From assembly GCF_000236035.1 (NCBI RefSeq), contig NZ_JH393257.1, positions 124,397 through 188,396 on the forward strand: DNA of 64,000 nt, given 5' to 3'. The stretch's first letter is position 1. The number at the start of each line of letters is the position of its first letter. The notes beneath the pieces are model-generated. The model was not told the DNA's origin. It saw only the letters and a list, made by a program, of their open reading frames with translations, and did not search any database. The translations under genes were made by a program, and so were the position numbers. This document shows, in pieces, positions 1-64,000 of the stretch. Source of the DNA: Vreelandella boliviensis LC1. GTDB taxonomy: Bacteria > Pseudomonadota > Gammaproteobacteria > Pseudomonadales > Halomonadaceae.

Positions 1-650
1 TAAATCCGTGGCAAGCTTGCTCCATCCAGCTGCGCTGCTTTAATAATACTGTCGTCGATACCCCGCAGCCCGGCTAAAAACAGCGCCATCACAAAGCCGG
101 ATGCTTGCCAAACGGCGGCAATCACCAGGGTGTAAATGGCCATATCCGGGTCAACGATCCAGTCAAAACGAAACGACTCAAAGCCCCAGCCTTGCACCAT
201 CGCCTGAATACCCAGCTGTGGGTTAAGCAGCCACTTCCACACCACCCCGGTAACGATAAACGACAGCGCCATGGGGTAGAGGTAAATCGTGCGCAGCGCG
301 CCCTCTTGGCGAATTTTCTGATCAAGCAATATGGCCAGCAACGCGCCAATCACCAGGCAGACCGCGACAAACAAAACGCCAAAAATCATCAGGTTGGTGG
401 AGGCGACCCACCAGCGCTCATTGGCCATCAGGCGTGCATATTGACCGAAGCCGACAAAGTCATAGCTTGGCAGCATGCGTGAGCTGGTGAGCGACAGCAC
501 GAATGTCCAAAGCATAAAGCCGTAAACAAAGAACAGCGATATCGCCACCGACGGTGCCAGCACCAAACGCGGCAACCACGCCTGCAAACCGCCAGATGGC
601 GTCGACCGCTTAGCGCCAGGCCCTAAGCGTGACGCAGAGGTATTTTTCAT
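1..650 (-). CDS. gtsB: Sugar ABC transporter permease, GtsB-like (3' end beyond window)
   Basis: This is an inner-membrane permease of a binding-protein-dependent sugar importer (MalF/UgpA type). The frame opens at the ATG at 648-650 and stays open for about 216 codons to the window edge, so its C-terminus is missing. Several hydrophobic segments are visible. The last visible residues, IDDSIIKAAQLDGAS, are the start of the EAA loop that contacts the ATPase subunit. It lies downstream of a GtsA-like binding protein and a GltR/GtrS-like two-component pair, the order of the Pseudomonas glucose uptake locus; the glucose assignment rests on that synteny. Confidence 0.85.
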   Translation of the reverse strand, partial: MKNTSASRLGPGAKRSTPSGGLQAWLPRLVLAPSVAISLFFVYGFMLWTFVLSLTSSRMLPSYDFVGFGQYARLMANERWWVASTNLMIFGVLFVAVCLVIGALLAILLDQKIRQEGALRTIYLYPMALSFIVTGVVWKWLLNPQLGIQAMVQGWGFESFRFDWIVDPDMAIYTLVIAAVWQASGFVMALFLAGLRGIDDSIIKAAQLDGASLPRI

Positions 651-843
651 GGGGAGGGAATCTCTCATTGGAGAAGTGTCCTTGCCAAGCAGCACAGTGC
701 TCTTGCTAAACAGAGTAGACGCCGCCGTTGCGACGGCGCCTAGGAGGCTGTCCGGCTTGGCCGATCGTCGCGAGAAGCACGGATTCGCAGTAGATCAGTG
801 TTAAGTCGGACAGGCTCCTAGAGAACGTAAGGTCTAGAAAACC
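651..843 (-). promoter_or_regulatory. Intercistronic hairpin region between gtsA and gtsB
   Basis: The 193 bp after the binding-protein gene hold a short GC hairpin (about 721-740, gccg/cggc arms) and the larger inverted repeat described separately. In ABC operons a hairpin after the binding-protein gene often lowers read-through into the permease genes and stabilises the upstream mRNA. That role is inferred; no T-tract typical of a strong terminator is visible. Confidence 0.4.
741..820. repeat. 80-bp element with 18-bp near-perfect inverted ends
   Basis: The left arm (741-758) starts TAGGAGGCTGTCCGG and the right arm (803-820) ends GGACAGGCTCCTA. The arms match at 16 of 18 positions and flank a 44-bp core. 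The geometry fits a short repeat element (REP or MITE type) or a long-stem hairpin. There is no coding capacity. No second copy was noticed in this window. Confidence 0.5.
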
Positions 844-2103
844 TTAGAAAGAGGCCGCTTGGGCAGCGCTCACCATCCGTTCTGCTGCTTCCTCGGCAGC
901 CATATCGGCATCGTTGAAGTAGTTAGTCACTACATCAAAAATGGCGCCCTGGATATCCGCACGAACGGCCATGCCGTGGGCCATACTGGGAACCAAGCCG
1001 CCCTCTTCGGCGGTGCGCTGGAAATCGGCCAGGGACTGCTGGGCACAGCTATCGAATTCGCTCATATCCAGATCAGGCCGCGCCGGAATCGAGCCTTTGG
1101 CAAGGTTAAACGCTTCTTGGAAAGTAGGCTCAAGCACCAGGCGGGCTAAAGCCTGCTGGGCTTCGCGCTCTTCGTCGTCGCTAACCCGGAACATGGCCAG
1201 GCTATCGATATTGAAGGTGAACGCATCTTCAGTGCCCGGCGCTGCCGCACACAGGTAATCTTCCCCGGCGGTTAGTCCAGCCGCAGTGAATTCCCCTTTG
1301 GCCCAGTCGCCCATGAGCTGGAACCCGGCAACGCCTTGAATCACCATCGCCGTAGCGACATTCCAGTCGCGCCCGGGCATGCCTTCATCCATCAGCTCGC
1401 GGGTACGCTTGAAGTCCTCAAGCGCATCGATCATTTGTTCACCGCCCAGCGCTTCAGGGTCTAGCTCTACCAGCGCCTGCTGATAAAACTCGCTACCCTG
1501 ACCACCTAACAGCACGCTTTCAAATACCGTCGCGTCCTGCCATGCCTGGCCACCGTGCGCCAGCGGCACGAAACCCGCTTCGCGAATGGCTTCACCTGCT
1601 TCGAAAAGCTCGTCCAGCGTGGTGGGCATCTCAACACCTGCCGCTTCCAGCACTTGCGGGTTGGCCCACAGCCAGTTTACCCGGTGCACGTTGACAGGCA
1701 CCGCCACGTATTGACCATCGTGGCGCATAATGTCGGCGACGACTTCAGGGAGTAGTTCATCCCAACCTTCGGCATCGGCAACGCTATTCAAGTCACCGAG
1801 CAAGCCAAGCTCACCCCACTCTTGAATTTCGGGGCCTTTGATTTGCGCTGCAGAGGGAGGATTGCCCGACATGGCGCGAGATTTCAGTACCGTCATGGCG
1901 GTTTCACCACCGCCACCGGCCACGGCGAAGTCCTGCCAGCCGTAGCCTTCGGCTTCCATTAACTCTTTGAGCACATTGGCAGCGCGAGCTTCGCCGCCGG
2001 ACGTCCACCAGTGCAGCACTTCGACTTCATTAGCTTGAGCGGTAGTGGCTAGCGTGGCGCCTGCCAGAGCAAGCGCGAGGGTAGTCTTCTTTAGCGTCGA
2101 CAT
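844..2103 (-). CDS. gtsA: Glucose-type ABC transporter periplasmic binding protein, GtsA-like
   Basis: This family 1 extracellular solute-binding protein captures sugar in the periplasm for an ABC importer. A longer frame reaches 2148, but the ATG at 2103 is preceded by AAGGAG and starts a typical Sec signal peptide (MSTLKKTTLALALAG...TTAQA, cleavage near residue 24). The mature N-terminus EVEVLHWWTSGGEAR is characteristic of Pseudomonas GtsA-type glucose binders. Length is 419 aa, usual for the family. It is followed by a permease gene and preceded by the sensor kinase on the same strand. Glucose is the likely ligand; mannose or another hexose is possible. Confidence 0.88.
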   Translation of the reverse strand: MSTLKKTTLALALAGATLATTAQANEVEVLHWWTSGGEARAANVLKELMEAEGYGWQDFAVAGGGGETAMTVLKSRAMSGNPPSAAQIKGPEIQEWGELGLLGDLNSVADAEGWDELLPEVVADIMRHDGQYVAVPVNVHRVNWLWANPQVLEAAGVEMPTTLDELFEAGEAIREAGFVPLAHGGQAWQDATVFESVLLGGQGSEFYQQALVELDPEALGGEQMIDALEDFKRTRELMDEGMPGRDWNVATAMVIQGVAGFQLMGDWAKGEFTAAGLTAGEDYLCAAAPGTEDAFTFNIDSLAMFRVSDDEEREAQQALARLVLEPTFQEAFNLAKGSIPARPDLDMSEFDSCAQQSLADFQRTAEEGGLVPSMAHGMAVRADIQGAIFDVVTNYFNDADMAAEEAAERMVSAAQAASF

Positions 2104-2214
2104 GGAGTCACTCCTTATATTGTTATTGTCCTCTCGGACGTGCGACATCTAAGAGGTTACGCCAAGGCGAGCGTCAACGTGAGTTACCGAGTAATGCATA
2201 GTGTTGGGGTTTTA

Positions 2215-3726
2215 TTACAAGCCTGTAATAGTTTCCTGACGGGGAAGCGTGAGCGTTACCACTAGCCCACCATCGGCATGGTTGGCGAGCGTAATATCAC
2301 CGCCGTGGGCACGCGCAATATGCCGAGCGATACCTAGCCCCAGGCCGCTACCGCCGGTGTGCCGGCTGCGTGAGGGCTCTAGACGGACAAAGGGCGAAAA
2401 CACCCGCCCTAGCTGCTCTTCTGGAATGCCGGGGCCATGATCACGAATATGCAGTGTGACCGCTCCCCCCCGGTCAATTAGCGCTACATCGGCCTGCTTG
2501 CCATAGAACACCGCGTTTTCTAGCAAATTGGCCAGACAGCGCTTGAGTGCCATCGGCTTGGCGATCAGTGGTGCTAATGGAGGGCTGTTTTTCTCAATAG
2601 TCACTTGCCCGCCCTGCAGGCTTAGTTCTTCCCCCAGTTCTTCAAGCAGTGACGCCAGCGAGACGGGAGCTGGCTCTTCGTGCAGATCCAAGCCTTTTAC
2701 TGAAGCCAAGGCGCCCTTTACCAGGCTATCCAACTCATCCAGCGAGGCGCAAAAGCGCTCCCGCTGGTAGTCATCATCGAGCATCTCGGCGCGCAGGCGC
2801 ATACGGGTTAACGGCGTTTTCAAGTCATGGGAAATCGCCGAAAACAGCCGCTCACGCTCCTCTATCTGCTCGCGAATGCGCCGCTGCATTCGATTAAACG
2901 CCGCTGCAGTGGCAGCGACCTCTTTTGGGCCGCTCTCTTTTAGCGGCGGCATATCCAGATCATCACCCAACTGATTCGCCGCCCGAGAGAGCCGTGCCAG
3001 CGGTCGAGTCACGCTGGTGATGCCCAAAAACGAGAGCGCTAGCACGCTTAGCAGCACCAGCAGCCCGACCAGCAAGCGCTCTTCAGAGAGCCAGCGATAA
3101 CCGCTAAAGATATCCGGCACGCCCAGCAGCGTGGCCACATACAGCCAAGTGTCTGGGGCAAGCTCCAACTGAACGACTAAAATCGGCGGTGAGAGCGGCT
3201 CCATTAGCAGGCTGTGCTGCCCCCAACGGGGCGGCAAATCGTAAAGCAGCACTTCGTTATTGAGCACCCGCAGGTTTTCCGGGCGGGAGAACTCGACAAT
3301 CACATCATCGATATTAAGCTGCTGGGTGAGCACCGAGCGCACATTATTGACCACTACCTGTTTTTCCGGCCCTGAACCGATATCGTCGATTGCGAGTCTG
3401 CGTTCGTTGACGCTAACAAAAAACCGCGTGCCGCCCATATTACGCAGTTGATCCAACACGATATGACGGTAATCCACGGGCAGAGAGCGGAAAAACTTCA
3501 TAGTGGAGGCGATGCTAAACGCCATATTAGTGGACAGCTCATCCAACTGGGCCAAATGGCTAGAGCGCACCTGGGATGTCCAGATCGCATAGCTGGCCCC
3601 TTGGGCGACCAATACACCGGCGATCATGATGATCACAAAGCGCCCACGCAGCGAAGCGGGTAGCCAGCGAGATAAGCGGCGCCTAGTATTTGCCCACCAC
3701 TTATTTGCCCACCACTCCTGACTCAC
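2215..3726 (-). CDS. gtrS: Sensor histidine kinase, GtrS-like
   Basis: This membrane histidine kinase is probably the sensor for the adjacent sugar transporter. There is a transmembrane helix near residues 28-48, a periplasmic region to about 215, a second helix (about 218-240) and a HAMP segment. The HisKA motif FSAISHDLKTPLTRMR carries the phospho-acceptor His. The ATPase domain has an N box (NLLENAVFYGK), DHGPGIP and a G-rich GGSGLGLGIARH. The start is a GTG overlapping the response-regulator stop by 4 bp (GTGA), implying translational coupling. In Pseudomonas GtrS responds to glucose catabolites such as 2-ketogluconate; ligand identity here is inferred from gene order. Confidence 0.85.
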   Translation of the reverse strand: MSQEWWANKWWANTRRRLSRWLPASLRGRFVIIMIAGVLVAQGASYAIWTSQVRSSHLAQLDELSTNMAFSIASTMKFFRSLPVDYRHIVLDQLRNMGGTRFFVSVNERRLAIDDIGSGPEKQVVVNNVRSVLTQQLNIDDVIVEFSRPENLRVLNNEVLLYDLPPRWGQHSLLMEPLSPPILVVQLELAPDTWLYVATLLGVPDIFSGYRWLSEERLLVGLLVLLSVLALSFLGITSVTRPLARLSRAANQLGDDLDMPPLKESGPKEVAATAAAFNRMQRRIREQIEERERLFSAISHDLKTPLTRMRLRAEMLDDDYQRERFCASLDELDSLVKGALASVKGLDLHEEPAPVSLASLLEELGEELSLQGGQVTIEKNSPPLAPLIAKPMALKRCLANLLENAVFYGKQADVALIDRGGAVTLHIRDHGPGIPEEQLGRVFSPFVRLEPSRSRHTGGSGLGLGIARHIARAHGGDITLANHADGGLVVTLTLPRQETITGL

Positions 3727-4448
3727 GTTAATGCGTCTACCTGGGCGGTTAATACGTAGCCTGCCCCGCGCACCGTGCGAATCAGCTGCGAGTGCTGGGC
3801 GTCTTCACCCAACCGTTGGCGCAGGCGGCAAACGTGGACATCAATGGAGCGATCAAGCGGCGGCGCATCACGCCCGCGGGTAAGCGCATAGAGATCGTCC
3901 CGGGTGAGCACCTTGGCGGGGTGCGCTAAAAACACCTGCAGTAACTGAAAGTCAGCTCCCGAAAGTGCGGCGCGTTCGCCTTGCAGGTCTATCAGCTCGC
4001 GGGTCATGCGGTCGAGCTGCCAATTACCAAAACTGACCCAACGTGCCTGCCCGGCGGGCAGCGTAGGCGGCACGCTTCGGGTGCGGCGGAGTACCGCCTT
4101 TATGCGCGCCAGCAATTCACGAGGATTAAATGGCTTGCCCAAATAGTCATCAGCACCCAGCTCAAGGCCAAGGATACGGTCTGTCTCATCGGCACTGGCG
4201 GTAAGCATTATTATCGGAACATCGCTGTGCTTTCGGACGTCGCGGCAAATAGTAAAGCCGTCATCACCAGGGAGCATTAAATCGACAATCAGCAAGTCGG
4301 GGGCGTGTTCTGAGCGCAGTGAATGCAGCGCTTGGGCACCGTCCGCCGTGAATACGCGGTAGCCGTGGCGCCCCAGGTAGTCAGCGAGTAGTTCACAAAT
4401 TTCCGGGTCATCGTCGACCACAATCAAAGTAGCAGGGGGTATCGTCAT
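3723..4448 (-). CDS. gltR: OmpR-family response regulator, GltR-like
   Basis: This is a 241-aa DNA-binding response regulator. The receiver domain (1-120) has the acidic pocket VVDDDP, phospho-acceptor Asp56 in LLIVDLMLPGDDG, the switch Thr in IIMLTAS and the conserved Lys in LGKPFNP. The C-terminal winged helix (about 140-235) ends in DVHVCRLRQRLGED and IRTVRGAGYVL, diagnostic of OmpR/PhoB. It is first in the regulator-kinase-binding protein-permease array and probably controls sugar uptake and possibly central carbohydrate genes. No strong Shine-Dalgarno precedes the ATG. Confidence 0.88.
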   Translation of the reverse strand: MTIPPATLIVVDDDPEICELLADYLGRHGYRVFTADGAQALHSLRSEHAPDLLIVDLMLPGDDGFTICRDVRKHSDVPIIMLTASADETDRILGLELGADDYLGKPFNPRELLARIKAVLRRTRSVPPTLPAGQARWVSFGNWQLDRMTRELIDLQGERAALSGADFQLLQVFLAHPAKVLTRDDLYALTRGRDAPPLDRSIDVHVCRLRQRLGEDAQHSQLIRTVRGAGYVLTAQVDALT

Positions 4449-4564
4449 CGCAGCGGGTTCAGCCCTACACTATTGTCATCATCGGGCCTTGATGATGGTC
4501 GAGGGGCTAAGCAGTAGCAATAGCGCTACGACCAAGGTTGCATCAGCATCGCGGCCTATAGCGC

Positions 4565-5362
4565 TTAAAGCCCAAATCGCTTTTTCAACCACTCGGCAAC
4601 GGCGGCTTCACCATGGTGGCCGATACGCTCAGCGCCCTTTACACGATCAAACAGCGCCGGGTGGGCGTTGGCCATTACCTGGGCCTCCCCTGCTAAATTG
4701 AGCATTTCGGTATCATTAAGATTGTCACCAAAGGCTAAACACTCTGCGGGCGTTAAGCCCAGCCGTTCCAGCAGTGAGGATAGCGCCACACCCTTGTTGA
4801 CCCCACCGGCCATGATTTCCAAAGAATCGATCGTAGAGTAAGTAATATGCAGGTTGTCGCCGTGGGCCTCTTGAGCCTGTGCTTCTAGTTGTTTTAGCGC
4901 CTTTGGGTCGCCTAGATAGAGTACTTTGCCTACGCCGTTAGTATCCATTTCCGCGGGCGACACAACTTTATAGCTAAACCCTGTAGAAGCGTGAAGTGAT
5001 AATAAATGCGGGGCCTCAGCATCAATATGCCAGCCGCTTTCGCGGTAGATATTAAGCCGCACCTGGGGCGGGCGCGGAAGATCGATCAGCGTCTTTGCAT
5101 GTTCAGGATCAACGTGGATAGCCGCCAGCAAGGCATCTTCTGGATCGTGAACATAGGCGCCATTAGTGCTGATCAGGTGTGCGGGGACATCCAACTGATC
5201 ACGAAACACCTTCATATCGTGGTAGTGGCGACCAGAGGCGAGCGCTACATGATGGCCTTGCTTCACCAATGCTCTCAGCACCTCTACGGTACTTTCGTGT
5301 AGGGAATGGTCGCTTCCTAATAAGGTGCCATCCAGGTCAGAAACAATCAGGCGAGGTGTCAT
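4565..5362 (-). CDS. Cof-type HAD family phosphatase
   Basis: This cytoplasmic HAD hydrolase of the Cof/YbiV/YidA class dephosphorylates sugar phosphates or related metabolites. The nucleophile motif DLDGTLLGSD is at the N-terminus, SxNG-type motif STNGAYV follows near residue 85, and the C-terminal motif AFGDNLNDTEML (about 216-227) supplies the Mg-binding aspartates. An ATG at 5374 is in frame, but the ATG at 5362 has GGAG seven bases upstream, so that start is preferred (265 aa). The exact substrate cannot be read from sequence. Confidence 0.85.
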   Translation of the reverse strand: MTPRLIVSDLDGTLLGSDHSLHESTVEVLRALVKQGHHVALASGRHYHDMKVFRDQLDVPAHLISTNGAYVHDPEDALLAAIHVDPEHAKTLIDLPRPPQVRLNIYRESGWHIDAEAPHLLSLHASTGFSYKVVSPAEMDTNGVGKVLYLGDPKALKQLEAQAQEAHGDNLHITYSTIDSLEIMAGGVNKGVALSSLLERLGLTPAECLAFGDNLNDTEMLNLAGEAQVMANAHPALFDRVKGAERIGHHGEAAVAEWLKKRFGL

Positions 5363-5462
5363 AACGCGCTCCATGAATATGAAAGTTTAGCTTAACCGAT
5401 TACTTTGAGCGCATGTAATCCTTTGACTCGTCGTCCTAAGCGCCAACTTCCCATAGCGACAA

Positions 5463-5491
5463 TTGGCGCAGCCCTTGTGAATCCGTATAGT
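5463..5491 (+). promoter_or_regulatory. Candidate sigma-70 promoter for rnb
   Basis: A -35-like TTGGCG (5463-5468) and a -10-like TATAGT (5486-5491) are separated by exactly 17 bp and end 32 bp before the RNase II start codon. The spacing is ideal and the hexamers are moderately conserved. Confidence 0.5.
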
Positions 5492-5523
5492 AGCACCCTA
5501 ACTCTCGCCAACTGATTGAGCTC

Positions 5524-7464
5524 ATGCTTCAGAATAACTCCATGCTTGCCCAGCTCAAGCAACAGATTCGTCAAACCACCCCCCGTGCTGAAGGGGTGAT
5601 CAAAGCCACCGACAAAGGTTTCGGTTTTCTCGAAACCGACGACGGTGAATCCTATTTCGTGCCACCGCCCGCCATGAAGCAAGTGATTCACGGTGATCGC
5701 GTGGAGGCCGTTATCCACGAGAATGGCGACAAAAAATCCGTTGAGCCTGAAAAGCTGATCGAAGCTGGGCTGGATCGGTTTGTTTCCCGCGTGCAGAAGC
5801 GCGAAGGCCGACTGGCCGTGGTGCCTGATCATCCGTCGATTAAAAATGTGATCAAGGCGCGGATTAAGAACAGCCTTGATGAAGACAGCATTGCTGACGG
5901 AGACTGGGTCGTTGCCCGCTTGGTACGCCATCCTTTAAAAGCCGACGACCGCGCTTTCTTTGCCCAGATTGATGAGCTGGTCGCCAAGAGCGACGATCCG
6001 GCGGTGCCGTGGCGCGTCACGCTTGCTCGCCATGCGCTGGAACAAGAGTGCCCCGATGCAGGCACCGACTGGCCGCTGATGGATGAAGGCCTGACGCGCG
6101 AAGATTTATCCGCAACGCCCTTCTTCACCATCGATGGTGAGAAGACCCGTGATATGGATGACGCCCTGCACGTCGCTACTCGCGCTGAAGGCGGCTGGCG
6201 GTTGAGCGTAGCAATTGCCGACCCCACGGCTTACGTGGCAGAGGGCCATGCGGCGGATTTAGAAGCTCGCACCCGCGCCTTTACCGTTTACCTGCCCGGC
6301 CAGAACGTCACCATGCTGCCAGAGCAGTTAGCGGATGATCTCTGCTCGTTGTGGGAAGGCAAGGATCGCCCCGCGCTGGCCTGTACGTTGGATATCAATG
6401 CCGACGGCAGCATGGGCGATTACCGCTTTTTTGCCGCCAACGTCAAATCCCATGCCAAGCTTGCCTATGACAACGTCTCCGACTGGATCGAAGGTCAAGG
6501 TGATTGGGCGCCCGCCGATGATATTGCCGAGCAGCTCACCGCACTGCGCGATTTGACCGAGGCACGTACCGCCTGGCGTAACGAGCACGCGCTGGTGTTT
6601 AAAGACCGCCCCGACTACGTGTTTGATCTCGATCCCGCTGGCAACGTATTGGCGGTGCGCACCGAAGAGCGCCGGATTGCCAACCGCATGATCGAAGAGT
6701 CGATGATTGTGGCCAACGCCTGCTGCGCGGACTTCCTTGCCCAGCATATCGGCCACGGTATCTTTAATGTGCACCGCGCCTTTGAGCCGGAAAAAGCCGA
6801 AGCTGCGCAAGAGTTTCTGGCAGGCCAGGAGATTGTGGTCGAGCGCGAAGCATTGACCGAGCTTGCCCGCTACACCGAGCTCAAGCGTGCGCTGGAAAGC
6901 CGCGATGACGCCTGGCTGGATGCGCGCCTGCGCCGCTTCCAGGGTTTCACCATGATGTCTGCCCAGCCCGGCCCGCACTTTGGCCTGGGCTTAGCTGCCT
7001 ACGCCACCTGGACCTCGCCGATTCGTAAGTATGGCGATATGGTCAACCACCGCTTGATCAAGCGCGTGTTGAAGGGCGAGCAGGCACCTGCCGAAGCTAC
7101 CCAGCAGCTCACCGAGCAGCTAACGGAGCGTCGCCGCCTGAATCGTATGGCCGAGCGCGATGTGAAAGATTGGCTCTACGTGCGTTACCTAACGCCCTCC
7201 GCGCAGAACCAGGACACCTTTGAGGCCGAAATTATGGCTATCAACCGTGGCGGTATGCGCGTTCGTCTGCTGGAAAATGGCGCCACGGCGTTTGTGCCTG
7301 CGCCCTTGATGCACAGTGACCGCAGTAAAGTGGTCATTGACGATAAAGAGGGGCGTATCCAGATCGAAGGCGAAGAGCGTTTTAAGCTTGGCGATCCGCT
7401 ACGCGTAGTGCTCACCGAAGCTCGCGAAGAGACTCGCTCGCTGGTGGCAAAGCCCGCTGAGTAA
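5524..7464 (+). CDS. rnb: Exoribonuclease II
   Basis: RNase II degrades RNA processively from the 3' end to nucleoside monophosphates. The 646-aa length equals that of E. coli Rnb, and the N-terminus (LAQLKQQIRQTTPRAEG) aligns with it closely. An N-terminal cold-shock domain (about 15-75) is followed by the RNB catalytic domain, with TIDGEKTRDMDDALHV (about 204-219) supplying the metal-binding aspartates, and a C-terminal S1 domain (about 560-640). The first ATG is chosen by alignment, as the Shine-Dalgarno is weak. The gene stands alone on the plus strand. Confidence 0.95.
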   Translation: MLQNNSMLAQLKQQIRQTTPRAEGVIKATDKGFGFLETDDGESYFVPPPAMKQVIHGDRVEAVIHENGDKKSVEPEKLIEAGLDRFVSRVQKREGRLAVVPDHPSIKNVIKARIKNSLDEDSIADGDWVVARLVRHPLKADDRAFFAQIDELVAKSDDPAVPWRVTLARHALEQECPDAGTDWPLMDEGLTREDLSATPFFTIDGEKTRDMDDALHVATRAEGGWRLSVAIADPTAYVAEGHAADLEARTRAFTVYLPGQNVTMLPEQLADDLCSLWEGKDRPALACTLDINADGSMGDYRFFAANVKSHAKLAYDNVSDWIEGQGDWAPADDIAEQLTALRDLTEARTAWRNEHALVFKDRPDYVFDLDPAGNVLAVRTEERRIANRMIEESMIVANACCADFLAQHIGHGIFNVHRAFEPEKAEAAQEFLAGQEIVVEREALTELARYTELKRALESRDDAWLDARLRRFQGFTMMSAQPGPHFGLGLAAYATWTSPIRKYGDMVNHRLIKRVLKGEQAPAEATQQLTEQLTERRRLNRMAERDVKDWLYVRYLTPSAQNQDTFEAEIMAINRGGMRVRLLENGATAFVPAPLMHSDRSKVVIDDKEGRIQIEGEERFKLGDPLRVVLTEAREETRSLVAKPAE

Positions 7465-7493
7465 ATCAGTTGGTTACACCATAGCAGTAAAAA

Positions 7494-7519
7494 ACAACGG
7501 CGCCTTAGGGCGCCGTTGT
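7494..7519. terminator. Bidirectional terminator between rnb and the PHB-depolymerase gene
   Basis: An 11-bp perfect stem (acaacggcgcc / ggcgccgttgt) encloses a TTAG loop. On the minus strand it is followed by a run of T, so it is a good intrinsic terminator for the esterase gene; on the plus strand it can end rnb. Confidence 0.85.
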
Positions 7520-7553
7520 TGTGTCTGTCGTGTAGACATTTGGCTAGTCTTCA

Positions 7554-8768
7554 TCAAGCCTGCCGATGTTGCATGAAGAAACGCAGCATTTCCTTGGTGG
7601 CATCGGGGCCCTTCGGATCGGTATAGCTTCCTTTGGTGCTGCCGCCCGACCAGGCGTGGCCCGCCCCGTGTACCTGCCACTGCTCCAGATGGGTTTCGCC
7701 TTTCGCATTATGGTGCGTGGTACAGGTATAACCGTGGCCATTGGCTACTTTCCCCTTCTCTACCGACGCCCCAGCTTGACAAGATGTGCTGTACTGGGCG
7801 GCTACGCGATCCGCATTGCTGGGGTGCACGGTGGTGTCACGATCACCATGAAAGATAATCGCTGGCACATCCGAGGCCCATCCGATTCCTTTTGCTTGGT
7901 TACCGCCACCGAGGGGCCCTGTCCCCCCCTGCATTGCGCCCAAGGCATCGGGAAGACTCTTGGCCACGCCATGGGGTAGTCCGGAGTGCACGCCCACCGC
8001 GGCAAAGAGATCCGGGTAGGTCATCGCCAGGGTGGTTGCCATGGCGGCGCCTGCCGAAAGGCCTGCCACATAGACCCGAGACCCATCAAGGCCATGGGTA
8101 TCAATGATCTGGCGGGTCATGCCCGCAATAATCTCCGGCTCACCGCCCTCGCGCTGCTGGTCTTCGGCTTTGAACCAGTTCCAGCACTTAGAGTGGTTGG
8201 CGGTCATCGGCTGGGCAGGATAGAGCACGCAACATTGCTGCTCTTCGGCCAGTCGGTTCATCTCGGTTCCGGCAGCAAAGTCATCAGGGTTCTGCGTGCA
8301 GCCATGCAGCATAACCACCAGCGGCAGCGACTGACCGGTATAGCCGCTAGGGATATACAGCTTGTAATCACGCGTGCCCACTTGGTTGGTAAACCGACCG
8401 GCAGTGAACGCACCGGGCTGTGGTTCCTCGCTCCGTGCATACTCTGGCGGCGCTTGCTCGGTTTGCGCCATTCCACCGCGAAACTTCATCCACTTATCGC
8501 GCCATGCAGCAGGTACCTTAATATCGCCGGGCGTGAATGCTCCCGTTGGCGAGTCAGCAGGCTCTGGCTCCGTTACCGTGTCTTCTTTATCGAGAACCTG
8601 CCAGGTTCCGTCGAAGGTATTGCCACCTTGGTAAGCGTTTTTCGGTGTTTCCTCACGCCCAGCTTCGGACACGCCGCTCTGGAGGAGGGCCATGGCCTCG
8701 TGGAGTTTCCCAGCACGGGTGAGTCGCGTTGCTTCTTCCATTCGTTTCGACATAGTGGCGTCAATCAT
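7554..8768 (-). CDS. PHB depolymerase family esterase (LpqC type)
   Basis: This alpha/beta hydrolase belongs to the short-chain polyhydroxyalkanoate depolymerase/LpqC esterase class. The oxyanion region is LPLVVMLHGCTQNPDDFA, the nucleophile elbow is GLSAGAAMA, the acid is probably in FHGDRDTTVHP and the His in GAGHAWSGG. About 120 N-terminal residues form a family-specific extension without a signal peptide, so a cytoplasmic location is likely unless export is non-classical. An in-frame TTG lies at 8774, but the ATG at 8768 has AGGGA at good spacing. It sits 38 bp after a CopG-type regulator gene on the same strand. Natural substrate (PHB oligomers or other esters) is uncertain. Confidence 0.85.
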   Translation of the reverse strand: MIDATMSKRMEEATRLTRAGKLHEAMALLQSGVSEAGREETPKNAYQGGNTFDGTWQVLDKEDTVTEPEPADSPTGAFTPGDIKVPAAWRDKWMKFRGGMAQTEQAPPEYARSEEPQPGAFTAGRFTNQVGTRDYKLYIPSGYTGQSLPLVVMLHGCTQNPDDFAAGTEMNRLAEEQQCCVLYPAQPMTANHSKCWNWFKAEDQQREGGEPEIIAGMTRQIIDTHGLDGSRVYVAGLSAGAAMATTLAMTYPDLFAAVGVHSGLPHGVAKSLPDALGAMQGGTGPLGGGNQAKGIGWASDVPAIIFHGDRDTTVHPSNADRVAAQYSTSCQAGASVEKGKVANGHGYTCTTHHNAKGETHLEQWQVHGAGHAWSGGSTKGSYTDPKGPDATKEMLRFFMQHRQA

Positions 8769-8806
8769 GATCAATGTCCCTATTTAGTAATTCAGTGGTG
8801 AGTGCT

Positions 8807-9223
8807 TCAGTGGATTCGATCCGCCAGAGCGGCCTTAACCGCTTTGCTGGCATTAAGTGCGCCCAGCACCACCACCGACTCGATGGTGGCAAGAGCAAGC
8901 TCTGGTGTGACGTCGTCGGCAATACTGGCCATGCCCAGCACCTGAATCTGCAACATCTCCCCTGCCGACTGTAAAGCCTCCAGATCCGTGCGACTGTAGT
9001 GCTCAAGCCCGAGTACAAACGACTTGCGAGTGACAGTTTCTCTGACGACATCAGCATGTTTCGCTAATTGATTGCGAATGGCTGTTCGGATCAGATCGGT
9101 ACGGTTGGAGTAGAACCCTTCCTGTACCAGCAGATCGATCTGCCCCAGATCAACCACCCCCAGATTGATAGTAATTTTCTCACTAGAGTCGCCGCTCTTG
9201 CGGCGCAGTTCGTGAACGCTCAT
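8807..9223 (-). CDS. CopG/ribbon-helix-helix family regulator
   Basis: This is a 138-aa putative transcription factor. Residues about 15-60 (EKITINLGVVDLGQIDLLV...NRTDLIRTAIRNQL) fit a ribbon-helix-helix domain: a beta strand, then two helices. The C-terminal 75 residues are not recognised and may bind a ligand. A frame extends to 9301, but the ATG at 9223 has GAGG at good spacing and a -10-like TATAGT lies inside the longer version, so the shorter protein is chosen. It precedes the PHB-depolymerase gene and probably forms an operon with it. Confidence 0.75.
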   Translation of the reverse strand: MSVHELRRKSGDSSEKITINLGVVDLGQIDLLVQEGFYSNRTDLIRTAIRNQLAKHADVVRETVTRKSFVLGLEHYSRTDLEALQSAGEMLQIQVLGMASIADDVTPELALATIESVVVLGALNASKAVKAALADRIH

Positions 9224-9294
9224 GTGTGAAGCCTCGTTGTGCTCGTCATTGAACATCTTATTGGCACTATAACACTTAAATAAACTCCACACAC

Positions 9295-9308
9295 CATCCA
9301 TATGGATG
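9295..9308. promoter_or_regulatory. Perfect 14-bp palindrome, candidate CopG operator
   Basis: CATCCATATGGATG is a perfect palindrome about 25 bp upstream of a -10-like TATAGT (9266-9271, minus strand) and between divergent genes. Ribbon-helix-helix proteins bind short palindromes, so autoregulation of the CopG-esterase operon is a reasonable inference. Confidence 0.45.
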
Positions 9309-9424
9309 TTATTTATGCTGGTTGAACTTCAGAACTAGCCCTGCACACCGGTTCAAGTGTCGTCGAACTGACTTATTTCTCCTTTATGGTGAAACGATGA
9401 CAATCTTTAGGGTTGGAGGTTAGC

Positions 9425-10543
9425 TTGCACATTGCCGATGTGACGATGTTTCATGCCCCCGCCAGCGGCGGTGTGCGCACCTATTTACAGGCCAAGCATC
9501 GCGTTTTTTCGCGCATTCCACAGCTGCGTACCAGTCTGCTGGTGCCGGGAGCGGAGCGCGATAGCCTCGGTGATCACCACACCTTACCGGCGTTACATCT
9601 GCCCTTGGGTCAGGGCTATCGTTTTCCACTACGAGGATCACCCTGGCGCGATACCTTGATTGATTTAAAGCCTGACCTTATTGAGGCTGGCGACCCGTAC
9701 GTAACGGCATGGGCAGCGCTGGCTGCGGGTCAGCGCCTCGGAGTGCCGGTGGTGGGTTTCTATCATTCCGACCTCCCACGTTTGATGGGCGATCGTTTTG
9801 GGCGCTACGTTGAGAAGCGCTTAACCCGCTATGTCACAGAGCTTTATAGCCAGTTTGATAGCGTACTGGCACCCTGCAACGCCATGGCTAACCGGCTTCG
9901 GGATTGGGGCGTCGATAACGTTCGCGTTCAGCCACTGGGTGTCGATTTAGCGCAATTTAACCCCCAGCAGCGTGATCCGACTTTCCGACAGACCATGGGC
10001 ATACCCAGCGATAAAAAGCTGCTGATCTTTGTGGGGCGCAACTCCCGCGAGAAAAATATTGATGTGCTGCTTTCAACGATGCGTCAGCTAAGCAGCGATT
10101 ACCATTTGCTGCTGATGGGCCCGGGCATGCCGCATCACGTACCCAGCAATGTCACCATTGTGGACCGCTGTTGCGGCGTCCATGAGGTAGCCAAAGCACT
10201 GGCCAGTAGCGATGCCCTGCTGCACGCAGGCACCCGTGAGACCTTCGGCTTAATTGCCCAGGAAGCCATGGCCAGCGGTATCCCGGTGATAGCCGCCCGC
10301 GCTGGGGCGCTGGCCGAAAACGTACCGTTGGGGGCGGGTATTTTATGCAAGCCACTTGACCCCTTTGCCATGGCAGAGGCGTGTGTGGCGCTGTTCAGCA
10401 ACGACGTCGCCGCCAGCGGGCACTATGCGCGCCGCCATGTGGAGCGGTATTTCAACTGGGATGGCGTTATGCATTCACTGCTTGAGCACTATCAGCAGCT
10501 TTGTCACGGCAGCCAACCCTATGCACTCCACCAACAGCACTAG
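9425..10543 (+). CDS. Family 4 glycosyltransferase
   Basis: This is a cytoplasmic or membrane-associated GT-B glycosyltransferase. The N-terminal Rossmann half starts HIADVTMFHAPASGGVRTYL with the donor/acceptor glycine-rich loop. The C-terminal half has LLIFVGRNSREKNIDVLL and the E-x7-E-type motif in HAGTRETFGLIAQEAMASGIPVIA (about residues 268-291). The start is taken as the TTG at 9425 with GGAGGT five bases upstream; a second TTG at 9413 lies within that Shine-Dalgarno region. It overlaps the following flippase-like gene by 23 bp. A role in envelope glycolipid or polysaccharide synthesis is inferred; the sugar donor is unknown. Confidence 0.82.
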   Translation: MHIADVTMFHAPASGGVRTYLQAKHRVFSRIPQLRTSLLVPGAERDSLGDHHTLPALHLPLGQGYRFPLRGSPWRDTLIDLKPDLIEAGDPYVTAWAALAAGQRLGVPVVGFYHSDLPRLMGDRFGRYVEKRLTRYVTELYSQFDSVLAPCNAMANRLRDWGVDNVRVQPLGVDLAQFNPQQRDPTFRQTMGIPSDKKLLIFVGRNSREKNIDVLLSTMRQLSSDYHLLLMGPGMPHHVPSNVTIVDRCCGVHEVAKALASSDALLHAGTRETFGLIAQEAMASGIPVIAARAGALAENVPLGAGILCKPLDPFAMAEACVALFSNDVAASGHYARRHVERYFNWDGVMHSLLEHYQQLCHGSQPYALHQQH

Positions 10544-11543
10544 TCGTCAACTACTCAAGTGGCGCCCCATCCACGGCGTGATGATTGCCTTGGCGCTCAT
10601 TGCGCCGCTGGTACTCACCGCCTGGGTGGGCGGCGCAGAAGCATTACAGCACGTAAGGCACTTTCCACTCGAATTGTTGCTATTGATGCTTTTGCTAGCG
10701 TTTCTATGCTGGAATCTTAATGCGATGAGAATGCGTTTGATGCTGGGTGGCCGGGCAGGCAGGCTCGGTCAGCGCGGCGCACTGGGCATCGAGCTGGCGT
10801 CCAAGTTTGCCCTATGCGCCACCCCAGGTGGCAGCGGAGGCCCTGTCACCCTACTGATGCTGCTTGCCCAGCGCGGCTTTCCGCCTGCCAAAGGCGCGGC
10901 AATGTTTCTGATTGATCAAGGCTGTGACCTACTGTTCTTTATGGCCATGCTGAGCGGCCTGGTACTTTTTTCGCTGCTCAGCGACACCCAGTGGCCACAT
11001 CAATCATTGGTGCAATGGGCGCTGGTCGGTTTAGCCTTAATGGCAACAGTGGTGATTGTGGTAATGCGCTATTTACCCAGCCTATTGCGCTCAACCAGTG
11101 TCAACACGCCATGGCCAAGCCAGTATCGGCGGCGCTGGCTTGCACGGCGCCTATTACGCTGCCGTCATGCGCTCAAGATGACGCTTGAGCTGCCGCGCGC
11201 TACGCTACTCGCGATGATGCTGCTGACCACCGCCCACTGGCTGATGCGCTATAGCTTGCTCTATTTGGCAGTGCTGGGGGTAGGTGGGCATGCGGATTGG
11301 ATGTGGACATTTCTAACTCAAATGCTGGCCATGGCCGCCAGCCAGTTCAGCTTTCTGCCCGGCGGCGCAGGGGCTGCTGAAGTCGGCGTGGGCAGCCTAT
11401 TATTACCTTTGATGGAGCGTGACCAAGCCGCAGCGGCAGTATTAGTGTGGCGGCTAGTGAGTTACCACCTCTACCTAGCAGCGGGCGCACCGCTGTTTAT
11501 TCTGTATAGCTACCGAATGCTGCGCCGCTCACCAACGGCATAA
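10521..11543 (+). CDS. Flippase-like / lysylphosphatidylglycerol-synthase transmembrane-domain protein
   Basis: This is an integral membrane protein of about 340 aa with roughly eight hydrophobic helices, resembling the YbhN/AglD/LPG-synthase membrane domain. Typical features are the early GIELASKFALCATPGGSGGP segment and the late QFSFLPGGAGAAEVGVGSLL segment. The frame is open from 10356, but the upstream part overlaps the glycosyltransferase in another frame; the ATG at 10521 gives the usual N-terminus before the first membrane helix. The 23-bp overlap suggests coupled translation. Members are thought to move or modify lipid-linked substrates; the substrate here is unknown. Confidence 0.78.
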   Translation: MHSTNSTSRQLLKWRPIHGVMIALALIAPLVLTAWVGGAEALQHVRHFPLELLLLMLLLAFLCWNLNAMRMRLMLGGRAGRLGQRGALGIELASKFALCATPGGSGGPVTLLMLLAQRGFPPAKGAAMFLIDQGCDLLFFMAMLSGLVLFSLLSDTQWPHQSLVQWALVGLALMATVVIVVMRYLPSLLRSTSVNTPWPSQYRRRWLARRLLRCRHALKMTLELPRATLLAMMLLTTAHWLMRYSLLYLAVLGVGGHADWMWTFLTQMLAMAASQFSFLPGGAGAAEVGVGSLLLPLMERDQAAAAVLVWRLVSYHLYLAAGAPLFILYSYRMLRRSPTA

Positions 11544-11607
11544 CGGTGGACCACCAGGGCCAGCAAGGCGTAGGGCTTCTAAGGGCGCAGGGTTGCCAAT
11601 AGTGCTC

Positions 11608-11655
11608 AAATATGTGTAAATACATTGATAAACATATTTATATATTTATATATGT
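11608..11655. promoter_or_regulatory. AT-rich inverted repeats upstream of the OYE gene
   Basis: AAATATGT (11608-11615) is repeated in inverted form as ACATATTT (11632-11639). A second pair, ACATAT (11632-11637) and ATATGT (11650-11655), overlaps it. This very AT-rich 48-bp block contrasts with its surroundings and ends 16 bp before the start codon. It is a plausible operator for the ArsR-type regulator encoded just downstream. Confidence 0.45.
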
Positions 11656-11671
11656 ATAGAGGATAAACAGC

Positions 11672-12805
11672 ATGTCTACACCTGAGCAAACATTAGCCGC
11701 ACCCCTTTTTGAGTCCTTTGCCATGGGCCCTGTCACCCTGCCTAACCGCATCGTCATGGCCCCCATGACGCGCAACCAGTCACCCAATGGCGTGCCGGGT
11801 GACAATGTAGCGGCCTACTATCGCAGTCGTGCCGAAGGGGGTGTTGGGCTGATCATTACTGAGGGCACCTACATTGATCATCCCGGTGCCAACGGCTACC
11901 CCGACGTACCGGCCTTTCATGGCGAGCAGGCACTGGCCGGCTGGCAGCGCGTTGTAGAGGGCGTTCACGCCGCCGGTGGGAAGATTGTCCCGCAGTTGTG
12001 GCACGTAGGCCGTGAACGCCGCCCAGGCGTCGAGCCGGATACTCGCGTACCCGGCTTTGGTCCGATGGCTATCAGTGAAGACGGCGTTGAAATTGTCCGC
12101 GCCATGAACGAACAGGACATGCTTGACGTAGCTGCTTCCTTTGCTCGTGCCGCAAGCGATGCTCAACGCCTTGGCTTTGACGGTATCGAGCTACACGGCG
12201 CCCACGGCTATTTGATCGACCAATTCCTATGGTCTGAGAGCAACCAGCGCACGGATGCCTATGGCGGTAGCCCGGAAAATCGACTGCGCTTTCCTCGCAT
12301 GATCGTACGCGCCGTGCGTGAGGCGGTGGGCCCGGAATTCCCGATCATCTTCCGCTTCTCTCAGTGGAAGTTATCTGATTATACGGCCATTATTGCTGAA
12401 ACGCCCGAGGCGCTGGGCGAGCTCCTCAAGCCGTTAGCCGATGACGGTGTCGACATCTTTCATGCCAGCACCCGCCGTGTCTGGGAGCCTGGTTTTGCAG
12501 GCAGTGAAAAAACGCTGGCAACCTTGACCCGGGAACTGACCGGTAAGCCGGTAATCGCCGTTGGCAGCGTGGGGCTGGATAAGACTTTCCGCACTGGCCA
12601 CTTTACGCGCACGGAAGACCCAACCTCGAAAAGCCGTGTCAATGTGGAAGAACTAGCGATGTGGCGCTCACGCAATGATTTTGATCTGATTGCGATTGGT
12701 CGCGCCCTCCTCTCTGACCCTCAGTGGGCCAACAAAGTGCGTGATGGGCGCCTTCAAGAACTCTCAGATTTTGACAGCAGCGCCCTCGAAGCACTGGTGA
12801 GTTGA
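11672..12805 (+). CDS. Old-yellow-enzyme family NADH:flavin oxidoreductase / alkene reductase
   Basis: This is an FMN-dependent ene-reductase of the OYE family, 377 aa, a single TIM barrel. The N-terminus ...GPVTLPNRIVMAPMTRNQ, the substrate-binding region PQLWHVGRE, the core ELHGAHGYLIDQFLW and the C-terminal FDLIAIGRALLSDPQWA are all standard. Such enzymes reduce activated C=C bonds, quinones or nitro compounds and often protect against electrophiles. AGAGGA precedes the ATG. The gene is followed by an ArsR-type regulator 78 bp downstream, suggesting inducible expression. Confidence 0.92.
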   Translation: MSTPEQTLAAPLFESFAMGPVTLPNRIVMAPMTRNQSPNGVPGDNVAAYYRSRAEGGVGLIITEGTYIDHPGANGYPDVPAFHGEQALAGWQRVVEGVHAAGGKIVPQLWHVGRERRPGVEPDTRVPGFGPMAISEDGVEIVRAMNEQDMLDVAASFARAASDAQRLGFDGIELHGAHGYLIDQFLWSESNQRTDAYGGSPENRLRFPRMIVRAVREAVGPEFPIIFRFSQWKLSDYTAIIAETPEALGELLKPLADDGVDIFHASTRRVWEPGFAGSEKTLATLTRELTGKPVIAVGSVGLDKTFRTGHFTRTEDPTSKSRVNVEELAMWRSRNDFDLIAIGRALLSDPQWANKVRDGRLQELSDFDSSALEALVS

Positions 12806-12814
12806 TACACACTA

Positions 12815-12838
12815 GGCAGGCTGCCTCGGCAGCCTGCC
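12815..12838 (+). terminator. GC-rich hairpin after the OYE gene
   Basis: GGCAGGCTGCC pairs perfectly with GGCAGCCTGCC across a two-base gap. There is no T-tract, so it may be an mRNA-stabilising or attenuating hairpin rather than a full terminator before the ArsR gene. Confidence 0.55.
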
Positions 12839-12883
12839 CGTTACAGCGTATACTGGTCAGGCTCTCAACGCCTGGACGTGTTT

Positions 12884-13183
12884 ATGGATATCAATACCGT
12901 TTTAAGTGCGCTTGCTAACCCGGTGCGCCTCGACATTCTATCCTGGCTCAAGGAGCCAGAGCGCTACTTTCCACAGCAGAAGGATACCGCGCCGGAAGGC
13001 GGAATCTGTGTCAGCCACATTTGTGAAAAGACGGACCTTTCCCAACCGACCATTTCGCTGTATCTCTCCACGCTATCCCGTGCCGGCCTCGTCTCATCCG
13101 AACGCGTTGGACAGTGGACCTACTACCGTTATGAGCATGACGTTGCCGAAGCCTTTTTAAATGAACTCAGCCAACGGCTATAG
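12884..13183 (+). CDS. ArsR-family winged-helix regulator
   Basis: This 99-aa protein is a dimeric winged-helix repressor type. Residues 5-25 (VLSALANPVRLDILSWLKEPE) form the first helices, and CEKTDLSQPTISLYLSTLSRAGLVSSER is the recognition helix-turn-helix and wing. Two cysteines, Cys42 and Cys47 (ICVSHIC), sit just before the helix-turn-helix, near where metal- or thiol-sensing ArsR proteins carry ligands. A GTG two codons upstream (12878) is an alternative start. Its place behind an ene-reductase gene suggests it senses reactive electrophiles or quinones; this is inferred. Confidence 0.82.
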   Translation: MDINTVLSALANPVRLDILSWLKEPERYFPQQKDTAPEGGICVSHICEKTDLSQPTISLYLSTLSRAGLVSSERVGQWTYYRYEHDVAEAFLNELSQRL

Positions 13184-13250
13184 AACCCCGCCGTTGGCGT
13201 TGCTTCGCCAGCACCGACTAGACAGGTTCAAGATAAACATTGGCCAACGA

Positions 13251-13278
13251 ATAAGGGCGCCCCGAGGGGCGCCCTTAT
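13251..13278. terminator. Bidirectional terminator between the ArsR gene and sucD
   Basis: A perfect 13-bp stem (ataagggcgcccc / ggggcgcccttat) lies between convergent genes. AT-rich ends on both sides of the GC core fit termination in both directions. Confidence 0.8.
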
Positions 13279-13305
13279 AGCGTGCGGCTAACGTCAATGG
13301 CTGAC

Positions 13306-14178
13306 TTACCAGCCAGTGACTTCTTTCAGCGCATCGCCGATTTCTGCCAAAGAGCGCACGGTTTTAACACCGGCGTCTTCAAGAGCAGCAAACTTCTCGT
13401 CAGCGGTGCCTTTACCGCCAGAGATGATCGCGCCCGCGTGGCCCATACGCTTGCCAGGAGGTGCAGTCACACCGGCAATGTAGGAAACCACGGGCTTGGA
13501 AACATTAGCTTTGATGTAAGCTGCCGCTTCTTCTTCAGCCGTACCGCCGATTTCACCGATCATAACGATGGCTTCGGTTTTCGGGTCCTTCTCAAACATC
13601 TCAAGGATGTCGATGAAGTTAGAGCCCGGAATCGGATCGCCGCCGATGCCCACACAGGTAGACTGACCGAAACCGTGATCAGTGGTCTGTTTAACGGCTT
13701 CATAGGTCAAGGTACCAGAGCGAGACACGATACCTACGCGGCCCGGCTGGTGAATGTGACCTGGCATGATGCCGATTTTGCATTCGCCTGGGGTGATAAC
13801 ACCTGGGCAGTTCGGGCCGATCAGACGTACGCCCAGCTCGTCGCACTTCACTTTTGCTTCGAGCATGTCTAGCGTGGCGATGCCTTCGGTGATGCACACA
13901 ATCAGTTTGATACCGGCATTAGCCGCTTCAAGGATTGAGTCTTTACAGAACGGCGCCGGTACGTAGATAACGCTGGCTTCCGCACCGGTTTTCTCTACCG
14001 CTTCTTTCACGGTGTTGAAAACGGGCAGACCGAGGTGCTCCTGGCCGCCTTTGCCCGGTGTAACACCACCGACCATTTGCGTACCGTAGGCAATCGCCTG
14101 CTCGGAGTGGAACGTGCCCTGGCCACCGGTAAAGCCCTGGCAGATGACCTTGGTGTTCTTATCGATCAGGATGCTCAT
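13306..14178 (-). CDS. sucD: Succinyl-CoA synthetase alpha subunit
   Basis: SucD with SucC converts succinyl-CoA and ADP/GDP to succinate and a nucleoside triphosphate. The 290-aa length is standard. The CoA-binding Rossmann domain starts [17 protein letters not shown]; the phospho-histidine loop is in [17 protein letters not shown] near residue 246. The ATG overlaps the sucC stop by one base (TAATG), so the two are translationally coupled. It is the last gene of the sdh-suc array before a strong terminator. Confidence 0.97.
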
Positions 14179-15344
14179 TACTTGCCCTCCGCCGCTTTAA
14201 CGACCTGCTGAGCCGCGTCGGTCAGACTAGTAGCCGCAATGATGTTCAGACCGCTAGATGCTAGTTTTTCAGCACCCAATTCGGCGTTGTTCCCTTCCAG
14301 ACGTACGACAACCGGTACGTTGACACCCACTTGCTCAACGGCACCGATAATGCCTTCAGCAATCATGTCGCAACGTACGATACCGCCGAAGATGTTAACC
14401 AATACGGCTTTAACATTGTCGTCAGACAGGATGATTTTGAACGCTTCTGCCACGCGCTCCTTGGTGGCGCCGCCGCCAACGTCCAAGAAGTTAGCCGGCT
14501 TGCCGCCGCTCAGGTTGACGATGTCCATGGTGCCCATGGCCAAACCTGCGCCGTTCACCATGCAGCCGATGTTGCCATCAAGCGCGACATAGTTAAGTTC
14601 CCACTTCGCCGCATCGGCTTCACGCTGGTCTTCTTGAGACGGGTCGCGCATCGCCTGCAGGTCTGGGTGACGGTACAACGCATTGCTGTCTAAGCCCAGC
14701 TTGGCGTCGAGGCAGTGCAGGTTGCCTTCGTCAGTGATAACCAGCGGGTTAATTTCTAACAGCGCCAAGTCTTTGTCGTGGAACAACTGAGACAGACCTA
14801 AGAAGATCTTGGTGAACTGCTTGATCTGATCGCCTTTCAGGCCCAGCGCAAACGCCATCTCACGGGCTTGGTACGGCTGTGCGCCGACTAGCGGATCGAT
14901 TTCGGCTTTCAGAATCTTTTCCGGCGTCTCTTCTGCAACCGTCTCGATCTCTACACCGCCTTCGGTAGAGGCCATAAAGACCACACGACGAGTAGTACGG
15001 TCGACTACAGCACCGAGATACAGCTCGTCGGCGATGTCGGTGCAGGTTTCAACTAGAATCTTGGCAACCGGCTGACCTTTTTCGTCAGTCTGGAAGGTGA
15101 CCAAGTTCTTGCCTAACCACTTTTCAGCAAAGGCTTTGGCTTCAGCCGGGTCTTTAATCAGCTTAACGCCACCCGCTTTACCACGGCCACCGGCGTGCAC
15201 CTGGGCTTTAACCACCCACATGTCACCACCGATTTTTTTGCAAGCCTCTTCGGCTTCTTCGGGAGTGTCGACGGCAAAGCCTTTAGACACTGGTAAACCA
15301 TAATCGGCAAACAGCTGTTTACCTTGATACTCGTGAAGATTCAT
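14178..15344 (-). CDS. sucC: Succinyl-CoA synthetase beta subunit
   Basis: This is the ATP-grasp subunit of succinyl-CoA synthetase, 388 aa. The N-terminus [19 protein letters not shown], the nucleotide-binding [15 protein letters not shown] and the C-terminal [18 protein letters not shown] are hallmarks. It lies 179 bp after lpdA; that gap contains a long imperfect hairpin and a smaller GC hairpin, so sucCD may be expressed partly apart from sucAB-lpdA. Confidence 0.97.
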
Positions 15345-15380
15345 CGATTCATGCCATTGGTTGCATGTGACTCGAACGAT

Positions 15381-15434
15381 GATCAGTTTTCTTTTAAGAA
15401 CCGTTTTACAAGAACGGTCTTAAAAGAACTGGTC
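15381..15434 (-). promoter_or_regulatory. Long imperfect hairpin upstream of sucC
   Basis: The arms 15381-15406 and 15411-15434 are inverted copies of each other except for a few mismatches and a two-base bulge, built around CTTTTAAGA and TCTTAAAAG. The transcript would fold into an approximately 24-bp stem about 40 bases before the sucC start. It could be an RNA-processing or stability element or an operator. Confidence 0.5.
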
Positions 15435-15481
15435 ATCCCCGTTCTTTCGATCTTTGTGGATTAAGACAAAGCCGAAAGTTT

Positions 15482-15504
15482 GCGCCACCCTTAAAAGGTG
15501 GCGC
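15482..15504 (-). terminator. Hairpin after lpdA
   Basis: GCGCCACC and GGTGGCGC pair with a short AT loop 20 bp after the lpdA stop. No long T-run follows on the minus strand, so partial termination or mRNA processing between lpdA and sucCD is more likely than a full stop. Confidence 0.5.
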
Positions 15505-15523
15505 TTCGTTGTTGCTGACTGAA

Positions 15524-17062
<1,539 letters not shown>

Positions 17063-17099
17063 TCAATCACTATTACAATCAATACGACGCTTATGCTTT

Positions 17100-18650
17100 T
17101 TAGATATCCAGCAGTAGGCGCGCCGGGTCTTCCAGCAATTCTTTGAGCGTGACCAAGAATTGAACGGCGTCTTTGCCGTCGATCATACGGTGGTCGTAAG
17201 AGAGCGCCAGATACATCATCGGGCGAATCTCAACCTTGCCGTTAATGGCCATCGGACGATCCTGGATTTTGTGCATGCCCAGAATGGCGGTTTGCGGCGG
17301 GTTGATGATCGGGGTCGACATCAAAGAACCGAAGGTGCCGCCATTGGTGATGGTAAAGGTGCCGCCGATCATGTCGTCCATGCCCAGCTTACCGTCACGA
17401 CCACGCTTACCGAAATCGACAATGGTGCGCTCGACATCGGCAATTTTCATGCTGTCGGTATCGCGCAGTACCGGTACGACCAGACCACGGTCGGTGGAGA
17501 CAGCAACGCCGATATCCTGGTAGCCGTGATAAACGATGTCGGTGCCGTCGATAGAGGCGTTCACATCCGGGTAACGCTTGAGCGCTTCTGAGGCTGCTTT
17601 TACAAAGAAGCCCATAAAGCCTAGCTTGATATCGTGAGCTTTTAAGAACGTCTCTTTGTATTGCGCACGTAGGGCCATGATCTCGGTCATGTCCACTTCG
17701 TTGTAAGTGGTCAGCATCGCAGCAGTTTGCTGCGCCTGAACCAAGCGCTTGGCGATAGTCTGACGCAGGCGGCTCATTGGCACGCGCTTCTCAATGCGCT
17801 CACCTTCGGCAGCCGGAGCAGCGGCAGCTTTCGCCGGAGCAGCCGATTTCGCTGCTTTCTTGGCGGAACCGTCTTTGACCGCTTTCTGAACGTCTTCTTT
17901 CAGGATACGGCCGCCTTTGCCGGTGCCCTCAATCTTGGCAACGTCCAGATCGTGCTCAGCAACCATTTTACGTGCGGCCGGAGCGAGGATTTTGTCGCCA
18001 ACTTTCTCATCGGCACCATCATCGCTGCCGCTGTCAGCTTTAGCGGGTGCTGAATCGCTACCGCCATCTCCAGAACTATCGCCACCGGCACCTTCGGCAA
18101 ACACGGCCAGAATCGCTTCGGATTCCACCTGGCTACCCTCTTCGGCTTTAATTTCAGCCAGGGCGCCATCGGCCGGAGCAACGACTTCCAGCACGACTTT
18201 GTCGGTTTCGATATCGGCCAGCACATCATCGCGCTTCACCGCTTCGCCGACTTTTTTGTGCCAGGTCGCTACCGTGCCTTCCTGGATAGACTCCGGGAAG
18301 CTGGGGGCTTTAACGTCGTGCTTTTTGCCACCACCGTTACCGCTGCTGGCCGGCTTGTCTTCGGAAGGTTTGCTTTCTGCTTCTTCTTTCTTGCCGCTGT
18401 CGCCAGAGGCACTGCCTTCACCAATTTTGCCTAATACCTGCTCTGACTGAACAGTATCGCCCTCTTCGGCCATCACGTCCGTCAGGGTACCCGCTTCCGG
18501 TGCGACAACTTCGAGTACTACTTTGTCGGTTTCGATTTCAACAATCAGCTCGTCACGCTCAACGCTGTCACCCGGCTTTTTATGCCACGCCGCCACTGTG
18601 CCTTCGGCAACGGATTCCGGAAAGGTTGGCGCTTTGATCTCAGTAGCCAT
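17100..18650 (-). CDS. sucB: Oxoglutarate dehydrogenase E2 with two lipoyl domains
   Basis: This dihydrolipoamide succinyltransferase forms the core of the 2-oxoglutarate dehydrogenase complex. It has 516 aa versus about 405 in E. coli because the N-terminus holds two lipoyl domains, residues 3-77 and 112-186, with modifiable lysines at Lys43 and Lys151 in identical [13 protein letters not shown] contexts. Linkers rich in Ala/Ser/Glu/Lys follow each. The peripheral-subunit-binding domain (about 218-255, [16 protein letters not shown]) and the catalytic domain with DHRMIDG near the C-terminus complete it. The duplicated domain is intact and in frame. Confidence 0.95.
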
Positions 18651-18688
18651 GTCGTTTCCCTTATGTGTTCTTTAAATCCGGTGGTCGC

Positions 18689-21523
18689 TTATAAATTAAA
18701 AGCGTCTTCCACCAGCTGGCGCTGCTGTTCAGTGTGGACGGACATATAGCCAGCTGCCGGAGCAGCAGAAGCAGGACGTCCTGCAAATTTCAACTCTCGA
18801 CCGAGGCCATCTTTCAGCATATCGGCCACTGCACGCATATTGTGCTGGCTAGAGTACCAAGCGCCCTGATTAAGCGGCTCTTCCTGGCACCATACAATGT
18901 CCTCTACGTTGGTATAGTCTTGCAGCGCTTCCAGAAGCTCTTCTTTCGGGAAGGGGTAGAGCTGCTCAACCCGTAAGATTGCCGTGTCATGACGCTCATT
19001 CTCTGCGCGCCAAGCGGCTAAGTCGTAGTAGACCTTGCCAGCACATAGTACAACGCGGGTGACCTTCTCCGGCGCGAGATCTGCCTGGTCGGCGAGCACC
19101 ATGTGGAACTTGCCGTGGGCAAGATCTTCAAGGCTCGAAATCGCTTCTTTATGACGCAGCAGCGATTTAGGTGTCATCACCACCAGCGGCTTACGCAGCG
19201 GACGAATCACCTGACGACGCAGTAGATGATAAATCTGCGCGGGCGTAGTGGGTACGCAAACCTGCATATTGTGCTCAGCACACATTTGCAGGAAGCGCTC
19301 CAAGCGCGCCGAAGAATGCTCGGGGCCCTGGCCTTCGTAGCCGTGCGGTAACAGCATGGTTAAACCACAGACGCGGCCCCACTTCGTTTCACCCGACGAA
19401 ATGAACTGATCCACGACCACCTGGGCGCCGTTAAAGAAGTCACCAAACTGGGCTTCCCAGATCACCAAGTCATTCGGTGCGGTGGTTGAGTAACCGTACT
19501 CAAATGCCAACACTGCTTCCTCGGAAAGGAAGGAGTCATGAATGGTGAAACGCGGCTGACCATCAGACATGTTCTGTAGCGGAACATAAGTAGTGCCATC
19601 TTTCTGGTTATGCACCACCGCATGGCGGTGGGAGAAAGTGCCACGCCCCACGTCTTGCCCGGTAATCCGAATCGGGTGGCCCTGCTCTAGTAGCGTGGCG
19701 TAAGCCAGCGTTTCCGCAAAGCCCCAGTTAAGTGCCAAACCACCGGCTTGCATTTTACGGCGATCTTCATAAATCTTGGCCACTTGGCGCTGTACGTCGA
19801 CGCCGTCAGGCACCTCGCACATGCGAGCTGCTAACTGCTGCAGACGCTTCATATCAAAGGTCGTGTCGGCATCGCCAGACCATTCGTGACCCAGGTAAGG
19901 AGCCCAGTCAACGAACAGCGAAGCATTGGGCTCTTGTACCAATGCATTGGCAACGTGGTTGCCCGCCACTAGATCATCACGATAAGTTTCAACCATCGCT
20001 TTAGCGGACTCTTCAGAGAGTACGCCCTGCTCAACTAGACGCTTAGCATACAGCGAGCGTGCAGAGGGATGATCCTTAATCTTGGCATACATCATCGGCT
20101 GCGTGCCTGACGGCTCGTCAGCTTCGTTGTGACCACGACGACGAAAACAAACCAGATCAATCACCACGTCCTTTTTGAACTGCTGGCGATAGTCGAGAGC
20201 GACTTGAGTAGCGTGCAGCACTGCGTCCGGATCATCGCCATTAACATGGAAAATAGGCGCTTGAACCATCTTGGCAATATCAGTGCAGTATTCGGTGGAG
20301 CGTGCATCCAGCGGATGCGAGGTGGTGAAGCCCACTTGGTTGTTAATCACAATGTGGACCGTCCCACCGGTTTTATAAGCACGGGTCTGGGACATCTGGA
20401 ATGTCTCCATCACCACGCCTTGACCGGCAAACGCCGCATCACCGTGGACGTTGATCGGCAGCACTTTGCTACCCTCTTCGTCGTTACGGCGATCCTGGCG
20501 GGCACGCACCGAGCCTTCTACAACAGGTGCGACAATTTCCAGGTGCGACGGGTTAAACGACATCGCCAAATGGACTTCGCCGCCCGGGGACATGACGTTT
20601 GAACTGAAACCCTGGTGGTACTTCACATCGCCTGAGCCGCGCTCGATGACTTTCTTGCCGTCGAACTCATCGATCAAGTCAGCTGGGTTTTTACCCAAAA
20701 TATTGACCAACAGGTTAAGTCGCCCACGGTGGGCCATCCCGATGACGACTTCCTTGGTGCCATAACCGCCAGCACGTTGGATAAGCTCGTCCATCATCGG
20801 CACAAACGATTCACCGCCTTCAAGACCAAAACGCTTGGTACCTGGATACTTGGAGGCCAGGTAATTCTCCAAACCTTCGGCGGCCGTCAAACGCTCCAGC
20901 ACGTGCTTACGCACATCAGGGCTTAAATCAGGCGCACTGCGTACCGACTCAAAACGCCGCTGTAACCAGCGTTTCTCTTCCGTATCGACGATATGCATGA
21001 TTTCGCAGCCGATGGAGCGACAGTAAGTGCGCTCCAACGCATCCACGATGTCACGCAGTGGCGCTTTGTCGATGCCTAAAAAGAAAGAACCGGTTTGGAA
21101 CTCGGTGTCCAGATCAGCCTTTGAGAGCTGATGAAAGGACAGATCAAGATCGGGTACGGGGGTGGGATTACGCAGTCCTAGCGGGTCGATATTGGCCTTT
21201 TGATGGCCACGGAAGCGGTAAGCGTTAATCAGCTGCAGGACTTTTACCTGCTTTTTGTTTTCACCGCTATCGGCAGCGGCGACTACACGGCCCGGGCGAC
21301 TTTCGCGCCCCAACTGGTAGAACTGATCACGCACGGGGCTAAGTGGTACATCGTGGGAGGCACTGCCCTCGGGGCGCGGCAACTGGTCAAAGTAGCTGCG
21401 CCATTCGTCAGGGACAGACTCAGGATCGGCGAGGTACTGCTCGTAAAGCGCTTCCACGTAGTGAACATTGCCGCCACTAACGTGAGAGGAACGCCACATC
21501 AACTCCATTATGCCTTGTTGCAT
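18689..21523 (-). CDS. sucA: 2-oxoglutarate dehydrogenase E1
   Basis: This thiamine-diphosphate E1 decarboxylates 2-oxoglutarate and succinylates the lipoyl group of SucB. The frame is open to 21613, but the ATG at 21523 gives the family N-terminus (HYVEALYEQYLADPESVPDEW) and 944 aa, close to E. coli SucA. The ThDP region includes INVHGDAAFAGQGVV, and MAHRGRLNLLVNILGKNP and GHNEADEPSGTQPMMY are also characteristic. The Shine-Dalgarno is modest. It starts 422 bp after sdhB, after a spacer carrying tandem repeats. Confidence 0.96.
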   Translation of the reverse strand: MQQGIMELMWRSSHVSGGNVHYVEALYEQYLADPESVPDEWRSYFDQLPRPEGSASHDVPLSPVRDQFYQLGRESRPGRVVAAADSGENKKQVKVLQLINAYRFRGHQKANIDPLGLRNPTPVPDLDLSFHQLSKADLDTEFQTGSFFLGIDKAPLRDIVDALERTYCRSIGCEIMHIVDTEEKRWLQRRFESVRSAPDLSPDVRKHVLERLTAAEGLENYLASKYPGTKRFGLEGGESFVPMMDELIQRAGGYGTKEVVIGMAHRGRLNLLVNILGKNPADLIDEFDGKKVIERGSGDVKYHQGFSSNVMSPGGEVHLAMSFNPSHLEIVAPVVEGSVRARQDRRNDEEGSKVLPINVHGDAAFAGQGVVMETFQMSQTRAYKTGGTVHIVINNQVGFTTSHPLDARSTEYCTDIAKMVQAPIFHVNGDDPDAVLHATQVALDYRQQFKKDVVIDLVCFRRRGHNEADEPSGTQPMMYAKIKDHPSARSLYAKRLVEQGVLSEESAKAMVETYRDDLVAGNHVANALVQEPNASLFVDWAPYLGHEWSGDADTTFDMKRLQQLAARMCEVPDGVDVQRQVAKIYEDRRKMQAGGLALNWGFAETLAYATLLEQGHPIRITGQDVGRGTFSHRHAVVHNQKDGTTYVPLQNMSDGQPRFTIHDSFLSEEAVLAFEYGYSTTAPNDLVIWEAQFGDFFNGAQVVVDQFISSGETKWGRVCGLTMLLPHGYEGQGPEHSSARLERFLQMCAEHNMQVCVPTTPAQIYHLLRRQVIRPLRKPLVVMTPKSLLRHKEAISSLEDLAHGKFHMVLADQADLAPEKVTRVVLCAGKVYYDLAAWRAENERHDTAILRVEQLYPFPKEELLEALQDYTNVEDIVWCQEEPLNQGAWYSSQHNMRAVADMLKDGLGRELKFAGRPASAAPAAGYMSVHTEQQRQLVEDAFNL

Positions 21524-21701
21524 CTCTCGGTCACCCTGCACTGATGGGGTGGTATCGGTATCGTCGCAAAGCTGCGGCGACATCGCTATTGCCCTGCCGG
21601 CGGGGCGGGACATTTGCCGGCGGCGCCGGCCAACGGCCGGAAACCCTGTTCGTCTAACACTTCATTCTCTAACACTTCACCATCTAACACCTCATGCCAC
21701 A

Positions 21702-21761
21702 TCTAGCGGTCATACTGTGTATCTAGCGGTCATACTGCGTGTCTAACGGTCATACGGTGTT
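21702..21761. repeat. Three 20-bp tandem repeats
   Basis: The units TCTAGCGGTCATACTGTGTA, TCTAGCGGTCATACTGCGTG and TCTAACGGTCATACGGTGTT lie head to tail without gaps at 21702, 21722 and 21742. Two adjacent units differ at only two positions. The array ends about 180 bp upstream of the sucA start. Confidence 0.85.
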
Positions 21762-21780
21762 TCGTCTTCAGTTCATGCTC

Positions 21781-21808
21781 GAAAGCCGGTACCCAGGCAC
21801 CGGCTTTC
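21781..21808 (-). terminator. Hairpin downstream of sdhB
   Basis: GAAAGCCGGT pairs perfectly with ACCGGCTTTC around an eight-base loop. It is about 140 bp after the sdhB stop and has no T-tract on the minus strand, so it may attenuate sdh transcription before sucA. Confidence 0.45.
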
Positions 21809-21945
21809 AAACTTGTCTGATCAGCGGTGCGACGTGACGCCGCACCGCGTGACAAACCCTATGATAACAAGCGAAGCGCCATGATTTAAGTGGCATTACC
21901 ACCCAACTTAAGTGGCAGACGCTTTTTTACTAATATGTCATAGGC

Positions 21946-22656
21946 TTAGGTAGCATCAGCGAGTAACATTTCGCGAATTTTACCAATCGCCCGAGTAGGG
22001 TTAAGGCCTTTTGGGCACACCGCTACACAGTTCATGATGCCACGGCAACGGAACACCGAGAACGGATCTTCCAAGTTGCTCAACCGCTCGCTGGTGGCCG
22101 TGTCACGTGAATCGGCCAGGAAACGGTAAGATTGCAGCAGCCCCGCCGGGCCCACGAACTTCTCTGGATTCCACCAGAACGACGGGCACGACGTTGAACA
22201 GCATGCGCATAGAATACACTCATACAAGCCATCTAGCTTGTCTCGCTCTTCCGGCGACTGCAGGCGTTCAATAGCGGGCGCAGGCGTGTCGTTCTGCAGG
22301 TACGGCTGAATACGCTCGTACTGCTTATAGAACAGCCCCATATCCACGACCATATCGCGAATAACTGGCAAGCCCGGCAGCGGGCGTAGGGTCAGCTTGT
22401 TGTTTTTGACAACGTCTGACAGCGGCGTGATACACGCCAAGCCGTTTTTGCCGTTCATGTTCATGCCGTCAGAACCGCAGACGCCTTCACGGCAGCTGCG
22501 ACGAAACGCCAAACCGCTGTCTTGTTCCTTCATCATATGAAGAACATCCAGCACCATTACATCGCGGCCTTTGGTATCGACCTGAAACTCCTGCATGTAA
22601 GGTGCGGAGTCGGTTTCCGGATTGTAGCGGTATACGGATACCTGAAGATTGGACAT
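21946..22656 (-). CDS. sdhB: Succinate dehydrogenase iron-sulfur subunit
   Basis: SdhB passes electrons from the FAD of SdhA to quinone through [2Fe-2S], [4Fe-4S] and [3Fe-4S] clusters. The 2Fe-2S ligands are in SCREGVCGSDGMNMNG, and the C-terminal clusters are in ECILCACCSTSCPSFWW and CRGIMNCVAVCPKGLNP. At 236 aa it is of usual size. GGGAG precedes the ATG, and the gene follows sdhA by 27 bp. Confidence 0.97.
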   Translation of the reverse strand: MSNLQVSVYRYNPETDSAPYMQEFQVDTKGRDVMVLDVLHMMKEQDSGLAFRRSCREGVCGSDGMNMNGKNGLACITPLSDVVKNNKLTLRPLPGLPVIRDMVVDMGLFYKQYERIQPYLQNDTPAPAIERLQSPEERDKLDGLYECILCACCSTSCPSFWWNPEKFVGPAGLLQSYRFLADSRDTATSERLSNLEDPFSVFRCRGIMNCVAVCPKGLNPTRAIGKIREMLLADAT

Positions 22657-22683
22657 AGTGACTCCCTCTCGTCTATGCGGCGT

Positions 22684-24456
22684 TTAGTAGGTACGAACCT
22701 TAGGCTCGAACGTATCCATGGTTTTCGGCTTGAAGTTTACGTCGCGTTTTTTCAGCTCTTTCGTCGCCGGGAAGAACAATGAGTGCTTCAGCCAGTTGAC
22801 GTCATCACGGTCTGGATAGTCGTAGCGCGAGTGGGCGCCGCGGCTCTCTTTGCGCTCAAGGGCAGCGATCGCCGTCGCTTCAGCCACTTCCATCAAGTTA
22901 TCAAGCTCAAGCGCTTCGACACGGGCAGTGTTGAAGGCATTGGACTTGTCAGGCAGATAGGCATTAGCAATGCGCTCACGCAGCAGTGCTAGCTTATCGA
23001 CGCCTTCCAGCATGTTTTTCTCTTCGCGGAATACGCCGAAGGAGGTCTGCATGATTTCCTGAAGCTCTGCTTTCAGCTCAGGAATGCTTTCGCCACCTTC
23101 AGACTCATTCCAACGCGTGATCCGCTTCATGGCCGACTCGATGTCAGACTCGGAAGCATCCAGGTACTCAATGCCTTCGTTCAGCGCGCCTTCGATAAAC
23201 ATGCCAGCAGCACGCCCAAAGACCACCAGATCCAGCAGTGAGTTACCGCCCAAGCGGTTGGCACCGTGAACAGACACACATGCTGCTTCACCACAGGCAA
23301 ACAGACCGTTAACGATATGATCGTTACCGTTTTCATCCATGGTAATCGCCTGGCCATGGATGTTGGTCGGGATACCGCCCATCATGTAGTGACAGGTGGG
23401 TACAACCGGGATCGGATCTTTCGCTGGATCGATATGCGCAAAGGTCTTAGAAAGCTCAACGATACCGGGTAGGCGCTTGCCAAGTACTTCTTCACCCAGG
23501 TGATCGAGCTTCAGGAAGACGTGGTCGCCCTTCTCGCCGCAGCCGCGGCCTTCCAGAATCTCCATGACCATCGAACGAGCGACAACGTCACGGCCCGCCA
23601 AATCTTTGGCGTTGGGCGCATAACGCTCCATAAAGCGCTCGCCATCTTTATTGATCAGGTAGCCACCCTCACCGCGACAGCCTTCTGTGACCAGCGTACC
23701 CGCACCGTAGATACCGGTCGGGTGGAACTGCCACATTTCCATGTCCTGCATCGGGAAGCCAGCGCGCAGCGCCATACCAATGCCGTCACCGGTGTTGATC
23801 AGCGCATTGGTCGTAGAGGCGTAAATACGGCCTGCACCACCAGTGGCCAATACCGTGGCCTTGGACTTAACGTGAACCACTTCGCCCGTCTCAATGCACA
23901 TGGCGATACAGCCGACCACGTCACCGCTGGCATTTTTGACCAAATCAACCGCGTACCATTCGTTCAGGAACACGGTGTTATTCTTCAGGTTGTTCTGGTA
24001 AAGCGTGTGCAGCAGCGCGTGGCCGGTACGGTCAGCCGCTGCACAGGTACGTGCCGCCTGGCCGCCTTCACCAAAGTTCTTCGACTGGCCACCAAACGGA
24101 CGCTGATAGATACGGCCATTGTCTAAACGAGAGAACGGCAGACCCATGTGCTCAAGCTCAAATACCGCTTTTGGGCCTTCAGAACACATATACTCAGCCG
24201 CGTCCTGGTCAGCGATATAATCGCCGCCTTTAACGGTGTCATACATGTGCCAGCGCCAATCGTCGTTCGGGTCATCGGACGCGATTGCGCAGGTGATACC
24301 ACCCTGGGCAGAAACAGTGTGAGAGCGGGTCGGGAAAACTTTCGATAACACGGCCGTCTTTTTACCGGACTTTGCCAGCTCCAGAGCGGCTCGAAGGCCA
24401 GAGCCACCGCCACCAATAATAATGGCGTCAAACGTCAGGCTACGCAGATTAGACAT
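22684..24456 (-). CDS. sdhA: Succinate dehydrogenase flavoprotein subunit
   Basis: SdhA oxidises succinate to fumarate with covalently bound FAD. The FAD-binding [20 protein letters not shown] is at the N-terminus, the FAD-linking His is in [11 protein letters not shown], and the active site includes [18 protein letters not shown] and [20 protein letters not shown]. The frame reaches 24534, but the ATG at 24456 (GGGAG upstream) gives the standard 590 aa. It directly follows sdhD. Confidence 0.97.
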
Positions 24457-24460
24457 GTAA

Positions 24461-24808
24461 TCAAGCTCCCCACAGAATTTGAATGCCCCACACCAAGTAC
24501 ACGAAAATGCCCAGGATGATGACAGCTTGGGCACCCACGCGCAGGCGAGTGGACTTGAGATAGTCGGTGGTCACGGTCCACAGACCGATCCAGGCGTGTG
24601 CCGCTATGGCGACAAACGCCAGTAGCGAGAAAATCCGCATCCACGTCTGACTGAATAGACCGCTCCACGCGTAGTAATCGAGGTTTGGATTAAACAGCAG
24701 GAAGGCAACGATAAAGACCGTATAGAGGGCCAAAATAACAGCAGAAAAGCGCTGCATCAGCCAGTCAGAAAGCCCACTACGGCCAAAACTTGTAATATTA
24801 GTTACCAT
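24461..24808 (-). CDS. sdhD: Succinate dehydrogenase membrane anchor D
   Basis: SdhD with SdhC anchors the complex and forms the heme b and quinone site. The 115-aa protein has three hydrophobic helices, and [17 protein letters not shown] and [15 protein letters not shown] (heme/quinone region) match the family. The ATG at 24808 has AGGAG seven bases upstream and overlaps the sdhC stop by 7 bp. Confidence 0.93.
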
Positions 24809-25191
24809 ACCCAAACTCCTGCCAGAATAATCAGAACGGCACTGACCACGATGGTGATCTGCGCTTTTTTAACGCCACCCTCAAGGGTTACCCCAATGTC
24901 GGCATCCATCAGCAGGTGCTTGATACCCGCTACAAAGTGAAATGCCAGTGCGGATAACAGTCCCCAAGCAATCAACTTGGCCAAGAAGTTATTGGCCAGT
25001 GCATCGCTAACGGCGTCGAAACCCGCTGGTGATGACAAAGATTTGCCCAGCGCCCAAAAAGCGAAGATCAGGCCAACGAACAGGATGACACCCGTGATGC
25101 GGTGGGTAATCGACGTCAGTGCTGGTAGTGGAAAATGTATGGTGGAAAGGTCTAGGTTTACGGGTCGTTTACTATTCACGGCTTTGTACAC
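24802..25191 (-). CDS. sdhC: Succinate dehydrogenase cytochrome b556 subunit
   Basis: This 129-aa membrane subunit has three transmembrane helices. RPVNLDLSTIHFPLPALTSITHRITGV is the SdhC signature, and HFVAGIKHLLMD carries the heme-ligating His. The start is a GTG; its position is supported by alignment with E. coli SdhC. It is the first gene of the sdhCDAB-sucAB-lpdA-sucCD array, divergent from gltA. Confidence 0.94.
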   Translation of the reverse strand: MYKAVNSKRPVNLDLSTIHFPLPALTSITHRITGVILFVGLIFAFWALGKSLSSPAGFDAVSDALANNFLAKLIAWGLLSALAFHFVAGIKHLLMDADIGVTLEGGVKKAQITIVVSAVLIILAGVWVW

Positions 25192-25680
25192 ACTCTCTTG
25201 GTCCGCTCTGAGACAGATCGGGCATGGCCCGAGCGGGCGGTGGTTTCGGGAAGGGGCTCGGCCGTTGCCAAGTTGGGCACGACCTCCTACCTGCCGGTCG
25301 CGCGCCGTAGATTATAAGAACCTTCGCCCTCGCTTACAAACCGAACTCAGGCCTAACTCGACTATGGTGCAAGAAAATTGTCTTCGTCCTGAGTCGATTT
25401 TGCGCTGCAGCATGGTTATAGTGACAGTAGATTAGCAACTTGCTAAGCCTGTTAACATATCACATTAGCCTATCGTCAATCCTCTGGCGCATGGTCATAA
25501 TGCAGGCTCACTCATCATATACAAAAATTATTCATAACAACAATATTTGTACAACCCGTGACTAGCGTTTAGGCTAATTGACAAAATGTCGCACACTTCT
25601 ATAGTGGGCAAGCCTTTTCGCCGGCGCGGTATGCGCAGCAATGACTTTACGTCCCAACCCGAATTCGAAAGGAGGCCAGC
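25192..25680. other. sdhC-gltA divergent regulatory region (489 bp)
   Basis: No gene is visible. Both TCA transcripts start here. The half near gltA is AT-rich (about 25500-25560) and contains the gltA promoter reported separately. I could not assign a convincing sdhC promoter by eye. Confidence 0.6.
25578..25605 (+). promoter_or_regulatory. Sigma-70 promoter for gltA
   Basis: A perfect -35 TTGACA (25578-25583) and a -10 TATAGT (25600-25605) are separated by 16 bp, leaving an approximately 70-base leader before the gltA start codon. Confidence 0.7.
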
Positions 25681-26967
25681 ATGGCTGACAGGAAAGCGAC
25701 ATTGACGGTAGACGGTCTGGATAAACCGATCGATCTACCTATGTACTCCGGCACACTTGGCCCCGACGTCATTGACGTCCGCGGCTTAGGCGCTGAAGGC
25801 CTGTTCACCTACGACCCCGGCTTTATGGCCACCTCTTCCTGCCAATCTGCCATCACCTACATTGATGGCGGCAAAGGTGTGCTGCTTCACCGCGGCTACC
25901 CCATTGACCAATTGGCCAAAGAGTCTAATTTCGTTGAGATGTGCTACACCCTATTGTTTGGTGAGTTACCTAACGACGAGCAGTACGCGGATTTTGAATC
26001 GCGCATTCGTAACCACACAATGGTTCACGATCAAATCAACAACTTCTTTAAAGGGTTCCGTCGCGATGCGCACCCGATGTCTATCTTGTGCGGTGTAGTG
26101 GGCGGCTTAGCTGCTTTCTACCATGACCACATGGACATCACTCAAGAAGAAGATCGTGTGATCAGCGCAATCCGCCTGATTGCCAAAATGCCTACGCTAG
26201 CGGCAATGTCGCATAAATATAATGTCGGTCAGCCCTTTAACTACCCGCGCAACGACCTGAGCTACGCAGAGAACTTCCTCTACATGATGTTCAGCAACCC
26301 GTGCGAAGAGTACAAAATCAACCCGGTATACGCGAAAGCCATGGACCGCATCTTTATGCTGCATGCGGATCACGAGCAGAACGCCTCTACCTCGACTGTA
26401 CGCTTGGCAGGGTCTACGGGCGCCAACCCGTTCGCCTGTATTAGCGCAGGTATCGCGGCACTTTGGGGCCCCGCTCACGGCGGCGCCAACGAAGCCGTAC
26501 TGACCATGCTTGACGAAATCGGCGAAGACTCTGAAGAGAACATCCAGCACTTTGTAGATAAAGCCAAGGACAAAGACGACCCGTTCAAGCTAATGGGCTT
26601 TGGTCACCGCGTTTATCGCAACTTTGACCCGCGCGCCAAGGTGATGAAAGAGACCTGTGACGAAGTGCTCGCAGAACTCGGCATGGCCGACGACCCGCAG
26701 CTCAAGATTGCCAAGCGTCTTGAGCAAATTGCCCTTGAAGACGAGTACTTCATTGAGCGTAAGCTGTACCCGAACGTAGACTTCTATTCGGGCATCATCC
26801 TGAAAGCGATGGGCATCCCTACCAATATGTTCACCGTAATTTTCGCGGTATCGCGCACCATTGGCTGGATCTCGCATTGGCACGAAATGCTCAGCGAAAG
26901 CTACAAAATCGGTCGTCCGCGTCAGCTCTATATTGGCCACGACCAGCGTGACTATCCGAAAAAATAA
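25681..26967 (+). CDS. gltA: Citrate synthase
   Basis: GltA condenses acetyl-CoA with oxaloacetate. At 428 aa with [20 protein letters not shown] it is the NADH-sensitive type II enzyme of gammaproteobacteria. The catalytic residues are in [20 protein letters not shown] (His), the CoA-site [17 protein letters not shown] (His) and [10 protein letters not shown] (Asp). AAAGGAGG is well placed before the ATG. It is divergent from sdhC, as in Pseudomonas. Confidence 0.98.
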
Positions 26968-26991
26968 GTCACCCCGCTTGATAGTATGAAT

Positions 26992-27016
26992 AAAGGCCAC
27001 CCGAAGGTGGCCTTTT
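26992..27016 (+). terminator. Intrinsic terminator of gltA
   Basis: A perfect 10-bp stem (aaaggccacc / ggtggccttt) with a CGAA loop and trailing T residues lies 25 bp after the gltA stop. Confidence 0.9.
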
Positions 27017-27647
27017 GCGTATGGGCTGATTAACGCTATGCATTTTGGGCCAACAACGCACCATTCACACACCAATAATCATGCTACAACACATTTAGAT
27101 AGCTCAAACAAGCTTGCTCCTTAGAGGCCAGCCTCTGCCCTTGCAGAGCTGAACATAGGCCGAGTCGATAGTCAGCCGCGCCAGCGGTTCAATTTGCTAG
27201 CGCTTTACTTCGCCCCTTCTGAATCACTCTTTCGCCTATACCGCTACCATTAAAAATGCCTAATCAGACCCTAATAAAGCTTGACTTTTCTGCTCCTGGG
27301 CCTTGAACAGGGTTTTCCACACTATCTGTGGATAACCCTGTTCACAACCACTTTAAAACGTCCCGAAATCGCCATGGGCAGTGGGCCAGCCTTAAATTGG
27401 TTATTTTTTGATCTACAGCAAGTCATTGTTTTTAAACAATTTAAGTTCTGTTAAAGATTTTTTACGTCAACAACAAGGGGTTGTGCACAACCTTAGAAAC
27501 AGATTCGCAAAAGTGGACAAGTCAAGCACAAAATCGACCAAAAATTATCGATTTGTAGCTCTTTTGTGAATGTCAGGAATACAAAAAGCCAGCAGATGAG
27601 AGAGCTCATTGCTAGAGAAATAAACGTTAGGAAGGATACTGAAGTAG
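27017..27647. other. gltA-tRNA spacer (631 bp, no gene) with DnaA-box-like sequences
   Basis: No credible coding frame is seen on either strand. The region is AT-rich around 27390-27480 and around 27530-27560. It contains the 41-bp palindrome at 27304-27344 and a second DnaA-box-like palindrome TTGTGCACAA at 27481-27490. Confidence 0.55.
27304..27344. repeat. 18-bp inverted repeat containing two opposed DnaA-box-like 9-mers
   Basis: TGAACAGGGTTTTCCACA (27304-27321) is mirrored by TGTGGATAACCCTGTTCA (27327-27344) with one mismatch and a 5-bp centre. The right arm contains a consensus DnaA box (TTATCCACA on the minus strand) and the left arm contains the close variant TTTTCCACA in the opposite orientation. 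It could bind DnaA or form a stable cruciform or RNA hairpin. Confidence 0.7.
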
Positions 27648-27723
27648 TGGCGTCCCATAGGGGGTTCGAACCCCTGTTACCGCCGTGAAAGGGCGGTGTC
27701 CTAGACCACTAGACGAATGGGAC
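27648..27723 (-). tRNA. tRNA-Glu (UUC)
   Basis: The minus strand gives a 76-nt cloverleaf starting GTCCCATTCGTCTAGTGG. The anticodon loop CCTTTCACG yields UUC, the T-loop is GGTTCGAAC, and CCA is encoded at the 3' end. It lies 82 bp after tRNA-Ala and probably shares its transcript. The charging enzyme gene gltX is just upstream on the same strand. Confidence 0.97.
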
Positions 27724-27805
27724 GTATAACACTAACTAAAAGACGCTAAAAAGCGCGACCTATCGAGCTTCTATTCATACGCCATTTCTAAATAGCTATA
27801 CGAAT

Positions 27806-27881
27806 TGGTGGAGCCTAGCGGGATCGAACCGCTGACCTCAACACTGCCAGTGTTGCGCTCTCCCAGCTGAGCTAAGGCCCC
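27806..27881 (-). tRNA. tRNA-Ala (GGC)
   Basis: The minus strand gives a 76-nt cloverleaf starting GGGGCCTTAGCTCAGCTGG. The anticodon stem-loop CACTGGCAGTG yields GGC, the T-loop is GGTTCGATC, and CCA is encoded. It is the first tRNA of a two-tRNA operon. Confidence 0.97.
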
Positions 27882-27903
27882 ACATGTCGCTGAGTCGGAG
27901 CGT

Positions 27904-27932
27904 ATAATACTGATTCCACTGACCTTCGTCAA
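27904..27932 (-). promoter_or_regulatory. Sigma-70 promoter of the tRNA-Ala/tRNA-Glu operon
   Basis: On the minus strand, TTGACG (27932-27927) and TATTAT (27909-27904) are separated by exactly 17 bp, with the -10 ending 22 bp before the tRNA-Ala 5' end. Confidence 0.75.
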
Positions 27933-27935
27933 CAT

Positions 27936-27973
27936 GAAAAACGCCAATTCCTTAAAGATAAGAAATTGGCGTT
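27936..27973 (-). terminator. Intrinsic terminator of gltX
   Basis: On the minus strand AACGCCAATT and AATTGGCGTT pair around a 14-base loop and are followed by a T run. It lies 43 bp after the gltX stop, just upstream of the tRNA promoter. Confidence 0.85.
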
Positions 27974-28015
27974 AACACTATATCAATTGTGGTTAGCTGA
28001 TTTTACTTAGCTATT

Positions 28016-29500
28016 TCACAAAGCTATTTCACGAAATTCTTTCTCAAAGCGCTTCGTCTGTTTTTTAGATACGCCGCCTAAGACCTCTATCGCACTACGC
28101 AGCCGCGCCCGGGTAACGTCAGAGCCAAGAATTGCCATGGCGTCCATCACAGAGGTACTTGAGGTGCTGCCGGTAATGGCAATAAATACGGGTGCCAGGA
28201 ACACTTTCATTTTTAAATCAAAATGCTCGGCCAGCAGCTTAACTTCGCTCAGCAGCGCCTCTTTATTCCAAGCCGAAACGCCCTCGAACCGCCAGACAAG
28301 GAACTGTAGCAGCTTGACCAGCTCTTCTTCCTCAAGCTTCACGCTTTCAAACGACTCTTTTGTTAGCGTCGGAAGACCCGAGAAGAAGTGCCCTGCCAAC
28401 GGCATCACCTGAGAGAGCGTTTCTACCCGCGGCCTTACCTGCGGCAGTATCTGCTTAACATAGGCTTCATTGAAGGCCCAGTCACGCAGTGCGCTCAACA
28501 GTGCATCGTCATCCAGATCTTCACGGATATAAACACCGTTCAGCCAGGTTAGTTTCTCCAGGTCAAATACCGGGCCACCTAACGAGACACGCTGAACATC
28601 GAATTCCGCCATCATTTCCTGGAGGCTGAATTTCTCGCGCTCATCGGGCATCGACCACCCCATCCGCCCCAAATAGTTGGTAACAGCCTGGGGTAAAAAA
28701 CCCATCCGACGATAATAATTGATGGAAGTCGGGTTTTTGCGCTTAGAAAGTTTGGACTTGTCCGGGTTGCGCAGCAGCGGCATATGGCAAAGTTGCGGCA
28801 TTTCCCAACCAAAATACTCATACAGCAGTTGGTGCTTTGGTGCTGAGTTAATCCACTCCTCCCCACGCAGCACATGAGTAATCGCCATGAGATGATCGTC
28901 GACCACATTGGCTAGATGATAAGTGGGCATACCGTCTGATTTAAGCAGTATTTGCGCGTCCACCTGCGCCCACTCGACTTCAATGGTACCGCGCAACATG
29001 TCATTAACCACACACACGCCTTCAGCGGGCACGTTCATGCGCACCACGTAAGGCCAGCCTTCCTGCTCACGGCGTGCTTGCTCTTGGCTTTCCAGCGCTA
29101 AATCAGCAGGTTTCAATGCCAGGTGCAGGCCCGCTGCCTTGCGGGTTTCACGAAGTTCATCCAGTTCTTCACTGGTGCGATAACACTTAAATGCATGCCC
29201 AGCATCCAACAGTTGCTGGGCGTATTGAGCATAAATATCACCCCGCTCGCTTTGCCGATATGGGCCGTAGGGGCCGCCAACATCCGGGCCTTCATCCCAC
29301 TCCAGACCTAACCAACTTAGCGAATCGAGAATCATCTGTTCCGACTCAGGTGTAGAACGCACCCGATCAGTGTCTTCAATACGCAGAATAAATTGGCCAC
29401 CGTGCTGACGCGCAAAACAGAGGTTAAAAAGCGCGATATAGGCCGTACCAACGTGGGGATCTCCTGTTGGAGAAGGTGCGATGCGAGTACGTACGGTCAT
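28016..29500 (-). CDS. gltX: Glutamyl-tRNA synthetase
   Basis: GltX is a class I synthetase that charges tRNA-Glu. [22 protein letters not shown] holds the HIGH-type motif (HVGT) and [13 protein letters not shown] the KMSKS-type motif. The 494-aa length is normal. No cysteine cluster for a zinc site is seen in the region near residue 100. AGGA precedes the ATG. The gene runs towards a tRNA operon that includes its substrate tRNA-Glu, with its own terminator and the tRNA promoter between them. Confidence 0.97.
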
Positions 29501-29803
29501 GAAAACGTCCTATTGGCAAAAATGCATGGCGATATTATACGCACCTTAGGCGCAACCAACAGCGTCACGCAGGGAACAACTAGCGTAAGAAAGCGTCAGA
29601 GAAATTAACTCAACGTTATTTGTCCACTAATGCGCGCTAAAGCACAATCGCTTAGTATGTCTCTGCAGCAACTCTTTGGGCGAATACCCCAAGCTTGAGA
29701 CAGACCGATAATGTGTGTTTATAGAGCCACTATCTATATTAGCAAAGATTATTATAGTGGAAGACATTCAACGAGCTTGTTAGCTCATCATCAGGAAGAC
29801 GAA
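29501..29803. other. gltX / XRE divergent intergenic region (303 bp)
   Basis: No gene is supported. The half near the XRE gene is AT-rich and contains the inverted repeat CCACTAT (29727-29733) / ATAGTGG (29754-29760), 44 bp before the XRE start codon. This is a candidate operator for autoregulation. Confidence 0.45.
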
Positions 29804-30328
29804 ATGGAATCGCTAGGCTCACGTATCAAGCAACTGCGGCTTAGGGCCAAGCTCAACAAAGCTGCCCTCGCACGCAAAGTTGGCGTGTCAGATGTCACCA
29901 TTTCTTATTGGGAATCTGGGGCGATCAAGCAGATCGGTCACGAACGCCTTGTCGCGCTCGCTGATGCACTCGACTGCTCCCTGGCAACACTATTGGAAGG
30001 TGACAGTGCACCCGAGCTATTAACGTTGACCCACACTGGTCCCCTCCCCTGGGAACAGGTACAGGCAACGACCATTAAAGTGCCCAGTCATCTCCCGCTG
30101 AACATTGACTGGAAAGCACCGTGCGTGATGGCAACACCTGGCCAAGGTACAGACTTTTCGCCCGTTAATGCTGGTGACCTGCTGTTGCTCGGGCCGACTC
30201 ATGTGTTTCACAAAGCGGGCCACTATGTAGTGCAACGCGACGATCGTTTCGTCATTGAGCACTTCGCCAAAGCCCCAAGCGATACTTCGATTCATGCAGT
30301 ACTGTTAGCCCATTGGCATCCTGCCTAA
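29804..30328 (+). CDS. XRE-family (Cro/CI-type) regulator
   Basis: This 174-aa protein starts with a Cro/CI-type helix-turn-helix (residues about 6-61: IKQLRLRAKLNKAALARKVGVSDVTISYWESG). The C-terminal 100 residues resemble the beta-rich LexA/CI dimerisation fold (SPVNAGDLLLLGP, GHYVVQRDDRFVIEHF), but no Ser-Lys protease pair is evident, so self-cleavage is unlikely. An open frame begins at 29711, but the ATG at 29804 has AGGA at good spacing. It converges on the lipoprotein gene with only 5 bp between them. The target genes are unknown. Confidence 0.8.
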   Translation: MESLGSRIKQLRLRAKLNKAALARKVGVSDVTISYWESGAIKQIGHERLVALADALDCSLATLLEGDSAPELLTLTHTGPLPWEQVQATTIKVPSHLPLNIDWKAPCVMATPGQGTDFSPVNAGDLLLLGPTHVFHKAGHYVVQRDDRFVIEHFAKAPSDTSIHAVLLAHWHPA

Positions 30329-30333
30329 AGCGT

Positions 30334-30930
30334 CTACCTCCCCGGACTCTCTAGCACCTCCACCTGGTCACGCGTTTGCCTTGGCTCACTCCCCACCAAG
30401 AAGCGTCGTGAGTAGGTGGCCACTTGGCCCAGCCCATGGCGGGATTGGCTTACCAGCTCTCCTGCCAGGTGCTGGCCTTTGTGGCCAATCCGCGCCTGAA
30501 CGGCTTCCGGCTGCACACTGCCTTCGGAAACCTCAACCTGCACTGTATAGCCGCCATCGGGGAAGCCACTACCAGGGCCAAATGGCCCCGCTGCAAACAC
30601 ACCATTCTCTACACGTGTCCGCTCCCGCCAACGCCCGCTGCTGAGCTCGCGTTCGACAATAATCTGCACCAGCGTCTCGTCAGGTAAATTGCTTTCGCCC
30701 TCGACCATTAAACGTCGATCGCTGCGCAGCGATACATGCGCCGTTATCTCGACGACAAGCGGCTCAACGTCTTCCGCCTCGGCAACTTCTGTATCGGCAG
30801 CTGTCGGCTCGGGGGCTGACGTTTGTTCTGCGGTTGACACCGATTCACTCGGCTCGTCTGTTTCGCCACAGCCCGCCAGTAGTGCAACGGTTATCATCAA
30901 CACGCCAACACTGCTTATTACATTGCGCAT
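30334..30930 (-). CDS. Putative lipoprotein of unknown function
   Basis: This 198-aa protein has a lipoprotein signal peptide with lipobox LLAGC (Cys21). A low-complexity acidic Ser/Thr/Glu/Ala linker follows (about 22-58), then a beta-rich domain (about 60-150: VVEITAHVSLRSDRRLMVEGESNLPDE...GGYTVQVEV). No known catalytic motif is visible. A GTG two codons upstream is in frame, but the ATG at 30930 has GGAG at proper spacing. Family is not recognised. Confidence 0.75.
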   Translation of the reverse strand: MRNVISSVGVLMITVALLAGCGETDEPSESVSTAEQTSAPEPTAADTEVAEAEDVEPLVVEITAHVSLRSDRRLMVEGESNLPDETLVQIIVERELSSGRWRERTRVENGVFAAGPFGPGSGFPDGGYTVQVEVSEGSVQPEAVQARIGHKGQHLAGELVSQSRHGLGQVATYSRRFLVGSEPRQTRDQVEVLESPGR

Positions 30931-31073
30931 ACACACTCCAAATATTACTTGTTCTGCAGCTTACCACTGCATAGCTGCCACCACAGTGGAATACTTGTTT
31001 TGACCCCGCTACATGCGCCGCTTCCGGTACAATGTGCTTATCATGCTAACAAGACATTTTAGGAGCAGCGGCT

Positions 31074-31880
31074 TTGGACATCATTTGGTGGTTGGCCTAT
31101 GTAGCACTGGGCGGTTTTGTAGGCTTAATGGCGGGGTTATTGGGGATTGGCGGTGGCGGCATTATGGTGCCGATTCTCACCTCCCTTTTTGTACTCCAAG
31201 GCGTGCCCCACGAACACCTGGCCCACTTGGCCTTAGGCACCGCCATGGCGGCCATCATTCCCGCCTCTACCGCTAGCTTGTTCTCCCACCACCGGCACGG
31301 AGCCGTTCGCTGGGACATCGTGCGCTTTATTACCCCTGGCATATTAATCGGCACTTTTTTGGCGACCTTTATCGCTGCGCTGATTCCCACCCGTGGCCTA
31401 GCCATCTTTTTCGCCTGCTTTATGGTGCTAATGTCACTCCAGATGCTGGCAAACATCAAGCCCAAACCCAGCCGCGGCCTACCCAGCCCTATCGGCGTCA
31501 GCGGTGTGGGCCTGGGCATCGGCGGTATTTCCGCGCTCGTCGCCATTGGCGGTGGCTCACTCACAGTGCCCTTTCTCACCTGGTGCAACGTCAAGCTACC
31601 CCGCGCGATTGGCACCTCTGCAGCCGTGGGGCTACCGATTGCCGTTGCCGGTGCACTTGGCTACATAATCAACGGATGGTCTACCCAAGGGCTGCCTAGT
31701 GCAACGCTCGGCTACGTTTACCTGCCCGCGCTACTGCTCATGGCACCGTTCAGCATCCTTACCGCCCCCATAGGGGCAAAGTTAGCGCATAGGCTACCCG
31801 TCAAACTCCTCAAACGGGTATTCGCTTTTATGCTGATGGGGTTGGCACTGCAGATGGTCTATGCGGTGTTTACGGCTTGA
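31074..31880 (+). CDS. TauE/SafE family membrane exporter
   Basis: This is a 268-aa polytopic inner-membrane protein with about eight helices in two halves. The repeated glycine-rich motifs GLMAGLLGIGGGGIMVPIL and GISALVAIGGGSLTVPFL are diagnostic of the TauE/SafE sulfite/organosulfonate exporter family. The start codon is TTG at 31074 with AGGAG eight bases upstream. There is no sulfur-metabolism gene nearby, so the transported anion cannot be assigned. Confidence 0.87.
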   Translation: MDIIWWLAYVALGGFVGLMAGLLGIGGGGIMVPILTSLFVLQGVPHEHLAHLALGTAMAAIIPASTASLFSHHRHGAVRWDIVRFITPGILIGTFLATFIAALIPTRGLAIFFACFMVLMSLQMLANIKPKPSRGLPSPIGVSGVGLGIGGISALVAIGGGSLTVPFLTWCNVKLPRAIGTSAAVGLPIAVAGALGYIINGWSTQGLPSATLGYVYLPALLLMAPFSILTAPIGAKLAHRLPVKLLKRVFAFMLMGLALQMVYAVFTA

Positions 31881-32228
31881 ATGCCATGTACCTCTTACAG
31901 AAGAACGGGTTACGCATTTATACACGAATGATCACACTGTAAAGCAGCAATGAGCAGCAAGACTCAGGCTGCCGGAAAACGTTACACTGCCGGAAAACTA
32001 CCGGGCCATGTTAAAGTTTGTTGAGAGCAGAGGGAGGATAGAATCACAAAGTAGTCTGTTTTCCGCTTGTCTTGTTATTCCTATCGCCTAAGCCTTTATC
32101 CCCAACCATGGCAAATCGCCGAGTTTTAGTTTAATAATAATTTTCCTTCCGCGCTAAGTAGAGAAAATTTAAATATCATTATCGAAGTAAGAAGTGAGTT
32201 TTTTATTTTTCGGAGTTAGCGCTCGGCA
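31881..32228. other. AT-rich spacer next to integrase remnant (348 bp)
   Basis: No gene is seen. CTGCCGGAAAAC occurs twice (31969-31980 and 31987-31998). From about 32030 on, the sequence is clearly more AT-rich than its neighbours, in keeping with leftover foreign DNA beside the integrase fragment. Confidence 0.45.
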
Positions 32229-32366
32229 TTAACTGTCTTCAGCCATTGCCTTCCTGGAGAATGTTTTTGATTCTGAGTAGTCAGGTTGACCAGTACGCGC
32301 AATGCGAATACGCGCTAGATATGAGAAACTGCCGTCCTTTTTACGGCGCTTGCGAATCGTTGCCAT
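32229..32366 (-). pseudogene. N-terminal remnant of a phage-type tyrosine integrase
   Basis: The minus strand encodes 45 residues starting MATIRKRRKKDGSFSYLARI and containing PDYSESKTFSRKAMAED, then a stop codon. This is the arm-type DNA-binding N-terminus of phage/island integrases (the usual pattern is MATIRKR...W.A.VR..G...S.TF..K..A). The core-binding and catalytic domains are absent, so it is a broken gene. It lies just upstream of and divergent to dusA, a known integration target of a family of integrases. Confidence 0.75.
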
Positions 32367-32381
32367 ACTTGCCCCTCAGAT

Positions 32382-32422
32382 GTACCAAATCAAAAGCGGC
32401 TCACGTACCAAATATGTACCAA
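32382..32422. repeat. Three GTACCAA direct repeats between integrase remnant and dusA
   Basis: GTACCAA occurs at 32382, 32405 and 32416; the first two continue as GTACCAAAT. The last two are 11 bp apart, one helical turn. They resemble arm-type integrase sites, and the 5' part of dusA next to them is the expected attachment region. Confidence 0.45.
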
Positions 32423-32467
32423 CGAACCATGAAAAACGCCGCTCAACCACTGTAAATATGAACAGTT

Positions 32468-33541
32468 ATGAATGATACCACAACCGCGCAAACCCGCATA
32501 AAGTCTGGCATTGTCCGTCCTGAGCTGGATAGAACTTTCTCCGTCGCGCCCATGATGGATTGGACGACCCGCGATTTTAGAGCGCTAGCACGCACGTTAA
32601 CCAAGCGGGCGCTCCTGTATACCGAGATGGTCACTACCGGTGCGATTTTGCACGGAACGCCCCGTGAGCGCTTTTTGGGCTATAGCGAGGTGGAGCATCC
32701 GCTTGCGCTGCAGTTAGGCGGCAGCGATGCTGGTGAGCTGGCGGAGTGCGCGGCAATTGCTGAGGCCTGGGGCTATGATGAGGTGAACCTGAATGTCGGC
32801 TGCCCAAGCGACCGCGTACAGAATAATATGATTGGCGCGTGCTTGATGGGTTACCCCGAAAAAGTGGCCGAGGCAGTGCGGGCGATGCAGGCAGTGGTGT
32901 CTATTCCGGTTACAGTGAAGTGCCGTATTGGGATTGATGACCAGGATGAAGACGCCGACCTTGAGCGGTTTATCGCTATCGTTGCCGACGCAGGCTGCGA
33001 GGTATTTACCGTTCACGCCCGTAAGGCGTGGCTGCAGGGGTTGTCGCCTAAACAAAATCGCGATGTGCCGCCGCTTAACTACCCTCGGGTTCACCGTCTA
33101 AAGCAGAGCCGCCCTGAATTGCATATCGGCATTAACGGCGGGATTAAAACGCTGGCTGAGTGCCAAGCGCAGCTCACCCATGTGGATAGCGTGATGGTGG
33201 GCCGTGAGGCGTATCAAAACCCTTGGCTGCTCGCCGGTGTCGATGAGCAGCTATTTGGTGAGCAAGGGCCGGCGGCAAGCCGCTTGGATGCAGCAAAGGC
33301 TTTCCGTCCGTATATTCAGCAGCGCTTGGATGAAGGTGCAAAGCTGAACCACATTACCCGCCACCTGCTGGGCTTGTTTCAGGGTTGCCCCGGCGGCAGG
33401 CGCTTTCGGCGGCATTTATCAGAACACGCCCATAAAGAAGGCGCAGGATTGCGCCTATTTGATGAAGCATTGAGTTTGGTGCGTGAGCCAGAGACTCAAG
33501 ACACACAGCCCGCCTCCCTTTCTGCCACCCTTCCCGCTTAA
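32468..33541 (+). CDS. dusA: tRNA-dihydrouridine synthase A
   Basis: DusA reduces uridines in the tRNA D-loop (U20/U20a) using FMN and NADPH. RTFSVAPMMDWTTRDFR, LLYTEMVTTGAI, the catalytic Cys in EVNLNVGCPSDRVQNN, and HARKAWLQGLSPKQNR match DusA closely. Length is 357 aa, slightly long at both ends. The ATG at 32468 lacks a clear Shine-Dalgarno, and the 5' flank seems altered by past integration, so the start is less sure than the gene. Confidence 0.95.
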   Translation: MNDTTTAQTRIKSGIVRPELDRTFSVAPMMDWTTRDFRALARTLTKRALLYTEMVTTGAILHGTPRERFLGYSEVEHPLALQLGGSDAGELAECAAIAEAWGYDEVNLNVGCPSDRVQNNMIGACLMGYPEKVAEAVRAMQAVVSIPVTVKCRIGIDDQDEDADLERFIAIVADAGCEVFTVHARKAWLQGLSPKQNRDVPPLNYPRVHRLKQSRPELHIGINGGIKTLAECQAQLTHVDSVMVGREAYQNPWLLAGVDEQLFGEQGPAASRLDAAKAFRPYIQQRLDEGAKLNHITRHLLGLFQGCPGGRRFRRHLSEHAHKEGAGLRLFDEALSLVREPETQDTQPASLSATLPA

Positions 33542-33586
33542 ACGCTAAAGGTACAGGCGGCGCGCCGTATACTTAAAAGCCGCGCG

Positions 33587-35041
33587 TTAGCCGCCTTTCA
33601 CACATTTAGCGATGCGGTCGCCGACTTCTTGGTCGATATTGCGCCAGTACTCGAACGCACGCTGAAGCACCGGCTCCGTAACGCCATCCGATAGGTGGCC
33701 AATAACGTTTGAAACCAAGCGGTCACGCTGGGCGTCACTCATCACTTCCCGCACCAGGGTATGGGCCTGCCCCCAATCGTCGTCATCTTTGCGCAGTGTG
33801 TAAGCTGTGCGTACAAAGTCGCCGCTCACTTCCCAAGTGTTATCCATGGGATAACGCTCGGCATCGGCAGAGGGGCCACCTTTCGAATTGGGCGCATAGA
33901 CCGGATCGGTCACATTATGCATCCGCATCGCGCCATCCTTGGTGTAGCTATGCACTGGCGATTTCGGCGAATTCACGGGGATCTGCTTATAGTTCACCCC
34001 TAGCCGCGCACGGTGGGCATCGGCGTAGGAGAACCCTCGCGCCAGCAGCATTTTATCAGGGCTTAAACCGGTACCTGGCACCATGTTATTGGGCTCGAAT
34101 GCCGCCTGCTCGATCTCGGTGTGATAATCCGTGGGATTACGATCCAGAATGAGTTTACCCACTTCAATCATCGGGTAGTCCGCATGGGGCCACACTTTAG
34201 TCAGATCGAAGGGGTTATAGCGATAGGTTTTCGCCTCTTCAAACGGCATGATCTGCACTTTCAGCGTCCAACTGGGGTGATCGCCATTTTTAAGAGCTTG
34301 GTAGAGGTCGCGGGTATGGTAGTCAGCGTCGGCGCCGGCCATTTTGTCCGCTTCTTCTTGGGTGAGGAAGTCGATGCCCTGATCGGTTTTGAAATGGTAC
34401 TTGACCCAAAACCGCTCGCCCGTGGCGTTAATCCACATATAGGTATGGCTGGAGTAGCCGTTCATGTGGCGCCAGGTTTTCGGAATACCCCGGTCGCCCA
34501 TTAGCCAGGCTACTTGGTGAGCCGATTCAGGCGACAGCGTCCAGAAGTCCCACTGCATGTCGTGGTCGCGCAGGTTGGTATCCGCACGGCGCTTTTGCGA
34601 GCGGATAAAGTGCTGAAACTTCATCGGATCACGCACAAAGAACACCGGGGTATTGTTCCCCACCATGTCGAAGTTGCCTTCCGTGGTGTAGAACTTGATC
34701 GAAAAACCGCGCGGATCGCGCCAAGTGTCTGGGCTGCCCCGTTCGCCTGCCACGGTTGAAAAGCGCATCAGCGTTTCAGTCGTTGTGCCCGGCTGGAACA
34801 CTGCTGCTTTGGTATATTTGCTTACATCGTGAGTCACTTCAAAGTGCCCAAAACCGCCGCCGCCTTTTGCGTGAGGCTGCCGTTCGGGGATACGTTCACG
34901 GTTGAAGTTTGCCATCTGCTCAATCAAATAGTGATCGTTGAGCAGAATTGGGCCGTTGGGCCCTATGGTAAGTGAGTGTTCATCACTAGTAGCCGGTATG
35001 CCCGCATCCGTTGTGGTGTGCTTAGGTTTATCGCTCGTCAT
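33587..35041 (-). CDS. Monofunctional heme catalase
   Basis: This is a small-subunit clade catalase (484 aa) that dismutates hydrogen peroxide. The distal His region is [17 protein letters not shown], the distal Asn is in [16 protein letters not shown], and the proximal heme Tyr is in [28 protein letters not shown] replaces the usual VV before the catalytic His, a minor variation. GGAGG precedes the ATG. No signal peptide is present, so it is cytoplasmic. A 10-bp inverted repeat lies upstream. Confidence 0.95.
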
Positions 35042-35134
35042 CGCTTTTCCTCCATGTCACGGTAGACGTGGCATTTGACCGCCACTCGTTCGAGTACGAT
35101 GAAAGCTTAGCTATTTGTTTTAGTTGTTATCATT

Positions 35135-35185
35135 TTAGCAGCCGCTAACAAAGCCCAGTTTTAGGTATAGTCAAACGGCTGCTAA
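35135..35185. promoter_or_regulatory. Inverted repeat upstream of the catalase gene
   Basis: TTAGCAGCCG (35135-35144) is exactly mirrored by CGGCTGCTAA (35176-35185) with a 31-bp gap, about 95 bp upstream of the catalase start. It may be an operator for a peroxide regulator or a hairpin; no recognised consensus is evident. Confidence 0.4.
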
Positions 35186-35248
35186 CTTGCCATTTACAGT
35201 AGCTAATCCTTAACTCTCATAGCGATAGCTTTTAATTATGAATTGCGA

Positions 35249-36280
35249 TTAATAAAAAGAATCAGGCGGCGGCACCAAGCTAGAGTTAAAGCTCTCGACA
35301 GCCGTTTCAGCCTCATCAATTTCATCAAAGCGGGCAATATGAAAGAGCGCCTCGCCTTCGTTGGCCAGCGGCAAGCGACTCATGCCAATAACAATACCAT
35401 CAGCTACGGCGCGCACTTCACCCTCGTCATTACCAAAGGGGTCAGCGACTTTGCCCAGCACCTCACCTTTGGCAACGCGGGCGCCTAGGCGCACCTTGGG
35501 ACGCATAATGCCGTCAATGGGAGCTCGCGCCCAGCTTGACCCTTTAGCCAGTTCAGCGGGTGCTGGCGTGCGGTGGCGCTGCTCACCGGACAGCATGCCT
35601 AACCGGCGCATTACTCGCAGAACCCCGCGAACACCTGGGGCAATCGCCCACTCGTCAAAACGCAACGCCTCACCGGCTTCATAGGTTAGCACTGGAATCC
35701 CGCGCGTCTGGGCGTAGTGGCGTAGGCTACCTTCACGCAGTTCCGCATTCAGCACTACGGGCGCACCAAAAGCATCGGCCATGCGCTCGGTTTCGCTTCC
35801 AGGACGGAGTTGGGCACGAATTTGCGGCAGATTAGTGCGATGGATTGCGCCGGTATGTAGGTCAATAATATGGGTAGCGTGATCGACAATTTGTTCGCGA
35901 AACAGATTTGCAATACGGCCGCCTAATGACCCCGACTCGCTGCCTGGAAAACAGCGATTGAGATCACGCCGGTCGGGCAAGTAGCGGGTTTGCTGCAAGA
36001 AACCAAGTACATTCACAACCGGTACAGCGATCAAGGTACCGCGGATGCTACTAATCGCTTTCGAGCGCAGCACTCGACGGACAATTTCCACCCCGTTGAT
36101 TTCATCACCGTGAATACCGCCGCAGACCAACAGCACCGGGCCATCCTTGCGGCCATGAACGACCTCGACAGGAATATGCAGCGGCGTATGGGTATATAAG
36201 CGCGCCACCGGCACATCAACTTGTAAGCGTTGGCCGGGCATAATGGTATGTTCGCCCAGCTGAAAAGGAGCTCGCGCCAT
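35249..36280 (-). CDS. Succinylglutamate desuccinylase/aspartoacylase family protein
   Basis: This is an M14-like zinc carboxypeptidase-fold deacylase of 343 aa. Zinc ligands are in GGIHGDEINGVEIVRR (His, Glu) and the later His in HIIDLHTGAIHR; GSLGGRIANLF and LTYEAGEALRFDE are typical of the subfamily. The C-terminal part (about 250-330) is a beta-rich domain seen in this group. It is not in an arginine-degradation cluster, so it is unlikely to be AstE; the N-acyl substrate is unknown. AGGA precedes the ATG. Confidence 0.85.
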   Translation of the reverse strand: MARAPFQLGEHTIMPGQRLQVDVPVARLYTHTPLHIPVEVVHGRKDGPVLLVCGGIHGDEINGVEIVRRVLRSKAISSIRGTLIAVPVVNVLGFLQQTRYLPDRRDLNRCFPGSESGSLGGRIANLFREQIVDHATHIIDLHTGAIHRTNLPQIRAQLRPGSETERMADAFGAPVVLNAELREGSLRHYAQTRGIPVLTYEAGEALRFDEWAIAPGVRGVLRVMRRLGMLSGEQRHRTPAPAELAKGSSWARAPIDGIMRPKVRLGARVAKGEVLGKVADPFGNDEGEVRAVADGIVIGMSRLPLANEGEALFHIARFDEIDEAETAVESFNSSLVPPPDSFY

Positions 36281-36495
36281 GCTTTCTATCCTGTTTTTTT
36301 AATCGGGTATGCTCACGACATTAGTACGCTGTGGGCCAGTCTCATTGCCTGTTTATACGCTTTCAGTCGCGAAATGACGAATTTGTTAATCCACGTTATG
36401 AGATGGGACATTTATCCATACAGTTTTGAATGTAAATGTTCTGCTGCTTAGGTTAAAATGTGACCATACTGTGTCGATTATGAGGTTGCATTTCC

Positions 36496-37107
36496 ATGGC
36501 AAGAAAGACCAAAGCAGAAGCGGCTGCTACACGAGCAGCACTGCTTGACGCTGCTGAAGAGGTATTCTTTGCCAAAGGCGTGGCGCGCACTTCCCTTGAG
36601 CAAATTGCTCGCCATGCAGGCCTCACCCGCGGTGCCGTTTATTGGCATTTTAAAAATAAAGGCGATCTTTTCATGGCGCTGGTTGAACAGGTGCGCATGC
36701 CCTTTCAGTCATTGATGGATGAGGTCGACAAAGCTGACGCCGAACTATCACCGCTGGAGTCTATACGGCTAGCCTGTCATGCGGGCTTGGTGCGCCTTGA
36801 GCAGCCCTCTTACCAGCGAATACTCTCCATCTTGCTGCATCGCTGCGAGTTCTTCAGCGATATTAACCCGCTCGACATGCAGGAGCAGATCGGCAACGAG
36901 TGTTTTGAAGAGATGCTGAATGTCTTTGTACTCGCTGAACAGCAGCAATTGTTGCGTGAAGATCTTAGCCCCGAAGTAGCAACGCGCCTAATGCAGTCCA
37001 TGTTGGGTGGCCTTTTCCACGACTGGCTACGTAACCCCGAGGCTTTTTCGATTAGTGAACGCGGTGGCGAGCTGATTGATACCGCTATTCGTTTGATGCA
37101 GCGTTAA
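36496..37107 (+). CDS. TetR/AcrR-family repressor
   Basis: This 203-aa regulator has an N-terminal helix-turn-helix (about 10-60: TRAALLDAAEEVFFAKGVARTSLEQIARHAGLTRGAVYWHFKNKGDLF) that closely matches AcrR/TtgR/MexZ-type efflux repressors, followed by a helical ligand domain. The nearest RND operon is at 39063-45060, and its promoter region carries a TtgR-like palindrome. GAATGTAAATGTTC lies about 60 bp upstream of this gene, a similar half-site that could serve autoregulation. Control of the efflux operon is inferred. Confidence 0.88.
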   Translation: MARKTKAEAAATRAALLDAAEEVFFAKGVARTSLEQIARHAGLTRGAVYWHFKNKGDLFMALVEQVRMPFQSLMDEVDKADAELSPLESIRLACHAGLVRLEQPSYQRILSILLHRCEFFSDINPLDMQEQIGNECFEEMLNVFVLAEQQQLLREDLSPEVATRLMQSMLGGLFHDWLRNPEAFSISERGGELIDTAIRLMQR

Positions 37108-37184
37108 ACAGTTAATCCAGCTCTCGCTGCAATGCAGCAAGTGTGTTAATACTGGCGTTATTGTTATAGCCGTGTGAGCACACT

Positions 37185-38117
37185 ATGGATGCCTTGGAGT
37201 TTGTCCGCGTACGCGAATTAGAAGTGGCCGTACGCATCTGGAACCCTACCGCCCCCCGCACCCTGATCGCTTGGCATGGCCTTGCTCGCCACGGTGGTGA
37301 CTTTAGTGCGCTGGCGCGGGAACTCGGCAGTGAATGGCGGATTCTCGCCCCAGACACCCCAGGTCGCGGGTTATCAAGTTGGTCGCTGTTCCCTGCCCAC
37401 GACTACCTTTATAGCCATTACGTAACCGTTGCGATCGCGTTACTCGACCACTTTGAACTCGAGTACGTTGATTGGCTGGGCACCTCAATGGGTGGCCTGC
37501 TTGGCATGTTGATCGCTGCTGACCCACAGTACAGCGCGCGTATTTCCCGGCTGATCCTTAACGACGTTGGCCCCGAGCTGAACACCCAGGGCCTTATTGG
37601 TCTTTCCAGCTATTTCGGCGTTACCCACCGTTTCTCTACGTTTAGCGAACTCCAGCAAGAGCTCAACCTGCACTACGCTAGTTTCGGTATTACCGGTGAA
37701 TCCGCACGGCGCGAGCTAGCGCTAAACAGTGCCCGTCGGCTACCGGATGGCAGTTGGACGTATCACTTTGATCCGCGTATCGGCGAACAGTTTGTGCATG
37801 ATACACCGCGAGACATGTGGGCGGACTGGGTGGCCATTCGTTGCCCGGTGATGGTGATACGCGGTGAGGAGTCGACGCTACTAGACCCAGAAACACTGCC
37901 GCGGATGGCCGAAGCACATCCTAAACTTGTGACGCTTAGCGTACCTAACTGTGGTCATGCACCCATGTTGGATAAACCAGCACAAGTTGATCCCATTCAC
38001 CACTTTTTAACCCCACCCGCACCTCGCCCAACCCCAGTTTATAAAATGCAAAATGCCACTCGCTGGCAGCGTGCCGTACAATGGCTGGCGCAGCAGTGGC
38101 GGCGTTGGTGGAAATAA
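37185..38117 (+). CDS. Alpha/beta hydrolase
   Basis: This 310-aa alpha/beta-fold hydrolase has the oxyanion motif AWHGLARHGGDF, the nucleophile elbow WLGTSMGGLLGM (Ser near residue 105), an acid region around RGEESTLLDPETL and the catalytic His in VPNCGHAPMLDKP. The C-terminal 40 residues are basic and Trp-rich, an unusual tail. No signal peptide is seen. A 7-bp inverted repeat follows the stop codon (38117-38147) and may end transcription. Substrate is unknown. Confidence 0.82.
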   Translation: MDALEFVRVRELEVAVRIWNPTAPRTLIAWHGLARHGGDFSALARELGSEWRILAPDTPGRGLSSWSLFPAHDYLYSHYVTVAIALLDHFELEYVDWLGTSMGGLLGMLIAADPQYSARISRLILNDVGPELNTQGLIGLSSYFGVTHRFSTFSELQQELNLHYASFGITGESARRELALNSARRLPDGSWTYHFDPRIGEQFVHDTPRDMWADWVAIRCPVMVIRGEESTLLDPETLPRMAEAHPKLVTLSVPNCGHAPMLDKPAQVDPIHHFLTPPAPRPTPVYKMQNATRWQRAVQWLAQQWRRWWK

Positions 38118-38172
38118 CCGGGATGCCTAAGGTGTGTGCTTCCCGGTGGCTAGCCTATGTAAAAATATCGTG

Positions 38173-38859
38173 TCAGTGAGAGGTAGAGTAATGGGGTGAA
38201 TGGCGGTTTTTCTGATTTAGCCGCAGCCTTTTCAAACGAACCCGTGTTTCGAGATACGCCTGCTCAGAGACGCTGCGGTAAGCCCCCTCCTCAGCTAAAT
38301 ACTTCACCAGTACTCGGCGCTCCCCCTGCACAGGCAGTGCATCATGCTTGCTAAGCAGTTTGACCGTGCTACTGGGCTCATTCTCGATCACTGCGAACGC
38401 CTGCTCACCTGTACCTTGACGCTCAGTCACTACGACCGTTTGGCCCAGCAGGCAACGCCGGGTGAAGGGCCGGTACCGGTGCAGCCCACGGTGCAACGCT
38501 TGGCAGAGCATCGCCGCCACGGGCGATGCAACCACCAGCGCACCCCATAGCACCAGCACTCCTACCGGGATACGTATCAAGCCGAGTGGCAGCCAACGCA
38601 ACACCAACAGTTCGATCGCCAATGTAAGAACTGCTGCAATGGTCAGAATCACCGTTAATGCCAGCGTGGCGGGAACCCCCGCGAAGCCTAAAGAAACCAA
38701 CGTGCTAGCGAGATGATCTTCTTTGAGGCTATCGCGCTCAAACAACTCTAAAGGGACTAAGCGGATAATCACTAATAGCCAGTAAAGGGCTAACAGCCCA
38801 AGTAGAAACGTAAAGACGATGGTCGGAAATTGCGTAGCAGCGTGCAGCAGATCGTTCAT
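38173..38859 (-). CDS. YqiJ-like membrane protein with OB-fold domain
   Basis: This 228-aa protein has about three to four hydrophobic helices in the first 120 residues and a soluble beta-rich domain after about 135 (RRCLLGQTVVVTERQGTGEQAFAV...RVLVKYL). That architecture resembles E. coli YqiJ and NfeD-type partners of flotillins. No flotillin (YqiK-like) gene is next to it here. GGAGG precedes the ATG. Function is uncertain. Confidence 0.6.
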   Translation of the reverse strand: MNDLLHAATQFPTIVFTFLLGLLALYWLLVIIRLVPLELFERDSLKEDHLASTLVSLGFAGVPATLALTVILTIAAVLTLAIELLVLRWLPLGLIRIPVGVLVLWGALVVASPVAAMLCQALHRGLHRYRPFTRRCLLGQTVVVTERQGTGEQAFAVIENEPSSTVKLLSKHDALPVQGERRVLVKYLAEEGAYRSVSEQAYLETRVRLKRLRLNQKNRHSPHYSTSH

Positions 38860-38962
38860 GGCGACTCCTCCCCGGTACTTAGCCGGTGATGTATTGTTGC
38901 TACCAGCTTAGTCCAGTTTAGCTTTTGGGCGCCACCTCTACCTTGATCTCAGTCATCACAAT

Positions 38963-38995
38963 AAAAAAACGGGTGCCACCCGAAGATGACACCCG
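38963..38995 (-). terminator. Intrinsic terminator of the RND efflux operon
   Basis: On the minus strand a 9-bp GC-rich stem (CGGGTGTCA / TGGCACCCG, one G-T pair) is followed directly by seven T residues. It lies about 68 bp after the RND permease stop. Confidence 0.9.
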
Positions 38996-39062
38996 CCTGT
39001 TCTCACCTTTTGTACAATTCACACTGCATAAATCGCTAAGGGGTAAAGTTAACCGCTAAGCG

Positions 39063-42000
39063 TCAATGCTGGTCGTGCTCCAGCGCTGTCTGATTGGAAT
39101 CATGCTTTTTCCCCTTCATTTTGCGGCCCAACCAATCAGAGGCTGTCGCAATCATGGCGTAGAAGCTGGGAATAAACAGGCTACCCAAGGTGGCAACAGA
39201 GAACATGCCCATGGCTACCGTGGTACCGATATGGTGGCTACTCACATCGCTGGCGCCGGTGGCTAAGGCCAACGGCAGGGTACCGAAGATAAATGCCAAG
39301 GAGGTCATTACAATCGGCCGGAAACGCAGCTCTGCTGCAGTAATCGCCGCTTCACGAATCGTTTTACCCTGCTCTTTACGCTGAAGTTCGGCGAATTCTA
39401 CGATCAGAATAGCGTTTTTCGCGGCAAGTCCGACCACCACCAGCATACCGATCTGCACATACACACTGGTATCCAGCCCGCGCAATACAATGCCCCCAAT
39501 ACCTCCCAGGAAAGCAAAGGGTGTTGCGGTGAGTACCGCAAGCGGTAACGACCAGCTCTCATACTGAGCTGCCAAAATCAGGAACACCATCAACAGCCCG
39601 AAGACAATAGCCAGCGTCGCGGCACTGCCCATGTTGGACTCCTGATAAGCTGTACCGGTCCAACCCATCCCCCAGTTATCGCCCAGTGTTTCTTGCACCA
39701 CCTCGTTCATCGCTTCTATCGCCTGAGCGGAACTGTAGCCAGCAGCGGGTTCTCCCTGGAACATAGCGCCAGCGTAAACCCCAAAGCGCGATACGACTGA
39801 TGGACCGGTTTGGCGCTCAAGCTCGACAAATTCAGAAAGCGGTATACGTTCGCCATTTCCACCACGAACATAAACGCTGTTGATGTCTTCTGGCGTTTTG
39901 CGGAATTCAGCTTCGTTTTGCAGATACACCTGGAAATTACGGTTTTGATAGCTGAAGTAGTTAACAAAGCCGTTACCAAATGTATTGGACAGGGCCGAGT
40001 TAATATTTTCCAGTGCAACGCCGTAACTTAACGCTTTCTGCTGGTCGATATTGGCACGGTAGGACGGCACATTAACGTTAAAGGTGGTGAACACCCGGTT
40101 CAACGCTGGATGTTGGTTGGCCTTCTGCATGATTTGCAGCGAGGCTTGATAGAGTTCACGAGTCGATGCACCATCAAATGATTGCAAATACCCCGTAAAA
40201 CCACCCGTGGTCGAAAGCCCCATGATCGGTGGCAAATTAAAGGCCATCGCAGAGCCACCATCAATACTGGCCCCCAGCCCCATAATGCGCCCAACGAGTT
40301 CGGTGGCAGTCAGTTCACGCTCAGACCAAGGGCTTAGGTTTATAAACATAACCCCCCGAGCAGTGTTAACGGCACTCGACAAAATGTCATAGCCCGCCAC
40401 CGCTGAGGAGTATTCCACACCGGGGATATCTTCAATCGCCGCACTGAGTTTCGACATATAGCGTTGGGTGCGATCCAGTGACGCGGCATCAGGCAGTGAG
40501 ACGCTTACCAGCACGACCCCCTGATCCGTCTCTGGCACCAGTGTTGAAGGCGTATTAGCGTATAGCCAATACGAGCCCACCCCGGTGAGTACCGTGAGTG
40601 CCAGCGCCAACACCCAAAACCTCACCAAGCCTTTCACTAGCCACATGTAAGCAGCGGTGATGCCCGCAAACAGCCGGTCAAACAGGCGTAGCGGTGTATT
40701 CAAGGCGCGTTTAAACTTGGTTTGACCGGCCCCGGCAATTTTATGTTTGATAAAAATCGCAGATAGGGCGGGCGTAAAGGTCAACGCCATTAACGCCGAG
40801 ATGGCCACCGAGATCGCCACGGTGATCGCAAACTGCTGGTAAATCTGCCCAGTAAAGCCACCCAGAAAAGCCACCGGTACAAACACCGCAGCCATGATCA
40901 GTGAGGTTGCAATGACCGGTCCACCGACTTCTTTCATCGCCCGGATGGTGGCGTCACGCACACTGATATCTTCCTCTTCGCTCAGCACGCGTTCGACGTT
41001 TTCTACGACCAGGATAGCATCGTCGACCACGATGCCTATCGATAGCACCAGCGCAAATAGCGTTAACAGGTTAATCGAAAAGCCAAACATGTAGAAACCG
41101 GCAAAAGTGCCCACCACTGCGACCGGCACCACCGACATGGCAATCACGGTGAAACGCCAGTTCTGCAGGAAAATAAACAAAATGACGATAACGATCAGGA
41201 AGGCTTCAACAAAGGTGTGTAGAACCGTCTCAACCGATGCATCTATAAACAACGTAGTGTCGTAAGGAGCAACATATTCAAGCCCAGGCGGAAACCTCTC
41301 GGCCAGCTCGTCCATGGTGGCTCGCACGCCTTCAGCCGTAGCCAGCGCGTTGGCACCGGGCTGCTGGTTGATAATAATCGGCGTCATGGTGGAGCCGTTC
41401 AAACGTGCGTCAACGCCGTAGAAAGAGGCCCCAAGCTCAATCCGCGCTACATCTTCCAAGCGCAATGAAGAACCATCGCTATTGGTACGTAGGTAAATAT
41501 TACGGAAATCGTCGACATCATTAAGACGGCCGCCTGCGGTAATCGTATAAGTGTACGCGCGCGGCTCACTTTGCGGCGTCGATGCCAAATTGCCTGCAGG
41601 CACTTCCGTATTTTGCGCCCTAATCGCGCTGGCCACTTCACTGGGCGTCAGGTCGTACTGGGCCAACTTGTCCGGATCCATCCAGACTCGCATGGCGAAC
41701 TCCCCGCCACCTAGCACTGCGGCGTTACCCACCCCCGGCACCTGACGCAGTTCGTCGAGCACGTTCAGCGTGGCGTAGTTCTGCATATAGATGTTGTCGT
41801 AGTCGCCACTAGGCGAGGTCAACGCTATAAACATCAAAATAGAATCCGAGCGCAGCTCAACGGTGACACCTTGTGACTGCACGGCTTCAGGTAACTGCGA
41901 AAGCGCCCCCTGAACCCGGTTGTTAACATTGATGGTGTTAATGTCACCATCCGTGCCGATGTTAAACGCCACACTCAGGCTCATAGTGCCATTATCAGCG

Positions 42001-42251
42001 CTGTTTGAGGTCATATAGAGCATGTCCTCAACGCCGTTAATGGCTTCTGCGATGGGTGCTGCCACTGTTTGCGCCACGGTTTCCGCATCCGCACCAGGGA
42101 ACTGCGCCTGAACCGAGACCGTGGGCGGCACCACGCTGGGGTACTGCTCAATGGGCAGAATGCGCATCGACATCACGCCCACCAGCGTCACGATAATCGC
42201 CAGTACTGTGGCAAATATCGGGCGGCTGATGAAGAAGTTAGAGAAATTCAT
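39063..42251 (-). CDS. RND multidrug efflux inner-membrane transporter (HAE-1 family)
   Basis: This 1062-aa AcrB/MexB/MexF-type pump exports drugs or hydrophobic compounds by proton antiport. Twelve helices and two large periplasmic loops are evident. The N-terminus MNFSNFFISRPIFATVLAII, the proton-relay Asp pair in LVLSIGIVVDDAILVVENVER and the Lys in VGLAAKNAILIVEFAELQR are diagnostic. The ATG overlaps the adaptor stop by one base. It is the last gene of an OMF-MFP-RND operon ending at a strong terminator. Confidence 0.96.
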   Translation of the reverse strand: MNFSNFFISRPIFATVLAIIVTLVGVMSMRILPIEQYPSVVPPTVSVQAQFPGADAETVAQTVAAPIAEAINGVEDMLYMTSNSADNGTMSLSVAFNIGTDGDINTINVNNRVQGALSQLPEAVQSQGVTVELRSDSILMFIALTSPSGDYDNIYMQNYATLNVLDELRQVPGVGNAAVLGGGEFAMRVWMDPDKLAQYDLTPSEVASAIRAQNTEVPAGNLASTPQSEPRAYTYTITAGGRLNDVDDFRNIYLRTNSDGSSLRLEDVARIELGASFYGVDARLNGSTMTPIIINQQPGANALATAEGVRATMDELAERFPPGLEYVAPYDTTLFIDASVETVLHTFVEAFLIVIVILFIFLQNWRFTVIAMSVVPVAVVGTFAGFYMFGFSINLLTLFALVLSIGIVVDDAILVVENVERVLSEEEDISVRDATIRAMKEVGGPVIATSLIMAAVFVPVAFLGGFTGQIYQQFAITVAISVAISALMALTFTPALSAIFIKHKIAGAGQTKFKRALNTPLRLFDRLFAGITAAYMWLVKGLVRFWVLALALTVLTGVGSYWLYANTPSTLVPETDQGVVLVSVSLPDAASLDRTQRYMSKLSAAIEDIPGVEYSSAVAGYDILSSAVNTARGVMFINLSPWSERELTATELVGRIMGLGASIDGGSAMAFNLPPIMGLSTTGGFTGYLQSFDGASTRELYQASLQIMQKANQHPALNRVFTTFNVNVPSYRANIDQQKALSYGVALENINSALSNTFGNGFVNYFSYQNRNFQVYLQNEAEFRKTPEDINSVYVRGGNGERIPLSEFVELERQTGPSVVSRFGVYAGAMFQGEPAAGYSSAQAIEAMNEVVQETLGDNWGMGWTGTAYQESNMGSAATLAIVFGLLMVFLILAAQYESWSLPLAVLTATPFAFLGGIGGIVLRGLDTSVYVQIGMLVVVGLAAKNAILIVEFAELQRKEQGKTIREAAITAAELRFRPIVMTSLAFIFGTLPLALATGASDVSSHHIGTTVAMGMFSVATLGSLFIPSFYAMIATASDWLGRKMKGKKHDSNQTALEHDQH

Positions 42252-43537
42252 TATTGCGCACCCTCTTCCCCTTCAGCGGGCTGGCTATCGGTAGCCCCCT
42301 CTTCCATCTGTTGCGCCGCTTCTGCCTGCTCTTGCGCTTCTTCTTGCTCGGCCTCTTCGACCACTGCCTCCGCATCGCCACTAAACGGCTGGGGATCAAT
42401 CACCATGCCCGGTTGCAAACCCGCCGGGTCGCCGACAATTACCCGATCGCCTGGCTCAATGCCTTCACGAATCAACTGCCAAGGGCCAGCAACTTCGCCT
42501 AAGGAAACAGTCCTTTCGCGGGCTTTGTTATCTTCATCCAGGACAAACACTTGCGGGCCCATCAATCCTTGCGTCACCGCGATCTCAGGCACTGCTATTA
42601 CGTCAAAGCGCTTTAGGCCCTCAATACGCACACGCACAAATTGCCCAGGCAGTATGCTTGTGTCGGGATTTTCAAAGGTGGCTGACGCTTGTACGGTGCT
42701 GGTGCCGCTATCGACCCGCGAGCCCAGGAAGTCTAAATGCCCTTCCAGTTCAGAATCGCTGCCGCCACTTACGCCTGGGATGCTCAACCGCGCACGAATA
42801 TCCGAGGTATCACCGCCGTCACTCAATTGGCGACGTAGCTCAAAAGCATCACGCTGGGGCAACTGGAAACGCACTTCAAGCGGATCCAGCGGGGTGATCG
42901 TGGCCAGTTCCGTTCCGGAGGTAACCAGATTACCTACGTTAATTTGGCTCAACCCGATCATGCCCGAGACAGGGGCAGTCACCTGGGAATAGCCTAGATC
43001 CAGATTGGCGCTGGTTAAGGCAGCCTCTGCTTGCGCAACGCTCGCCTGGGCGACCCGTTGGTCGGCCAACGCCTGGTCATACTGCTGACGACTGACCGAG
43101 TTTTGGCTTAGCAGCTGTTCGAAACGCTGGGCATCGCGTTGGGCGCGAGAAAGTTCAGCACGGGCGCTTTGCAGGTCAGCTTCACGCTGATTAACAGTTG
43201 CCTGGTAAAGATCTGGCTCGATGGTATAAAGGCTATCGCCCTCCTCCACCAACTGGCCGGGTTCGAAGTGGCGCTCCTCCAGAAAACCGTTTACACGGGC
43301 AACCAAGGTGACTTCATCATCACTGCGCAGCAACGAAGGGTACGATTTATTTAGCGGGATATCCTGACGGACCATTTCCGCCACTTCGACTTTGTGGGCC
43401 GGTGATTCTTGCTGGGCACCTTGTTGGGGCGCCTCTGTTTGCTCTTGACCACAGGCCGCGAGTGCCAGCGCGGCTAACAGCGTCACCAGACTCGCTCGGT
43501 GTGAGTGAATCATTTTCATCATACGTTGAGTTCCCAT
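42251..43537 (-). CDS. RND efflux periplasmic adaptor lipoprotein
   Basis: This membrane-fusion protein links the RND pump to the TolC-type channel. A lipoprotein signal ends in LALAACG; the barrel/lipoyl and hairpin regions follow (RVNGFLEERHFEPGQLVEEGDSLYTIEP, then an Ala/Gln/Arg-rich coiled coil at about 95-165). The C-terminus is a Glu/Gln/Ala-rich tail. Upstream in-frame starts exist, but only the ATG at 43537 or 43522 gives a normal signal peptide; neither has a strong Shine-Dalgarno. Confidence 0.93.
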   Translation of the reverse strand: MGTQRMMKMIHSHRASLVTLLAALALAACGQEQTEAPQQGAQQESPAHKVEVAEMVRQDIPLNKSYPSLLRSDDEVTLVARVNGFLEERHFEPGQLVEEGDSLYTIEPDLYQATVNQREADLQSARAELSRAQRDAQRFEQLLSQNSVSRQQYDQALADQRVAQASVAQAEAALTSANLDLGYSQVTAPVSGMIGLSQINVGNLVTSGTELATITPLDPLEVRFQLPQRDAFELRRQLSDGGDTSDIRARLSIPGVSGGSDSELEGHLDFLGSRVDSGTSTVQASATFENPDTSILPGQFVRVRIEGLKRFDVIAVPEIAVTQGLMGPQVFVLDEDNKARERTVSLGEVAGPWQLIREGIEPGDRVIVGDPAGLQPGMVIDPQPFSGDAEAVVEEAEQEEAQEQAEAAQQMEEGATDSQPAEGEEGAQ

Positions 43538-43599
43538 ATATTTTTTAAGGTGACCGATAGCACACATGCGCACCTGGATCATTTCCAACCGACGGGCAA

Positions 43600-45060
43600 T
43601 TACGTGCCAGGCTGGGGCGGCGCACCGATGTTGAGCGCGGGTTCATAGCGGTCATTGCCGCTGGTTTCGGGCAAGGTAAAGTTCACCTCATCACCGGTTA
43701 ACCACGCATTGACTTCCTCAATGGCGTCTACATCCAGGCGACCGGCCTGCTGACGCAGCGAGAGCAGATTCACCACATAGTCGTAGCGAGCCTCGGCGTA
43801 GTTGGCGATAGCGTTATACAAATTCTGCTCAGCGTTCAAAACATCGACAATATTGCGGGTGCCGACCTCGTAACCAGCTCGGGTGGCTTCCAACGCACTT
43901 CGGTTAGACACGATGGCTTGCTCCCGAGCCTCGACGGTTTCCACATCGTTGCTGACTTGGGTATACAGCGAGCGTACCTGCTGAATTGACGAGCGACGCT
44001 GAGACTCGAAATTATACTGGCTGCTTTCCAGTTGATAAGTCCCTTGGCGGATGCTGGCGCTGGTACTGCCGCCGGTATAGATCGGTAAATTGGCGCTTAT
44101 ACCCACCTGGCTAGAGGAATCATTCCCGGTGGTGTTATCAATATCACTGTCGCCATATTGATATTTACCAAAGGCTTGCAGGGTAGGCAAACGACCCGCG
44201 CGAGCAATGTCTACGCCGCTACGGGAAACCTCAATGCCCGCCTGCTGGGCCAATACTTGCGGATTAAGCTCAAGGGCTTGCTCTACCCAGTAGTCGCGGC
44301 TGCTTGGCTCGGGGAGGGCAACCGGCATGCTGTCACCCAGCGCTTCGATGCTGGCATAGCGCTGGCCGGTCAACTGCTCTAGGGCCTCAAAAGCCACCTG
44401 TAGATTGCTCTCAGCGGCAATCCGGTCAGCACGCGACTGGTCAAAGGTAGCGCGAGCCTCTTCGACTTCGGTAATCGCAATCAAACCCACCTCAAACTGC
44501 TCGCCCGCCTGCTCAAGCTGACGACCAATGGCCCGCTCTTGAGCAAAACGCGCTTCTAGGACTTCGTAAGCACGCAGAATGTCGAAATAGGCGCTGGCCA
44601 CATCAATTAGCAACTGCTGCTCGGTAGCCGCTAGTAGATATACCTGCTGGTCAATCTGGCGCTCGGCCTGGGTGACTTGTCGGCGGGTCACTTCATCATA
44701 AAGCGCCTGGGTGGCTTCCAAGGAGAGCGATACGGTGTTGTAACGGTCATCACCGGCACCCGCATCCTGGCCAGCATTTGCTCCCGCCCGGGTTGAACCC
44801 TGACTTTCATACTGTTCATTATGCGCCACGGTGCCCGACGCGTTGATTTGGGGGAGCAAACCACCTCGAGCAATATCTCTGCCAGCTTCAACGCCCAAAT
44901 ACTCTGAACGCGCAGAGGCGAGCTCAGCGTTATTGTCCAACGCATCACGGGTAATCGTGATGAGGTCGGCAGCTTGAGCAGGCAAAACAAAGGAAGCGGC
45001 GAATACCGCTAACATTAGGGGTCGTAAAGGGGCATTGACTGCCCAGTGTGCCAGTCGCAT
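43600..45060 (-). CDS. TolC-family outer membrane efflux channel
   Basis: This 486-aa protein has a Sec signal peptide ending PAQA (cleavage near residue 30), not a lipobox, so it is a TolC type rather than OprM type. Two repeats of outer-membrane-efflux sequence are present, with PQINASGTVAHNEQYES and LPTLQAFGKYQYG, and the long alpha-barrel helices are evident. It is the first gene of the operon, an order less usual than adaptor-pump-channel. The gene is preceded by the palindromic operator candidate at 45145-45164. Confidence 0.93.
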   Translation of the reverse strand: MRLAHWAVNAPLRPLMLAVFAASFVLPAQAADLITITRDALDNNAELASARSEYLGVEAGRDIARGGLLPQINASGTVAHNEQYESQGSTRAGANAGQDAGAGDDRYNTVSLSLEATQALYDEVTRRQVTQAERQIDQQVYLLAATEQQLLIDVASAYFDILRAYEVLEARFAQERAIGRQLEQAGEQFEVGLIAITEVEEARATFDQSRADRIAAESNLQVAFEALEQLTGQRYASIEALGDSMPVALPEPSSRDYWVEQALELNPQVLAQQAGIEVSRSGVDIARAGRLPTLQAFGKYQYGDSDIDNTTGNDSSSQVGISANLPIYTGGSTSASIRQGTYQLESSQYNFESQRRSSIQQVRSLYTQVSNDVETVEAREQAIVSNRSALEATRAGYEVGTRNIVDVLNAEQNLYNAIANYAEARYDYVVNLLSLRQQAGRLDVDAIEEVNAWLTGDEVNFTLPETSGNDRYEPALNIGAPPQPGT

Positions 45061-45144
45061 GGGATTGCCTCTAGGTATCAGCGTCAGGATGGCGCAGGTG
45101 CTAAATTAATTAGCGCATTAAACCATTCAGAAAGATGGGCATTA

Positions 45145-45164
45145 TAGTTACATTCATGTATGTA
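45145..45164. promoter_or_regulatory. TtgR/AcrR-like operator candidate upstream of the efflux operon
   Basis: TACATTCATGTATGTA (45149-45164) is an imperfect palindrome. Read on the minus strand, CATGAATGTAACTATA differs at one base from the TtgR operator core as I recall it. It lies about 90 bp upstream of the tolC-like start. The likely ligand is the AcrR-like protein encoded at 36496. Confidence 0.5.
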
Positions 45165-45227
45165 TGCTAGCCTTGAACAATCTAAAATTGTGTGTACAAC
45201 CTATTGTCAAGTCGCTTCCAGCTTACC

Positions 45228-47186
45228 TTAGTCCAAAGCATGATAGGTTGGCGATAAATCGAACTTTCTTTTGCGAAACTCCCGCGTATCGATGCCCCAT
45301 TTATTCAGACGCGAGGCAAGCGTAGTGGGCTTGATGCCAAGCAGCTCCGCCGCACCTCCTGCTCCTGAAACTTTACCTCCCGCCCGCTCCAGAGCGGCAA
45401 TCGTGCTCTCCCGCTGGCGCTGGCCCAGCGCATGTTCGGTCATCAGCGGTGTTTCACTTTTCTCCACGCTGGCCTGGGCTGACACGGGCGCCGGACGAGT
45501 ACGACCTATCGTACGCGGAGGCTCACCCAACAGCAGGTCATCAAACATCAAGCGCCGATCCTGGGTCACGATCACTTGGCGCTCAATGATGTTCTCCAGT
45601 TCTCGTATGTTCCCCGGCCATGGGTAGCGCTGAAGAATTTCCAATTGGGCGGGGGGAATGCGCACTCCCGGCTTATTAAATTTCAGGCAGGCACGCTGTA
45701 GAAAGTGACGCGCCAACAGCGGTACGTCTTCTATTCGTTTGCGCAACGGTACCGAATCAATCGGGAACACGTTGAGCCGGAAATAGAGATCCTCACGAAA
45801 GTGCCCCTCGTCGATCATGTCACGCAGTTCGCGGTTAGTAGCAGCAATCACCCGAACATCTACCTCGCGGGTACGGTTATCGCCCACCCGCTCAAACTGC
45901 TGATCCTGCAATACCCGCAGCAACTTACTCTGCAACTCCAGGGGAATTTCACCGACTTCATCCAAAAATAGCGTGCCGCCGTGAGCAAGCTCGAAGCGCC
46001 CTGGACGATCCTGTACCGCGCCGGTAAAGGCGCCTTTGACATGGCCAAAAAACTCGCTCTCAAAAAGGTCTCGGGGAATAGCCGCACAGTTCACCCGGAT
46101 CAGCGGTCGATCACTGCGCGAGTTACCGGCATGAATGGCGCGGGCAATCAGCTCTTTGCCGGTACCCGACTCGCCGCTGATCAGCACGTTGGCGCTAGTC
46201 GGTGCAACCAGCTCAATCTGTTGGATCAGTTTTGCCACCGCCGGGCTATTGCCGACAATATCGCGATGGTTAAGCTCCGCTTTTATCTCTTCTTGAAGGT
46301 ACTCATTCTCCAGCTCCAGACGCTGCTTGAGTGACTCCACCTCTGCAAGGGCATCACGCAACTGCTGCTCAGCGCGCTTGCGCTCGCGAATATCGCGAAA
46401 TAGCACCACTGCCCCAACCAAACGACCCATTTCAAAAATGGGGGTGCTGGTGTACTCAACAGGAATCGCCTCGCCATTTTTATGCCAGAAGACTTCGTTA
46501 TCGACATGATGCACCTGGCCGTCGCTAAACGAGGCGTGAATAGGGCACTGCTGCACTGGAAAATGGCTGCCGTCAGCGTGAGTATGGTGGAACATGAGGT
46601 GTGCGTCGTGGCCCACCATATCCTCGGTACTCCAGCCCAGAATGCGCTCAGCGGCGGGGTTAACAAAGGTGGTTTTACCCTCGGCATCCAGACCATAAAT
46701 GCCCTCACCGGCCGCGCTAAGAATCAGCTGGTTCTGCTTCTCAATGCGCTCAAATACCTGTTCGACTCGCTGCCAGCCCACTTCACCCTGGCGGTGCTGG
46801 CGGCCCAGCTCTGCTTTTGCCCGCCGCTGTTCGGCTTTATTACGATCAATCAGCGTTAATAGCAGCTGTTCAGTATCGTCGATGCACTGGGCATAAACCT
46901 CCACCCGGTAGGGCTGGCGCAGCATATCGAGTATCACCAAGTCATCCGTCCAGGCGGTTTTTTGGTCCAACGCCTCATCGGTAAAGCTGACCCATAGCGG
47001 CAGTGAAGCACTCAAACGATGACTAAAAGGCGCCTTTAGAGGGAGTGCTTCATCAATATTGAGCATCTCGCAGGCGGCAGGGTTAGCACCCAGTAGCTGA
47101 TCGGCAAAAGGGTCGACCACGATCATCGCCAGGGGTGAGAAGCCGCCCATCAAGGCTGCGGTGTGAGTGCGTTCTTGCTCATCCAT
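45228..47186 (-). CDS. PAS-containing sigma-54-dependent transcriptional activator
   Basis: This 652-aa enhancer-binding protein should drive sigma-54 promoters. A PAS-like domain lies at about 10-110, a second at about 145-265 (ILSAAGEGIYGLDAEG...NGEAIPVEYTSTPIF), then a coiled-coil linker. The AAA+ domain (about 310-540) has Walker A GESGTGKE, the sigma-54 contact loop GAFTGA and LFLDEVGEIP. A Fis-type helix-turn-helix ends the protein (GGAAELLGIKPTTLASRLNKWG). The start at 47186 has GAGG seven bases upstream; an ATG at 47192 is also possible. It is divergent from the FNT channel and cyanase genes and is their probable activator. What the PAS domains sense is unknown. Confidence 0.9.
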   Translation of the reverse strand: MDEQERTHTAALMGGFSPLAMIVVDPFADQLLGANPAACEMLNIDEALPLKAPFSHRLSASLPLWVSFTDEALDQKTAWTDDLVILDMLRQPYRVEVYAQCIDDTEQLLLTLIDRNKAEQRRAKAELGRQHRQGEVGWQRVEQVFERIEKQNQLILSAAGEGIYGLDAEGKTTFVNPAAERILGWSTEDMVGHDAHLMFHHTHADGSHFPVQQCPIHASFSDGQVHHVDNEVFWHKNGEAIPVEYTSTPIFEMGRLVGAVVLFRDIRERKRAEQQLRDALAEVESLKQRLELENEYLQEEIKAELNHRDIVGNSPAVAKLIQQIELVAPTSANVLISGESGTGKELIARAIHAGNSRSDRPLIRVNCAAIPRDLFESEFFGHVKGAFTGAVQDRPGRFELAHGGTLFLDEVGEIPLELQSKLLRVLQDQQFERVGDNRTREVDVRVIAATNRELRDMIDEGHFREDLYFRLNVFPIDSVPLRKRIEDVPLLARHFLQRACLKFNKPGVRIPPAQLEILQRYPWPGNIRELENIIERQVIVTQDRRLMFDDLLLGEPPRTIGRTRPAPVSAQASVEKSETPLMTEHALGQRQRESTIAALERAGGKVSGAGGAAELLGIKPTTLASRLNKWGIDTREFRKRKFDLSPTYHALD

Positions 47187-47242
47187 TGGCATACCTCATG
47201 GCTCAAGGTGTTCTCTCCTTAACCATTCAATTCCCGCGCCAC

Positions 47243-47297
47243 TTACGGCATTTCGTAAATAAAACAACGAAATATCGTTAATTACGATTTTCCGTAA
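47243..47297. promoter_or_regulatory. Three palindromic upstream activator sites
   Basis: TTACGGCATTTCGTAA (47243-47258) and TTACGATTTTCCGTAA (47282-47297) share TTACG-N6-CGTAA. Between them AACGAAATATCGTT (47266-47279) is a palindrome of different sequence but similar half-sites. They lie 80-135 bp upstream of the -24/-12 element, the normal range for a sigma-54 activator. Confidence 0.7.
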
Positions 47298-47376
47298 CAC
47301 GGTGAGCACCTCAAAACATCTTCGAATAAATTAATTAATCCATTAAAAACAGATAATTAAAAACATTACGCGCGGG

Positions 47377-47393
47377 TTGGCACGCAAATAGCA
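47377..47393 (+). promoter_or_regulatory. Sigma-54 (-24/-12) promoter for the FNT-cynS operon
   Basis: TTGGCACGCAAATAGCA matches the RpoN consensus (TTGGCACG-N4-TTGCA) at all but one defined position, with exactly ten bases between the invariant GG and GC. Confidence 0.75.
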
Positions 47394-47554
47394 AAGGTTA
47401 GGTGGATAGTGCGATAGCGCCACACGCTTAATCTCTTTTGCACCAGGACGGCGCAGCCATCGGTTCTATTGCTCCTATTTATTGCTCTTAGCAGGAAACA
47501 CTAAAACTCTTGGGTTAGGCGTTAATTAACCGAAATGACACAGGAGACATACTT

Positions 47555-48367
47555 ATGTCTTATCTAATGCCCAGTGAATTTGTCACCAAGCTGGTGGACC
47601 AGGGTGAGTCCAAAGTCTATATGGGCACCCGGGATACGCTTATCCGTTCCTTTATGGCGGGGGCGACCCTTGCGTTGGCGGTTATTTTTGCCATCACTAT
47701 CGCGACCCAAACAGGCAACTTTCTGATCGGGGCGCTGCTCTTTCCGGTCGGCTTTGTGATGCTTTATCTGATGGGATATGACCTGCTCACCGGGGTTTTC
47801 ACGCTGGTGCCTCTTGCATGGCTCGACAAGCGGCCTGGCGTCACACTACCCCGAATGCTCAAGTGCTGGGCGCTGGTGGGGCTCGGTAATCTCGGGGGCG
47901 CCCTGTTTATTGCAACCTTCGGCTACCTGAACTTCACCATGGGCGGCACTGAAGAGATCAACGCTGTCGGCCAAACGATGATGACCGTCGGTGAAAGCCG
48001 CACAGTGGGTTACCAGGAGGCGGGACTTGCCGGTTGGATCGTGCTTTTTCTGCGGGGCATGTTCTGTAACTGGATGGTATCCATGGGCGTGGTGGGCGCC
48101 GCCATCTCCACAACGGTTTCCGGCAAAATCATGGCCATGTGGATGCCGATTATTGTCTTCTTCTATCTCGGTTTTGAGCACTCCGTGGTCAACATGTTCT
48201 TGTTCCCGATTGGCCTCATGATGGGCGCTGACTTCACTCTGTACCAATACATTATGTGGAACGAAATCCCCACAGTACTGGGTAATCTGGTAGGCGGCCT
48301 GACCCTGGTTGGTTTGGTTCTCTACACCACCCACGTCCGTACTCAGCCCAAAAAAGTCTTTTCTTGA
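47555..48367 (+). CDS. Formate/nitrite transporter (FNT) family channel, candidate cyanate transporter
   Basis: This 270-aa protein has six transmembrane helices and the FNT fold signatures: LRGMFCNWMVSMGVV in the middle, GFEHSVVNMFLFPIG with the conserved pore His, and EIPTVLGNLVGG in the last helix. FNT proteins pass small monovalent anions such as formate, nitrite or hydrosulfide. AGGAGA precedes the ATG. It lies 61 bp before cynS in the same orientation behind a sigma-54 promoter. No nitrite reductase or formate gene is near, so cyanate is the inferred substrate. Confidence 0.9.
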   Translation: MSYLMPSEFVTKLVDQGESKVYMGTRDTLIRSFMAGATLALAVIFAITIATQTGNFLIGALLFPVGFVMLYLMGYDLLTGVFTLVPLAWLDKRPGVTLPRMLKCWALVGLGNLGGALFIATFGYLNFTMGGTEEINAVGQTMMTVGESRTVGYQEAGLAGWIVLFLRGMFCNWMVSMGVVGAAISTTVSGKIMAMWMPIIVFFYLGFEHSVVNMFLFPIGLMMGADFTLYQYIMWNEIPTVLGNLVGGLTLVGLVLYTTHVRTQPKKVFS

Positions 48368-48428
48368 ACCAAATCTAGTAGTCGAAAAAAGGGCGTCTCT
48401 CGCCCATCCACTCTAAAGGAGAACCATC

Positions 48429-48869
48429 ATGGATAAGCTCGAAATGCGTTATACCCTGCTCGCCGCCAAAGCACGTAAAAAAATGAGCTGGGATGATATC
48501 GGCAACGCGGTGGGCATGTCGCCGGTATGGGTGGCCTCCGCCTGCTACGGCATGAACAGCGCCAGCCAAGACATTGCCGATAAGCTTTGCGACACCCTCG
48601 GCGTAGAGAGCGATGTCGCCGAAGCCTTGGTGGCCTTCCCCACCAAGGCCTGGGATGAAGCAATCCCCCAAGACCCATTCATTTACCGCTTGTACGAAGT
48701 CGTCGGCGTTTACGGAGAGACTTTGAAAGACGTGGTACAGGAGAAGTTTGGCGACGGCATTATGAGCGCCATCGATTTCAGCATGGAAGTCGAAAAAATC
48801 GAAGACCCCAAAGGCGACCGGGTACTATTAACCTTGAATGGCAAATTTTTGCCTTATAAATCCTGGTAA
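48429..48869 (+). CDS. cynS: Cyanase (cyanate hydratase)
   Basis: CynS converts cyanate and bicarbonate to ammonia and two CO2. The 146-aa length and whole sequence match the family: an N-terminal helical domain (KARKKMSWDDIGNAVGMSPVWVASACYG) and a catalytic domain with Arg and Glu in YRLYEVVGVYGETLK and Ser in GIMSAIDF. AAAGGAG precedes the ATG. No carbonic anhydrase gene (cynT), cynX or cynABD is adjacent, and control appears to be by a sigma-54 activator rather than a LysR protein. Confidence 0.97.
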   Translation: MDKLEMRYTLLAAKARKKMSWDDIGNAVGMSPVWVASACYGMNSASQDIADKLCDTLGVESDVAEALVAFPTKAWDEAIPQDPFIYRLYEVVGVYGETLKDVVQEKFGDGIMSAIDFSMEVEKIEDPKGDRVLLTLNGKFLPYKSW

Positions 48870-48889
48870 AACGTAAGCCCTGTTAGGAC

Positions 48890-49732
48890 TCAGGTGAAGG
48901 ACTCAAGCCTCGCCACACTGCGTTCAACTGCCGAACGATAACCGGCACCGAATAGCAGCAGATGATTCAAAAGTGGGTAAAGCTGAAACAGGGCTTCACG
49001 CCTCGGCCAATCGGTCGGGGCGTCGCCGTTCCAGTAGGCGTCAAAAAATGCCTGTCCCGGCGAACCAAATAGCGTCAGCATCGCCAGGTCTACTTCCGGG
49101 TAGTGGCGATACACCGCTGGATCGATAATCGCTGGCCCCTTTGTCGTGAAGAGCACATTCCCGGACCAACAATCACCATGCAGCAAGCTGGGCGGTGCAT
49201 CCGGCAACCAGTGTTCTAAATCCTGGGCTAAGCGCTCGATACGCCCTCGCAGTTCGCTATCTAACAGCCCTTGCTGGTAACACGCTTCACATAGAGGAAA
49301 TAAACGCCGCTCGCGCTGGAAGGCCCGCCCGTCACTGAGCGGTGCATTGGGCTGGGGCGTGCGCCCAGAGGCATTATCCTGATGCCAGCCGTGGGCATCG
49401 CCAATCACACCGTGCAAGCCGCGCAGCCCTTCACCAAGCGCTGCAGAGCTCTGCGGCCCACAGGGCACTGTGTCCAGTGACTCAATGACCAGCCAACCCT
49501 CCGATAAACCTAGCACTTCCGGCACCGCAAGCTTTTCGCAGGCGCTGCGCAAAGCCTGTAGCCCCTCGGCTTCACCGCGCAGCCGCGCCGCATCGTCGTG
49601 CTTAATCACCACCTGCCCCTGTTGGGTCTCCAAGCGATAAACGGCAGCAATGTCACCCCCACTGAGCGACTGCAAATCGCCAGCGGGGGTTAAGTCGATA
49701 GATTCCAACAGTTGGCTCAGGGTGGCATCCAT
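48890..49732 (-). CDS. Fructosamine kinase family protein
   Basis: This 280-aa kinase-fold protein belongs to the fructosamine-3-kinase/ribulosamine kinase family, which phosphorylates glycated amines for deglycation. The catalytic loop SLLHGDCWSGNVLF and the metal-binding IIDPAVYRHYPEVDLAML are diagnostic. GGGAG precedes the ATG. It is downstream of the polyol operon on the same strand, but a strong hairpin lies between it and tal, so it may not share the transcript. Confidence 0.88.
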   Translation of the reverse strand: MDATLSQLLESIDLTPAGDLQSLSGGDIAAVYRLETQQGQVVIKHDDAARLRGEAEGLQALRSACEKLAVPEVLGLSEGWLVIESLDTVPCGPQSSAALGEGLRGLHGVIGDAHGWHQDNASGRTPQPNAPLSDGRAFQRERRLFPLCEACYQQGLLDSELRGRIERLAQDLEHWLPDAPPSLLHGDCWSGNVLFTTKGPAIIDPAVYRHYPEVDLAMLTLFGSPGQAFFDAYWNGDAPTDWPRREALFQLYPLLNHLLLFGAGYRSAVERSVARLESFT

Positions 49733-49764
49733 GAGACTTTCTCCCTGTACCTAAATGCATCACA

Positions 49765-49798
49765 GCGTCGGGGGTAGGGCGAACCCTAACCCCGACGC
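49765..49798 (-). terminator. Strong hairpin between tal and the fructosamine-kinase gene
   Basis: A 15-bp stem with one mismatch (GCGTCGGGGGTAGGG / CCCTAACCCCGACGC) closes a CGAA loop 27 bp after the tal stop. It lacks a T-tract but is very stable; it probably ends or attenuates the polyol operon. Confidence 0.65.
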
Positions 49799-49824
49799 GC
49801 TTCAGCCATGGATTCGCTCAAATT

Positions 49825-50778
49825 TCAGCCTAACCGCTTATCGATCAGGCTCTCTAACTCAAGCTGGTCGTCGTGGAAGCGGCGGATGCCATCGGCCAGC
49901 TTGTCGTTGGCCATGGCGTCTTGATTGTGGCCCCAGCGGAAGGCGGCTTCGCTAAGCGGCTCAGTAGGTTTGCCACTCCCTTCGCCCGCTTTGATTTGCG
50001 CAGCAACGCTACCTTCGGTGGCATCCAGTTCTTCCAGCAAGGCAGGCGAAATGGTCAGCCGTGGGCAGCCTGCCAGGGCAAGTACCTGCCCGGTATTACG
50101 GAAACTGGCGCCCATAACCACAGTGTCGTAGCCACCTTGGTTGGCACGCTCACAAACGCCTTGAACAAACTGAACGCCCGGATCGTTTTCCGGCGTGTAG
50201 TCGTTGCCGGTCTCTTTTTTATACCAATCGGTCACACGGCCGACAAAGGGAGAGATCAGAAACACTCCGGCATCAAAGCAGGCCTGGGCTTGGGCATCGC
50301 TGAACAGTAGCGTCAGGTTGCACTGAATGCCCTCACGCTCAAGCACCTCAGCGGCACGAATGCCTTCCCAGGTGGAGGCCAGCTTAATCAGCACACGGTC
50401 ACGTGACACGCCGCGGGCGTCGTACAGCTCGATTAACTCATGGGCCTTGGCAATGCTAGCCTGAGTATCAAACGACAAACGGGCAGCCACTTCGGTGGAG
50501 ACACGGCCCGGCACCACGGCGGAAATCTCACTGCCCATCGCCACCGAAAGGCGGTCAACGGCATGCTTGACTTGCTCTTCACGGCTGCCACCAGAGGCTT
50601 TGACGCTGCTCAGCTCTTCCTCAATCAGTCCTTGGTAACCGGCCAAACCAAACGCTTTGAGAATGAGCGAAGGATTGGTGGTGGCATCCTGAGGCTGATA
50701 ACGACGAATAGCGTCAAGATCACCGGTGTCGGCGACGACAAGCGAATGTTGCTTTAACTGTTGCAGCTGGCTGGTCAT
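49825..50778 (-). CDS. tal: Transaldolase
   Basis: Transaldolase exchanges a dihydroxyacetone unit between sugar phosphates of the pentose phosphate pathway. It has 317 aa like E. coli Tal[13 protein letters not shown], the Schiff-base Lys in [15 protein letters not shown], and [15 protein letters not shown] are standard. AGGAG precedes the ATG 34 bp after xylB. Its place directly after xylulokinase suggests it handles carbon from xylulose 5-phosphate produced by the same operon. Confidence 0.96.
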
Positions 50779-50812
50779 AAAATCTCCTTGGTATTCGATT
50801 AATGCTTAATAA

Positions 50813-52303
50813 TCACTTCACGCCGCCATGACGTTGTTCAAGTGCTGCGCAATAACGCGCATAAATGGGTTGGTAGGCGGCCACACTTTCTGGTTGTGGG
50901 TCGGCCAACGACTTGGCATCCAAATGGACGAGCCGCTCACACAGAGCCTCCAGAGTGACGCCCTCTGAACGCTGGTCACACCAAGCCGCCTGTATTGCCG
51001 CGCCAAGCGCGGCCGCATCGGTAATCTCTGGGCAAATCACCTGGGTACCGGTAATGTCCGCTACCATCTGCCGCCATACGGGGCTGTTAGCGCCGCCACC
51101 GATCAAACGAATCTGGCTGGCCCCGGCGGTTAAATCACCCAACAGTTCCAGCCCATAGCGTAGCCCGAAAGTGGCCCCTTCCACCACGGCCCGACACACA
51201 TTAGCCTGGGTGGTATTCAGACTGGTCAGGCCAAGGAAGTCCGCTGCGGCGTCGGGTAGCATCGGCACTCGCTCGCCGTTGAAAAACGGCAATACGGTCA
51301 CGCCTTCGGCGCCTATTGGCGCGCTGGCTACCTTCTCGCCAAACGCCGCCAAGTCTAGGCCAAACAGCTCGCGTACCCGCGTAGTGGCTGAAGTGACATT
51401 CATCGTGCAGATCAATGGCAGCCAGCCGCCGGTGCTGGAGCAGAAATTGGCAACCATGGCGTTATCGCACTCAATAGGGGCAGCCGAGTAAGCGCACACG
51501 GTGCCTGAAGTGCCTAAACTCAGCGTGATTAGCCCTGGGGTAATATTGCCGGTACCAATGGCACCCAACATATTGTCGCCGCCGCCGGAGGAGACGACAA
51601 CCTGTTCGCCCAGCCCAAGTTCGCGGGCCACCGCCGGGCGCACAACACCGACCGACTCCTGGGCTTCCAGCACGCGAGGGAGTACCCGCTTGGGGTCTAG
51701 TTCTGGGGCTATCTCTGCAAAAACATCCAGCTGCCAGCAGCGCTTACGGGTATCGAAGTAGCCAGTGCCGGAGGCATCGCCCGCCTCGGTGACGCGTTCG
51801 CCGGTGAGCCAGAAATTAAGGTAGTCGTGAGGCAGCAGTAGGCTCTCGATGCGTCGATACGCATCCGGCTGCCGCTCCCGCAGCCAAGCGACTTTAGACG
51901 CGGTATAGCCGGTTTGCAGCACCAGCCCCAGCTTTTCTAAACAGCCTGCCTCGCCACCCAGGCGGGCAACTAAATCAGCGTTCTGGGCGCTGGTCTCGGT
52001 ATCGCACCACAGTTTGGCAGGATAGACCGGTACACCTTCGCCATCGAGGGCGACCATACCGTGCTGCTGGCCAGAGACTCCGATGCCGCGAACTTGGCTC
52101 GCCGAGACACCGGCTTTGTCCAATGCAGCAAAAAAAGCCTCTTTTAGGGCGGCTAACCACTCGGCGGGCGCCTGTTCGCGGCGACCATTTTCACCCTCTT
52201 CCAGGTGATGGGGGCGGCTTGCTTCAGCCAGAATCTTACCCCGCTCAACGTCTACCACCACTACCTTGGTACTCTGGGTACCGCAATCTACCCCGATATA
52301 CAT
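50813..52303 (-). CDS. xylB: Xylulokinase
   Basis: XylB phosphorylates D-xylulose to D-xylulose 5-phosphate. This FGGY kinase of 496 aa has the N-terminal phosphate loop YIGVDCGTQSTKVVVVD, GVSGQQHGMVALD, and the C-terminal IRLIGGGANSPVWRQMVADI. The ATG at 52303 overlaps the preceding dehydrogenase stop by one base and has AAGGA upstream. In a mannitol/arabitol context it phosphorylates xylulose made from arabitol by the adjacent dehydrogenase. Confidence 0.95.
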   Translation of the reverse strand: MYIGVDCGTQSTKVVVVDVERGKILAEASRPHHLEEGENGRREQAPAEWLAALKEAFFAALDKAGVSASQVRGIGVSGQQHGMVALDGEGVPVYPAKLWCDTETSAQNADLVARLGGEAGCLEKLGLVLQTGYTASKVAWLRERQPDAYRRIESLLLPHDYLNFWLTGERVTEAGDASGTGYFDTRKRCWQLDVFAEIAPELDPKRVLPRVLEAQESVGVVRPAVARELGLGEQVVVSSGGGDNMLGAIGTGNITPGLITLSLGTSGTVCAYSAAPIECDNAMVANFCSSTGGWLPLICTMNVTSATTRVRELFGLDLAAFGEKVASAPIGAEGVTVLPFFNGERVPMLPDAAADFLGLTSLNTTQANVCRAVVEGATFGLRYGLELLGDLTAGASQIRLIGGGANSPVWRQMVADITGTQVICPEITDAAALGAAIQAAWCDQRSEGVTLEALCERLVHLDAKSLADPQPESVAAYQPIYARYCAALEQRHGGVK

Positions 52304-53790
52304 CACAGTGTTCCTTTTGATGACGCCAGACCCTCTAGCGTAGCGCGTGCGCCACGTTCGTGCAGGGAACTTAGGGCCGCTAAATAGGCTTCAACAAAAC
52401 GGGTGCTGTCGATTAAGTCGCCAAACAGCTCGCGGTTTTCGATAAAGGCCGTTGGCCGCTGGCGGTTCTCGGCGGCTATCGCCATGAGCGGCGCTTTCAA
52501 GCGATCGACAATTTCAATGGGCTCGCCTTGCTCGTCTACTCCTTCAGCGTAGCGCGCCCAGCTGGCCACCACCGCGGCGCTGCGCTCTATCTCGCCACCT
52601 TGGGACAACTGCTGGCGAATCACCGGTACTAGCCACTTAGGAATACGGTCAGAGCTCTCGGCGCAGAGCCTTGCCAGGGTATCTTTGATTTGCGGGTTGG
52701 CGAAGCGCTCAATCAGCGTTAAGCGGTAGGTTTCCAAATCAACCCCCGGTACTGGCGCCAGGGTCGGCGTGCCCTCTTCGCGCATATAGCCCAGTAAAAA
52801 ATCAACGAATAGAGGATCTTGGCACACCTCATGGGCGTAGCGGTATCCGGCTAAATAGCCAAAATAGGTTAGCGCCTGGTGGCTGGCGTTGAGCAACCGC
52901 AGCTTCATCAGTTCGTAGGGTTCGACATCCTCCACCACTTGGACACCCACTTTATCAAACGCCGGACGCCCAAGGGGAAAGTGATCTTCCAACACCCACT
53001 GGGTGAAGGGTTCACAGACTACCGGCCAGACGTCCTCTAATCCAAAGCGCTGACTCAGTTCATCAATATCGGTGGGCGACGTCACCGGAGTAATACGATC
53101 CACCATGGCGTTGGGAAACGCCACCTCGCTGGCAACCCAGGCGCCTAACTCCGCATCCCGCGCCTGGGCATAGGCGCCAAACATACGTTTGGCCACATCG
53201 CCATTACCTTGAATATTGTCGCAGGACATCACGGTGAACGGCGCAATACCTCGCGTACGGCGGCGGGCGAGCGCTTCCACCACGAGTCCAAAGCTGGTGG
53301 AGGGCTGGGTAGGATTGGCAAGGTCGGCGCGCACCTGGGGGTTATCGAGGTCGAACTCGCCGCTCACCGGGTGAAAATTGTAGCCGCCCTCGGTCACTGT
53401 CAGCGACACAATGCGAATCTCTGGATCGGCCATCTGCTCGATCACTGCCTCGGTCTCTTCCGGTGCAAACAGGTAATTCACCATACTGCCAATGACCCGC
53501 GGCTCATACTGACCATCAGGGTGTTTCACCACCAGGGTATAGAGGTAATCCTGCGCTGCCAGCGCCTGTTGCATGCGTTTGTCGCCGGGCATCACGCCTA
53601 CACCTACAATCCCCCAATCCAGCGCTTCGCCCTGGTTCATCAGCGTATCCAGGTACATCGCCTGGTGAGCGCGGTGAAAGCCGCCTACCCCAATATGCAC
53701 AATGCCGGGTGTGAGCGTCTTGCGGTCATAGCTAGGTACGCCAACATCGGCGCTTAGATTGCCCAAGTTGTGGTTATTGAGTTGGGTCAT
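52303..53790 (-). CDS. mtlK: Mannitol 2-dehydrogenase family polyol dehydrogenase
   Basis: This long-chain NAD-dependent dehydrogenase oxidises D-mannitol to fructose; relatives also oxidise D-arabitol to D-xylulose and sorbitol. GIVHIGVGGFHRAHQAMYLD is the nucleotide-binding start, MSCDNIQGNGDVAKRMF is characteristic, and the catalytic Lys/Asn/His region is PYELMKLRLLNASHQALTYFGYL. It has 495 aa and resembles Pseudomonas fluorescens mannitol 2-dehydrogenase throughout. GGAG precedes the ATG. Confidence 0.93.
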   Translation of the reverse strand: MTQLNNHNLGNLSADVGVPSYDRKTLTPGIVHIGVGGFHRAHQAMYLDTLMNQGEALDWGIVGVGVMPGDKRMQQALAAQDYLYTLVVKHPDGQYEPRVIGSMVNYLFAPEETEAVIEQMADPEIRIVSLTVTEGGYNFHPVSGEFDLDNPQVRADLANPTQPSTSFGLVVEALARRRTRGIAPFTVMSCDNIQGNGDVAKRMFGAYAQARDAELGAWVASEVAFPNAMVDRITPVTSPTDIDELSQRFGLEDVWPVVCEPFTQWVLEDHFPLGRPAFDKVGVQVVEDVEPYELMKLRLLNASHQALTYFGYLAGYRYAHEVCQDPLFVDFLLGYMREEGTPTLAPVPGVDLETYRLTLIERFANPQIKDTLARLCAESSDRIPKWLVPVIRQQLSQGGEIERSAAVVASWARYAEGVDEQGEPIEIVDRLKAPLMAIAAENRQRPTAFIENRELFGDLIDSTRFVEAYLAALSSLHERGARATLEGLASSKGTL

Positions 53791-53878
53791 TGGTGCTCTC
53801 CGGACAAGGCCTACTTGGCGCTATGGGTATATTGGCAGGCAGGTAAACAGAATCGGTATTCGAGTCGTGGCTTAACCC

Positions 53879-54664
53879 TCAACTCATCCAGTTTCCGCCA
53901 TCGACATTGAGTGTCTGGGCGACCACGTAATCACTGTCGTGGCTGGCCAAAAACACCGCCGCGCCAGTGTGATCTTCGGGAAGCCCCATACGCCCAAACG
54001 GAACTGCCTCGCCCACTAGGCGCTTCTTCTCGCCGAGCGGGCGGTTTTCAAAACGAGCAAACAGCGCATCAACCTCTTCCCACATCGGCGTATCCACCAC
54101 GCCTGGGGCGATGCCGTTGACGTTGATTCCGTGTTTGATTAGATCCAACCCGCTGGATTGGGTTAGGCTGATCACCGCGGCTTTGCTGGCGCAGTAAACG
54201 CTTACCAGGGCTTCACCGCGGCGACCTGCCTGGGAGGCCATATTGATAATTTTGCCGCCTTGCCTGTGGTCCACCATCGAACGGGCAACCGCCTGCAGGG
54301 TAAAAAACATGCCCTTGGTATTAACCGCAAACTGCTTATCATAGCTTTCCTCGGTCACCTCAAAAACTGGCGCCATATCGAAAATCGCAGCGTTATTGAC
54401 CAAAATATCGATGCTGCCAAAACGGCGGGTTACCGCGTCCACCATGGCGTCAATCGAGGCTTGATGGCAGACGTTCAGCTCAATGCCCATGACTTTTTCA
54501 GCGGGGGCCTGCTGGCCCAGAATTACCACGGCAGCTTCAATGGCTGCACCATCGATATCTGCCACCACCACGCTGGCACCTTCGCTTAAATAGCGCTGGG
54601 CAATGGCCAAGCCGATGCCCCGAGCACCACCGGTAATCACCGCGATTTTGTTGTTTAGTTTCAT
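53879..54664 (-). CDS. Short-chain dehydrogenase, sorbitol dehydrogenase type
   Basis: This 261-aa SDR has the cofactor loop TGGARGIG (about residues 11-18), NNAAI, the catalytic Ser/Tyr/Lys in ASQAGRRGEALVSVYCASKAAV, and the C-terminal VDGGNWMS. It resembles SmoS-type NAD-dependent D-sorbitol (glucitol) dehydrogenases, which make fructose, and such a gene sits in similar rhizobial and Rhodobacter operons. A frame extends to 54700, but the ATG at 54664 has GGAGAG. Galactitol or another polyol is also possible. Confidence 0.87.
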   Translation of the reverse strand: MKLNNKIAVITGGARGIGLAIAQRYLSEGASVVVADIDGAAIEAAVVILGQQAPAEKVMGIELNVCHQASIDAMVDAVTRRFGSIDILVNNAAIFDMAPVFEVTEESYDKQFAVNTKGMFFTLQAVARSMVDHRQGGKIINMASQAGRRGEALVSVYCASKAAVISLTQSSGLDLIKHGINVNGIAPGVVDTPMWEEVDALFARFENRPLGEKKRLVGEAVPFGRMGLPEDHTGAAVFLASHDSDYVVAQTLNVDGGNWMS

Positions 54665-54696
54665 CGTTCTCTCCGGTTTACTCTGCGAAGCCTTGA

Positions 54697-55377
54697 TCAA
54701 TTAGCCGAGTGGCCTTCGGCTTGCCACTCATCTATCAAAGCTTCAAGGCCGTGCATATGTTCTAAAATGCGCCAGGCGCCTGCTTGAGTAAGGCGCGCCG
54801 ATTGATCGGCATCCACATGGCTGGCGCCGACAAAACCAATGACACACATCCCTGCGGCATGGGCGGCGGTTACTCCGGCCACGCTGTCTTCCACTACCAA
54901 ACAGTCCTGCGGCACCTGACCTAACTGTGAGACTGCCAAACGATAGAGCGCGGGGTCGGGCTTGGGGTTGGCTACTTGCTCAGCGGTAAAGATGGGTACC
55001 TCGCCCAATGCATCGGCCAGGCGCGTGCTCGCCAAGGATGCCAACACGCGGCTGCGACGGCTGTTGGAAACCACCGCCTTTTCCAGGGCAATGTTGCGAA
55101 TCGCCTTATCGGCCCCCTCAATGGCTTTAAGCTCCCGTGCTAGTCGCGCCTCAATGGCAGTATCCACCTGTTCGGTGGCATCCAATGGCAGCGTGTGAGC
55201 GCTTAACGCTTCGAGATGAGCGAGAATAGCCGCCGTGGTCATACCCAGGGCTTGGCCAAGTTCCTGGTCGATATTGAGATCAGGCAGCCAGCGGGAGAGG
55301 TACTCCACCAGCGTGCCTTCAGCAAGGGCCTCGCTGTCGACCAGCACGCCATCACAGTCAAAGATCAGCGTCCTCAT
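54697..55377 (-). CDS. HAD-IA family phosphatase
   Basis: This 226-aa HAD hydrolase of the beta-phosphoglucomutase/phosphoglycolate-phosphatase class has DCDGVLVDSEALAEG at the start, the Thr/Ser motif VVSNSRRSR in the middle, and NPKPDPALY and VVEDSVAGVTAAHAAGM at the C-terminal half. The ATG overlaps the ABC-ATPase stop by 4 bp (ATGA). A HAD gene in the same position occurs in polyol operons of other proteobacteria; a role in sugar-phosphate clearance is inferred. Confidence 0.88.
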   Translation of the reverse strand: MRTLIFDCDGVLVDSEALAEGTLVEYLSRWLPDLNIDQELGQALGMTTAAILAHLEALSAHTLPLDATEQVDTAIEARLARELKAIEGADKAIRNIALEKAVVSNSRRSRVLASLASTRLADALGEVPIFTAEQVANPKPDPALYRLAVSQLGQVPQDCLVVEDSVAGVTAAHAAGMCVIGFVGASHVDADQSARLTQAGAWRILEHMHGLEALIDEWQAEGHSAN

Positions 55378-56525
55378 GCAGGCTCCTCAGAAGACGAGCC
55401 GGGGGCGCGGTTATCGTGGCGGGTTAGCCCCGCTAGCGGATGCTGCTGTAGGCTAGAAAGGGCCTGCCCGCCTGCGTCAAACAGGTGAGCGCGCTCGGGG
55501 GCAAAGCCGAAACGCACGGTATCGTTGACCCGATAGGCCACGTCGCCATCGGCCATAATCGTAATCAGTTCATCGTCCATTTGAACGTAGAGCGAGGTTT
55601 GACCGCCAAGGCGTTCAAGCACTTTGATCTCGCCGCTCAGCGGGCCCTGCTCTTCAAGCACTAAGTGTTCAGGGCGCACACCCAACTCAAGAGATGCGTT
55701 GGCTTCCAACTGCTGGCCGTCGACCAGTACGCTACGTTCACCGCCGCCGGGCATCCGAATAACAACTCCTTCAGGTGTCACACGGGTCAGCGTCACCGGT
55801 AGAAAATTCATTTTCGGAGAGCCAATAAAACCCGCTACAAAGCGATTTCGCGGATGATGGTAGAGCGCCATGGGCGAGCCCACTTGTTCGACCACGCCGT
55901 CGTGGAGCACGACGATTTTATCCGCCATGGTCATCGCTTCGATCTGGTCGTGGGTGACGTAGATCATGGTGGCGTCCAGCTCATCGTGCAGGCGCGCCAG
56001 CTCGATGCGCATCTGCACACGTAGCGCGGCATCCAGGTTGGAGAGCGGCTCGTCGAACAGAAAGATGCTGGGGTTACGTACAATCGCACGGCCTATCGCC
56101 ACCCGTTGGCGCTGACCGCCCGAGAGCGCTTTGGGCTTGCGGTCTAACAGCGGCTCTAGCTGCAGAATTTTGGCCGCCTCCAGCACCTTGGCGCGCCGCT
56201 CTTCCTTGGGCACACCGGCCAGGCGCATGCTGAAGCCCATGTTGCCCTCGACCGTCATATGCGGGTAAAGCGCGTAGCTCTGGAACACCATGGCGAGACC
56301 GCGGTCTGCTGGGCCGACGTCATTGATACGCTGGCCGTCGATTAAAATATCGCCGTCAGTCGCGCTTTCCAGCCCGGCGATCATGCGCATCAGGGTCGAT
56401 TTACCGCAGCCGGAAGGGCCAACGAAAACCACAAATTCGCGGTCATTGACCTCAAGGTCGATGCCTTTGATCACCTCGGTGTCGCCGAAACGCTTGGTAA
56501 TATTGTGCAGTTGTAGTGTTGCCAT
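55374..56525 (-). CDS. Polyol/sugar ABC transporter ATP-binding protein (MalK/UgpC type)
   Basis: This 383-aa ATPase energises the importer. Walker A is GPSGCGKST, the signature is LSGGQRQRVAIGRAI, Walker B is SIFLFDEPLSNLDAAL, with switch His in YVTHDQIEAMT. The C-terminal TOBE/MOLD region (about 240-360) is of MalK type and may bind regulators. It lies between the permeases and the HAD gene in one operon. Confidence 0.95.
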   Translation of the reverse strand: MATLQLHNITKRFGDTEVIKGIDLEVNDREFVVFVGPSGCGKSTLMRMIAGLESATDGDILIDGQRINDVGPADRGLAMVFQSYALYPHMTVEGNMGFSMRLAGVPKEERRAKVLEAAKILQLEPLLDRKPKALSGGQRQRVAIGRAIVRNPSIFLFDEPLSNLDAALRVQMRIELARLHDELDATMIYVTHDQIEAMTMADKIVVLHDGVVEQVGSPMALYHHPRNRFVAGFIGSPKMNFLPVTLTRVTPEGVVIRMPGGGERSVLVDGQQLEANASLELGVRPEHLVLEEQGPLSGEIKVLERLGGQTSLYVQMDDELITIMADGDVAYRVNDTVRFGFAPERAHLFDAGGQALSSLQQHPLAGLTRHDNRAPGSSSEEPA

Positions 56526-56537
56526 GAGGAAAATCCT

Positions 56538-57404
56538 TTACTTGACGGCACCAAAGGTCAGGCCACGTACCATTTGTTTTTGGGTCATCCAACCGAGTAT
56601 CAAAATTGGCGCAATCGCCATGGTGGAAGCAGCGGATAGCTTGGCCCAGAACAGCCCTTCAGGACTTGAGAATGAGGCAATATAGGCGGTTAACGGCGCG
56701 GCTTTTGAGGTCGTCAGGTTGAGACTCCAGAACGCCTCGTTCCAACTTAAAATGATTGACAGCAAGCCGGTAGAAGCGATGCCTGGAAGAGTCAGCGGCA
56801 GCAGTAGAAAGAATACTTCCTGGAGGGTCGAGGCACCGTCCATACGCCCCGCTTCAAGAATGTCTTTAGGCATATCTTTAAAGAAGGTGTAGAGCATCCA
56901 TACCACAATCGGCAGGTTCATCAGGGTATAGATGATGATCAGCCCGGTGCGGGTGTCGAGCAGGCCGACGTCGCGGAAAATCAGATAAATCGGTACCAGA
57001 ACGCCCACCGAGGGCAGCATCTTGGTGGATAGCATCCACAGCAGGGTGCCTTTGGTGCGCTTCGTGGGTAAAAAAGCCATAGCGTAGGCTGAAGGAATCG
57101 CAATCAGCAGCGCGAAGAACGTCGAGCCAAACGCCACCGCTACGCTGTTGAGTGCAAAACGGGTATATCCTGAACGAGCGTGTACCGCCTGATAGCTTTC
57201 CAGGGTGGGCGAAAAAATTAGCGTGGGGTCGGCAATCGCTGCGGTTTCGGTTTTAAAGCCGGTCAGGATCATCCAGAAAATCGGAAAGAAGATCACCAAC
57301 GCCACCGACCAACCCAAGAGCGTCAGTAAGATGCGTTTGCTTTGCGCCGACCGCCACCCGGACACCGAACGTGGCGCTGTCGTTTTGGAACTTAGTGTTG
57401 TCAT
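56538..57404 (-). CDS. Polyol ABC transporter permease (MalG type)
   Basis: This 288-aa inner-membrane permease has six helices and an EAA loop (ILEAGRMDGASTLQEVFFLLLPLTLPGI). The N-terminal extension to 57425 is discarded because the ATG at 57404 has GGGAG at good spacing. It lies 29 bp after the companion permease. Substrate assignment to mannitol/sorbitol/arabitol follows from the operon enzymes. Confidence 0.93.
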   Translation of the reverse strand: MTTLSSKTTAPRSVSGWRSAQSKRILLTLLGWSVALVIFFPIFWMILTGFKTETAAIADPTLIFSPTLESYQAVHARSGYTRFALNSVAVAFGSTFFALLIAIPSAYAMAFLPTKRTKGTLLWMLSTKMLPSVGVLVPIYLIFRDVGLLDTRTGLIIIYTLMNLPIVVWMLYTFFKDMPKDILEAGRMDGASTLQEVFFLLLPLTLPGIASTGLLSIILSWNEAFWSLNLTTSKAAPLTAYIASFSSPEGLFWAKLSAASTMAIAPILILGWMTQKQMVRGLTFGAVK

Positions 57405-57433
57405 CGAAGTACTCCCAAGACACAAGTGCCGGT

Positions 57434-58324
57434 CTAGTCTTCCAAGTTTTTGGCCACCATGCGGACCAGGAAGATCGCCACAATATTGGCGAGAATGATC
57501 GCGATCACCCCACCGGCGGAAGCAGTGCCTACGTCAAAATCCAGCAACGCACGAATGTAAATCAGGTAAGCCAGATTGGTAGTCGCCAAGCCAGGCCCAC
57601 CGGATGTGGTCACGAAAATCTCGGCGAAGATCGTCAACAGAAAGATCATCTCAATCATGATCACCACACTGATGGCACGCTTTAAGTGCGGCAGGGTGAT
57701 AAAGAAGAAAATCGCTATCGGCCCTGCCCCGTCCATGCGTGCCGCTTCCACCTGATCTTCATCCAGCGACTGCATGGCGGTGAGCAAAATCAGTAGTGCA
57801 AAAGGCAGCCACTGCCACGCCACGATGATCACAATCGAGGTCAGCGGCAGCGATGAGAACCAATCCACGGCGGGCAGCCCGATGGACTCAGCCAGCCACG
57901 CTAACACCCCGTTAGAGGGGTGCATCATCATGTTTTTCCACACCAGAGCACTAACAGTGGGCATCACAAAAAACGGCGAGATCGCTAGCACACGGGCGAT
58001 CCCGCGTCCCGCGAACTCCTGTTGGAACAGCACCGCCAGCAGGGTGCCGCCTACCACGGTAATCGCCAACACCCAACCCACCAGCAGCAGCGTGTTGCCC
58101 ATGGCGGCCCAAAGGGCTGGGTCGGAGAGAAGGTATTCATAGTTTTCCAACCCGGCAAAGCCGGTCATGCCAGGCATTAACAGGTTGTAATACTGAAAGG
58201 AGAACCACAGCGTCATGCCTAACGGCACAATCATCCATAGCAGCAGTAGCGTCACGGCTGGCGCTTGCAGTGACAGCGTTCTCAGCCCACCGACGGTACG
58301 GCCGGAAGCACGTGTTTTAGTCAT
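57434..58324 (-). CDS. Polyol ABC transporter permease (MalF type)
   Basis: This 296-aa permease has six predicted helices and the EAA motif DQVEAARMDGAGPIAIFFFITLPHLK. It follows the binding-protein gene after a hairpin-containing gap and precedes the MalG-type partner. Together they form the transmembrane channel of the polyol importer. Confidence 0.94.
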   Translation of the reverse strand: MTKTRASGRTVGGLRTLSLQAPAVTLLLLWMIVPLGMTLWFSFQYYNLLMPGMTGFAGLENYEYLLSDPALWAAMGNTLLLVGWVLAITVVGGTLLAVLFQQEFAGRGIARVLAISPFFVMPTVSALVWKNMMMHPSNGVLAWLAESIGLPAVDWFSSLPLTSIVIIVAWQWLPFALLILLTAMQSLDEDQVEAARMDGAGPIAIFFFITLPHLKRAISVVIMIEMIFLLTIFAEIFVTTSGGPGLATTNLAYLIYIRALLDFDVGTASAGGVIAIILANIVAIFLVRMVAKNLED

Positions 58325-58351
58325 GGGAATACCTGCAGAAACAGTGTGGGG

Positions 58352-58386
58352 GCAATGCCCGCCTGGCTAGCCAAGGCAGGCATTGC
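58352..58386 (-). promoter_or_regulatory. Intercistronic hairpin after the polyol-binding-protein gene
   Basis: GCAATGCCCGCCTGG (58352-58366) pairs with CCAAGGCAGGCATTGC (58371-58386) with one mismatch and a bulge. It directly follows the binding-protein stop, the usual place for a hairpin that raises binding-protein expression relative to the permeases. Confidence 0.6.
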
Positions 58387-58391
58387 GGCCA

Positions 58392-59711
58392 TCAGTCTAG
58401 ATATCCAGCCCGCTGCATGGTGCGTTCGGTGGCACGCTGAGCACTGTTTAGCGCCTGCTCCACTGTGGTGTCACCGGTAAGCGCCGCAGCAATGGTTTGG
58501 CCTACCTGGGTGCCGATCGACTGAAACTCTGGAATGCCGACGAACTGAACACCCACGTAGGGGGTAGGTTTCAGGGTGGAATCGGTGGGGTCGGCGTCCT
58601 GAATAGCCTTTAGCACGAAGTCAGCAAAGGGGGCTGCTTCGGTGTACTGTTCATTGGCGTAGGTCGACTCACGGGTGCCTGGCGGAACGCTGGTCCAACC
58701 TTGGGTTTCACCGACCAGTTCTATGTACTCTTGTGAGGTAGCCCAGGTAATAAACTCAAGCGCCGCCTCCTGGTTCTCTGATGAAGCTGGGATCGCTAAC
58801 GCCCAAGACCACAACCAGTGTGAACCTTTAGGGGTTTGTGCCACCGGTGCCGGGGCAAAGCCTAAGCTGTCGGCCACATCGGATTCATTGCCGTCATACA
58901 GCTTGCCCGCTGCCGAGGTGGCATCCACCCACATCGCACAGTTACCACGGGAGAAGAGCGCCAAATTTTCGTTAAAGCCGTTGGAGCTTGCGCCTGGCGG
59001 GCCGTAGTCGTTGAGCAAATCGACATAAAACTGGATAGCGTTAACCCACTCCTCAGAGTTGAGTTCAGGGTTCCACTCTTCGTCAAACCAGCGACCACCG
59101 TAGGTGTTCACCAGGGTGGAAACAAAGGCCATGTTTTCGCCCCAGCCTGGTTTGCCACGCAGGCAGATACCGGCTAAGCCTTCTTCGCTGCCGTGCAGCT
59201 GGCCTGCCCACTCACGCACCTCTTCCCAGGTGGGCTGCTCGCTCATTTCAATACCCGCTTTCTCAAACAAATCCTGGCGGTAGTACATCATCGAGCTTTC
59301 AGCATAAAACGGCAGCGCGTGTAGCCTATCCTCGTAGCTTAAGCCGTCACGAACCGAGGCTAACAGGTCGCCTTCGTTGTAATCGTCGGGCAGGTTATCC
59401 AGCGGGGACAGCCAGCCACGCTCCGCCCAGATAGGCACTTCGTAAGTACCGATGGTCATAACGTCAAATTGGCCGCCACCGGTGGCAATATCGGTGGTCA
59501 TACGCTGACGTAGCACGTTCTCCTCAAGCACCACCCAATCCAGGGTGATATCGGGGTGAGCGTCTTCAAATGCATCGGTGAGGCTCTGCATGATGACCAT
59601 GTCATTGTTGTTAACCGTGGCAACGGTAATTTCGGTTTGCGCCTGGGCATGGCCCGACATGGCAATGGCGGCCGCTAGCGTGGTGACGGGCAAGTGACGT
59701 GCGAGTCGCAT
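58392..59711 (-). CDS. Polyol ABC transporter periplasmic binding protein
   Basis: This 439-aa family 1 solute-binding protein has a signal peptide ending near SGHAQA (residue 24). The mature start TEITVATVNNNDMVIMQSL and the body (GGGQFDVMTIGTYEVPIWAERGWL, YYRQDLFEKAGI) match the mannitol/sorbitol binders of the SmoE/MtlE type. GGAG precedes the ATG. It is the first structural gene of the operon and lies just downstream of a 23-bp palindrome, a likely SorC-family operator. Confidence 0.93.
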   Translation of the reverse strand: MRLARHLPVTTLAAAIAMSGHAQAQTEITVATVNNNDMVIMQSLTDAFEDAHPDITLDWVVLEENVLRQRMTTDIATGGGQFDVMTIGTYEVPIWAERGWLSPLDNLPDDYNEGDLLASVRDGLSYEDRLHALPFYAESSMMYYRQDLFEKAGIEMSEQPTWEEVREWAGQLHGSEEGLAGICLRGKPGWGENMAFVSTLVNTYGGRWFDEEWNPELNSEEWVNAIQFYVDLLNDYGPPGASSNGFNENLALFSRGNCAMWVDATSAAGKLYDGNESDVADSLGFAPAPVAQTPKGSHWLWSWALAIPASSENQEAALEFITWATSQEYIELVGETQGWTSVPPGTRESTYANEQYTEAAPFADFVLKAIQDADPTDSTLKPTPYVGVQFVGIPEFQSIGTQVGQTIAAALTGDTTVEQALNSAQRATERTMQRAGYLD

Positions 59712-59761
59712 AAAAAACTCCTATGGGCTTGTATTAGCATTGTTGTCGCCTTGATCTTATT

Positions 59762-59784
59762 GATCATCTATCGAACAAATGATC
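59762..59784. promoter_or_regulatory. Candidate operator of the polyol operon
   Basis: GATCAT (59762-59767) and ATGATC (59779-59784) form an inverted repeat with an 11-bp centre, a two-turn palindrome 51 bp upstream of the binding-protein start. The adjacent SorC-type regulator is the probable ligand. Confidence 0.5.
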
Positions 59785-59884
59785 GTACGTAAGTCAAAAA
59801 AAAGCAAAGCCGATCAGCTTAGACTTTACGCTAACTTATAACCCCTAACGCATGTTGCAGTGCATGCACCTAAGTTCTGAAGTC

Positions 59885-60835
59885 CTAGAGCGCCTCAACA
59901 ATCTGCCGAGCGGCCACTTCGTCGGTGACCAACCCTTTCAGCCAGCCACCGCGCAGCGCGGCAAGAATCGCCGGGGCTTTTTCATGTCCTCCCGCAATGG
60001 CCACCATATGGTGCTTACCAAAGCGCTCCAGGGGAAGACTGGTGACCCGCCGCGTAATCGAACAGTCGATCACCTCGCCGTCACGGTTCAGCGGCCAGCC
60101 AAGCAACTCCCCTACCGCTTTCAGACCCAGCAATTCATCCAGTTCGCTTTCACTAATAAAATGGTCTTGAAACAGCGTGGCTTGGCGGTCGATGCGCCCA
60201 ATGCCGATAAACGCAGCTTCTGACTCCCGCGCCACATCGGCAATCGCTTTAAAGAGGCGCTGGGTCAGCATCGCCTCTTTTTCAGCAAGCGTCTCGGCTA
60301 CCACTGGCGCGGGCAGAAGAAAACGCTCACCGCCAGTTTTATCCGCCATTACCATCACTGCATCATAACGGTTAGCCGAGCCATCCCGGGCGACATTACC
60401 TACCAGCGACACAAAACGATGCTGGGGCCGCTCAACGCGACTAAGCGCTTCTACCGCTGCCCGCACCGAACGCCCGGTACCTAACGACAGTGTCAACGGC
60501 TCGCTGCGCTCAATCAGTTGGGCAATGCGCTCGGCGGCAGCGACTGCCAAGTAGGAAGCGGCACTGTCGGCGGCGTGGTTATCGGCGGGTACCACCTCAC
60601 AGTAGGTCAAGCCAAAGTAATCGCGCAGCGTGCTACCCAGCGCCATACAGTTAGAGATTGGGTGATCAATATGCACTTTTACAAGCCCTTCCTGGCGAGC
60701 CAACGCCAATAAACGCTGCACGCCAGGACGTGAAACACCCAACTGGCTGGCGATCTCATCCTGGGTCATTCCACCTATGTAAGACATCCAGGCGGCTCTG
60801 GCCGCCTGATCCAGCTTTACCTCAAATTTATCCAT
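59885..60835 (-). CDS. SorC/DeoR-type sugar-binding transcriptional regulator
   Basis: This 316-aa regulator has an N-terminal helix-turn-helix (about 10-50: AAWMSYIGGMTQDEIASQLGVSRPGVQRLLALARQEGLV) and a C-terminal sugar-phosphate-isomerase-like ligand domain (LTLSLGTGRSVRAAVEAL, GIGRIDRQA, VAIAGGHEKAPAILAALRGGWLKGLVTDE). A frame extends to 60925, but alignment with the family favours the ATG at 60835. It precedes the polyol operon on the same strand and is its likely regulator (activator in related sorbitol/mannitol systems). Confidence 0.9.
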   Translation of the reverse strand: MDKFEVKLDQAARAAWMSYIGGMTQDEIASQLGVSRPGVQRLLALARQEGLVKVHIDHPISNCMALGSTLRDYFGLTYCEVVPADNHAADSAASYLAVAAAERIAQLIERSEPLTLSLGTGRSVRAAVEALSRVERPQHRFVSLVGNVARDGSANRYDAVMVMADKTGGERFLLPAPVVAETLAEKEAMLTQRLFKAIADVARESEAAFIGIGRIDRQATLFQDHFISESELDELLGLKAVGELLGWPLNRDGEVIDCSITRRVTSLPLERFGKHHMVAIAGGHEKAPAILAALRGGWLKGLVTDEVAARQIVEAL

Positions 60836-60973
60836 AGGGCGGCTCACATAAAAGACGTAGATAACATTCATAACAGCATCATACAAAGCTAAGCCCGCGA
60901 CCAGTAGTCGCCTATCCGCTAACATAGCCTGAGTTCAGCGTTTCACAATGGATAGTCCGCTTGGAGATACAAT

Positions 60974-61285
60974 ATGTATAAGCTCGCTTTTTTTGTCCCC
61001 ATAGAAGATGCCGAAAGCGTTAAGCAGGCGGTGTTTGAAGCCGGTGCCGGCCGTATGGGTGCATACGAGAATGTCTGTTTTCAAACCCGTGGTACGGGGC
61101 AGTTTCGCCCAACCGAGGGCGCCCACCCGCATATCGGTTCAGTGGGCAATTTGGAAAAGGTCGAAGAGTTCAAAGTCGAGCTGCTGTGCGATGAAGCGCA
61201 TATTCACGGCGCCATCGCGGCCTTGAAACTTGCCCACCCCTACGAAGAAGTCGCTTATGATGTGTGGCAGTTGGCCGATATGTAA
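60974..61285 (+). CDS. NIF3-like / YqfO-type small protein
   Basis: This 103-aa protein corresponds to the PII/CutA-like insertion domain of NIF3 (YqfO) family proteins occurring alone. MYKLAFFVPIEDAESVKQAVFEAGAGRMG, RPTEGAHPHIGSVG and the closing HPYEEVAYDVW are diagnostic. It is cytoplasmic and probably oligomeric; function is not established. It is convergent with the NUDIX gene. Confidence 0.87.
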   Translation: MYKLAFFVPIEDAESVKQAVFEAGAGRMGAYENVCFQTRGTGQFRPTEGAHPHIGSVGNLEKVEEFKVELLCDEAHIHGAIAALKLAHPYEEVAYDVWQLADM

Positions 61286-61313
61286 GTGGTTTTTCCGCCG
61301 GGATGCTAATGAC

Positions 61314-61871
61314 TCACGCGCTGCCAAAATAGCGCTCGCGGTCTTCGGGGGTCACCATGCTGATATGCAGCGGAAACTCATTGAGGGCGCGGTCAGCGTA
61401 AAAGTGACGTAGCGTGCGCTCGATGGTGGTGAAGGCTAATTCATCCCAGGGGATTTCATGCTCTTCAAACAGCGCGACTTCCAGGCTCTCCGGCCCGGCA
61501 CTGAAGCCACCGATTAATTCGGCTCGAAAAATCATATACACCTGATTGATATGCGGCAGGTCAATTAGCGTGTAGAGGTTGGCTAGCTCAACCTCAGCAC
61601 AAGCCTCTTCACGGGTCTCTCTGGAGGCCGCCTGCTGAGTCGATTCGGCATTTTCCATATAGCCAGCAGGCAGCGTCCAGTAGCCTTTGCGCGGTGAAAT
61701 AGCGCGCTTACAGAGCAGCACTTTACTACCGCTAACGGGTAGCGTACCGGCCACGATGCGTGGATTTTGATAGTGAATCGTGCCGCAGGCATCGCACAGG
61801 TAGCGTGGGCGGTCATCGCCTTCCGGGACGGCAAAACGTACTTTATCACCACACTGGCTGCAAAAATTCAT
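61314..61871 (-). CDS. NUDIX hydrolase with N-terminal zinc ribbon
   Basis: This 185-aa enzyme hydrolyses a nucleoside-diphosphate-linked compound. An N-terminal zinc ribbon uses CSQCG and CDACG (residues about 4-31). The NUDIX box spans GYMENAESTQQAASRETREEACAEV (about 71-95), with all catalytic Glu residues present. The zinc ribbon followed by NUDIX resembles the C-terminal half of NADH pyrophosphatase NudC, but the N-terminal domain of NudC is missing. Substrate (NADH, ADP-ribose or other) is uncertain. Confidence 0.88.
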   Translation of the reverse strand: MNFCSQCGDKVRFAVPEGDDRPRYLCDACGTIHYQNPRIVAGTLPVSGSKVLLCKRAISPRKGYWTLPAGYMENAESTQQAASRETREEACAEVELANLYTLIDLPHINQVYMIFRAELIGGFSAGPESLEVALFEEHEIPWDELAFTTIERTLRHFYADRALNEFPLHISMVTPEDRERYFGSA

Positions 61872-61965
61872 CGCGTATTCTCAACGGCTGGTGAATAGAA
61901 GCCTCGACGCGCTTGACGTCAACGACCGCTGCTGGGTAAAAGAGAACAAAGTAACTGGATGCCCC

Positions 61966-62637
61966 ATGTTAGAGAAACTGCGTAAACAGCTGCAACAGCT
62001 AACTCCTCAACGCTTGGATCACATCGTGATGCCCGAGGCCGCCGTGCTGTTGCCGATTGTCGAGCGCCCAGCGCCTACTTTACTGTTTACCCGCCGTGCC
62101 AGCCATTTGAACACCCATAGCGGCCAGGTGGCGTTCCCAGGCGGCAAACGCGAGTCCTTTGATGTCGACCTTTACGCCACGGCACTGCGCGAGGCAGAAG
62201 AAGAGATTGCCCTCGACCCCGGCCTGGTGCAACCCCTGGGGCGGCTGTCGGATGTCATTTCGCTACATGGTATTCGCGTTACCCCCTGGGTAGGCATTAT
62301 TCCGCCAGATTTACCGTTGATTGCCGACCCCGGCGAGCTAGACGCCATTTTTGAAGTACCGCTGAGTCACTTTCTGAACGATCACCGTACCCACACCGAT
62401 GTGATTACTGTGGATGGCGTTGCCCACTACGTGCCCAGTTATCACGTAGAAGGCCATGTGATTTGGGGCCTCTCGGCGATGATGCTGGTGGAATTGCTGG
62501 CCGAGGGCTTCGGTATGCCGATTGATTTATATCAGCGCCCTCAAGGGCCGCTGCGCCACTATCCAGAACGTAAAAGCCGACTCTCTAAACCCTCCCCGGC
62601 CGCTACCGGCTCAGCGCCATCGAGATCCAACCAATGA
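61966..62637 (+). CDS. CoA pyrophosphatase (NudL-type NUDIX hydrolase)
   Basis: This 223-aa enzyme likely cleaves CoA or acyl-CoA to phosphopantetheine and 3',5'-ADP. LFTRRASHLNTHSGQVAFPGGK combines the CoA-specific UPF0035 motif with the start of the NUDIX box, continued by ALREAEEEIAL. A GTG at 61891 is in frame, but the ATG at 61966 fits the family N-terminus better. It overlaps the following oxygenase gene by 4 bp (ATGA), so the two are coupled. Confidence 0.9.
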   Translation: MLEKLRKQLQQLTPQRLDHIVMPEAAVLLPIVERPAPTLLFTRRASHLNTHSGQVAFPGGKRESFDVDLYATALREAEEEIALDPGLVQPLGRLSDVISLHGIRVTPWVGIIPPDLPLIADPGELDAIFEVPLSHFLNDHRTHTDVITVDGVAHYVPSYHVEGHVIWGLSAMMLVELLAEGFGMPIDLYQRPQGPLRHYPERKSRLSKPSPAATGSAPSRSNQ

Positions 62638-63302
62638 CTCCCAGTGTTGCAACGTCGTCACCTGCGCTTCAGCCCGCGACGCAGGTCGCACTTGTCGATG
62701 CGCTGGTCGAGCAGGGCTGGTATGTGGGGCGCGGGGTTATTGACCTGACACTATGCAACGCGCTGAATAATGAGCTTCTACACCGAGCGGCCTATAACGG
62801 ACTGGATGAAGCCGGTATTGGCCGCGGCCAACAGCACCTGTTGCGTAAAGATATCCGCAGCGACGCTATTCACTGGCTTGATCGGGAAAGCGCCGCCCAG
62901 AGGCGGTACCTGGACGCCATGAGCGAACTGCAGCAGGCGCTTAACCACGCGCTGTTTTTGGGCTTATTTGAGTACGAAGCGCACTTTGCCCACTACCCAC
63001 CGGGCGCTTTTTATCAACGCCATCTGGATAGCTTTCGCGGTCGTGCCAACCGTGTCATCTCAACCGTTGGCTATCTGACGCCCGACTGGCCCAGCGACGG
63101 TGGCGGCGAAATGGTGATTTACCACCCTGACGACCCCAGCCAAGAGGTCGCACGCGTGGTACCCGAAGCGGGCACCTTCGCCTGTTTCTTATCTGAAACC
63201 ATTCCCCACGAAGTGCTACCTACCCGCTGCCCACGTACTAGCATCGCGGGCTGGTTTCGGCGCAATGCCTCACTGGGTGGCGTGCTTGATCCAGCACGCT
63301 AG
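62634..63302 (+). CDS. 2OG-Fe(II) oxygenase (prolyl 4-hydroxylase-like)
   Basis: This 222-aa protein is a non-heme iron, 2-oxoglutarate-dependent dioxygenase of the P4Hc type. The iron ligands are His and Asp in YQRHLDSF (about 125-132) and the distal His in TIPHEVLP; the 2-oxoglutarate Arg is in RTSIAGWFRRN. It may hydroxylate a protein or small molecule. It is translationally coupled to the CoA pyrophosphatase, a link with no known pathway. Confidence 0.87.
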   Translation: MTPSVATSSPALQPATQVALVDALVEQGWYVGRGVIDLTLCNALNNELLHRAAYNGLDEAGIGRGQQHLLRKDIRSDAIHWLDRESAAQRRYLDAMSELQQALNHALFLGLFEYEAHFAHYPPGAFYQRHLDSFRGRANRVISTVGYLTPDWPSDGGGEMVIYHPDDPSQEVARVVPEAGTFACFLSETIPHEVLPTRCPRTSIAGWFRRNASLGGVLDPAR

Positions 63303-63337
63303 CATTTTCAGCGCCCTAACAGGCTAACCCCAACAGG

Positions 63338-64000
63338 CTAACTAAGCGGGACAATTTGCCCATTCGCCCGCTCCAGCACTTCGCGCACTTGCTCGTAGTC
63401 AGCGCTGCGCGTGTTACCACCTTCATGCTGTTCAATAAGCCCGACAACGTTTAATAGCGTGTCCATCCCATAGGCGTTTTCATCCGTGGCAGTAAACGCC
63501 TGGATATAGCCTTTACCGCTGACATCCCAGCCTACTTTGATCGGCGAATCGATAATATTGACCTGCGTGCCTACCGGCACCCGCCAGAACACCGATTCGA
63601 TATCTTCAGGGAGCATGCGAATACAGCCCCGGCTAGCGCGCATACCAATGCCATCGGGCTGGCTGGTGCCATGAATCAGGTAACCGGGAATATCCAGCAA
63701 AATAGCGTACTGGCCTAGCGGGTTATCGGCACCGGGGGGAACAACCGCAGGCGCCGGGTCGCCGCGTTCGGCGGCTTCACGGCGAATCGATTCAGGCGGA
63801 TACCAGGCCGGGTTTTCAAGCCGCATGGTGGTTTCGGTAATCCCCAACGGGGTGTTATAGGCATCCCGCCCAATACCAATGGGGTACGTCTCTACCCGCG
63901 GCGCCTCGCCCTGTCCTATCTCGGGGTAGTAATAGAGGCGCAGTTCCGCAACGTTAATAACAATGCCGGTACGCGCTTCATCGGGCAAAATAAACTGCCC
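63338..64000 (-). CDS. L,D-transpeptidase (YkuD family), N-terminus beyond window
   Basis: This periplasmic enzyme makes 3-3 cross-links in peptidoglycan or attaches lipoproteins to it. The YkuD domain is nearly complete: GIVINVAELRLYYYP, HGTSQPDGIGMRASRGCIRMLPED with the catalytic His and Cys. The frame stays open to the window edge (GQFILPDEARTG upstream), so the signal peptide and any LysM-type domain lie outside. The TTG at 63988 that could be taken as a start is an internal codon. Confidence 0.92.
   Translation of the reverse strand, partial: GQFILPDEARTGIVINVAELRLYYYPEIGQGEAPRVETYPIGIGRDAYNTPLGITETTMRLENPAWYPPESIRREAAERGDPAPAVVPPGADNPLGQYAILLDIPGYLIHGTSQPDGIGMRASRGCIRMLPEDIESVFWRVPVGTQVNIIDSPIKVGWDVSGKGYIQAFTATDENAYGMDTLLNVVGLIEQHEGGNTRSADYEQVREVLERANGQIVPLS

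Follow-up and report, generated by a model that had tools for sequence, protein, structure and literature searches.

Three palindromes with the common core ACG-N6-CGT, at positions 47243-47297 of the window (the whole 64,000-nucleotide stretch of DNA analysed here), very probably form the enhancer of a divergent CynF-type PAS-AAA+ activator, which would bind them and drive the FNT-cynS genes from an RpoN promoter. They sit in the intergenic stretch 47193-47554, with the leftward regulator gene on one side and the rightward FNT and cynS pair on the other. The regulator gene (45228-47192, minus strand) encodes a 654-aa protein with two PAS-like domains, a sigma54 AAA+ domain and a C-terminal helix-turn-helix (HTH, GKVSGAGGAAELLGIKPTTLASRL), assigned to the CynF/NitA type from Pfam/NCBIfam models, trees and a structure model, and its position divergent from FNT-cynS is that of CynF/NitA-family genes. 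On the plus strand follow a 270-aa transporter of the FNT (formate/nitrite channel) family (47555-48367, PF01226) and cynS, encoding a 146-aa cyanase (48429-48869, TIGR00673 and PF02560). From its family and the cynS neighbour, cyanate is a candidate cargo of the FNT protein. A second FNT gene, 65% identical to that of the window, lies elsewhere in the genome (G000:C1:352822-353625), and no record in a plasmid search covered 80% of the regulator-FNT-cynS block.

We propose that three regulator dimers on the three dyads would seed one hexameric AAA+ ring, which the PAS sensor would switch on in response to a signal, probably cyanate or a related cyano-compound. The ring would then loop to RpoN polymerase at 47377-47393 and start the FNT-cynS operon, whose products would import cyanate, as the presumed FNT cargo, and convert it to ammonium and CO2.

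Control of cyanate genes by CynF is itself already known. In P. pseudoalcaligenes CECT5344, the available text of the primary report describes CynF as a Fis-like sigma54-dependent regulator encoded, as in the window, divergently from the cyanate operon; cynF is essential for cynABDS expression, a putative RpoN promoter precedes the first cyn gene, and cyanase is induced by cyanate and undetected with ammonium (PMC6627978). In place of the ABC transporter CynABD of cynFABDS, however, the window operon has an FNT-family protein, and because the evidence on CynF comes from an ABC-transporter operon, this counts against carrying it over to FNT-cynS. NitA, a Fis-family sigma54 regulator, is encoded divergently from nitBCDEFGH (Nit1C), again in the position seen in the window (PMC11049912, in the part available); the study of the nitrilase family describes the Nit1C cluster and, in its accessible text, is silent on its promoter (PMC1199592). 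In the accessible parts of two further sources, a survey of sigma54 promoters finds cyanate lyase enriched in alpha- and gammaproteobacteria (PMC12316311), and an RpoN study in Bradyrhizobium has cynS among the genes with lowered expression (PMC13207237). FNT genes beside cynS are known in nitrifiers, where a genomic survey, in the text available, calls a role in cyanate transport uncertain (PMC10753782), and nitrite uptake by one cyanobacterial FNT protein is reported, in the accessible part of the source, not to be inhibited by cyanate (PMC4390861). Within the accessible open-access literature, subscription papers and supplements aside, we found no description of a CynF/NitA operator or of the leader dyad discussed below. 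The window has a CynF-type control region in front of an FNT operon, an operator rule that extends over the CynF/NitA branch, and an unexplained NtrC-type dyad in the leader.

The three sites of the window are TTACGGCATTTCGTAA at 47243-47258 (site 1; core ACGGCATTTCGT, 47245-47256), AACGAAATATCGTT at 47266-47279 (site 2; core ACGAAATATCGT, 47267-47278) and TTACGATTTTCCGTAA at 47282-47297 (site 3; core ACGATTTTCCGT, 47284-47295). Their cores start at 47245, 47267 and 47284, giving steps of 22 and 17 bp. The initial annotation had pointed to two 16-bp sites sharing TTACG-N6-CGTAA, and a direct reading of the window indeed gives exact matches at sites 1 and 3; the third palindrome that it placed between them is present, but it is not of a separate kind, since it has the same ACG-N6-CGT core as the other two. 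The exact triple ACGN6CGT-N10-ACGN6CGT-N5-ACGN6CGT occurs once in the 4,208,238-base genome, at this locus, and with 3 mismatches allowed only two further places are found, against 5-6 for a reversed control. The 16-bp word behaves differently: its two exact genome copies are both here, but the reversed control pattern also occurs twice, and in the window alone three matches at up to one mismatch are within chance (19/100 shuffles). As at least one exact copy is present in 66 of 82 genus genomes and the control is equally frequent, a lone copy proves nothing. The rarity belongs to the array.

Among close relatives the sites follow the regulator. We searched 151 genomes of the family for FNT, and 11 had an FNT protein at least 91% identical to that of the window; six of these, the window genome (G000) included, have the divergent regulator beside FNT-cynS and five do not. 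A regulator match at E 1e-100 was absent genome-wide from all five, and present in the other 8 of the 13 genomes searched. The six regulator-linked loci keep the same site offsets and the -24/-12 element while the flanking bases vary; five carry all three sites, and one (G001) two of the three, its middle site being broken, so that site 2 is intact in 5/6. When the 15 adjacent FNT-cynS pairs among 30 FNT loci were compared, ACG-N6-CGT sites were found in all six regulator-linked pairs (the window's included), versus none of the nine pairs examined that lack a regulator within 1.5 kb (450 nt upstream). Loss of the palindromes from orthologous intergenic regions had been named beforehand as the outcome that would speak against the operator; they are conserved at the six regulator-linked loci of the genus. 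Even close relatives do not keep the outer TTA/TAA flanking sites 1 and 3; the part that stays constant is ACG-N6-CGT (summed consensus approximately YTACGAWWWWTCGTAR), and judged from these comparisons the outer letters are outside the operator code. The initial annotation also held that the operator of this regulator family could be read from the locus: the sites are indeed conserved with the regulator, but the word is ACG-N6-CGT and not TTACG-N6-CGTAA. From this pattern of conservation, the three sites are most likely gripped by the neighbouring regulator.

Several neighbouring observations come from the same genomes. At two loci of the genus (L065 and L066, in G048 and G016), a regulator about 82% identical to the window's and the same operator face a gene for a cynA-type ABC binding protein, so the type of transporter changes there under one control block. 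The regulator genes of G059 and G009 have one and two TAA codons, respectively, inside the matched stretch; a protein of 643 aa is seen for G059, making a shorter protein end possible rather than a broken gene.

The operator reaches well beyond the genus. With only the first 301 residues of the regulator as query, we searched the order (341 genomes) and a second genus (199 genomes), which from its nit and cyn gene order would be Pseudomonas, and took 49 loci (the 30 best from the order search and 19 from the further genus). Their 330-nt stretches contain 118 ACG-N6-CGT matches, versus a mean of 3.98 and a maximum of 11 in dinucleotide shuffles, and control spacers of 0-5 and 7-12 gave 0-8 matches each. 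At least one core is present in 48 of the 49 loci. Three exact sites occur in 24 loci but only two in 22; two loci have a single site and L071 has none, so not every locus shows the full array. At 75% protein non-redundancy, 18 loci retain 41 sites versus 1.4 in shuffles, with pair spacings of 17 (8), 18 (2), 22 (6), 23 (3), 39-41 (9) and 128 bp (1). The target genes of the protein-selected loci are a cynA-type binding protein, cynS-FNT, cynS alone, FNT-cynS or nitB-nitC. Nit1C-type loci have the same operator, with steps of 23/18 in 9/11, although their target genes differ from those of the window; among the presumed Pseudomonas loci with a cynA-type first gene, L218 and L219 have three sites, L220 two and L217 one exact site. 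The class labels cyn, nit and other used here and below derive from tblastn to reference proteins taken from the loci, with single examples checked against curated models: the cynA-type reference is an NMT1_2 (PF13379) ABC binding protein that receives no name from any NCBIfam model above its cut-off, and the NitB reference scores above the cut-off of TIGR04044. For NitC the reference is incomplete, and it matches the Nit6803-type nitrilase model TIGR04048 below the whole-protein cut-off.

The same association appears when no protein query is used. A scan with the DNA triple alone, over genome contigs of 84,980 species (257 billion bases), returned at least 118 loci; the 118 matches listed are an arbitrary sample of the total, to which related Woeseiaceae-like genomes contribute many. 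A regulator homologue (tblastn, E 1e-5) lies divergently on the 22-bp side in 100 of the 118 matches listed, and on the opposite side within 1.5 kb in none of them. The 18 remaining listed matches comprise two (L166, L183) whose regulator lies upstream in the same orientation, twelve near the left end of the stretch, with 13 to 815 nt available there and, in six, a cynA- or cynS-type gene next, and four with no regulator homologue in the stretch (L094, L095, L138, L180). The last four look like chance matches, for an 18-letter pattern is expected about 7 times in 257 billion bases at equal base frequencies. If only the 105 listed loci with at least 700 nt on the 22-bp side are considered, the strict rule finds the regulator in 93; in the others it is divergent with an alignment starting farther off (4), on the same strand upstream (2), or not found (4), and two have only about 800 nt there. 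Among the 118 matches listed, the first divergent gene by tblastn is cynA-type in 46, cynS in 10 and FNT in 3, with none recognised in 59, a group made up mostly of the Woeseiaceae-like branch and short stretches; cynS follows about 3.4 kb beyond the cynA-type gene in 13 of the 14 listed loci whose sequence extends 5.5 kb or more in that direction. Operator and regulator thus recur in one layout across Proteobacteria and reach a few Acidobacteria.

Some members of this set stand apart. A branch of the regulator family, mostly from Woeseiaceae-like or unclassified Gammaproteobacteria (L098, L104, L107, L121, L122, L159, L205 and about 30 related loci among the matches listed), has a different sensor half, mostly lacking the His/Cys cluster described below. 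It keeps the three-site operator, and its promoter usually follows site 3 at 60 nt. At the seven loci named, the product of the divergent gene is about 94 aa long and looks exported by eye; the 94-aa protein of L098 matched no Pfam or NCBIfam model. In the two acidobacterial loci (L166, L183) the second downstream gene encodes a 250-aa protein, which in L166 is an isochorismatase-family hydrolase (PF00857). L111 and L204 branch deeply among the regulators and have different neighbours, whose translations look like a short flavodoxin-like protein and an AhpD-like protein, respectively.

The predicted promoter of the FNT-cynS operon, TTGGCACGCAAATAGCA (47377-47393, plus strand), has GG at 47379-47380 and GC at 47391-47392, separated by 10 bases, and one mismatch to TTGGCACGNNNNTTGCW. 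In the TGGCAC-N5-TTGC frame it matches 9 of 10 letters at exact spacing, the departure being TAGC for TTGC. The -24/-12 element that had been claimed some 80-135 bp downstream with correct GG/GC spacing is therefore present: it starts 80 bp past the end of site 3, and 94 nt separate the core start of site 3 from TGG. Four matches to TTGGCACGNNNNTTGCW at up to two mismatches occur in the window, of which TTGGCACGCAAATAGCA is the best, versus a chance mean of 5.07, so there is no excess. The genome encodes RpoN (PF04552, one match, E 1.4e-68). Transcription would start near 47404, 12 bases after the GC, and the leader would be about 150 nt long. On the minus strand, a terminator-like hairpin (47366-47387) overlaps the promoter.

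Across loci, the element keeps its place relative to the operator. We counted promoters at 156 loci with a usable site 3, namely the 118 scan matches listed and 38 of the 49 protein-selected loci, the other 11 having no usable site pair and being excluded. A GG-N10-GC element scoring at least 7/10 lies within 30-180 nt of site 3 in 150/156 (matches listed included), versus 267/2,980 shuffled segments. A stricter form, TGGCA-N8-GC, was looked for in 30 protein-selected loci and was absent from five (L071, L088-L091). Distances from site 3 to the promoter fall into the classes 58-60, 68-72, 78-84, 94-95, 103-105 and 112-113 in 147 of the 150 (matches listed included), the exceptions being 47, 56 and 160, a pattern suggesting that the helical face may be constrained. 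In 41 clusters the best of the periods scanned from 9 to 13 was 11.75 bp (R 0.79); as the clusters are still related and the step sizes uneven, we claim no period.

The adjacent gene does encode an activator, as the initial annotation had it: a sigma54 activator with an AAA+ domain (PF00158, E 4e-73), divergent beside the sites, for which the proposed Fis-type HTH gains support from a weak PF02954 match (22.4 bits vs a cut-off of 22). Sigma54-activator matches above the Pfam cut-off number 12 in the genome, and eight, counting the window's, reach E < 1e-60. In a tree excluding the Woeseiaceae-like rows, 52 family rows form one clade (100/100) versus the seven other activators of the genome, and in a quick tree 135 family rows group with support 0.98 and none of the seven inside; both trees were built without CECT5344 CynF and NitA themselves. 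The quick tree holds one group of 78 rows (67 cyn, 8 unlabelled, 3 other; support 0.92), one of 16 (10 nit, 6 unlabelled; 0.22) and one of 37 (36 other, 1 unlabelled; 0.66), with L166/L183, L111 and L204 outside them. Regulators of the Nit1C type, about 51% identical to the window's, branch inside the family of the window regulator. A strict recognition-helix signature, [RK]PTTL-x-[SD]-R, is found in 111/135 regulators, six inspected of the 24 non-matching ones are close variants (PPTTL, KPTTLASK, KPTTLASRV), and the genome's seven other activators all lack [RK]PTTL.

For the sensor half, the structure model gives two PAS-like domains and a long joining helix (mean pLDDT 78.9, pTM 0.42). Foldseek with this model returned PAS sensors such as DosP, LOV-HK and FixL, and a profile search returned PAS chains; such neighbours do not identify the ligand. 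The His/Cys cluster HHxHxDG-x7-9-CP(I/L/V/M), in which Y may stand in for one of the first two H, is present in 47/68 cyn-type, 10/10 nit-type, 11/15 unlabelled and 3/44 other regulators. Judging from the targets, our guess is that it senses cyano-compounds. The motif also occurs in other PAS proteins.

Could the palindromes be sites of another regulator, NtrC or a general repressor for example, that lie beside this gene by chance? We consider this extremely unlikely. Such a reading could draw on how widespread the exact 16-bp word is in genomes of the genus and on the seven other strong sigma54-activator matches of this genome. However, the sites co-occur with the regulator in the FNT-cynS pairs (six of six against none of nine), the DNA-only scan returns the regulator branch in 100 of the 118 matches listed with fixed polarity, and NtrC has a different known site, TGCACC(A/T)4TGGTGCA (PMC4987338, in the part available). 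Since this genome has eight strong sigma54-activator matches in all, this particular neighbour is not expected by accident. A different question is which gene the neighbouring regulator serves from these sites. With site 1 only 51 bp upstream of the start codon of the regulator gene, the sites might mainly autoregulate that gene while something else drives the FNT-cynS promoter, a possibility to which we give very little weight: in nearly all loci the spacing between site 3 and the -24/-12 element of the divergent operon belongs to one of a few narrow classes, and a sigma70-like promoter for the regulator gene was looked for and not found. Autoregulation and control of FNT-cynS may coexist.

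An enhancer of three regulator sites has a precedent in NorR of E. coli, whose three sites upstream of a sigma54 promoter are essential and act as a scaffold for higher-order oligomers (PMC2941729, available text), and the three sites of the window, in a fixed arrangement, may work in a comparable way. NorR, however, has a GAF sensor and the site GT-N7-AC (PMC4987338, available part), whereas the window regulator has PAS domains and ACG-N6-CGT. FhlA, another sigma54 activator, uses the palindromic enhancer CATTTCGTACGAAATG (PMC4987338, available part), which has the letters TTCGT/ACGAA in common with the window site. The half-sites of FhlA are reversed, with CGT-ACG inside as against ACG-N6-CGT in the window. 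Its HTH is presumably similar to that of the window regulator.

Downstream of the promoter, the predicted 5' leader (47404-47554, plus strand) is more conserved than its surroundings. Its last 150 nt are 92.7-96.0% identical, with no indels, in five genus relatives, against 67-78.5% identity at the third codon positions of FNT and 67-83% across operator and promoter. At 47439-47455, centred at about +44 from the predicted start, lies an NtrC-type dyad, TGCACCAGGACGGCGCA, which accounts for only 17 nt of this conserved leader. Compared with the NtrC consensus (PMC4987338, in the accessible text), it has 11 of 13 fixed letters and a centre that is not all A/T, and it differs from GCAC-N7-GTGC by one mismatch. 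To call the control region complete, as the initial annotation did, was therefore too strong. The dyad is present at up to one mismatch in 12/12 Halomonadaceae loci aligned, whether FNT or cynA comes first (L150 was too short), mostly at +29 to +44; in two loci an insertion following the promoter moves it to +96 and +117.

We counted the dyad in leaders of at least 40 nt (15 of 150 loci, many alphaproteobacterial, fell below this and were dropped). Exact GCAC-N7-GTGC is found in 20/74 cyn leaders versus 0.35 in shuffles (max 2), and the dyad at up to one mismatch in 42/74 versus 5.2 (max 12). The 34 non-redundant cyn leaders give 8 exact (shuffles 0.12, max 1) and 17 at up to one mismatch (2.6, max 6). 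As exact controls in cyn leaders, other spacers gave 0 except N5 with 2, and five other palindromes gave 0; at one mismatch, other spacers gave 0-10 and other palindromes 1-14 of 74 (GTGC-N7-GCAC 14, CGCA-N7-TGCG 9). The dyad was found in 0/10 nit-type leaders, which sets Nit1C apart from the window, and in other-class leaders in 0/51 exactly and 8/51 at one mismatch (shuffles 2.9, max 7). The dyad is missing from half of the non-redundant cyn leaders, among them every alphaproteobacterial leader that was retained. Only 1/5 of the Pseudomonas-genus cyn loci scanned has it (L220, one mismatch, at the start site itself), and because the other four do not, the dyad is not a general answer to ammonium repression.

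The dyad lies inside the predicted transcript, in the most constant part of the region, and might instead mark an RNA hairpin or attenuator, which we regard as rather doubtful. The leader fold z-score is 0.10 and the predicted consensus fold shows a two-sided change in 0/37 pairs over 6 sequences, both being weak tests as the six sequences hardly vary; Rfam gave no family, with one chance-level match at E 0.83. Moreover, in the exact counts above the letters GCAC/GTGC return with a constant spacer of 7, with a smaller contrast at one mismatch. By eye, no short coding frame in the leader was kept across all six sequences.

If the dyad is instead an NtrC site, for which the genome has the protein (ntrC, TIGR01818), it is an unusual one, lying downstream of the promoter. 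Standard NtrC enhancers lie far upstream. As it sits mostly at +29 to +44, close for a looping enhancer, a role as roadblock or governor is as likely. The leader dyad suggests a second input, from nitrogen status; this is the least certain step of our account, and our confidence in the enhancer does not extend to it.

The five loci where closely related FNT genes occur without the regulator (L037, L039, L040, L041 and L042, in G017, G055, G073, G043 and G118) bear on the same theme. Their FNT proteins are 91-96% identical to the window's, four have cynS, the regulator is absent genome-wide, and NtrC-type dyads lie upstream of a TTGGCAT-type RpoN promoter; the activator of one operon has apparently changed. 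The NtrC consensus resembles both these upstream dyads and the leader dyad of the window. In four of the loci the upstream dyads are 30 bp apart (1-2 mismatches each) and G118 has one dyad with one mismatch, and this is no more than suggestive of NtrC control, the dyads being counted without a shuffle control and two-mismatch matches arising by chance at such lengths. We tentatively propose, giving it somewhat less than an even chance, that many gammaproteobacterial cyanate promoters are two-input gates, with a CynF hexamer on the 22/17 triple upstream reporting cyanate and NtrC on one leader dyad reporting nitrogen status; the regulator-free FNT-cynS operon would then be a natural swap of activator.

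To conclude, the sites of the window would be one instance of a CynF/NitA operator rule that can be put to the test: three ACG-N6-CGT palindromes at steps of 22(23) and 17(18) bp, with the 22-bp step nearer the regulator gene. From DNA alone, this rule finds the regulon, and it points to a new class of targets in Woeseiaceae-like genomes. The leader dyad is a candidate explanation for the ammonium repression of cyanate genes measured in P. pseudoalcaligenes. For the family as a whole, the rule would join the use of cyanate and the use of cyanide and nitriles under one regulatory code.
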